This document shows, one piece after another, positions 1-26,620 of a stretch of 26,620 nt of DNA. The stretch's first letter is position 1, and the number at the start of each line of letters is the position of its first letter. The translations under genes were made by a program, and so were the position numbers. Under the pieces are notes generated by a model. The model searched no databases. It was not told the origin of the DNA and was given only the letters and a program-made list of their open reading frames with translations. The stretch is from IMG/VR virus record IMGVR_UViG_3300027759_000368, positions 1 to 26,620 of that record, one strand, 5' to 3'. This DNA is from a virus.

Positions 1-440
1 GCCTCGTCGACAGACATGACAAAGTCTGTACCTCTTACGGCGATCGTTGCAGTCGGTGTACGTATACCAACTCCACGTGCGTTACCATGAGCAATCGCAC
101 CAGAAGTATATCTTGCCGTTCCTAAGGCAAGCTTCAGGCCGATCTTGCCCTTACTCTTATTGTTTCCATCATATACGAAGTCGTCGATAACCAACCTTGA
201 ATTCTGTGTGATGTTCACCGTGGTGGCATCGACGAATCGAATCTTAAATTTACCCTGAGAATTGGTCGACACAGTATCGTTCTTCTCGATACTCGAGCCT
301 TTAGCAGCAGGTGCAACCTTTGCACCACGCTTTACAGAACCTCCACCCTGAAATTCTGATATCGATCCCACACCTGCAAAGGCGGGAACCGATATCAGAA
401 AGAGTGCATTAATGGCCAGTTTTAATATTAAACGTACCAT
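1..440 (-). CDS. FecR-domain secreted protein, 3' end outside the window
   Basis: The reading frame starts at the ATG at 440 and is still open at base 1, so the C-terminus is missing. It begins with a clear signal peptide (MVRLILKLAINALFLISVPAFAG), so export to the periplasm or beyond is likely. Around residues 127-140 it has TPTATIAVRGTDFV, the hallmark of the FecR domain, which in bacteria is found in periplasmic regulators and surface proteins. The start overlaps the end of the curlin-like gene by 32 bases and the Shine-Dalgarno is weak, which suggests coupled translation. It is the last visible gene of the curli-like module. The domain call comes from the motif; the function in the phage is unknown. 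Confidence 0.75.
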   Translation of the reverse strand, partial: MVRLILKLAINALFLISVPAFAGVGSISEFQGGGSVKRGAKVAPAAKGSSIEKNDTVSTNSQGKFKIRFVDATTVNITQNSRLVIDDFVYDGNNKSKGKIGLKLALGTARYTSGAIAHGNARGVGIRTPTATIAVRGTDFVMSVDE

Positions 441-1182
441 TTGAACCCGCCGAGTTAATATTGATTACGGTTTCAGAAGCTCCGTACTGTTGGGTTGTAA
501 TGGTGTTCAGTGTACCTATGAGGTTCACATACAGCGAATGGCCGAATGTTCCGCCGAGACCTGTCTGTGTCACGTCGAAGTCATTGTAATCACCAGTCAC
601 GAGAATGGTTTGAGTTGCGTTAGGCGAGAGTGCATCGATGTTGAATGCGTTGTTGTCACCAGTGATATCCATCGAGTTGCGAATGTTTTCGCCTGAACCA
701 TGGAATACGAGCGAGTTTGAATCGCCTGTAAATCTGGCATTCAGATCAAACTTGTTACAGATAGCATCAGATTGCAGCGTGCCACAACGAATGTCTGCAG
801 TGTTAAGATTACCGATCTGACGAACGGTTACTGCTGCGATTCCTGTTGCTCCTGTAGCGGAGACCACGCCCATGTAGAGTTCGTTTCCGTTACCGGTTTG
901 AACAGCGATGACACTTTGATTATCACCTCGTAAATAGATAGGATCAGCATTGTCGCCAATGATATTAGCAGTACCAGTTTGAACAACGTTAACATCTACA
1001 TTACCACCTTCTTGGTCGATATATACTTTGTTTGTTGTAGCTACTGCAGCTGCAGTCACTTCATTCGGTGACGTAGTTACAATTGCTGGTGGAGTTGGGG
1101 CTGTTGGTAGCACTGTTTGTGCAATCGCAGATGTTCCATAAAGAAGAGCAGCTCCAACGAATAAAGATTTAATTACCTTCAT
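409..1182 (-). CDS. Curlin-like (CsgA/CsgB-type) repeat protein
   Basis: I chose the ATG at 1182 because AAGGAAG lies just upstream and it opens a signal peptide (MKVIKSLFVGAALLYGTSAIAQ). The mature part, about 235 residues, is Asn/Gly/Thr/Val-rich. It has roughly eight degenerate repeats built around Q-x-G-x-x-N or T-G-x-x-N, for example VIAVQTGNGNELYMG, VTVRQIGNLNTADI and TILVTGDYNDFDVTQTG. These resemble the amyloid repeats of CsgA and CsgB. It lies directly after a CsgG homologue (14-base overlap) and a CsgF homologue, which fits a secreted amyloid-like subunit or nucleator. A generic beta-solenoid adhesin is the alternative. Confidence 0.7.
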   Translation of the reverse strand: MKVIKSLFVGAALLYGTSAIAQTVLPTAPTPPAIVTTSPNEVTAAAVATTNKVYIDQEGGNVDVNVVQTGTANIIGDNADPIYLRGDNQSVIAVQTGNGNELYMGVVSATGATGIAAVTVRQIGNLNTADIRCGTLQSDAICNKFDLNARFTGDSNSLVFHGSGENIRNSMDITGDNNAFNIDALSPNATQTILVTGDYNDFDVTQTGLGGTFGHSLYVNLIGTLNTITTQQYGASETVININSAGSNGTFNIKTGH

Positions 1183-1993
1183 TTGTTGCTTCCTTTTGCT
1201 TAAATCTCCATAGACCTTTACGTTCACCGTCCTTGATCAATTCCACCACGGCCGTTTCTATGGCTGAACGGATCGCATAACTACCTGCTTCATTCGATGT
1301 TTGTTGTCCATCAAATTCAAAAGCCTTTGTTGCCATGTCAAAAAACTTAAATGCTGTCACTCCCTCGGACGTAGAGAGCAGATTCTTCTCAACAGTGACA
1401 GAGGTCAGGACTTCTCCTGTCTGTACTGATACGAGTCGCATACTAATAGTAACTTGATCTTCTGCATACTGCTGATAAGGCCCGATCCCAAGGAATCGTG
1501 CACCATTACCACCAGTTTTGGTATTTGAACTATAGTCAATAATACCACCTTCAAGAATGATACCTGCAACCATGAGAGGAGGAAGTGGCTCAGCACCTTC
1601 TCCGAGTTGTTGCTCTCTCATCTGTCTTACGAGCTGACGTTCTTTAATCAAAGAATCGATGCCTACACGCTCGACCGGTTTAAACCATTTGCCATCTCCG
1701 ACATCTGCCAATGTTTTGATAACATAAGCATCTGCACCTTGAGTCACGGCTGTCGAGAAGCTGGCTTGAGTAGCAGAAGGTTTGCGTTGTCCTGTTCTAT
1801 CAGTGAACGAGTAGATGGCAATCGGAATTACCTGACCGTCAAGTTCTGGTAGAGTTCTGAACAACTTAGGATTTGCAAATCTTTCTACCTCGGCATCTTC
1901 TCTCATCAGATACGACTGATTGAGATGAGGATGCACTCCGCCTGCGCAGGCAGTTGTGACAAGAAGCAGTGGAAGTAAAATTAGCTTTTTCAT
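1169..1993 (-). CDS. csgG: CsgG-like curli secretion lipoprotein
   Basis: A 274-residue protein with a lipoprotein signal (MKKLILLPLLLVTTACAGG; lipobox TTAC), so the mature protein should start at Cys16 and be anchored in the outer membrane. It contains the CsgG-family regions IPIAIYSFTDRTGQRKP, the stretch around VERVGIDSLIKERQLVRQ, and VAGIILEGGIIDYSSNTK followed by a glycine-rich turn. CsgG forms the nonameric outer-membrane pore that exports curli subunits, and the length matches the bacterial protein. It sits nine bases after csgF and overlaps the curlin-like gene, so the three are probably one operon. I see no CsgE homologue in this window. Confidence 0.88.
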   Translation of the reverse strand: MKKLILLPLLLVTTACAGGVHPHLNQSYLMREDAEVERFANPKLFRTLPELDGQVIPIAIYSFTDRTGQRKPSATQASFSTAVTQGADAYVIKTLADVGDGKWFKPVERVGIDSLIKERQLVRQMREQQLGEGAEPLPPLMVAGIILEGGIIDYSSNTKTGGNGARFLGIGPYQQYAEDQVTISMRLVSVQTGEVLTSVTVEKNLLSTSEGVTAFKFFDMATKAFEFDGQQTSNEAGSYAIRSAIETAVVELIKDGERKGLWRFKQKEATNEGN

Positions 1994-2002
1994 GACTTCT
2001 CC

Positions 2003-2443
2003 TTAAAACGCAAACGTTGCGATAGGAACAGTCACGACTGTCGTGTTACCAAATTTGTCGACAACTGTCAACGTCACAGATGTGCCAGTTTTTACATAGC
2101 TAATTGTGTTACCATCGAGATTGAACATGCCTTGCTGAGCAGAACCTTCGGCAAAGAGATTGTTTGAAAGCTGTGTGGCTAGCTGAGCATATACCTGAGA
2201 GGTAAACAGAGCCATAAACTTTGCAAGCGGAGTGTTCGAAGCTTCAGCTTTTGCAAGAGCCGCTTTTGCTGCTTCTGCATCTTTGATTGCTTGTTCACGA
2301 GAACGTTCTTGTGCATCGATTGCCTGCACATGTTGTGACCATCCATATCCATTGAAGGACGGACTTTTAAACTGCTGTACGAGTGGATCAGCTTTTGCTG
2401 GACTGCTTAGTATCAGAGCTAGCAGGAGCAGACTCTTTTTCAT
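2003..2443 (-). CDS. csgF: CsgF-like curli assembly factor
   Basis: A 146-residue protein with a signal peptide (cleavage near SPAKA-DP). The mature N-terminus reads PLVQQFKSPSFNGYG, matching the conserved CsgF start (FQFRNPNFGG in E. coli), the part that inserts into the CsgG pore. A helical Ala-rich stretch (about residues 48-75) and a C-terminal beta region ending VTVPIATFAF follow. CsgF couples the CsgG pore to the surface nucleator. It is the first gene of the curli module; a GAGGG Shine-Dalgarno lies upstream. I could not find a clear promoter in the 75-base gap before it. Confidence 0.8.
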   Translation of the reverse strand: MKKSLLLLALILSSPAKADPLVQQFKSPSFNGYGWSQHVQAIDAQERSREQAIKDAEAAKAALAKAEASNTPLAKFMALFTSQVYAQLATQLSNNLFAEGSAQQGMFNLDGNTISYVKTGTSVTLTVVDKFGNTTVVTVPIATFAF

Positions 2444-2517
2444 CTTTCTTTTCCCTCTTTACAAGTATATCTTTGTTCGAAGAAAGACTAAATTCAAGCG
2501 AGAAGATCTTAACGATT

Positions 2518-2781
2518 TCAATCTTTAGATTTATGTTCACTGTGATCTTCCTTTATCTGCAATACAACGTTCACCTTCTGATTCAATCGAATGAGATCGT
2601 TATCCAACATACGGACACGATCAATTAAGGCAATTAAAATTACATTTGTTTCGCCAATTAATGGCATCAATCTATCAGTTACGAACTTATAGATGAACCA
2701 CACAAAATAACCCATGCCGACCGCTGCGACAATTGGAAATCCATATTGTTTTACGAGTTCTGCAATTATTTGTGGATCCAT
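2518..2781 (-). CDS. Small single-pass membrane protein (second of a tandem pair)
   Basis: An 87-residue protein: a short N-terminal segment with the motif YGFPIVAAVGMGYFVWFIYK, which is one membrane helix (about residues 14-36), then an amphipathic helix and a charged C-terminus. Its start codon overlaps the stop of the upstream gene by one base, and the two proteins share the GFPI-A-membrane-helix-DNRV/IDRV-N-DLIR layout, so they look like duplicated copies. The GFPI motif recalls YvrJ/BhlA-type small phage membrane proteins, some of which are holin-related. A holin or membrane-anchor role is inference. Confidence 0.6.
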   Translation of the reverse strand: MDPQIIAELVKQYGFPIVAAVGMGYFVWFIYKFVTDRLMPLIGETNVILIALIDRVRMLDNDLIRLNQKVNVVLQIKEDHSEHKSKD

Positions 2782-3068
2782 TAATCTTTCCGAGCATCGT
2801 TCTTCCCGTCTGCTCGTGCGATTCTGTCGAGATCTGGCTTCAGACCAAGAGCTGAACTTACCACTGCATCAACGCGAATAATATCATGGTTCATCGTCTT
2901 GACTCTGTTGTCAAGCCCCATAATAATACCCTGCATCCCTTTGATCGCCTTCACGACGCTCTCAAGGATATAGTTGATAACGAAGTAAACAAAAACCCCA
3001 CCGAGCAATGCTGCTGCGATGGGGAATCCGACATCACCAATAAGTTTGAATATAGTATCGTAACCCAT
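2781..3068 (-). CDS. Small single-pass membrane protein (first of a tandem pair)
   Basis: A 95-residue protein with the motif VGFPIAAALLGGVFVYFVIN (one membrane helix, about residues 13-33), followed by helices and a charged tail (LDRIARADGKNDARKD). It is a paralogue of the next gene. No Shine-Dalgarno is visible before the ATG at 3068; instead TATAAATA ends five bases upstream, so a transcript from that element would be close to leaderless. It may otherwise be translated by coupling to the radical SAM gene, whose stop is 13 bases upstream. Holin-like or scaffold function is possible but unproven. Confidence 0.6.
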   Translation of the reverse strand: MGYDTIFKLIGDVGFPIAAALLGGVFVYFVINYILESVVKAIKGMQGIIMGLDNRVKTMNHDIIRVDAVVSSALGLKPDLDRIARADGKNDARKD

Positions 3069-3073
3069 AGGAC

Positions 3074-3081
3074 TATTTATA
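3074..3081 (-). promoter_or_regulatory. T4-type late promoter element TATAAATA
   Basis: TATAAATA on the minus strand is an exact match to the T4 late promoter core read by gp55-bearing polymerase. It lies directly after the radical SAM stop codon and five bases before the ATG of the first small membrane protein, so a transcript for that gene would have almost no leader. It could also serve the curli module downstream. Confidence 0.45.
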
Positions 3082-4095
3082 CTATTTCGTGACTGATGCG
3101 CTACACTTTGTACAAATGTTGTTATAGGCTCTGTCGATGGTCGCGACGTGCTTCTCGCTGTGCCACATTTCGCTCAGTTCTTGTTCGAGAATGTTACCAA
3201 AGATATAATCAAAGTTATAGTCATTGCAACAGAGAATAGCATTTCCACTCGAATTGACGCTTAGCCACTCGTAGTTTCGATCACCCCAATTATTGCAACC
3301 AACGACCGTACGATTCTTCATACGATCCTTCATGTATTCTTCTTCGGTAATATACTGACCGATGAGGCCAGTACGATCGATCAGATCAGACTTCTCAATG
3401 TCAAATTTAGGAAACATCTTCGTAGCAATATCTACTTGCCTCTGATGCTCGCCTGTCTGCATGTCAAGATCGATGCCAAGTTCTTCAAACTTCGGACCCT
3501 TCTTCAAAGATCCTGTCTTAAACGACAGTTCGTTGACACCATTGACAATCAGCTTCACTCTGCCTGCAAGCTTACGAGTCACAGGATGATCATGCAAGTT
3601 TTGAAGATTTGCCATCATATCATCGAATCGTTTCGCAGGAAATCCTGATCTCTTCGACCAAACTTCAGCATTCTCATAGGCAGGAATGTTGAGAGCGATT
3701 TCTTGAATGACAGAAGGAGTATACTTGTTGATGATATCAAGCTTATCAGGTGTCAGATTGACACCGTTACTTAGCACGAAAGTCTTCAGTCCATAGTGCT
3801 TTGCCAACTCGAGTAGCTTCTCGAAGTCTTTGTATAGTAGCACTTCACTGTAGTGTGTGGTAAGAAAGAGCTCGAAATCTGGGCTGACTACACCATTCGG
3901 TGTCTCTCGTTCGACAATAAGTTTTCGAAAGATCTTCTCGACATCCTCAATAGGCATCTGCTTCATGCCAGATTCTGGCTGAGGAATGTACTTGACAGGA
4001 CAATACCAGCATTTGGCATTACAGAACCCAAAAAGGTCGATAGCCAAACGCTGGATCTGATAGGCTTTTAACCTAGAACGAATAAATGTAGACAA
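3082..4095 (-). CDS. Radical SAM / SPASM-domain protein
   Basis: A 337-residue protein with the radical SAM iron-sulfur motif CNAKCWYC (CX3CX2C) near residues 26-33 and a SPASM-like Cys-rich C-terminus: CNNWGDRNYEW, then AILCCNDYNFDYIFGNI, then CTKC at the end. Such enzymes use S-adenosylmethionine radicals, with auxiliary clusters, to modify peptides, sugars or nucleotides. The start is TTG at 4095, chosen because GAGGTGA lies just upstream and the next Met falls after the cluster motif. No precursor peptide is obvious next to it. Part of a base-modification pathway is possible (such enzymes occur in thymine hypermodification), but it lies far from the gp42 cluster. Confidence 0.82.
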   Translation of the reverse strand: MSTFIRSRLKAYQIQRLAIDLFGFCNAKCWYCPVKYIPQPESGMKQMPIEDVEKIFRKLIVERETPNGVVSPDFELFLTTHYSEVLLYKDFEKLLELAKHYGLKTFVLSNGVNLTPDKLDIINKYTPSVIQEIALNIPAYENAEVWSKRSGFPAKRFDDMMANLQNLHDHPVTRKLAGRVKLIVNGVNELSFKTGSLKKGPKFEELGIDLDMQTGEHQRQVDIATKMFPKFDIEKSDLIDRTGLIGQYITEEEYMKDRMKNRTVVGCNNWGDRNYEWLSVNSSGNAILCCNDYNFDYIFGNILEQELSEMWHSEKHVATIDRAYNNICTKCSASVTK

Positions 4096-4125
4096 AATTC
4101 ACCTCACAAAAAACTATAGTAAGGT

Positions 4126-4133
4126 TATTTATT
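4126..4133 (-). promoter_or_regulatory. Possible late promoter element AATAAATA
   Basis: AATAAATA on the minus strand fits the NATAAATA late-promoter pattern of T4-like phages. It is about 30 bases upstream of the TTG start of the radical SAM gene, a normal leader length. It overlaps the stop of the preceding small gene. Confidence 0.35.
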
Positions 4134-4269
4134 CAGCATTTAGGAACAGCTCGTCAAACTTCTTTAGCCACATCGCTTTAAACTCAGGGTTTTCAGCGCG
4201 CTGAGATGCCACAAGAACGTTCTTCAAACGACGAACAAAGACTCGATCGGTCCATGGATCAAACTTCAT
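4129..4269 (-). CDS. Small basic protein of unknown function (46 aa)
   Basis: I start this at the ATG at 4269 because GGAG lies eight bases upstream and the codon overlaps the previous stop as ATGA. The 46-residue product (MKFDPWTDRVFVRRLKNVLV...) is helical and charged with no membrane segment. I do not recognise a family. Its place in an overlapping string of small genes argues that it is translated. Confidence 0.6.
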   Translation of the reverse strand: MKFDPWTDRVFVRRLKNVLVASQRAENPEFKAMWLKKFDELFLNAE

Positions 4270-4481
4270 ACAATAACTCCTACAATTAAAATACCAACGA
4301 TAAATGCATTTACAACAAAAAGTGCTTTGTCCTTCATGACGATCGATGCATATCCCCAAAGACTGGCACCTACAATCGAGATCAGAAGATCTGCCTCATG
4401 AAATTCGAATGCTCGACATGCCGCGGCAATGATGACACAAACGGTCCCAATCCATTTAATGGTTTCGAGGAAATTAGTCAT
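4266..4481 (-). CDS. Small polytopic membrane protein (71 aa)
   Basis: Starting at the ATG at 4481 (an 8-base overlap with the preceding stop), the protein has three hydrophobic stretches: about residues 8-24, 31-47 and 55-71. The pattern WIGTVCVIIAAACRA, then ISIVGASLWGY, then NAFIVGILIVGVIV recalls the small DUF6552-like proteins of marine phages and alphaproteobacteria; that link is from memory of the pattern only. The ATG at 4499 is an alternative start with no better ribosome site. Confidence 0.6.
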   Translation of the reverse strand: MTNFLETIKWIGTVCVIIAAACRAFEFHEADLLISIVGASLWGYASIVMKDKALFVVNAFIVGILIVGVIV

Positions 4482-4749
4482 TAGAGATTGCCGCCGCATA
4501 ATTCAACAATGCCAACACTTCTGCAGGGTTGCGATATGCTTGCACATCATCACCATCATACTTTACAAACTCTTCATCAGGACCAATTAAAGCAGTCTCT
4601 GCCAAAAATGCCGTTTGTGGAACGCTCATTGATGGATCGTAAGGTTCAGTACGATTGCTGCTATAGCTACCCGGGCCAAATTGTACACTCACGGTGTAAC
4701 CATTGTCAAATGTAACCGAAAAACCTCTATTGTCATTTATCTTAAACAT
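4474..4749 (-). CDS. Conserved phage protein of unknown function (91 aa)
   Basis: The start at 4749 is supported by AGGATTGAG just upstream. The product begins MFKINDNRGFSVTFDNGYTV, then SVQFGPGSYSSN. It looks like a small beta-rich domain with an acidic C-terminal half (YDGDDVQAYRNPAEVLALLNYA). Sequences of the FDNGYTVSVQFG type recur in phage hypothetical proteins, but no function is known to me. It follows the 4754-5089 gene by four bases. Confidence 0.65.
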   Translation of the reverse strand: MFKINDNRGFSVTFDNGYTVSVQFGPGSYSSNRTEPYDPSMSVPQTAFLAETALIGPDEEFVKYDGDDVQAYRNPAEVLALLNYAAAISND

Positions 4750-4753
4750 AATC

Positions 4754-5089
4754 TCAATCCTTTTGATAATTTTCAAGAAGTGTGAAGCCGAACGAAGCGC
4801 AGTAATAAAGCTGACCGTTATATTCGAGGATGTCACCGACTGACATTGAAGAAACAGTGGATGTTACCTTCTGTACTTTGTCGTTATGCCAAAGGTTCAT
4901 GCACTTGAATGCTTCTTCCATGTCGCGAGTATCAACAGTAGCAACGTGAGTGTAGTACTGGAAGTTCTCAGCTTTAAATTTGCCTTCGAAGCTACGATCG
5001 AAGTAAGCCTTGATACGGTCGCTAGTTTCGCCGCTATTGATCATGTCGATCTCGGCGTTGGTAAGTTGGATCTGATAAACCTTAATCAT
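4754..5089 (-). CDS. YodL-like small phage protein (111 aa)
   Basis: The first gene after promoter P1, with AGAAGGAAG before the ATG at 5089. The N-terminal half is mixed alpha/beta (MIKVYQIQLTNAEIDMINSG). The C-terminus carries SSMSVGDILEYNGQLYYCAS then FGF, resembling the SxSVGD...C-D/A-S-x-G-F ending of YodL-type proteins common in phages and plasmids. The family link is an inference from the motif, and the role is unknown. Confidence 0.65.
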   Translation of the reverse strand: MIKVYQIQLTNAEIDMINSGETSDRIKAYFDRSFEGKFKAENFQYYTHVATVDTRDMEEAFKCMNLWHNDKVQKVTSTVSSMSVGDILEYNGQLYYCASFGFTLLENYQKD

Positions 5090-5116
5090 TTTTTCTTCCT
5101 TCTTGATTATAGTTCC

Positions 5117-5145
5117 ACCTTATATTGTTTTCGATATAATGTACA
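5117..5145 (-). promoter_or_regulatory. Promoter P1 (TGTACA, 17 bp, TAAGGT)
   Basis: The -35-like TGTACA (5145-5140), a 17-base spacer and the -10-like TAAGGT (5122-5117) lie 28 bases before the ATG of the 4754-5089 gene. The T-tract of the upstream terminator directly abuts the -35. The -10 and leader are repeated almost unchanged at P4 and P11. Confidence 0.7.
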
Positions 5146-5180
5146 CAAAAAAACGCACTCAGAACAAGTCCGAATGCGTT
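5146..5180 (-). terminator. Rho-independent terminator after the YkgJ-like gene
   Basis: On the minus strand, AACGCA at 5180-5175 pairs with TGCGTT at 5157-5152, with a partly paired interior, and is followed by a run of seven T. It ends the operon read from the YkgJ-like gene (stop at 5197). The T-run merges into promoter P1. Confidence 0.7.
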
Positions 5181-5196
5181 TTTTTTCAAAAAGATT

Positions 5197-5649
5197 TTAG
5201 CGATCTGTGGTAGGAAAGCTTTCTGCGAAGTGTTGGTCGCCATGGCTATGCCATGTTCCTTTGACCTGAACTCGTAGATACATGTTGTTACGAGCGCCAT
5301 ATTCATAGATCCACGACAAGACACTCGGCGTTATTTCTTTGCCAGTCTCTCGTACTTCAAGATACGTTCCGCCTTCCCAATCGCGATGCGTTAAGATCAC
5401 GCCTGAGAGATCTGGCCGAAACCATTCTGGAAATACTTTCTTATCATCGAGCATCCACGAGCAAAAATAACTCGTGCATGTCTGCGGCCGAAACTCATAG
5501 ATGGTGCAAGTCTTTCCGAAGAAATGACATGGCCTACCAGGGAACATTTCATGTCCATTGATATTTGCGCTCTGCCATCCTTCGCAACATGCAGTGCAGT
5601 CACCGCATTTACGATTCATCACATTTGTCGTGGCTTTATTCGTTGCCAT
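5197..5649 (-). CDS. YkgJ-type cysteine-cluster (Fe-S or zinc) protein
   Basis: The protein starts at the ATG at 5649 (150 aa); the ATG at 5619 is also possible. It has the YkgJ/CxxCxxCC pattern: CGDCTACC near the N-terminus, then PGRPCHFF, CTIYEFRPQTCTSYFC. Families with this cluster are thought to bind iron-sulfur or zinc, but their reaction is not established. It overlaps the end of the 57-aa gene upstream by 14 bases and lies in one operon with peroxiredoxin, hinting at a redox or metal function. The C-terminal third (WHSHGDQHFAESF) is His-rich. Confidence 0.75.
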   Translation of the reverse strand: MATNKATTNVMNRKCGDCTACCEGWQSANINGHEMFPGRPCHFFGKTCTIYEFRPQTCTSYFCSWMLDDKKVFPEWFRPDLSGVILTHRDWEGGTYLEVRETGKEITPSVLSWIYEYGARNNMYLRVQVKGTWHSHGDQHFAESFPTTDR

Positions 5650-5809
5650 TTTTGGTTGGATACCTCTGATGATACGAATCTTCGATATTCTCTCCGAAGA
5701 AATCGATATCAAGTTCGTTGAATTCCTTGACAAGGCGATAGCCAAAATAGGAAAGGATTCCTACGACTGCGATGCCAGCAACTCCAGCTACGATCTTTTT
5801 ATTATCCAT
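5636..5809 (-). CDS. Small membrane-anchored protein (57 aa)
   Basis: A short frame from the ATG at 5809, overlapping the peroxiredoxin stop by eight bases. The product begins MDNKKIVAGVAGIAVVGILS and has one membrane helix (about residues 6-25), then an acidic, Tyr/Phe-rich tail ending YPTKNGNE. The Shine-Dalgarno is weak (GAAAG), as expected for a coupled gene. I do not recognise a family. Overlap on both sides and the clean membrane helix support it as real. Confidence 0.6.
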   Translation of the reverse strand: MDNKKIVAGVAGIAVVGILSYFGYRLVKEFNELDIDFFGENIEDSYHQRYPTKNGNE

Positions 5810-6398
5810 TTTCTTTCAACCAGTTTAAGATGTTTTCTGGAGAAGTCTCACCGTATGGATCTTCTCCGGCATTGTCTTCCATGCCAGGTTCGATGAACCA
5901 TTTGAGGATCTTGCCATTCTCGACGATACATGCATAACGCCATGAACGTTCACCGAAACCAAGATTGTCCTTGGCGACACTCATCTTCATCTTATGAGTA
6001 AACTTGGCAGATCCGTCAGGAATCATCTTCACCTTCTTGATCTTCTGCTGCTTAGCCCAGCAATTCATTACAAAAGCATCGTTGACCGATATACAGAGAA
6101 TGTCGTCGATACCAAGTTCCTTGAATGCCTTGAAGTTTTCTTCGAAGCCAGGAAGTTGATATGTCGAGCAGGTCGGAGTGAATGCTCCAGGCAATGAGAA
6201 GAGAACTACACGCTTCTTAGCAAAGTAGTCGAACGAAGTCTTATCTTCCCAGCGATATGGGTTAGGATGCTTCAATAAAGTCATCTCGTCATCGCGTACG
6301 CGAGTCTTAAATACGACGTTAGGAACAATTTCAGGAAGTTCCTGAGTGTTATCATCATACTTGTTCCATGAACGTTTAACCGAAATTGTTTCTACCAT
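5802..6398 (-). CDS. Peroxiredoxin (Prx5/AhpE-like)
   Basis: A 198-residue protein with the peroxiredoxin active site FSLPGAFTPTCSTYQLPGF: the PxxxTxxC motif with the peroxidatic cysteine near residue 78. Downstream, ISVNDAFVMNCWAKQ carries a second Cys, and RSWRYACIVENGKI matches the late conserved Arg region of Prx5-type enzymes. These reduce hydrogen peroxide and organic peroxides using thiols. The N-terminus (about 60 residues before the active-site strand) is longer than usual. Its role in a phage would be to limit oxidative damage during infection; that part is inference. Confidence 0.88.
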   Translation of the reverse strand: MVETISVKRSWNKYDDNTQELPEIVPNVVFKTRVRDDEMTLLKHPNPYRWEDKTSFDYFAKKRVVLFSLPGAFTPTCSTYQLPGFEENFKAFKELGIDDILCISVNDAFVMNCWAKQQKIKKVKMIPDGSAKFTHKMKMSVAKDNLGFGERSWRYACIVENGKILKWFIEPGMEDNAGEDPYGETSPENILNWLKENG

Positions 6399-6407
6399 AA
6401 TTATTCC

Positions 6408-6557
6408 TTACCAATGATGGATTGCATTTGCAATCAGAAAAATGTTTGCTATGACGGATTGAACAATAATCAACGTCCGGATCCAAGCGACCTTATCAGA
6501 TTCGCGATCACAGGAAGATGCTTTTTCACCTAAGGCTTTTGCCCAAATACGCCACAT
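6408..6557 (-). CDS. Conserved small marine-phage membrane protein (49 aa)
   Basis: I place the start at the ATG at 6557 because GGAG lies six bases before it; an upstream ATG at 6569 has no ribosome site. The product begins MWRIWAKALGEKASSCDRES, has one membrane helix (about residues 25-45) and ends NAIHHW. I remember very similar short proteins starting MWRIWAKALGEK in marine T4-like phages; no function is known. It is the first gene after the structured RNA region. Confidence 0.75.
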   Translation of the reverse strand: MWRIWAKALGEKASSCDRESDKVAWIRTLIIVQSVIANIFLIANAIHHW

Positions 6558-6585
6558 AACTAACTCCATGAATAAAAGCGAAGTG

Positions 6586-6866
6586 GGAGGATTCAGTTGT
6601 ACCTCCATGACCCAGTCAATTACTATCTGTAATCTCAGCCAACGACTCGTTCCTGGTTAAGAGGAGTACCACTCCCCGAGTCTACCTTATCCCCACTGAC
6701 GAGGGGATTATTCAGTCACACTTCTTACAGCCTCCGTCGAGGCTGATATACGATGAATGTAATGGCTACTGAGGTGTCGTCTCGCTACAGACGGTAATTT
6801 CGCTCTTTACGTTCCTATCCTCCCCCAATCGCTTGGTCGCCACAGGAACTTCCATTACATTCAAAC
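6586..6866 (-). ncRNA. Structured RNA region 1, downstream of tRNA-Asn
   Basis: About 280 bases with no convincing reading frame but unusually many perfect inverted repeats. A 12-bp helix (6852-6863 with 6754-6765) closes a domain holding four hairpins: 6844-6849/6811-6816, with 6833-6836/6825-6828 inside it capped by a GCGA tetraloop; 6807-6810/6794-6797; and 6789-6793/6778-6782. Then come 6739-6745/6728-6734 (7 bp), 6703-6708/6689-6694, 6677-6682/6644-6649 enclosing 6671-6675/6663-6667, and 6602-6606/6586-6590. The 12-bp helix overlaps the encoded CCA of the tRNA by no base. It is probably a structured RNA made with the tRNA transcript. I do not recognise a known family. Confidence 0.6.
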
Positions 6867-6941
6867 TGGCTCCCTAAGAAGGATTCGAACCTCCGACCAA
6901 TTGATTAACAGTCAACTGCGCTACCGCTGCGCCATTAGGGA
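6867..6941 (-). tRNA. tRNA-Asn(GTT)
   Basis: Cloverleaf with TCCCTAA/TTAGGGA acceptor, GTTAATC in the anticodon arm (anticodon GTT), a GTTCGAATC T-loop and encoded CCA. It is the last tRNA of the cluster. Confidence 0.92.
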
Positions 6942-6948
6942 ATAAACT

Positions 6949-7140
6949 TTACTTTAACTCTTTTAATTCGGTTTTGATATACAACTGAGCCGCATTCATG
7001 ATGGTGCGAATCGCTGCCTTCTCAGCAGGAGTTGCACCTATCCCTTGAACGAAAAGATTGACATTAATCGATTGTTCACCTGGACCATCATCCTCATCGA
7101 GGACATGTTCGCTAATGTGCATTTCAACTTTCTTAATCAT
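6949..7140 (-). CDS. Small protein of unknown function (63 aa)
   Basis: Starts at the ATG at 7140 with AGGA upstream. The product (MIKKVEMHISEHVLDEDDGP...) has an acidic middle and a C-terminal amphipathic helix (AEKAAIRTIMNAAQLYIKTE). No family recognised. It ends seven bases before tRNA-Asn and may share its transcript. A TATAAATA element lies ten bases before the start. Confidence 0.6.
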   Translation of the reverse strand: MIKKVEMHISEHVLDEDDGPGEQSINVNLFVQGIGATPAEKAAIRTIMNAAQLYIKTELKELK

Positions 7141-7150
7141 AGTATAATCC

Positions 7151-7158
7151 TATTTATA
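7151..7158 (-). promoter_or_regulatory. T4-type late promoter element TATAAATA
   Basis: An exact TATAAATA on the minus strand, ten bases before the ATG of the 6949-7140 gene and overlapping the end of the preceding gene. It could give late expression of that gene, tRNA-Asn and structured RNA 1. The implied leader is very short. Confidence 0.4.
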
Positions 7159-7405
7159 TGCTGTTGCTATCTTTATTCATTGACATCTGATCAAGCACTC
7201 GCTGTTCTTCTTTCAAATGAGCAAGCTTTTGTTCAGGAGTTTCAATCTTCTTTGCGTTATGCTGATTGCGTTCTTCGTCAGTCATCTTGTTTGTCATATC
7301 AAGAATGATATTAAACAACCGATTAAACTCAGAAGAATTAGGAAAGTAGCGTTGAACTGATGCGAAGCGATTTTCAGCCATAGTCAAATAATCAGAATTA
7401 GTCAT
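7154..7405 (-). CDS. Protein of unknown function (83 aa)
   Basis: The start at 7405 (MTNSDYLTMAENRFASVQ) is chosen because GGAG lies nine bases upstream; two earlier in-frame ATGs fall inside that ribosome site. The protein is almost wholly helical with a charged coiled region (PEQKLAHLKEEQRVLDQM) at the end. No family recognised. It is the first gene after promoter P2. Confidence 0.6.
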   Translation of the reverse strand: MTNSDYLTMAENRFASVQRYFPNSSEFNRLFNIILDMTNKMTDEERNQHNAKKIETPEQKLAHLKEEQRVLDQMSMNKDSNSI

Positions 7406-7435
7406 TATAATCTCCATCTCCATTTCTTATTATTC

Positions 7436-7464
7436 AATCTACAGCAGTTTACATAATTTGTACA
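7436..7464 (-). promoter_or_regulatory. Promoter P2 (TGTACA, 17 bp, TAGATT)
   Basis: TGTACA at 7464-7459 and TAGATT at 7441-7436, spaced 17 bases, preceded by GCGTTTTTTAG. It lies in the gap between tRNA-Arg(ACG) and the 7154-7405 gene, whose start is 30 bases further on. Confidence 0.7.
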
Positions 7465-7492
7465 CTAAAAAACGCATGCAGTTAAAAATAAA

Positions 7493-7569
7493 TGGTGCCC
7501 TCGGTAGGATTCGAGCCTACAACCGTTTGATTCGTAATCAAGTGCTCTATCCAGTTGAGCTACGAGGGC
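7493..7569 (-). tRNA. tRNA-Arg(ACG)
   Basis: Acceptor GCCCTCG/CGAGGGC, anticodon loop TTACGAA (anticodon ACG, which normally needs A34-to-inosine editing), standard T-loop, CCA encoded. Confidence 0.92.
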
Positions 7570-7574
7570 AAATT

Positions 7575-7649
7575 TGGTACCGGATGACGGGATTGAACCG
7601 CCGACCCTCTCGGTGTAAACGAGACGCTCTACCGCTGAGCTAATCCGGC
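7575..7649 (-). tRNA. tRNA-Val(TAC)
   Basis: Acceptor GCCGGAT/ATCCGGT, anticodon stem TCTCG/CGAGA with loop TTTACAC (anticodon TAC), T-loop GTTCAATCC, CCA encoded. Confidence 0.92.
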
Positions 7650-7656
7650 ATTAAAC

Positions 7657-7733
7657 TGGTACCCGTGGAGGGACTCGAACCCCCAACATCCTGGACCTAA
7701 ACCAGGCGCCTCTTCCAATTGGACTACACGGGC
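7657..7733 (-). tRNA. tRNA with Leu anticodon TAG, short variable loop
   Basis: Anticodon stem CCTGG/CCAGG with loop TTTAGGT gives anticodon TAG (reads CUA). The variable loop is only five bases (ATGTT), unlike the long arm of normal bacterial tRNA-Leu. Other features are G1-U72, A73 and a C13-A22 mismatch, all shared with the TAA tRNA at 9271. CCA encoded. Confidence 0.82.
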
Positions 7734-7734
7734 A

Positions 7735-7810
7735 TGGTGCCTTCGGAGGGAATCGAACCCCCGACACGTGGTTCTTCAAACCACTGCTCTACCAACTGAG
7801 CTACAAAGGC
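7735..7810 (-). tRNA. tRNA-Phe(GAA)
   Basis: Anticodon stem GTGGT/ACCAC with loop TTGAAGA (anticodon GAA), acceptor GCCTTTG/CGAAGGC, CCA encoded. Confidence 0.92.
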
Positions 7811-7947
7811 GAGTGGCTTCCTAAGTGTGCCTTGATACATTACGTCCGGACGCTGTATCTTCCCAGATAGTTAGTTACTTTTCGAACAGTAACGCTATCA
7901 CTTTCGCTATGTGGTTACCCACGGGGTTCAGCAAAGGAAGCCTAGAT
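7811..7947 (-). ncRNA. Structured RNA region 2 between tRNA-Ala and tRNA-Phe
   Basis: A 137-base gap with no credible gene, closed by a perfect 8-bp helix (7935-7942 with 7815-7822). Inside are 7919-7922/7911-7914 (loop of four), a long interrupted stem 7895-7899/7866-7870 continuing into 7888-7893/7874-7879, and 7854-7859/7834-7839 around a CGTCCGGACG palindrome. This is a compact multi-arm fold that could be a small RNA released by tRNA processing. No known family recognised. Confidence 0.55.
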
Positions 7948-8023
7948 TGGTGGAGGATAGCGGGATCGAACCGCTCACCTTCTGAATGCAAATCAGACGC
8001 TCTACCAAATGAGCTAATCCCCC
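7948..8023 (-). tRNA. tRNA-Ala(TGC)
   Basis: Anticodon stem TCTGA/TCAGA with loop TTTGCAT (anticodon TGC), acceptor GGGGGAT/ATCCTCC, CCA encoded. Confidence 0.92.
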
Positions 8024-8029
8024 AATCTT

Positions 8030-8104
8030 TGGTGACACAGGATGGATTCGAACCATCGACGGATGGCGTATGAGACCATTGCTCTACCACTGAGCTACTG
8101 TGCC
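8030..8104 (-). tRNA. tRNA-Met(CAT), elongator-like
   Basis: Anticodon loop CTCATAC (anticodon CAT), acceptor GGCACAG/CTGTGTC, CCA encoded. Its paired first base pair argues against an initiator. A lysidine-modified Ile(CAT) cannot be excluded from sequence alone. Confidence 0.85.
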
Positions 8105-8111
8105 GTTATTC

Positions 8112-8185
8112 TGGTGCGGACGGAGAGAATCGAACTCTCAACTACTGGGTGGAAGCCAATCACGTTACCACTACGCCACGCCCGC
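8112..8185 (-). tRNA. tRNA-Gly(TCC)
   Basis: Anticodon loop CTTCCAC (anticodon TCC), acceptor GCGGGCG/CGTCCGC, short D-loop typical of Gly, CCA encoded. Confidence 0.92.
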
Positions 8186-8192
8186 TTTATTC

Positions 8193-8268
<76 letters not shown>

Positions 8269-8273
8269 AATAA

Positions 8274-8351
8274 TGGTCGGGAATGTAGGATTCGAACCTA
8301 CGACCTCCTGCTCCCAAAGCAGGCGCGCTGACCAGACTGTGCTAATCCCCG
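8274..8351 (-). tRNA. tRNA-Pro(TGG)
   Basis: Acceptor CGGGGAT/ATTCCCG, anticodon stem CCTGC/GCAGG with loop TTTGGGA (anticodon TGG), CCA encoded. Confidence 0.92.
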
Positions 8352-8376
8352 TTATATGCTATCTATATATACAAAT

Positions 8377-8450
8377 TGGATGCCCTCCTAGGGCTCGAAC
8401 CTAGATTGACGGAGTCAAAGTCCGCTCTCTTACCATTAGAGGAAAGGGCA
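8377..8450 (-). tRNA. tRNA-Gln(TTG)
   Basis: Begins TGCCCTT, pairing with GAGGGCA. Anticodon loop CTTTGAC (anticodon TTG), CCA encoded. Confidence 0.9.
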
Positions 8451-8457
8451 TTACAAA

Positions 8458-8542
8458 TGGTGGGCCAGTGAGGTATCGATCCTCCCCCGCGAACGGATCA
8501 GATTTACAGTCTGACTGCCGGAGCCACCGGCTTTACCGACCC
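8458..8542 (-). tRNA. tRNA-Tyr(GTA)
   Basis: 85-base class II tRNA with a long variable arm, anticodon loop CTGTAAA (anticodon GTA), acceptor GGGTCGG/CTGGCCC, CCA encoded. Confidence 0.92.
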
Positions 8543-8673
8543 ATGAATAGCTCCGGACACTTTCGCAGTCCGGCATCGGTTAGCTATTTAACGGTCTCTC
8601 ATTAAGTGCTGCAGCATGAGAGAGAATCATTCACTAACACCCTAGTCTGTTTCAACCGTAAAGGGCGCGTTTA
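8543..8673 (-). ncRNA. Structured RNA region 3 between tRNA-Lys(CTT) and tRNA-Tyr
   Basis: A 131-base gap with two stacked domains. One is 8655-8659/8591-8595 enclosing the 8-bp hairpin 8616-8623/8595-8602 (TCTCTCAT with ATGAGAGA; base 8595 can belong to only one of the two helices). The other is 8582-8588/8546-8552 (7 bp) enclosing 8568-8573/8553-8558 (CCGGAC with GTCCGG). No open frame of note. The pairing is too regular for spacer, and I do not recognise a family. Confidence 0.55.
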
Positions 8674-8749
8674 TGGTAGACCATGTAGGGCTCGAACCTA
8701 CGACCTAAGGATTAAGAGTCCCGCGCTCTACCAACTGAGCTAATGGTCC
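8674..8749 (-). tRNA. tRNA-Lys(CTT)
   Basis: Anticodon loop CTCTTAA (anticodon CTT), acceptor GGACCAT/ATGGTCT, CCA encoded. The outer anticodon stem has one mismatch. Confidence 0.88.
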
Positions 8750-8755
8750 ATAAAA

Positions 8756-8887
8756 TTAAAACTGATACATTACCCAATAGTACGCTACTGCACCACTAGA
8801 CCAAGTCACTTTACTACCTCTGTACTTTTTGTTTGGTACGAGAGGGGACTTTGGTAATGGGAGTAAAATCCAATCTTCGTATTTCAT
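8756..8887 (-). CDS. Small aromatic-rich protein (43 aa) inside the tRNA cluster
   Basis: A short frame from the ATG at 8887 with AAAGAG six bases upstream. The product begins MKYEDWILLPLPKSPLVPNK and ends GAVAYYWVMYQF. It fills the gap between the two lysine tRNAs exactly, with its stop six bases before tRNA-Lys(CTT). No family recognised, and short length limits certainty. Confidence 0.5.
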   Translation of the reverse strand: MKYEDWILLPLPKSPLVPNKKYRGSKVTWSSGAVAYYWVMYQF

Positions 8888-8904
8888 AATATACTCTTTC
8901 AAAT

Positions 8905-8980
8905 TGGTGAACGATCTGGGGCTCGAACCCAGGACACACAGGTTAAAAGCCCGTTGCTCTACCTACTGAGCTAATCGTCC
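8905..8980 (-). tRNA. tRNA-Lys(TTT)
   Basis: Anticodon stem ACGGG/CCTGT with loop CTTTTAA (anticodon TTT), acceptor GGACGAT/ATCGTTC, CCA encoded. Confidence 0.92.
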
Positions 8981-8989
8981 ATATTAAAC

Positions 8990-9187
8990 TTACAGATGCC
9001 GATGAGGATCGGAATCATATTCCGCCGGTGCACCTAGTACACGGCGATCGATATAATAACGATCGGGCATCGTCTCATCACGAAGATAAACACCCAAGGC
9101 ATCTACAGCTTCTTGTTCAGAAGCATAAACACCGAGAACATAATGCGCATCGTAATCCATCGCACCCATCAAAACAAATATTTCCAT
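8990..9187 (-). CDS. Small protein with an E-A-x-x-A repeat pattern (65 aa)
   Basis: The start at 9187 has AAAGGAAA seven bases upstream and follows promoter P3. The product reads MEIFVLMGAMDYDAHYVLGV, then YASEQEAVDALGVYL: a beta strand, a 'GVY-S-E-x-A' helix and another strand, like the small DUF7336-type domains of phages and bacteria. That resemblance is inferred from layout. It is followed by tRNA-Lys(TTT). Confidence 0.6.
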   Translation of the reverse strand: MEIFVLMGAMDYDAHYVLGVYASEQEAVDALGVYLRDETMPDRYYIDRRVLGAPAEYDSDPHRHL

Positions 9188-9212
9188 AACAATTTCCTTT
9201 AGCTTATTATTC

Positions 9213-9241
9213 ATACTACCAAAGATATGATAAAATGTACA
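9213..9241 (-). promoter_or_regulatory. Promoter P3 (TGTACA, 17 bp, TAGTAT)
   Basis: TGTACA at 9241-9236 and TAGTAT at 9218-9213 with 17 bases between, preceded by GCATTTTTTAG as in P2. It should drive the 8990-9187 gene and the tRNAs below it. Confidence 0.7.
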
Positions 9242-9270
9242 CTAAAAAATGCACGGTATGAAAAATAATT

Positions 9271-9348
9271 TGGTAGGGGTAGTGGGACTCGAACCCACAC
9301 TGTGCGAATTTTAAGTCCGCTGACTCTAACCAATTGGCCTATACCCCC
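9271..9348 (-). tRNA. tRNA with Leu anticodon TAA, short variable loop
   Basis: Anticodon stem GCGGA/TTCGC with loop CTTAAAA (anticodon TAA, reads UUA). The variable loop is five bases (ACAGT), so it is class I in shape. G1-U72, A73 and C13-A22 match the TAG tRNA at 7657. CCA encoded. Confidence 0.82.
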
Positions 9349-9353
9349 ATTGA

Positions 9354-9512
9354 TTACCAATCTGTGGTAATCTGAATTCCTTTACCACGATAATGCTGCC
9401 TCCAATAGAAGCATTCATCCATCATAGCATGACCGCTGTGGTTCTTATACTCAATCTTACGAAGAACCTTATTGGTTTTAGCATTGCGGATGGTGAGAGT
9501 GTAGTTGAGCAT
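9354..9512 (-). CDS. Small basic protein (52 aa) inside the tRNA cluster
   Basis: The ATG at 9512 follows AAAGGAAAC and promoter P4. The product starts MLNYTLTIRNAKTNKVLRKI, a likely two-strand start, then HSGHAMMDECFYWRQHYRGK and ends ITTDW. It is basic, and I do not recognise a family. Position, promoter and ribosome site support it well for its size. Confidence 0.65.
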   Translation of the reverse strand: MLNYTLTIRNAKTNKVLRKIEYKNHSGHAMMDECFYWRQHYRGKGIQITTDW

Positions 9513-9538
9513 TTTGTTTCCTTTCTGATTATAGATCC

Positions 9539-9567
9539 ATCTTAAACCAAAAAAGAATTAATGTACA
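9539..9567 (-). promoter_or_regulatory. Promoter P4 (TGTACA, 17 bp, TAAGAT)
   Basis: TGTACA at 9567-9562 and TAAGAT at 9544-9539. The -10 and the following 21 bases nearly repeat those of P1 and P11. It drives the 52-aa gene and tRNA-Leu(TAA). Confidence 0.7.
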
Positions 9568-9575
9568 CAACAAAA

Positions 9576-9651
9576 TGGGGTGATCGACGGGTATCGAGCC
9601 CGCAACTCCGGATTCACAATCCAGCATGTATCCATTAACACCTCGACCACC
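9576..9651 (-). tRNA. tRNA-His(GTG)
   Basis: Anticodon loop TTGTGAA (anticodon GTG), acceptor GTGGTCG/CGATCAC, with the extra G-1 facing C73 that marks histidine tRNA. CCA encoded. Confidence 0.92.
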
Positions 9652-9844
9652 ATAAACTGTCATCAGACCCCGCCGATTGCACGGCACCTCACGACACCTG
9701 CATACGCACATACCGTCTGATATTGCCCTAGTATTACCCTCAACTCGAAGTGGAACAGTCCCCGCTGCTTTGTATTACTGTTTGCTCGATGGGGTTACAT
9801 GAGGTCGGCCTCATCTCTTTTCTATGCAAACAAACCACATAATT
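9652..9844 (-). ncRNA. Structured RNA region 4 between tRNA-Ser(GCT) and tRNA-His
   Basis: A 193-base gap. Helix 9826-9831/9780-9785 encloses the hairpin 9809-9814/9799-9804 (6 bp, CCGA loop). Helix 9777-9782/9754-9759 partly competes with the first. A 7-bp helix 9715-9721/9662-9668 closes a GC-rich domain just before tRNA-His. A 60-residue open frame crosses this gap and tRNA-His and is not credible. It may be another structured RNA from the tRNA transcript. Confidence 0.5.
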
Positions 9845-9933
9845 TGGCGGAACGTCAGGGAGTCGAACCCTGTCAACCCATTACAGGTTGTACGCATTAG
9901 CAGTGCGTTGCATTACCGTCCTGCCCACGTTCC
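9845..9933 (-). tRNA. tRNA-Ser(GCT)
   Basis: 89-base class II tRNA, anticodon stem CGCA/TGCG with loop CTGCTAA (anticodon GCT), long variable arm, G73, CCA encoded. Confidence 0.92.
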
Positions 9934-9940
9934 TAAAACT

Positions 9941-10015
9941 TGGTAGCCCGAACGGGTTTCGATCCCGCTTCTCCGCCTTGAAAGGGCGGTGTCCTAGCCA
10001 CTAGACGACCGGGCC
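9941..10015 (-). tRNA. tRNA-Glu(TTC)
   Basis: Anticodon stem CCGCC/GGCGG with loop CTTTCAA (anticodon TTC), acceptor GGCCCGG with TCGGGCT (G-U at both ends), CCA encoded. Confidence 0.92.
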
Positions 10016-10016
10016 A

Positions 10017-10091
10017 TGGAGCGGAAGAGCGGATTCGAACCGCCGACCATCTCGTTGGCAACGAGAAGCTCTACCACTGAGCTACTTCCGC
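10017..10091 (-). tRNA. tRNA-Gly(GCC)
   Basis: Anticodon stem TCTCG/CGAGA with loop TTGCCAA (anticodon GCC), acceptor GCGGAAG/CTTCCGC, CCA encoded. Confidence 0.92.
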
Positions 10092-10099
10092 ATTAAAAT

Positions 10100-10185
10100 T
10101 GGAGGAGGGTGATGGCATCGAACCATTTACCTTTCGGTAACTACAGTTTTCAAGACTGTGTGAGGAGCCAACCTCAGCACCCTCC
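10100..10185 (-). tRNA. tRNA-Ser(TGA)
   Basis: 86-base class II tRNA, anticodon loop CTTGAAA (anticodon TGA), long variable arm TTACC-GAAA-GGTAA, acceptor GGAGGGT/ACCCTCC, CCA encoded. Confidence 0.92.
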
Positions 10186-10187
10186 AT

Positions 10188-10263
10188 TGGTGCGTCTAGT
10201 AGGCTCCGACCCTACGACCTCACCCTTATCAGGGGTGTGCTCTACCAACTGAGCTATAGACGC
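10188..10263 (-). tRNA. tRNA-Ile(GAT) with unusual T-loop
   Basis: Anticodon stem CACCC/GGGTG with loop CTGATAA (anticodon GAT), acceptor GCGTCTA/TAGACGC, CCA encoded. The T-loop is GTCGGAG: both T54 and A58, normally a fixed pair, are G. Confidence 0.88.
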
Positions 10264-10287
10264 GAACAACAATGAGAAAGAACAAAC

Positions 10288-10361
10288 TGGCGAAGGTGCA
10301 CGGTAACGCTCCGTGTTCTTCAGTTTTGGAGACTGACGCATCACTTTAATGCTTCACCGAC
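10288..10361 (-). tRNA. tRNA-Trp(CCA)-like, divergent
   Basis: A 74-base element with a good anticodon arm (TCAGT/ACTGA, loop CTCCAAA, anticodon CCA), D-stem GCAT/ATGC and T-stem CACGG/CCGTG, ending in CCA. The D-loop (TAAAGTG) lacks GG, the T-loop is AGCGTTA instead of TTCGAnY, and the acceptor stem has two mismatches. It is either a highly unusual tRNA-Trp or a decaying copy. Confidence 0.6.
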
Positions 10362-10366
10362 ATAAC

Positions 10367-10443
10367 TGGCGATCTAGAAGGGACTTGAACCCTCGACCTC
10401 TCGCGTGACAGGCGAGTGCTCTAACCAGCTGAGCTACTAGACC
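10367..10443 (-). tRNA. tRNA-Asp(GTC)
   Basis: Anticodon stem CTCGC/GCGAG with loop CTGTCAC (anticodon GTC), acceptor GGTCTAG/CTAGATC, G73, CCA encoded. First tRNA after promoter P5. Confidence 0.92.
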
Positions 10444-10453
10444 AATGAACTCT

Positions 10454-10461
10454 TATTTATA
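10454..10461 (-). promoter_or_regulatory. T4-type late promoter element TATAAATA
   Basis: TATAAATA on the minus strand, ten bases before the mature 5' end of tRNA-Asp, just downstream of P5. If active, tRNAs would also be made late in infection. Confidence 0.4.
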
Positions 10462-10463
10462 CC

Positions 10464-10492
10464 CTTCTATACGATTCACGCTTAATTGTACA
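10464..10492 (-). promoter_or_regulatory. Promoter P5 (TGTACA, 17 bp, TAGAAG)
   Basis: TGTACA at 10492-10487 and TAGAAG at 10469-10464, between the RNase H-like gene and tRNA-Asp. It appears to serve the tRNA run from Asp to His. The last -10 base departs from TAnnnT. Confidence 0.6.
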
Positions 10493-10501
10493 TGTTTATT
10501 T

Positions 10502-10945
10502 TCAATTTAAATGACGTACAGCGTGATCAGCAGCATGAGTAGCAGCAAAAGCAGAAGGCTTGATCTTCGCGTCGAGGCCAAGAGAACCTTTCACCCAACC
10601 AAGTGCTTCCTTGACGGCAACACTCGACTTGTGCTTTGGATCAGAATTGATGTCAAGATGGATCTCCAAGTGGCGATCACCAATCACATCAATGATTTCA
10701 GTGGCAGTCGTAACAGCATGTTGGACCTCAGTCAGCAGACGCTGTTTCAGGTTACCATAGTCAGGCATATCAATCGATTCGTGGAAGAGGCGACAGCCTT
10801 TCTTCGAATCCATATGGACAATCACGACAGTACTGTACTTCGCATACCACTGCTTATTCTTTCGAAAACGAATTGAGTCACAACCAATGTAGACTGATGA
10901 ACTCTGACTCGAATCTAGGATTGCTTGCTTTGCTTCTTCAATCAT
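10502..10945 (-). CDS. YkuK/DUF458-type RNase H-like protein
   Basis: A 147-residue protein matching the YkuK (DUF458) family, which has an RNase H fold: VYIGCDSIRFRKN holds the first acidic residue, YSTVVIVH follows, then HLEIHLDINSDPKHKSS and a C-terminal KPSAFAATHAADHAVR. The D, D and late H/D positions are where RNase H enzymes hold metal ions. It sits between two groups of tRNA genes, so a role in RNA or DNA processing is plausible but unproven. Length matches the family. Confidence 0.8.
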   Translation of the reverse strand: MIEEAKQAILDSSQSSSVYIGCDSIRFRKNKQWYAKYSTVVIVHMDSKKGCRLFHESIDMPDYGNLKQRLLTEVQHAVTTATEIIDVIGDRHLEIHLDINSDPKHKSSVAVKEALGWVKGSLGLDAKIKPSAFAATHAADHAVRHLN

Positions 10946-10961
10946 ATTACGTACTCAAAAA

Positions 10962-11039
10962 TGGAGTCACGGGCGGGATTCGAACCCGCGGCTTTCAGGT
11001 TTTGCAGACCTGTGCATTGGACCACTCTGCCACCGTGAC
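10962..11039 (-). tRNA. tRNA-Cys(GCA)
   Basis: Anticodon stem CAGGT/ACCTG with loop CTGCAAA (anticodon GCA), acceptor GTCACGG/CCGTGAC, CCA encoded. Confidence 0.92.
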
Positions 11040-11040
11040 G

Positions 11041-11118
11041 TGGTACTCCCGAAGGGATTCGAACCCCTAACCAAACCGTTATGAGCGGTCGGCTCTAACC
11101 AATTGAGCTACAGGAGTA
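11041..11118 (-). tRNA. tRNA-Met/Ile2(CAT)
   Basis: Anticodon loop CTCATAA (anticodon CAT), acceptor TACTCCT/GGGAGTA, CCA encoded. The loop suits both elongator Met and lysidine-modified Ile tRNA, so identity is open; a T1-A72 first pair is unusual. Confidence 0.82.
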
Positions 11119-11195
11119 TGGTGCGCCGTGCAGGACTCGAACCTGCTACCTCAAGTTTAGAAGACTCGCGCTCTATCCAGGTGAGCTAACGGCGC
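11119..11195 (-). tRNA. tRNA-Arg(TCT)
   Basis: Anticodon stem CGAGT/ACTTG with loop CTTCTAA (anticodon TCT), acceptor GCGCCGT/ACGGCGC, CCA encoded. It is the first tRNA in transcription order. Confidence 0.92.
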
Positions 11196-11202
11196 ATTAA
11201 CT

Positions 11203-11376
11203 TTAGGCAATACGACCTATTCGATGAAGAAGATTGGCCACTTGCATTAGCTCTGGAGACGAAGCACGTTCGCTCTCTTCTGTACTCACAAGCATATCTT
11301 TATAATAACGAAGAGCCCGCTTCAGCAAATCCATATCTGCTGGTGCAAACGTTCCACCTTTTGCTTCATTTGGCAT
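11203..11376 (-). CDS. Small helical protein (57 aa)
   Basis: The ATG at 11376 shares a base with the upstream stop (TAATG) and has GGAG upstream. The product reads MPNEAKGGTFAPADMDLLKR then two helices ending LLHRIGRIA. No family recognised. It ends seven bases before tRNA-Arg(TCT), so tRNA and mRNA are probably co-transcribed. Confidence 0.6.
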   Translation of the reverse strand: MPNEAKGGTFAPADMDLLKRALRYYKDMLVSTEESERASSPELMQVANLLHRIGRIA

Positions 11377-11537
11377 TACTTCGACTCCAATAACCAATTG
11401 TTGGCGGTATCCATCCAATCGAGTGCTTCGACAGGAAGAGATTCGCCTCTACGTTTTGCGTTAAGAAGATCACAGAATGTATCTTCTACTGCTTTCGGAT
11501 TTTCCATCGTAGGAAATGCAAAAAGTTCGACGTTCAT
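11376..11537 (-). CDS. Small acidic protein (53 aa)
   Basis: A short frame from the ATG at 11537 with GGAG eight bases upstream. The product starts MNVELFAFPTMENPKAVEDT and ends DWMDTANNWLLESK. Its stop overlaps the next start by one base, a strong sign of a real coupled gene. No family recognised. Confidence 0.6.
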   Translation of the reverse strand: MNVELFAFPTMENPKAVEDTFCDLLNAKRRGESLPVEALDWMDTANNWLLESK

Positions 11538-11567
11538 AAAATAATCTCCTAATCATATATATTCAAT

Positions 11568-11873
11568 TTATCGCGCGGTATAGTCGTAAACAGTAAAATG
11601 AGTCGCGTCGGCAATCAGACAATCTTGCATCGCGCGATGATACGAGCGAGTATAAGTAGTCTTATCTGGACGAGACATTTCGCGGCCGACAGAAACGGTG
11701 CGAGGTCCACGATAACGAATACGGATAGTCGTATCGGTAGCACGATAGGCGGCACGGACTTCTTCGAGTTTTTCGATCGGAATCCAATAGGCTAGAACAG
11801 GGTAATAGCTATCGGCAAGGCCTTCGGCAGGCGCAGCGAATGTCGTTTCGATTTGTTCAACGGTAAGAGTCAT
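11568..11873 (-). CDS. Protein of unknown function (101 aa)
   Basis: The start at 11873 (MTLTVEQIETTFAAP) follows AAAGGAAA and promoter P6. The protein has a YYPVLAYWIPIEKLEEVRAA region, then a basic stretch TIRIRYRGPRTVSVGRE that could bind nucleic acid, then a Cys-containing end. It is richer in G+C than its neighbours. I do not recognise a family. Confidence 0.65.
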   Translation of the reverse strand: MTLTVEQIETTFAAPAEGLADSYYPVLAYWIPIEKLEEVRAAYRATDTTIRIRYRGPRTVSVGREMSRPDKTTYTRSYHRAMQDCLIADATHFTVYDYTAR

Positions 11874-11901
11874 TATATATTTCCTTTCAACTGATAATAT
11901 C

Positions 11902-11930
11902 ATCTTACACCGGTTTCTGATTATTGTACA
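11902..11930 (-). promoter_or_regulatory. Promoter P6 (TGTACA, 17 bp, TAAGAT)
   Basis: TGTACA at 11930-11925 and TAAGAT at 11907-11902. ACCGGTGTA occurs twice, once across the -35 and once ending at the -10, so a regulator could bind both copies. It should drive 11568-11873 and the genes and tRNAs below. Confidence 0.7.
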
Positions 11931-11954
11931 CCGGTATTTTCGGTATGGATGATT

Positions 11955-12347
11955 TTATTCAGACAGCCACCGTGAGATCGATCCAAACTTGAGTTCGAAG
12001 CGATACTCGAGAATCTCGAGGCCGTAGAAATCGAACTCGCCTTCGGAGATACCTTCGGCATCGGCGATGATCTCGATCGCACGCTCGCGAGTGGCACCTT
12101 CGACGATCTGCATCGTCTCTTCGACACGAGCAACAAACTCAACGAAGTTACGAGCTTGCTCGACTTGCTGCTGCTCGATCTGCTCATCAAGCTTATTGCA
12201 GAGGAAGTCGTAGTCATCTTGAAATTCTTCAAGATCACGAAACTGCGCGTAACGAGGACGGCTGCCGTACACGTCCTTATAAAGGTCCGAGTAGATGTCA
12301 CCATCCTTGGAGTTGGTGAGAACGTTGATGTCCGAGAGAGTAAGCAT
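11955..12347 (-). CDS. Acidic phage protein with an SDLYKDVYGSRPR motif (130 aa)
   Basis: The start at 12347 follows AAAGGAAA and promoter P7. Near residues 18-32 it has DIYSDLYKDVYGSRPR; SD-x-Y/F-KD-x-x-G-x-RPR motifs recur in hypothetical proteins of many phages. The rest is highly acidic and helical (LDEQIEQQQVEQARNF), suggesting a protein-binding or DNA-mimic role; that is speculation. Confidence 0.65.
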   Translation of the reverse strand: MLTLSDINVLTNSKDGDIYSDLYKDVYGSRPRYAQFRDLEEFQDDYDFLCNKLDEQIEQQQVEQARNFVEFVARVEETMQIVEGATRERAIEIIADAEGISEGEFDFYGLEILEYRFELKFGSISRWLSE

Positions 12348-12377
12348 GTCAATATTTCCTTTCATCATCATATACCC

Positions 12378-12406
12378 AGGATACCCTGTTTTCGAAATAA
12401 TGTACA
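12378..12406 (-). promoter_or_regulatory. Promoter P7 (TGTACA, 17 bp, TATCCT)
   Basis: TGTACA at 12406-12401 and TATCCT at 12383-12378. It begins a few bases after the terminator that ends the replication operon, so termination and re-initiation are packed together. Confidence 0.65.
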
Positions 12407-12408
12407 TG

Positions 12409-12448
12409 CTAAAATACGCCCAGAAATTAATCTGAGCGTATTTTTTTT
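12409..12448 (-). terminator. Bidirectional rho-independent terminator after the RegA operon
   Basis: A 12-bp stem (12442-12431 with 12424-12413, one G-U) and a six-base loop. On the minus strand a short TTTT follows; on the plus strand eight T follow, so it should stop transcription from both directions. Confidence 0.75.
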
Positions 12449-12465
12449 AAAAACTTTAGGAGTTA

Positions 12466-12660
12466 TTAGTCGTTAAGAGCTGCTAGCTTCTCTACAACTT
12501 CGTCGATGGTATCGAGAATGGTATCAGAACCACGGTCGTCGACAGTACGAATCATGACCTTGCCACGATGCTCAACCACACCAATCAAGAGATCGACATT
12601 GACGAGATACTTTCCGCCAGTCTCATTGATGAACTCTACGAATTTTACATGCTTGCTCAT
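12466..12660 (-). CDS. Small FlbD-like protein (64 aa)
   Basis: The ATG at 12660 overlaps the RegA stop as ATGA, and GGAAG precedes it. The product has four beta strands then a helix: GGKYLVNVDLLIGVVEHRGK, VMIRTVDDRG, then TILDTIDEVVEKLAALND. This order resembles the FlbD-type small fold, also common in phages. Function is unknown. It is the last gene of the replication operon. Confidence 0.65.
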   Translation of the reverse strand: MSKHVKFVEFINETGGKYLVNVDLLIGVVEHRGKVMIRTVDDRGSDTILDTIDEVVEKLAALND

Positions 12661-13052
12661 TTTTTTCTTCCTATATTATACTTTGTCACGAGACTCCATT
12701 CATTTTTTTCTTTGAATGGAAGGATCTTAATTTGGTTCAATGGAGTCTGAGGCTCTGTGATCTTTTCTTGATCAACAACAGCGATCAATCCCCAGTCGGA
12801 GAGAAGCTTGACGACAGTATTTCTACGGCCTTTATCTTCGTCTGAAAAATCTGTAGGTTTACCGTCAAGAGCAAAGAGCTCTTTAAAGTGGACGATATAA
12901 TATTTGCCTTGTTTGTGTAGAATATGGCAAGACTGATAAAGAGTCTTGTCTTTCCGAGAAGCCACGCCGATACGAGTCAGAGTTTCACGAACTTTTAGGA
13001 AATCATCCTCTTCGCCGAGCCTCACTTCAATTAAACTTTCTAAAACACTCAT
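12657..13052 (-). CDS. regA: RegA translational repressor
   Basis: A 131-residue protein closely matching T4 RegA: EDDFLKVRETLTRIGVASRK, DKTLYQSCHILHKQGKYYIV then HFKELFALDG, SDWGLIAVVD and a C-terminal LVTKYNIGRKK. RegA binds ribosome-binding regions of early mRNAs (gp44, gp45 and gp62 among others in T4) and blocks translation. The gene order 45-44-62-regA matches T4. It overlaps gp62 by four bases. Confidence 0.93.
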   Translation of the reverse strand: MSVLESLIEVRLGEEDDFLKVRETLTRIGVASRKDKTLYQSCHILHKQGKYYIVHFKELFALDGKPTDFSDEDKGRRNTVVKLLSDWGLIAVVDQEKITEPQTPLNQIKILPFKEKNEWSLVTKYNIGRKK

Positions 13053-13435
13053 GTTTCACCCTTCTGAATCTTTTTCTTTATTATTTTTATATGTTCAGAG
13101 GAGAGGATATCAAGAGCTGCCTTGGCAGCACGACGGTTATAACCGTAATACTCTGCAACCGCTTCGAGATCTCCATCCTTTTCTTTTTTCACCCACTTCG
13201 CAAAGCGTTTGCTAGGTCGTATGATATTTATCAAAAAAGAATATTGGAGTTTGTTGTCGAGGTGGTGGTTGCAGTTCATCATGTTTGCGGCATGGATACT
13301 ATCCGCAAAGTAGGACAGAGAACGATTTGTTAGCCAAGGACTATAAGTCTTCTCGGCGAGGGTGTCATTCTCCGTACCTTTCATCAGGTTCTTCTTGGTC
13401 GAGTTGATCGATGTCACGAAGTCGAATGCCTTCAT
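13049..13435 (-). CDS. 62: Clamp loader small subunit (gp62)
   Basis: A 128-residue protein in the gp62 position between gp44 and RegA. It starts MKAFDFVTSINSTKKNLMKG and contains HHLDNKLQYSFLINIIRPSK then RFAKWVKKE, matching gp62 of marine T4-like phages; it is shorter than T4's 187 residues. With four gp44 subunits it forms the ATP-driven clamp loader that opens gp45. The start at 13435 has AAAGGA upstream. Its first 71 bases overlap the zinc-finger gene in another frame. Confidence 0.85.
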   Translation of the reverse strand: MKAFDFVTSINSTKKNLMKGTENDTLAEKTYSPWLTNRSLSYFADSIHAANMMNCNHHLDNKLQYSFLINIIRPSKRFAKWVKKEKDGDLEAVAEYYGYNRRAAKAALDILSSEHIKIIKKKIQKGET

Positions 13436-13607
13436 CGCTACGTCCTTTCATAATCACGTCGGCAGACTCATCAAGGAAGTCTGCACATTTTTCACAAATC
13501 TCAAGTTCATGAGTTCCGTCTAAAGTTTCTAAACGGAGCTCATGAAATCGAGCAGTCTTAGGATACTTATTCTCACAGACTGGACAGGTTTTCTTTTTCC
13601 AAATCAC
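13365..13607 (-). CDS. Small zinc-finger protein inside the clamp loader operon (80 aa)
   Basis: A GTG start at 13607 overlaps the gp44 stop as GTGA. The protein carries CPVCENKY and CEKCADFL, two CxxC pairs about 27 residues apart that should hold one zinc ion, followed by an acidic tail (DQLDQEEPDERYGE) coded in the long overlap with gp62. No function known; insertion between gp44 and gp62 hints at a replisome role. I judge it real from the Cys pairs, coupling and context. Confidence 0.75.
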   Translation of the reverse strand: MIWKKKTCPVCENKYPKTARFHELRLETLDGTHELEICEKCADFLDESADVIMKGRSDEGIRLRDIDQLDQEEPDERYGE

Positions 13608-14539
13608 AGAAACTCACAGTCGGCCATGATCTCGGTCAGACATGCCATGAGGTTGATCTCAGGATCCGCAGCGAATGCATTTTGATACTGGTATTTTGCG
13701 AGGTGTAGCACCAACTGAGGCATGCTACCCTTACCAATATGATCTTCTGCCTTATCGAAGAAGGCCCGGAAGAATTCGGTAGGTTCAATGTCAGACTCTC
13801 CAAGCCACTTACGAACGGCTGTGAAGTTTTTATCCTTCATGTAACCGATTAGCTTGGCAAGAGCAGAATCCGAGAAATTCCTAAGAATCCCAGTGTCAAT
13901 CCCGCCAGTAGCGCTATAGCGTTGGAGCTCATTAATAACACGTCGCCAATCTGGAAAGTGTGTCTTGATGACTTCAGCAACGACCGCTTTTTCATAAGAA
14001 ACCGATTCAGTCTCGAGGATTCCACATACTCTTTGCATAAACTGTTTTGCAAGAGATGGGAGTTCTGACTTAGGAATCTTAAATTTGATAACCGAGCATC
14101 GAGAATGGAGCGGCTCAATAATCCGATCGACAAAATTACAAGTAAGAATGAATCCACAGTTTGCACTGAATTCCTCCATAAAGTTACGTAGAGCTGGCTG
14201 AGTGGACTGAGGATTCAGATAGTCGGCCTCATCGAGGATTACCATCTTTCTGCCACCCATCAGGGACACAGAGCTAGCAAACTGAGAGATGTCGTTACGC
14301 AGCATGTCGATGTTGCCATTCATCGAACCGTTGATAACGATGTAGTCACATCCAAGTTCTTCACACATGGCTTTGGCCACAGTCGTCTTACCAACGCCTG
14401 CGGTGCCAGAGAGAATGAGATTAGGAATGTTCTTCTGATCTACGAACTGTTGAAATGTTTTCTTGAGTTCGTCAGTCAGGATAGTGTCGGACACGGTCTT
14501 TGGGCGATACTTCTCGACCCACAAAAAATCTTCAAGCAT
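13604..14539 (-). CDS. 44: Clamp loader large subunit (gp44)
   Basis: A 311-residue AAA+ ATPase. Walker A is SGTAGVGKTTVAKAM (about residues 44-58), Walker B MVILDEADYL, and the arginine-finger region LHSRCSVIKF carries the SRC motif. The N-terminus EDFLWVEKYRPKTVSDTILT is typical of gp44/RFC proteins. It loads the sliding clamp onto primed DNA using ATP. The start at 14539 follows GGAGATATATT. A terminator hairpin lies between it and gp45, so its level may depend on readthrough. Confidence 0.95.
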   Translation of the reverse strand: MLEDFLWVEKYRPKTVSDTILTDELKKTFQQFVDQKNIPNLILSGTAGVGKTTVAKAMCEELGCDYIVINGSMNGNIDMLRNDISQFASSVSLMGGRKMVILDEADYLNPQSTQPALRNFMEEFSANCGFILTCNFVDRIIEPLHSRCSVIKFKIPKSELPSLAKQFMQRVCGILETESVSYEKAVVAEVIKTHFPDWRRVINELQRYSATGGIDTGILRNFSDSALAKLIGYMKDKNFTAVRKWLGESDIEPTEFFRAFFDKAEDHIGKGSMPQLVLHLAKYQYQNAFAADPEINLMACLTEIMADCEFL

Positions 14540-14555
14540 AATATATCTCCGTCAC

Positions 14556-14585
14556 AAAAAGTGGGCGATGCCAAAACACCGCCCA
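14556..14585 (-). terminator. Terminator or attenuator between gp45 and gp44
   Basis: A 9-bp stem (TGGGCGGTG with CATCGCCCA, one G-T pair) with loop TTTTGG, then five T. It lies just after the clamp stop. No promoter of the TGTACA type follows, so partial readthrough would give more clamp than clamp loader. Confidence 0.75.
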
Positions 14586-14591
14586 TTATAA

Positions 14592-15251
14592 TCAAGCCTC
14601 GAACGAGGAGTTGGATTCAACAGCAATCCAATATTCTACTGTTGCACCCTTCCAGTGGCTGAGGCCCTTGGAAGAGATCGATACGTCATAAGAACTTGGA
14701 ATCAACTTCATACAATCCGAACGGAATACCATGCGGAAGCGAGCTTCAGTTTCACCAACTTCGATGCTGAACGAGTCGTTGCTAGTGCCACGAGTATCGA
14801 CAGCTTGAAGTAAGATCTTGCCGTTCTTACCAACGATGGCGATTTCAGGAAGCTGAGAAACTGCCAGCGCCTTCATCACTCGATTGAGTGCTTCTTCTGA
14901 AATCAAGCAGTTGACTTCAGGATTAGGCAATTCAATCTCACGATCTGGTGGAACGATGATCAGCGAAGGATCAGTGACAGCGTACTGAAACTTGTTGTTG
15001 CCTTCGATGAGTTCGACGTGCGAATCCTTGATTTCAATCTCAGGATCATTAAACAAGGAAAGAGTACCGATAAACCGTGAGAGGTCGTATACGGCAAAAC
15101 CCTTGTCGAATTCTTGCTTAATTGTTGCTTTCGCAAGAACAGATTTTGTACTCGAAATAGTACGGATCACATTTCCAGGCTTGAACATAATGTTCTTGTT
15201 AATAGCCGAGAAGTTCTTAAGTACTTGCAACGTATCATTATCTAATTTCAT
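14592..15251 (-). CDS. 45: Sliding clamp (gp45)
   Basis: The start is the ATG at 15251 (MKLDNDTLQVLKNFSAINKN) with GGAGA upstream; the frame continues upstream without support. At 219 residues it fits T4 gp45 (228). Typical features are FSAINKNIMFKPGNVIRTIS, GFAVYDLSRFIGTLSLFNDP and the C-terminal WIAVESNSSFEA. Three copies form the ring that tethers the polymerase, and in T4 also activates late transcription. It follows promoter P8. Confidence 0.93.
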   Translation of the reverse strand: MKLDNDTLQVLKNFSAINKNIMFKPGNVIRTISSTKSVLAKATIKQEFDKGFAVYDLSRFIGTLSLFNDPEIEIKDSHVELIEGNNKFQYAVTDPSLIIVPPDREIELPNPEVNCLISEEALNRVMKALAVSQLPEIAIVGKNGKILLQAVDTRGTSNDSFSIEVGETEARFRMVFRSDCMKLIPSSYDVSISSKGLSHWKGATVEYWIAVESNSSFEA

Positions 15252-15279
15252 AATAAATCTCCATATGTTCGGAATATTC

Positions 15280-15308
15280 AATATACCAAGGTTTGTATTA
15301 ATTGTACA
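15280..15308 (-). promoter_or_regulatory. Promoter P8 (TGTACA, 17 bp, TATATT) for gp45
   Basis: TGTACA at 15308-15303 and TATATT at 15285-15280, the best -10 in the set. It starts right after the glycosyltransferase stop and about 30 bases before the gp45 start. Confidence 0.75.
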
Positions 15309-15309
15309 C

Positions 15310-16284
15310 TTATTTGTTTTTACCAAGCGCAGAAGGATCTGCAGTTGCTGCAGCACCGATGCGTGCAATATCTGGTAGAGAACCACCGAATACATACGAA
15401 CCAACGTGCTTCAGTTCCATCCATGGACATAGCCATACATGCATACCAGCATTGCGAACCCACTGACAGAACATGTAGTCTTCAGAGAGGTAACGCTTCG
15501 AGTAATCCTTCAGCAAACCATTGTTAGGATCTTTGACGAATGCAAGGATTTCGGCCGGTTTTGCTTTTGGATTTTGCTTCAAGAACTCTGCAAGCTCGGC
15601 ATCGATGTTCGTACGCTTATGATCGATAGGCGTATCGAAGTAAGCCATGATCTCGCGGCTACCATCAAAGTGTTCGGTGCGAACGTGATCTGGCTTGTAG
15701 AATTGCTGAGGATATGCTTCTTGGAATTTCTCGAAGGTGTTACGGCGAATCATCATGAAGCCTGTACCAGATTCGAGTACTTCGACTGGTTGGCCGAGAG
15801 GAATTTCACGAGTTTCACCGGTTGGATTGAAGACGTAGTCGCCCACAAACTTTTCAAGATCGTTTGGATTCTCGTCAGCCATGCCCTTATCGACAGCTAG
15901 CTTGATCTTTTCCCAGCTGATGCACTTCTTTGGATATGGACCAGCGATGATGTCATATTTGTCTTCTGCTGCATCTGGATTTTGCAGAGCGAGAAGAGCG
16001 ATCACGTCGTTAGGATTGAATCCAATGTCCGAGTCGATGAACATCAAGTGTGTATCACCTGAACGCATGAACTCGTCGGCGCAGTAGTTACGTGCTCGAG
16101 TAATCAGTGATTCGTTGAAGAGGAAGTAGAATCTCACTTGGATTCCGTAGTGTGTGCAGAGTGCCGAGAGATCTGCGATCGAACGTGTAAACATACCTGC
16201 GCATTGGCCGCCATACATTGGTGCGGCAATAAAGAGCTTGCGCTTGCGTAGCTCTTCCATTGGAACATTAATTTCAATACCCAT
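15310..16284 (-). CDS. GT-A fold glycosyltransferase
   Basis: A 324-residue protein with a nucleotide-sugar transferase layout: an N-terminal strand KLFIAAPMYGG, the acceptor-side motif ITRARNYCADEF, and the metal-binding DxD motif in HLMFIDSDIGFNPNDV. It ends in a region with YLSEDYMFCQWVRNAGMHVW (the conserved ED and W). It likely moves a sugar to DNA, lipopolysaccharide or protein. As neighbour of the dCMP hydroxymethylase cluster, glycosylating 5-hydroxymethylcytosine is attractive, but it is not similar to T4 alpha- or beta-gt as far as I can see. Confidence 0.75.
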   Translation of the reverse strand: MGIEINVPMEELRKRKLFIAAPMYGGQCAGMFTRSIADLSALCTHYGIQVRFYFLFNESLITRARNYCADEFMRSGDTHLMFIDSDIGFNPNDVIALLALQNPDAAEDKYDIIAGPYPKKCISWEKIKLAVDKGMADENPNDLEKFVGDYVFNPTGETREIPLGQPVEVLESGTGFMMIRRNTFEKFQEAYPQQFYKPDHVRTEHFDGSREIMAYFDTPIDHKRTNIDAELAEFLKQNPKAKPAEILAFVKDPNNGLLKDYSKRYLSEDYMFCQWVRNAGMHVWLCPWMELKHVGSYVFGGSLPDIARIGAAATADPSALGKNK

Positions 16285-16286
16285 AA

Positions 16287-16607
16287 TTAATCCTTATTTT
16301 CAGTATCATGAACGTGGAGTTGCATAATTGCGTAGTGGATAACCTTCATCAGGTCCTTTCGCCATTCGGCGGGATCACCCTTACGACCATATCGTTGAGT
16401 GTACTTCATCATATTCCCGATGTTGAAACCAGTTCCGTGACCAGCATCAATGATGAATTCTGTTGCTTGAAATTTATTTCGGGAATAATGCTGTTCGTAA
16501 GTAGCATCGATGTAAGACTGAATTTCTTTGAGTGATTCGCCTTCATTGTATTTATACTCACTGAGATGCTTCGTTGGTAAACCGGGAATAAAAATATCTT
16601 TGCTCAT
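16287..16607 (-). CDS. DUF3310-like phage protein
   Basis: A 106-residue protein with FNIGNMMKYTQRYGRKGDPA, EWRKDLMKVIHYAIMQLHVH. The G-N-x-x-KY-x-x-R-x-G-x-K ... DL-K-x-x-x-Y pattern is that of DUF3310, a small phage family with no proven function. The N-terminal half is unrelated to that core (PGLPTKHLSEYKYNEGESLK). It overlaps the stop of the SGNH-like gene by one base. Confidence 0.72.
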   Translation of the reverse strand: MSKDIFIPGLPTKHLSEYKYNEGESLKEIQSYIDATYEQHYSRNKFQATEFIIDAGHGTGFNIGNMMKYTQRYGRKGDPAEWRKDLMKVIHYAIMQLHVHDTENKD

Positions 16608-17647
16608 TATGTAAAAAAGTCCTCAAGAGTTGCAGGTTTATTTTCTGACAAGCCGCTCCATTTACGACCTTGCCAATGCGGATATGAATTACGGGAGAGA
16701 TGCACGGACTTTGGCTTTTCCATACATTCAAAGTCGAGCTCGCCTCTGTCATTCAGAAGCGGATCAACCCACTCGATGAAGTTGACACTGCCTTGAGCAC
16801 ACAGCTTTCTCATCTCGTCCTTGAAGATAAGGCGACATCTATTACGATCTTCCCATGAACCATAGAACGGAGTACCCTTATAGTATCCAGTCTTTGGAAG
16901 GACTCGGGATTCATGCTCGATAGGAAGCAACTCGTATGCATAGACCTTAGCAAGATCAAGACTACTGAGCTGTGTATAGTATCTATTCGCCAAATCTCGA
17001 GTAGCCGCTTCGGGATCAGGCTGACGACAGAGATGGTGGCGTACGTCGATGTTACCAAAATAAAATTCAGCAATCTCATGATGAGGCTGAATGAAAGTCT
17101 GTAGACCTTCTTTGAGTGCACCGTGTAGAGTCTTGAAAGGAACCGAGTTGACGAACCAACCTGGACGATACATGCAAATGGCATGACTATCACCGGCCAC
17201 TGCACGATTTACGATCTCAATCTCTCGAATTGTGATGGCATTGTTTTCGATATACTTCAGGTTTTCCCAGTCGACCTTATGCCAGTCAGGATGGATTTCA
17301 CCGTTCAGACGAGGCTCGAGCATCTCGCTGTACTTTGGATGATCTATCCAAAGGGAATAGACTTTTTTGGTTTTATCAATTTTGGAGAATCGAATTAGGT
17401 TGTCGATATTCCCGTAATTTTTCATACCACCGAAGAGATTCAGAGAACCGAACCAATCGTTTCCATGATACACATAAATGTTATCAAAAGAATTGATGTC
17501 ATCATGAATATCACCAGTTCGATCGAGATGAACCAACCCACCATTCTCTGTAGAAATTTGTTCTGCATAGATGGCAGCTTGCGCAGCTCGGTGTGAATGG
17601 ATGTTAGAAGATACGGGTGTGAATGGAGATGTAATAAGAGTTTTCAT
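16607..17647 (-). CDS. SGNH-hydrolase-like protein in the modification cluster
   Basis: A 346-residue protein. VAGDSHAICMYRPGWFVNSV carries a GDSH block resembling the first SGNH motif. FYFGNIDVRHHLCRQ follows in the place of the usual 'GEIDxRxH' block, and SVHLSRNSYPHWQG near the end gives a late His as in the catalytic xxH block. SGNH enzymes hydrolyse or transfer acyl groups. The N-terminal half has no other recognisable domain. If the family call is right it could acylate or deacylate a base adduct; that is speculation. Confidence 0.55.
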   Translation of the reverse strand: MKTLITSPFTPVSSNIHSHRAAQAAIYAEQISTENGGLVHLDRTGDIHDDINSFDNIYVYHGNDWFGSLNLFGGMKNYGNIDNLIRFSKIDKTKKVYSLWIDHPKYSEMLEPRLNGEIHPDWHKVDWENLKYIENNAITIREIEIVNRAVAGDSHAICMYRPGWFVNSVPFKTLHGALKEGLQTFIQPHHEIAEFYFGNIDVRHHLCRQPDPEAATRDLANRYYTQLSSLDLAKVYAYELLPIEHESRVLPKTGYYKGTPFYGSWEDRNRCRLIFKDEMRKLCAQGSVNFIEWVDPLLNDRGELDFECMEKPKSVHLSRNSYPHWQGRKWSGLSENKPATLEDFFT

Positions 17648-17654
17648 ATTATCC

Positions 17655-17683
17655 CTTATATATCAAGTGTTCTATATTGTACA
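17655..17683 (-). promoter_or_regulatory. Promoter-like site P9 (TGTACA, 17 bp, TATAAG)
   Basis: TGTACA at 17683-17678 and TATAAG at 17660-17655, inside the end of the PLP gene. The -10 lies within eight bases of the next ATG, so the transcript would be nearly leaderless. The match may be partly chance. Confidence 0.4.
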
Positions 17684-18558
17684 TCATTTTTTGGCCAATC
17701 TCGGTAACTATTTACGCGATCGTAGATCGTAGGATCATTCAGCACTGGCTCTTTGCCGACATTCCAAAACAAGATATTTTTACCAGTGTTTTTTGGAATG
17801 TATTTCCAAACTTTGCCGTCATAAGTATCGATACAAGGAAACGGTGGAAGATTCTCTGCCTTCTCGCTTTGTTGAAATGGCATCGGCTCAGAGATGACAT
17901 CGGCTCGACCAAGTTCGCCAGCTTTCAGGTTACGAGACACTGCAACTGAATGGAACTTGGCATTTGGCCATGCGATCTGCATTGCTCGTGAGAGTACACC
18001 AGTGGAAATGGCTACATATACCTCATCTGGTGCTTCGATCTTCGATGCTGCCTTCACGATACCAGCGGTGACGAATTCATGCTTCAACCCGAGAGGAACG
18101 AAGAATGCATCTTCTTGAGAATCTGCCCAATCTTTGGCGATCTTATTCAGATTCGGCATGGCAGCGATGCGATGAAACGAGGCTTCAGCGCCTTGTTCGA
18201 TACAGCATGCTTGATGATGAGAGATCGTTTGTGATGAAGGCATGAACAACTTCACCTTTTTATTGTGGCGTTTTGCCACGTCGAGAAGAGAAACGCCTGC
18301 AAGTCCAGTACGAGGTTGGACATACACGACAGTCGACTGATTGATTCTCGATAACAAACAATCACCGCCACGAACTTTCGTTCCAGTGATGAGATCGTCT
18401 CGTACACATCGAACTCCATCATGTACGGTTACCACTGGATCAGGATATGGATCAGTCCATGTTTCTGCGAGACTGAGGTAATATTCTCTGGCTTTTTCCC
18501 AACCGTAAATGCCTACGTCTTTGTTCACTCCGTCAATGACGTGTTTATTATGCGACAT
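17656..18558 (-). CDS. Fold-type II PLP-dependent enzyme
   Basis: A 300-residue protein with the ACC deaminase/threonine synthase type start: VRCVRDDLITGTKVRGGDCL, where the Lys of GTKVRG is in the place of the PLP-binding Lys of 'GNKxRK'. VVYVQPRTGLAGVSLLDVAK then holds the Ser/Gly-rich phosphate region and KVKLFMPSSQTISHH the next strand. Such enzymes catalyse beta-elimination, replacement or deamination of amino acids. Some thymine-hypermodified phages carry PLP enzymes that trim an amino acid attached to DNA. Here the substrate is unknown. It overlaps the upstream gene by 11 bases. Confidence 0.75.
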   Translation of the reverse strand: MSHNKHVIDGVNKDVGIYGWEKAREYYLSLAETWTDPYPDPVVTVHDGVRCVRDDLITGTKVRGGDCLLSRINQSTVVYVQPRTGLAGVSLLDVAKRHNKKVKLFMPSSQTISHHQACCIEQGAEASFHRIAAMPNLNKIAKDWADSQEDAFFVPLGLKHEFVTAGIVKAASKIEAPDEVYVAISTGVLSRAMQIAWPNAKFHSVAVSRNLKAGELGRADVISEPMPFQQSEKAENLPPFPCIDTYDGKVWKYIPKNTGKNILFWNVGKEPVLNDPTIYDRVNSYRDWPKNDVQYRTLDI

Positions 18559-19555
18559 TCGTTAGCCTATCATAATTATTGGTCCGAAGAGACCATTCAA
18601 TGGGATATACCCAATCATAAGGGATTTGCATCGTCTGTGACTTCACGCCAAACTTGACTGCCATATATTTATAATGCATGCACAGCTTGTCTTCGAGATT
18701 AAGATAGTTATGTGTATGAATTGGATTGGAAGGATGTGCCTTCAGATAATCCATATGCTCGACTTGCATCTTAGCCGCATCGTTCAGAGGAATATACTCA
18801 CCGAACTCGTTGATCTCGTACTTACTCTTGCTCATGAGATTCGGGCAATCGAATACCTGACTCAGACCATCGAAGTAACCTGTACCACCATGGAGAAACG
18901 AGTCAGGATCCACCCAGTCGGGATGAGTCATCGCTACATGTCGAGCCGCGTTCTTGCAAGGATACATGGCATTACGAAAGCCAAACTCTTCAACAAAGAT
19001 CGTGTTCAACTTCTTGGCAAACTCCATCATCGTATAAGGACGATTGCGTTTCTCAAACAAGCTTTCAGCATGCTTCTCTGCAAATGCCGTAGGAACTTCA
19101 CATAGCCAATCTTTTACACTCGTATCTTTTGGATAATAGATTTGAAAAAGATCTGAGCGAGCATGACGTTCAGATATAAAACGAGTACGCATGGCTTCTG
19201 GACCGCCAGATTGCCATGCCTTAAAAGTTTTCCAGTGTTCATTACTAAATGAGAAGATAAGGCACGCTTCGAGTACAGTTTGAAAGTCATCGACTTGCTT
19301 GATCTCGTCAACGAATGGACATTCATGCCAATGCAAGCGATGACTGAACTGCTGATAATTGTCACGAAGAAGCGAGTCACGACGTAAGTCATACTCACGA
19401 CAGAACTCGAAGAACTTTTCAGTGCGTTCTTCCTGAGTCCAATCTTTCATCCACGATTGTTTAGGTTTACCTTTGTCGTCATATTCGACTTCGGCAATAT
19501 TGGGATATTGAATATCAAACTCGTGTTCACCGAGCAATTCAGTTAACAAGTTCAT
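18548..19555 (-). CDS. Putative base-hypermodification transferase-like protein A
   Basis: The start at 19555 (MNLLTELLGEHEFDIQYPNI) has AAGG upstream; the 335-residue product is helical and acidic. It contains EEFGFRNAMYPCKNAARHVA, then DPDSFLHGGTGYFDGL. The layout (R-NA-YPC-NAAR, GTG-F/Y) parallels protein B just upstream, so the two seem to be distant paralogues. I think they resemble the aGPT/amino-acid:DNA transferase-type proteins described in thymine-hypermodified phages, but I cannot verify this without profile searches. The neighbours (gp42, PLP enzyme) support the idea. Confidence 0.45.
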   Translation of the reverse strand: MNLLTELLGEHEFDIQYPNIAEVEYDDKGKPKQSWMKDWTQEERTEKFFEFCREYDLRRDSLLRDNYQQFSHRLHWHECPFVDEIKQVDDFQTVLEACLIFSFSNEHWKTFKAWQSGGPEAMRTRFISERHARSDLFQIYYPKDTSVKDWLCEVPTAFAEKHAESLFEKRNRPYTMMEFAKKLNTIFVEEFGFRNAMYPCKNAARHVAMTHPDWVDPDSFLHGGTGYFDGLSQVFDCPNLMSKSKYEINEFGEYIPLNDAAKMQVEHMDYLKAHPSNPIHTHNYLNLEDKLCMHYKYMAVKFGVKSQTMQIPYDWVYPIEWSLRTNNYDRLTNVA

Positions 19556-20687
19556 TGACTTTTGCCTTATAGTCTTGTACACTCATGCCAGCTTGCTTGA
19601 GAACAGTATCATCGGATGGATGGTTTGTCATACCATTGAAAGTTCTCACGAGGCCTAGATCCAGCATTGCCTTTTGTCGACCATACGGGTGATCTTTAAT
19701 TTTGCATGACGACCACAGTGAGTCAAAATCGAGATGATTATAAGCTCCACCCGGTTTCACATAGTTCTCGACCCATCGGATAAAGTCGCAGCATACATCT
19801 TCTGCATTGTAGGGGAACGCACCTGTGTCAGCATAAATCTTCTCCATTACCTTATCAAGGAACTTTTCTTTTTGCAACTTATCAGTGTTGTTTGCTAGAT
19901 ATGAGATGCACTCGACAGCATTCGTACCATAGTAGAATGGGCTTTCGAGATTGACATACTGTGGAAACCAATCGGCGATGTCTGCTACGAATGCCGCATA
20001 CTGGAATCGATAAACACGAAGTCCATTCTTGGTATTCCAATCAAACATCCATTCTCCGATTTCGCGAAGATCTTTCTTGGAGTTGTTGCCTTCGAGCCAC
20101 TCTGCCATTTCTCGGCAAAGACGAGGTGCATACTCAGAAAGGTAGTAATCTCCGCCTCTCTTGTAGCCAGGTTTCGGCTTTGGAAAGGAAGGAAACTGAT
20201 AACCCACAGAGGTGTAGAATGGATATGGATAAACGTTGATGAATCGCGTCATCTCTTCGATAGTTTTAAACTTATAGAGATGCGGAAGAATCGTATTCGA
20301 ATAGCCCGAAGGTTTTACCGAGTAGTTGATACCAGAACCAGTCACACGGTGGAGAAGGAATATGTAGAGCCATTCCGCTAATTGAAAGTCAGAGTGCTTG
20401 CCAGTCCAGTCGGTGGCAATCGTTTTCCTTTGGTATGTATGATGACCTTTCTCCATCTTGTCCCAATAGGGATGTTCAGGAGTCCAACCATAGAACACAT
20501 CGTTGACGATTTGTGAGAAGCCTGCAAACTTACGTTCGACGACGTCATAGAGCTCTACGTTCTCTAAGAGGTCGTCGTTCATATTTGATTCGAGGTATGG
20601 TACAGATCCAAGATTGCACTTGGCTTGCTGATCCTTTGCTAGATGGAAATATCGGATATACTCGTCATAATATTCAGTGAGTTCCAC
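19539..20687 (-). CDS. Putative base-hypermodification transferase-like protein B
   Basis: A 382-residue protein with a GTG start at 20687, inside the previous gene's last codons (14-base overlap); the next ATG would lose 35 residues. Landmarks are LAEWLYIFLLHRVTGSGINY, then SVKPSGYSNTILP, FQYAAFVADIADWFPQYV, and YYGTNAVECISYL. The 'R-x-TGSG...GY-N' block is what I associate with amino acid:DNA transferase-like proteins of hypermodified phages. No kinase P-loop is present. The assignment is tentative. Confidence 0.45.
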   Translation of the reverse strand: MELTEYYDEYIRYFHLAKDQQAKCNLGSVPYLESNMNDDLLENVELYDVVERKFAGFSQIVNDVFYGWTPEHPYWDKMEKGHHTYQRKTIATDWTGKHSDFQLAEWLYIFLLHRVTGSGINYSVKPSGYSNTILPHLYKFKTIEEMTRFINVYPYPFYTSVGYQFPSFPKPKPGYKRGGDYYLSEYAPRLCREMAEWLEGNNSKKDLREIGEWMFDWNTKNGLRVYRFQYAAFVADIADWFPQYVNLESPFYYGTNAVECISYLANNTDKLQKEKFLDKVMEKIYADTGAFPYNAEDVCCDFIRWVENYVKPGGAYNHLDFDSLWSSCKIKDHPYGRQKAMLDLGLVRTFNGMTNHPSDDTVLKQAGMSVQDYKAKVNELVN

Positions 20688-21099
20688 GCAGATAATCTTT
20701 CATATTTTCAAGAGTCATCGTTACGTTACGAAAGTCGTTCCACTTTCTATTACGCATTGAAGGATGACCGATCTTGAGGTGATCTATGCCAAGCTTGTCG
20801 AGTACCTTCGAAGGAAAGTTGCCGAGAGCAATCACCTTCTTATCTCTAAACTTGCTTAGCTTAGTATTTATATCCTCAAGATTGACGTTCGCCATCTTCG
20901 GATCTGCGTCAACAATATCAGGAATCACGTTGTAGAAGTCGTATGCATATTGACCTACGATGTTCATCCAGTTCTTGAGACGCCAATACGTATCTGATCT
21001 CGAACGGACATCGTTGCTCGAAGGGCACAGACCAACGACCACGACATCATCGCTGATATCGTGGCCACTCAAAGTCGAATAATATAAAACGTCTTTCAT
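20674..21099 (-). CDS. Uracil-DNA glycosylase-fold protein
   Basis: A 141-residue protein. VVVVGLCPSSNDVRSRSD is in the place of the UDG water-activating GxxP motif and IGHPSMRNRKWND of the HPS motif; DFYNVIP and KVIALGNFPSKVLDK match other UDG-superfamily strands. The usual catalytic Asp or Asn after the first motif is not obvious, so it may recognise rather than cut. It starts at 21099 next to dCMP hydroxymethylase and may act on a modified base, or guard DNA. Confidence 0.65.
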   Translation of the reverse strand: MKDVLYYSTLSGHDISDDVVVVGLCPSSNDVRSRSDTYWRLKNWMNIVGQYAYDFYNVIPDIVDADPKMANVNLEDINTKLSKFRDKKVIALGNFPSKVLDKLGIDHLKIGHPSMRNRKWNDFRNVTMTLENMKDYLRGTH

Positions 21100-21749
21100 T
21101 ATTTTACCTTATCAAAATGTCTCTCATATACATGAAGGTTGCCGACATTCCAGATGATCTTTGGCCATGTCTTAAGATGAAGATCATCAGACAGTTGATT
21201 AGCAACATAGGACTGCCATGCATAGTCGTTGCGATAGCCGAAGACAACATCATTGGAACGCATCTGCACGATAGCAACTAGTTGACCATCACGAATCATA
21301 TACTGCACTGCATTAGTGCACATAAAGTCGGACATGCCATTGAAATTGTAATCATACCACATCGTAGGACGAGTGTAGATCATGACAGCACGACGACTAT
21401 TAGGATTGCAACGAAGTTCTTTTAGAACGTTGGCGTATTGATTGAAGTTATCTTCATGCCAAATTGCCCAACCATAATTCGAGTTGATGTAACCATTTTC
21501 ATCGGCCACTTGCTGCCAAATGGCAGGAGTCTTACCAGGAATATCATTGACACTCAGTGACATCGACTTATACCAAGCAAGCTCACGCTCGACATACTCT
21601 TCGTTGACTTCACCGAAGATGGTTGGTTCATCAGCTTCGAATGTAGCACCGATCATCTCGATGGTTTTGACACCAGTCTTATCAGTGACAAAGTTACTGT
21701 CCATCAATTCACCGATAAAGTGATTACGAATATCTTCAACCTTCAGCAA
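21099..21749 (-). CDS. 42: dCMP hydroxymethylase (gp42)
   Basis: Very close to T4 gp42 throughout: DKTGVKTIEMIGATFEADEP, INSNYGWAIWHEDNF, MIYTRPTMWYDYNFNGMSDF, MCTNAVQYMIRDGQL and MRSNDVVFGYRNDYAWQSYV. The catalytic Cys is in MCTN, and the ND after GYR provides the Asp that favours dCMP over dUMP. It makes 5-hydroxymethyl-dCMP using methylene-tetrahydrofolate, so this phage probably has modified cytosine. I prefer the TTG start at 21749 because GGAGG sits five bases before it; the ATG at 21764 has no ribosome site. The 216-residue product lacks about 30 C-terminal residues of T4's 246. Confidence 0.93.
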   Translation of the reverse strand: MLKVEDIRNHFIGELMDSNFVTDKTGVKTIEMIGATFEADEPTIFGEVNEEYVERELAWYKSMSLSVNDIPGKTPAIWQQVADENGYINSNYGWAIWHEDNFNQYANVLKELRCNPNSRRAVMIYTRPTMWYDYNFNGMSDFMCTNAVQYMIRDGQLVAIVQMRSNDVVFGYRNDYAWQSYVANQLSDDLHLKTWPKIIWNVGNLHVYERHFDKVK

Positions 21750-22116
21750 GATTACCTCCAACATTCGCGCCAACTATCTTGACAGGACGATTAAGAAAGT
21801 CACGATCAGGTGATTGACCGTCCATCTTGCCACGAGAATAAGACACTACGAACGACGCATAGTTGATCAAATCCATTGCAGAGTCTACGATGGATTCGAA
21901 GTTAGGCGTGTAAGTAGGATCTTTTTCCATGGCTTCAATGACTGACTGCATACGCAGAGTCTTAGCATAGATGAGATCGGTAATGGTAGCTACACCACGA
22001 GGATAGTAGTCAGCTTGGCGAATGCGTGATGCTTCGTTCTGATAGTCTTTCGACTTCTTCAGTTGGATTTCAGCACACTCTTGGAGGACTTTAATTGATT
22101 CACGTTCTTTAGACAT
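21736..22116 (-). CDS. Nmad1/DUF1599-type nucleotide modification-associated protein
   Basis: Starting at the ATG at 22116 (AAGGTG upstream), the 126-residue protein contains CAEIQLKKSKDYQN, then RQADYYPRGVATITDLIYAK, TLRMQSV and SAMDLINYASFVV. The KDYQN ... YPRG-x-x-xI-D-I-x-x-K-x-LR pattern is that of DUF1599, named nucleotide modification-associated domain 1 because it recurs beside DNA-base modification genes. Its activity is not established. It overlaps the gp42 start by 14 bases, so they are probably translated together. Confidence 0.75.
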   Translation of the reverse strand: MSKERESIKVLQECAEIQLKKSKDYQNEASRIRQADYYPRGVATITDLIYAKTLRMQSVIEAMEKDPTYTPNFESIVDSAMDLINYASFVVSYSRGKMDGQSPDRDFLNRPVKIVGANVGGNLAEG

Positions 22117-22645
22117 ATTTAGGCACCTTATAAAATTTGCCATCGAATTTGGAAGGCATTAATGAATCTACTACATATTGCGAATTAAGTACATTGATTA
22201 ATTCGAATGTCACCACATCATTTTCTCGGAGTGGCCGATCTTCGGGACGATGCATCCGATAAAAACAATAATGAGTCAAGCGCCCGGCATCGATGCCTTC
22301 TTGCACCCATGGATGTGTCTGCAACTTTTGCTCAGAAACGTTATAGTACAGGTTCTCATCGATGCATTTGAAATCGATGTAAGCATCGTCGACGCGAACG
22401 TCATAAACGCATGCTCCGCTTTTTTCACAGTGCTCAGGCCGCGGACCAAGAACGATGTTTTTCTTGATGAGCCACTCTTCGAGGACCAGACAGTCGACGT
22501 CTTTGGTAAACTTGAAGTCGTTTCGGGTGCCTTGATTAAGGCGCGCCTTCATATCTTCACGAAGTTGTAGGAAATCTTTATCGATCACCAAGCCAGGCTC
22601 GGTTACGGAAAAGACGGTTTTAAGTTTTTCTAATAGTTCAGTCAT
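22109..22645 (-). CDS. Possible PD-(D/E)xK nuclease-like protein
   Basis: A 178-residue protein of unknown function. ACVYDVRVDDAYIDFKCIDE carries a D...DxK pattern on adjacent strands, the core of PD-(D/E)xK nucleases, followed by a helix and a WVQEGIDAGRLTHYCFYR strand. The match is to layout only. It opens the modification block; promoter P10 lies just upstream, and the start at 22645 lacks a clear ribosome site. Confidence 0.55.
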   Translation of the reverse strand: MTELLEKLKTVFSVTEPGLVIDKDFLQLREDMKARLNQGTRNDFKFTKDVDCLVLEEWLIKKNIVLGPRPEHCEKSGACVYDVRVDDAYIDFKCIDENLYYNVSEQKLQTHPWVQEGIDAGRLTHYCFYRMHRPEDRPLRENDVVTFELINVLNSQYVVDSLMPSKFDGKFYKVPKYV

Positions 22646-22651
22646 AATTTT

Positions 22652-22680
22652 AATCTACCACATCTTTCATAATATGTACA
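22652..22680 (-). promoter_or_regulatory. Promoter P10 (TGTACA, 17 bp, TAGATT)
   Basis: TGTACA at 22680-22675 and TAGATT at 22657-22652 at the head of the modification block. The -10 ends seven bases before the ATG, so the mRNA would be nearly leaderless, matching the missing Shine-Dalgarno. Confidence 0.6.
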
Positions 22681-22688
22681 CATTTAAT

Positions 22689-22967
22689 TTAAATACTTTT
22701 GTAATGTTTGTCCCACGCGGAGTTTGCTACATTCAAACCCGCTTTGGCTTGATCAAGATTCCACATAGTCTGGCTAATAGAAAACGGTGAGTTTGCATTT
22801 TCAATGTCACGAATAAGTTTATTCACACTAGCACGCTTTCTCATAGCTGGTATACTGCTATTAGTCATCGGAGGTACAGGGATTTCACGAAGAATTGCTA
22901 TAGCAAAGTCACGTGCCTTGAAAAGAGGTAGACTCGGAAGAGAGCGAAGGATGTCATACTTATCCAT
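22689..22967 (-). CDS. Small protein of unknown function (92 aa)
   Basis: The ATG at 22967 overlaps the previous stop by one base and has GGAAAGG upstream. The product (MDKYDILRSLPSLPLFKARD) is helical and basic in its first half, ending AGLNVANSAWDKHYKSI. No family recognised. Confidence 0.6.
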   Translation of the reverse strand: MDKYDILRSLPSLPLFKARDFAIAILREIPVPPMTNSSIPAMRKRASVNKLIRDIENANSPFSISQTMWNLDQAKAGLNVANSAWDKHYKSI

Positions 22968-23254
22968 TAGAGTGCCTTTCCGTCAATGATAAACTCACGA
23001 GTTTTGTAATGGCGGCAAATAATACCGTCATTCATCATGATCTGAAAAGGAACTTCACCGTATGCGTTGTAAGGTCCAACGAGACGGGCGAAGTAGGCAT
23101 CTACATCGTAATACTTGATCAGCGCGGCTTGAAACTTGGCTTTGGTAATTGGGCCGCGCTTAAAGCGGGCGACAAACTTACGTTCGCCGGCGGCGGTATT
23201 GTAATGGAGGTATCCGCCATGGTATTCAAAATTGCTCTTAACGAATGCAGTCAT
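22967..23254 (-). CDS. Conserved phage protein of unknown function (95 aa)
   Basis: It begins MTAFVKSNFEYHGGYLHYNT and continues FVARFKRGPITKAKFQAALI, KYYDVDAYFARLVGPYNAYG. Small proteins with the 'YHGGYLxY...FVARFK' start occur in many phages; function unknown. It follows promoter P11 and the ribosome site AGAAGGAAA. Confidence 0.65.
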   Translation of the reverse strand: MTAFVKSNFEYHGGYLHYNTAAGERKFVARFKRGPITKAKFQAALIKYYDVDAYFARLVGPYNAYGEVPFQIMMNDGIICRHYKTREFIIDGKAL

Positions 23255-23282
23255 AATTATTTCCTTCTTGATTATAGGTCCA

Positions 23283-23311
23283 CCTTACCAAGAATTGGAT
23301 TAATTGTACAT
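23283..23311 (-). promoter_or_regulatory. Promoter P11 (TGTACA, 17 bp, TAAGGT)
   Basis: TGTACA at 23311-23306 and TAAGGT at 23288-23283, ahead of the 22967-23254 gene. Its -10 and leader differ from those of P1 by one base in 27. Confidence 0.7.
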
Positions 23312-23336
23312 GCTTTATTTTCGAAACAAAACTATT

Positions 23337-24389
23337 TTATGAAGATTTTTTGAACCATTCGAGATTCGATTTTAGCCGTTCGTTGTCTGGCTCAAACTCG
23401 AGGGCTTTCAGCACTTGCTTTTCTGCCTCTGCTGGCATGCCAAGGTGCCATGCAGAGATGGCAGCATAGTCATAAGGCATCGAACCCCACACTTCAGGAT
23501 CTACGGTATAAACAAACTCACGATCGGTGATAGCAAGAGCAGACATAGAAGCGCCATAGCATTCAGACCAATTTTGTCTTTGATATGACAGCTTTGCTAT
23601 TTCACACCATGGTTCACGAGTGTAAGGTGCTTCTGTTACACCTAATCTCGCAGATTTCATGGCATTTTCCCAGTCGCCGAGCTCATTATAACAACGAGCC
23701 ATCACACGATATGCGTAGCATCTTTCATTGGGCCACGTGGCACCAGGAAGAGCGAGGTATCGATTACACTCATCGATCGCTTGTTGCCAAAGTCCATGGA
23801 AAGACAGTTCACGCGCATAATAAAATGCATTTCGCGGATCATGTGGATCTTCTTTGATCGACATCTCGAGCAGCGGTAGATACTGACCTCTACTTTTTGA
23901 AGAATCAGGCTTATGGATTACCAACAACATGTCAGTGTCTGTGTACTTCTCTTCGATACCATATGGAATAGGATATTCATGGCAAGGATGAGTCCAACGA
24001 TAACCGTGACGAGCATGAATCTTTTCGTATTTAAAAACGATGCCTGCACCCCAATCAAAACCATATGTCATACGAGTGGTGTCTGCAGTCCATACTCTCT
24101 CAATTTCTTCTCGCCATCCGGGCTGAAGTTCTTCGTCAAGATCTAAGCTTACACATACATCAACATCTCGAGGAATTAAAGCGAGCGCAGCATTACGAGC
24201 ATCATCAAATCTCCAAGGAGTAATGCAAATGCTATTGACGATTGCACCATGTTTTTGCGCAAGTTCAACAGTTGCATCTGTGCTACCAGTATCGGCGATG
24301 ATGATTAGATCTGCATCTGCAGCAGAATTACAAAATCTTTCTACAAAATGTTCTTCGTTCTTACTGATAGCATAGACGCATATTTTCAT
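23337..24389 (-). CDS. Family 2 glycosyltransferase with TPR repeats
   Basis: A 350-residue protein. The N-terminal GT2 domain has KICVYAISKNEEHFVERF, IIADTGSTDATVELAQ and the metal motif VCVSLDLDEEL (about residues 83-93). From about residue 190 the protein is built of TPR-like helical pairs (FYYARELSFHGLWQQAIDEC, YAYRVMARCYNELGDWENAM, DYAAISAWHLGMPAEAEKQV). This pairing is typical of protein- or cell-surface glycosyltransferases. The target could be phage particles, DNA or host lipopolysaccharide. Confidence 0.85.
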   Translation of the reverse strand: MKICVYAISKNEEHFVERFCNSAADADLIIIADTGSTDATVELAQKHGAIVNSICITPWRFDDARNAALALIPRDVDVCVSLDLDEELQPGWREEIERVWTADTTRMTYGFDWGAGIVFKYEKIHARHGYRWTHPCHEYPIPYGIEEKYTDTDMLLVIHKPDSSKSRGQYLPLLEMSIKEDPHDPRNAFYYARELSFHGLWQQAIDECNRYLALPGATWPNERCYAYRVMARCYNELGDWENAMKSARLGVTEAPYTREPWCEIAKLSYQRQNWSECYGASMSALAITDREFVYTVDPEVWGSMPYDYAAISAWHLGMPAEAEKQVLKALEFEPDNERLKSNLEWFKKSS

Positions 24390-24802
24390 GATTTTTTAGG
24401 CAACTTTCCTAGGAGACCGTGATTGCCAGCATGGCTCGGAGCTTTCCAACCAGCAGGTTTGATCAGATCTGGAAGACCGAGAGGATTCGGTCGTTCTGGC
24501 TTGATACCAACCTCCTTTGAAAGGTTAGCACGAAGTACCTTATTCCATGCTTCATACGAATCGATACCCATCGAATCCAATGTACCGATAGCCACGACAC
24601 ATAGGTCGATCAGACCATCAACGATTTCTTCTGCATCGTTGGCGTTCACCGCATTCTTTGTTTCAGTCAGTTCTTCGTCGAGGAACGTCATACGAAACCG
24701 AAGAAACTGCTTTAGCTTCTCGGCATCAAAGTCCTGAACCTTCTCATTGACACCGTAATAACGATGCATACCAGAAATATCTCTTACCCAATCTTCACTC
24801 AT
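24386..24802 (-). CDS. MazG-like nucleoside triphosphate pyrophosphohydrolase
   Basis: Starting at the ATG at 24802 (ATGA overlap with deformylase), the 138-residue protein carries a MazG-type helix pair: RMTFLDEELTETKNAVNAND and EEIVDGLIDLCVVAIGTLDS, giving the ExxE and ExxD metal-binding pairs. These enzymes split NTPs or dNTPs into monophosphate and pyrophosphate. In a phage that makes hydroxymethyl-dCMP it could serve like T4 gp56 in removing dCTP, or act on ppGpp as proposed for cyanophage MazG; both are inference. Confidence 0.78.
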   Translation of the reverse strand: MSEDWVRDISGMHRYYGVNEKVQDFDAEKLKQFLRFRMTFLDEELTETKNAVNANDAEEIVDGLIDLCVVAIGTLDSMGIDSYEAWNKVLRANLSKEVGIKPERPNPLGLPDLIKPAGWKAPSHAGNHGLLGKLPKKS

Positions 24803-25359
24803 GCTTTTAACCAATCCATCATTTGTTGTACTTCTAAAGATAACTCATTTTTCGGTTTAAGTACACCGTTTTTTCTGTTTATTTTTGCTGCCAGCTTTTT
24901 AGCTTGTTCCATATGATATGTATTCGCTCGCTTCGTATGCTGAATGCCATTCAAGTGGTCGAGTTCATGCTGAAAGACTCGAGCAGTGATACCATCAAAC
25001 TTCTTCGTTTCGGTCGTGCCATCAGGGTGCGTGAAGCGAACCTTGATAAACTTCGGTCTCTTGATCTTGACGAAGAGATTTGGATACGACAAGCATCCTT
25101 CTTCGAGTGTTACCATCTCTGATGATACGTCGATGATCTTCGGATTGATCACACCGATCACGTTCTCTGCTCTCATCACGAACATACGAGTACGTACACC
25201 AATCTGATTGGCCGAGAGTCCCATGCCTTCAGCATCGATCATCGTCTCGGCAAGATCGTTGTAGAGTTCTACAGGATTGACGATCGGATTATCGAAGTCA
25301 AACTTCGGCATCTCTTCTTTCAGAATAGGATCCGTATGTAGTAAAATTTCTCTGATCAT
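24799..25359 (-). CDS. def: Peptide deformylase
   Basis: A 186-residue protein with all three deformylase motifs: GMGLSANQIG, EGCLSYP (metal-binding Cys) and QHELDHLNG (HExxH). It removes the formyl group from new proteins, using Fe2+ or Zn2+. Marine T4-like phages often carry one; in cyanophages it is thought to favour phage or photosystem protein maturation. Start at 25359 with AGGA upstream. It overlaps the 46-aa gene by four bases. Confidence 0.95.
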   Translation of the reverse strand: MIREILLHTDPILKEEMPKFDFDNPIVNPVELYNDLAETMIDAEGMGLSANQIGVRTRMFVMRAENVIGVINPKIIDVSSEMVTLEEGCLSYPNLFVKIKRPKFIKVRFTHPDGTTETKKFDGITARVFQHELDHLNGIQHTKRANTYHMEQAKKLAAKINRKNGVLKPKNELSLEVQQMMDWLKA

Positions 25360-25496
25360 TTTATAATCCTGCTATAATCTAGTTTTGTCATTCTATTAAT
25401 TGCTGTATGATACTTTTTCAGAAGTATGAGTTCATCTTTCGAAAAGTATTGACACCAATACTGTTTACCGTCTTTCTCTTCGATCCACTGATTCAT
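25356..25496 (-). CDS. Small protein (46 aa) between gp46 and deformylase
   Basis: A short frame from the ATG at 25496, overlapping the gp46 stop and the deformylase start as ATGA on both sides. The product begins MNQWIEEKDGKQYWCQYFSK and ends KLDYSRIIK: two strands then a basic helix. No family recognised, but the double overlap makes it a convincing gene. Confidence 0.65.
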   Translation of the reverse strand: MNQWIEEKDGKQYWCQYFSKDELILLKKYHTAINRMTKLDYSRIIK

Positions 25497-26620
25497 GCTG
25501 CAATCCGACTAAAGTTCTTGTGCTTCTCGAACTTGATCACGCTATGGAACTTATCATAGAGCTGATCACCCTTGTGGCTAATCACAAACGTATTAGTATC
25601 TTGAGTGAGGCCTTCGAGAATCTTCATGAATTCTTCTGTTCCTCCGACGTCGAGCGACGAGTCGAAGACTTCATCCATAATGAGAAGGTTGGTCGAAGCA
25701 GAATTACGGAGCTTAGCAATAGCCCGCCAGGTAAACATAAGGCTAAGATCAATGCGCATCTTTTCTCCTTCGGAGAAAGAGGCATAGCTGAAATCGTCTC
25801 TGTGACGCGACTTAATAGTTTCATTAAAGTTTTCGTCCAATTCGAACTGGACAAAGAAGTCCATGGCTGCGAGATACTTATTGATGAGTTTGTTCATGAC
25901 AGGAACATACTGTTTAATGATCTTCGTCTTGATACCTGTGTCCTTAAGTAGAACACCAGACACTTCAAGAACTGAACGATGATATGTTAGTTCTTCCTTA
26001 CGAGCTTTGATATTCTTGAGATCGTTCTTGAAAACATCGACATCGTCAGTGCTCGTATCAATCGCAAGTGTATTGTTCTTGATCGATTCGATCTCTGCGT
26101 TGAGAGTCTTAATCGAGTTCTGCCAAGAACGAATGTCTGCATTATGACCAGTGATCTGTGTATTGTAAGATGTAATCTGAGTATTGATATCGGCAATCTC
26201 GTTTAGTCGAGTCTCGATGTTTTCCATCTGCTTCTCGATCTCGGCCATTGCACCTTCGATCTCACTCGTCTTGTTCGTACGATTGCTAATCCATTCTTCT
26301 TTGAAACCATGATCGATACCCTGACGGCATGTCGGGCAATTATCGTGGTCGTGGAAGAACGAGATCTCTTTCTTAAACTTACGAATCTTGGTCTCGAGAT
26401 CTGTCTCCATCTGACGTAGCTTTAGCTTACGCTTGGATACCTTGTCATGATCCTCGATCTCTGCGCTCAAAGACAAGATGTTATCAGCCACGACTTGAAT
26501 AGCAGCTTCAGTTTCTGCTACACGATCTTCGAGCTCGTCGATCATACTTTGCTTGGCTTTGATCAGCTCGTCATTGTTGGTACGAAGAGACACGATGTGC
26601 TTCTCTGCCAACTCGATCTT
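25493..26620 (-). CDS. 46: Recombination endonuclease subunit gp46 (Rad50/SbcC-like), N-terminus outside the window
   Basis: The frame is open at the window's end, so about the first third is missing, including Walker A. The visible 375 residues hold a long coiled coil broken by the zinc hook DNCPTCRQGIDHG (CPTC). Then comes the ABC signature YASFSEGEKMRIDLSLMF and Walker B TNLLIMDEVFDSSLD with the D-loop, then the switch-like VISHKG. With gp47 it forms the nuclease complex that resects DNA ends for recombination-dependent replication in T4. Confidence 0.93.
   Translation of the reverse strand, partial: KIELAEKHIVSLRTNNDELIKAKQSMIDELEDRVAETEAAIQVVADNILSLSAEIEDHDKVSKRKLKLRQMETDLETKIRKFKKEISFFHDHDNCPTCRQGIDHGFKEEWISNRTNKTSEIEGAMAEIEKQMENIETRLNEIADINTQITSYNTQITGHNADIRSWQNSIKTLNAEIESIKNNTLAIDTSTDDVDVFKNDLKNIKARKEELTYHRSVLEVSGVLLKDTGIKTKIIKQYVPVMNKLINKYLAAMDFFVQFELDENFNETIKSRHRDDFSYASFSEGEKMRIDLSLMFTWRAIAKLRNSASTNLLIMDEVFDSSLDVGGTEEFMKILEGLTQDTNTFVISHKGDQLYDKFHSVIKFEKHKNFSRIAA

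Follow-up and report, generated by a model that had tools for sequence, protein, structure and literature searches.

What is encoded by the gene-free stretch that directly follows tRNA-Asn in this phage tRNA array? The window, i.e. the whole 26,620 nt of DNA that was analyzed, is a phage fragment with T4-type replication genes (a clamp-loader lid domain, a DNA polymerase processivity factor and an SbcC-like protein) and a minus-strand array of 24 tRNA genes called by ARAGORN. The original prediction placed one structured RNA of about 280 bases, perhaps a new class of phage non-coding RNA, at positions 6586-6866. A gene-free, structured stretch does occur directly after tRNA-Asn at about these coordinates, and the predicted helices are present. 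The extent was about right, although the structure continues 10 nt past the predicted end, to position 6576. The stretch is, however, not a single RNA but two separable RNAs, which lie side by side 9 nt apart. One is manA (RF01745), a known RNA that covers 6744-6586 of the predicted stretch and accounts for a little under 60% of it; only the other, a ~110-nt RNA that we call U, is a new family.

On the minus strand the order is tRNA-Asn, U, manA, a 49-aa gene and a peroxiredoxin gene. The tRNA-Asn gene (GTT; 6867-6941, minus strand; found by ARAGORN and by Rfam RF00005 with 69.8 bits) encodes its CCA and is the final tRNA of the array before U. The spacer between them is 3 nt (GTT); the inverted repeats start 3 nt past the CCA (6867) and extend to 6576 on the minus strand. 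The 49-aa gene (6408-6557, minus strand) has a translation that matches phrog_1679, of unknown function (PHROGs, E = 7.9e-20), and begins 18-19 nt 3' of manA. Its start is likely at 6557, after a GGAG at 6567-6564; the mechanically called open reading frame (6408-6608) runs into the end of manA solely when the first ATG is taken as the start. The peroxiredoxin-like gene (5802-6398, minus strand; phrog_2281, Pfam Redoxin) served as bait for syntenic relatives.

The transcribed strand of the region is the minus strand, because the strand of tRNA-Asn, the Rfam match to manA and the bias in wobble pairs all agree; in the case of U there are 63 G.U cells versus 9 A.C cells in the alignment. When all 281 nt are folded together, the energy beats that of shuffled sequences only modestly on this strand (z = -1.80; 11 of 200 shuffles were as good), and the value for the plus strand is z = -2.52. 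U alone gave z = -3.74, with 1 of 200 shuffles as good. It is covariation in homologs, not folding energy, that proves the structure.

The RNA at 6576-6744 (minus strand) is a short variant of manA. A cmscan search of Rfam 15 matched it across the full RF01745 model (positions 1-192) with 67.3 bits and E = 2.4e-15, which passes the curated gathering cutoff of 55.2 bits. The conserved core (GUGACUGAAUAA ... UAAGGU ... GGUA...AAUCC) and the closing pseudoknot are present, while part of model positions ~83-101, a variable hairpin region, is missing. We compared 12 manA members of this phage group using Rfam's structure. Compensatory changes occur at 15 of 46 pairs. The pseudoknot, in which the 3' strand CACUU (6581-6585, minus strand) pairs with AAGUG (6723-6719), is paired in all 12 members, with a compensatory change at two of its five pairs. 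The projected pairs 43-50 and 109-132 and a small hairpin at 83-94 are not formed in the short variant in these 12 members.

U itself (6754-6863, minus strand) is a four-way-junction RNA. The perfect 12-bp helix of the original prediction is its closing helix P1, in which the 5' strand (6852-6863) pairs with the 3' strand (6765-6754); both sides change at 11 of these 12 pairs. The multi-hairpin junction was also correctly foreseen. Its first arm (6811-6849) consists of P2 (6849-6842 with 6818-6811), in which 100% of the cells are paired, two pairs covary and a G.U wobble at 6843/6817 is kept in 31 of 31 sequences, and of the capping helix P2a (6825-6836; 6836-6833 with 6828-6825), which carries the predicted GCGA tetraloop at 6832-6829. 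P3 (GUAA/UUAC; 6794-6810) presents a nearly invariant loop, AGAGCGAAA. P4 (6778-6793), with the conserved loop GUAGCG, shows the strongest covariation, including all six standard pair types at one pair. The joining strand J4/1 (6766-6777) contains the conserved unpaired sequence ACACCUCAGUAG and forms nearly invariant columns of the alignment. All of these elements are on the minus strand. P2a and P3 rest on conservation and not on covariation.

The exact core of U was found in 42 IMG/VR stretches. Two further homologs have a one-base change in the core, which brings the number to at least 44 contigs. Three differently built patterns returned nearly the same IMG/VR set, and a looser pattern gave no further members in viral contigs. 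Searches with blastn at E up to 1 gave no match in INPHARED or PLSDB, and the exact core pattern had none in GTDB genomes. In Rfam 15 the predicted stretch matched manA at 6744-6586, but for 6866-6745 there was no same-strand family up to E = 5 with the window sequence or E = 10 with the homolog L213.

The covariation analysis was based on an alignment of 31 distinct homologs. RNAalifold recovers the junction, with changes on both sides at 12 of 25 pairs. In the structure as drawn, 94.1% of the cells are paired and changes on both sides occur at 16 of 33 pairs. The number of compensatory cells is 115, compared with 38.7 ± 5.8 in shuffles and at most 28 in controls with a slid structure; when the drawn structure was slid by 1-3 columns the pairing dropped to 35-46%. 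On a tree, parsimony gave about 38 compensatory double changes, up to nine of them at one P4 pair. The family is tight: the model R1 gives the window 144.9 bits and the homologs score 121-146 bits, except one at 90, so most are closely related and some of the changes are inherited jointly. A search for tertiary pairs by mutual information returned the drawn pairs as its top signals, and the remainder contained no convincing extra helix. The covariation that the original prediction called for is thus positive for the U part, and the structure strongly supports U as a genuine RNA family that was not described before.

We also examined where U is placed. All 13 U-bearing records that were searched whole contain one copy, and all flanking tRNAs that were found share its strand. 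In many loci U lies 3 nt past tRNA-Asn or tRNA-Met; in others it lies 18-172 nt past tRNA-Trp, Leu, Lys, Thr or Asp. On its other side it can be 4-15 nt ahead of tRNA-Ile, Met or Thr, with other tRNAs at a greater distance. The neighbors vary: there are seven upstream tRNAs, and downstream there are about ten different tRNAs, manA or ORFs. The gap of 9 nt between U and manA in the window is similar in L039, L131, L205, L210 and L240. In L122 and L128 an outer-membrane-barrel-like gene separates the two RNAs (it had no PHROGs match, and the label is our reading of the sequence). L123, L125 and L126 have manA without U, at most of the other loci with U there is no neighboring manA, and in L241 both are present about 6 kb apart. 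U and manA were gained, lost or separated independently among relatives.

One 109-kb U-bearing record encodes a major capsid protein of the T4 type (gp23; 469 bits). A different picture emerges from the 54-kb record of L236, in which U scores 122 bits. No tRNA gene was found in this record, its GC content is 58-61% versus 42-44% in the tRNA-rich loci, and its structural genes differ (terminase, portal phrog_1216 and major head protein phrog_371). Here U (L250, 2527-2650) lies in a gap that has leftward genes on one side and the terminase genes, which point rightward, on the other; the gene ahead of the terminase large subunit begins about 58-70 nt past U. Because this tRNA-free phage contig has U before its terminase genes, U is a transferable unit; it has crossed between unrelated phages, and tRNA neighbors are not needed.

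Taken from the sequences, the most plausible role of U is that of a small RNA that is co-transcribed with the tRNA array, cut out of it and probably acts in trans; we regard this as probable but far from certain. The whole array would be transcribed as one precursor, since the tightly spaced tRNAs appear, from their geometry, to leave no room for a promoter or terminator. Maturation of the upstream tRNA would cut this precursor after the CCA, and in relatives RNase P, by generating the 5' end of the tRNA that follows, would free the 3' side of U. The released molecule would be a stable, compact RNA of four helices and would persist. Its action would then be in trans, and the most likely mode is contact with a protein or RNA partner through its near-invariant single-stranded parts, namely the loop AGAGCGAAA, the loop GUAGCG and the joining strand ACACCUCAGUAG. 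We infer the trans action from these conserved unpaired parts, from the single copy per phage and from the shifting neighbors; processing and stability are likewise inferred.

An alternative that we consider unlikely is that U has no independent life and acts in cis within the tRNA operon, as a processing signal, spacer or shield that promotes cutting or protection of the tRNA precursor. Its tight setting among same-strand tRNAs, the lack of room for a promoter and the length of the closing helix P1 are all consistent with such a role. However, there is one U per record even though the arrays hold 20 or more tRNAs, many related arrays have none, and both its position and the adjoining tRNAs vary. 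Furthermore, U occurs in the phage whose 54-kb contig had no tRNA genes, and a spacer needs no near-invariant loops.

We give a smaller chance again to U as a leader that regulates the next gene, be it the outer-membrane-barrel-like gene, the terminase genes or the 49-aa gene. An ORF does follow 55 nt past U in L122 and L128, and the distance before the terminase region in L250 is similar. A leader role is possible at L236 and some other loci, where U is 55-58 nt upstream of an ORF. Many loci, though, have a tRNA 4-15 nt past U, or manA, with no ORF between, and the genes downstream of U are mutually unrelated.

That U and manA form one large composite RNA is suggested by the short gap between them in the window and five relatives, but this is very improbable and is largely refuted by their separability: most loci have U or manA alone or, as in L241, kilobases apart, and a whole gene splits them in L122 and L128. 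The independent gain, loss and separation of the two is why we reject a single 280-nt RNA. By analogy with phi29 pRNA, U might aid DNA packaging, since one phage has it directly before its terminase genes, but this is scarcely credible: it is a single case, the other phages keep U in tRNA arrays, and no need for an RNA is known in T4-type packaging.

Two other identities were rejected. An alignment of U with the 3' end of 16S rRNA, which it might mimic via a conserved CACCUC, was no better than with shuffles (p about 0.35-0.4). We likewise rejected a mobile element bounded by terminal inverted repeats: in the P1 arms it is the pairing that is kept, through covarying changes, and not the sequence.

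U is not the only such element among these tRNAs. Between tRNA-Ala and tRNA-Phe lies a structured, undescribed element, V (7811-7947, minus strand; 15 distinct homologs), with changes on both sides at 11 of 28 consensus pairs and only 9 of 443 cells broken. The non-coding gap at 9651-9844 (minus strand) contains two blocks that are separately conserved in relatives and are likely two more RNA modules; other gaps of the array are also conserved. At about 8457-8543 (minus strand) there is a tRNA-Tyr look-alike with a GTA anticodon, a long variable arm and a CCA. It is conserved in many relatives, and was reported neither by ARAGORN nor by Rfam at the gathering cutoff. In L122, L125 and L126 the site past tRNA-Asn is occupied by other structured or tRNA-like elements. 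TRNA-like elements beside U or manA (L122, 4924-5000; L125, 406-488; L128, 5555-5640; L126, 5590-5677) have ends like an acceptor and T arm and odd loops, and are not called as tRNAs.

It is possible, if somewhat doubtful, that the tRNA arrays are racks of swappable small RNAs used in trans, and that manA is here trans-acting and not a cis-regulator. U, V, manA, GOLLD and the tRNA-like elements would be exchanged among the tRNA genes; tRNA processing would free these modules, which would then function in trans in the course of infection. Element V, the conserved gaps and the swapped elements after tRNA-Asn support this idea but do not prove it.

The surroundings of manA bear on the same question. 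This RNA was described as almost exclusively marine, as occurring in T4-like cyanophages, as lying commonly in potential 5' UTRs and as a riboswitch candidate (Weinberg et al. 2010, PMC2864571); it can also adjoin tRNAs (pMP7017 paper, PMC10832533). In the window manA is followed by the 49-aa gene, which starts 18-19 nt on. Among manA loci gathered with a core pattern, several have a same-strand tRNA 3-17 nt past manA with no intervening gene. This tRNA is Asn in L007, L033, L052 and L092, Gly in L022 and L086, Pro in L049 and Ala in L210; the same arrangement occurs in L205, L051 and L126, and the distance is 10-13 nt in L126, L205 and L210. In L018, L064 and L121 the tRNA begins about 50 nt past manA, and ARAGORN found no nearby tRNA at most other manA loci. 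Three matches of the core pattern (L119, L002 and L090) are without the manA 3' end and are due to chance or divergence. In many classic manA loci (L017, L024, L058, L078 and others) a conserved terminator-like hairpin, GACCUAAGAUGCAACUC...GAGUCGGGCAGAUGGUC, and a T run come just after the RNA, as if manA ended the transcript. The cis-regulatory label suits some loci and not others; it is doubtful in the several relatives in which a tRNA comes next with no gene between. If the arrays are indeed racks of trans-acting RNAs, manA would contradict its present cis-regulatory classification in these phages.

How do the two RNAs compare with known systems? The manA at 6744-6576 agrees with RF01745 in its full-model score over the cutoff, its GUGACUGAAUAA core and its pseudoknot (PMC2864571; PMC7779021), but the window copy is short and in its clade manA is a module of tRNA arrays. 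U is a small, well-supported family with no named relative, for which the likely ends and the conserved loops are now defined. GOLLD (RF02032) and ROOL, to which the original prediction likened the stretch, are also structured phage RNAs of unknown function near tRNA islands (PMC12286853), but they are several times larger than U, and neither U nor the window matched their models. GOLLD is absent from the window, but relatives have it in tRNA arrays alongside U or manA (L126, 3568-4039; L215, 10818-11280; L211, 1962-2428), where it contains a tRNA. The T4 RNAs rnaC and rnaD were ruled out as homologs: the alignments with U had p values of 0.56 and 0.98, and the U model showed no similarity to them with filters off. 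These two stable RNAs, species 1 and 2, have no known function. Like U they are small (139 and 119 nt), and they lie last in a T4-type tRNA cluster, encoded on its strand (NC_000866). U reopens an old question: what role is played by the additional stable RNAs that T4-type tRNA clusters encode?
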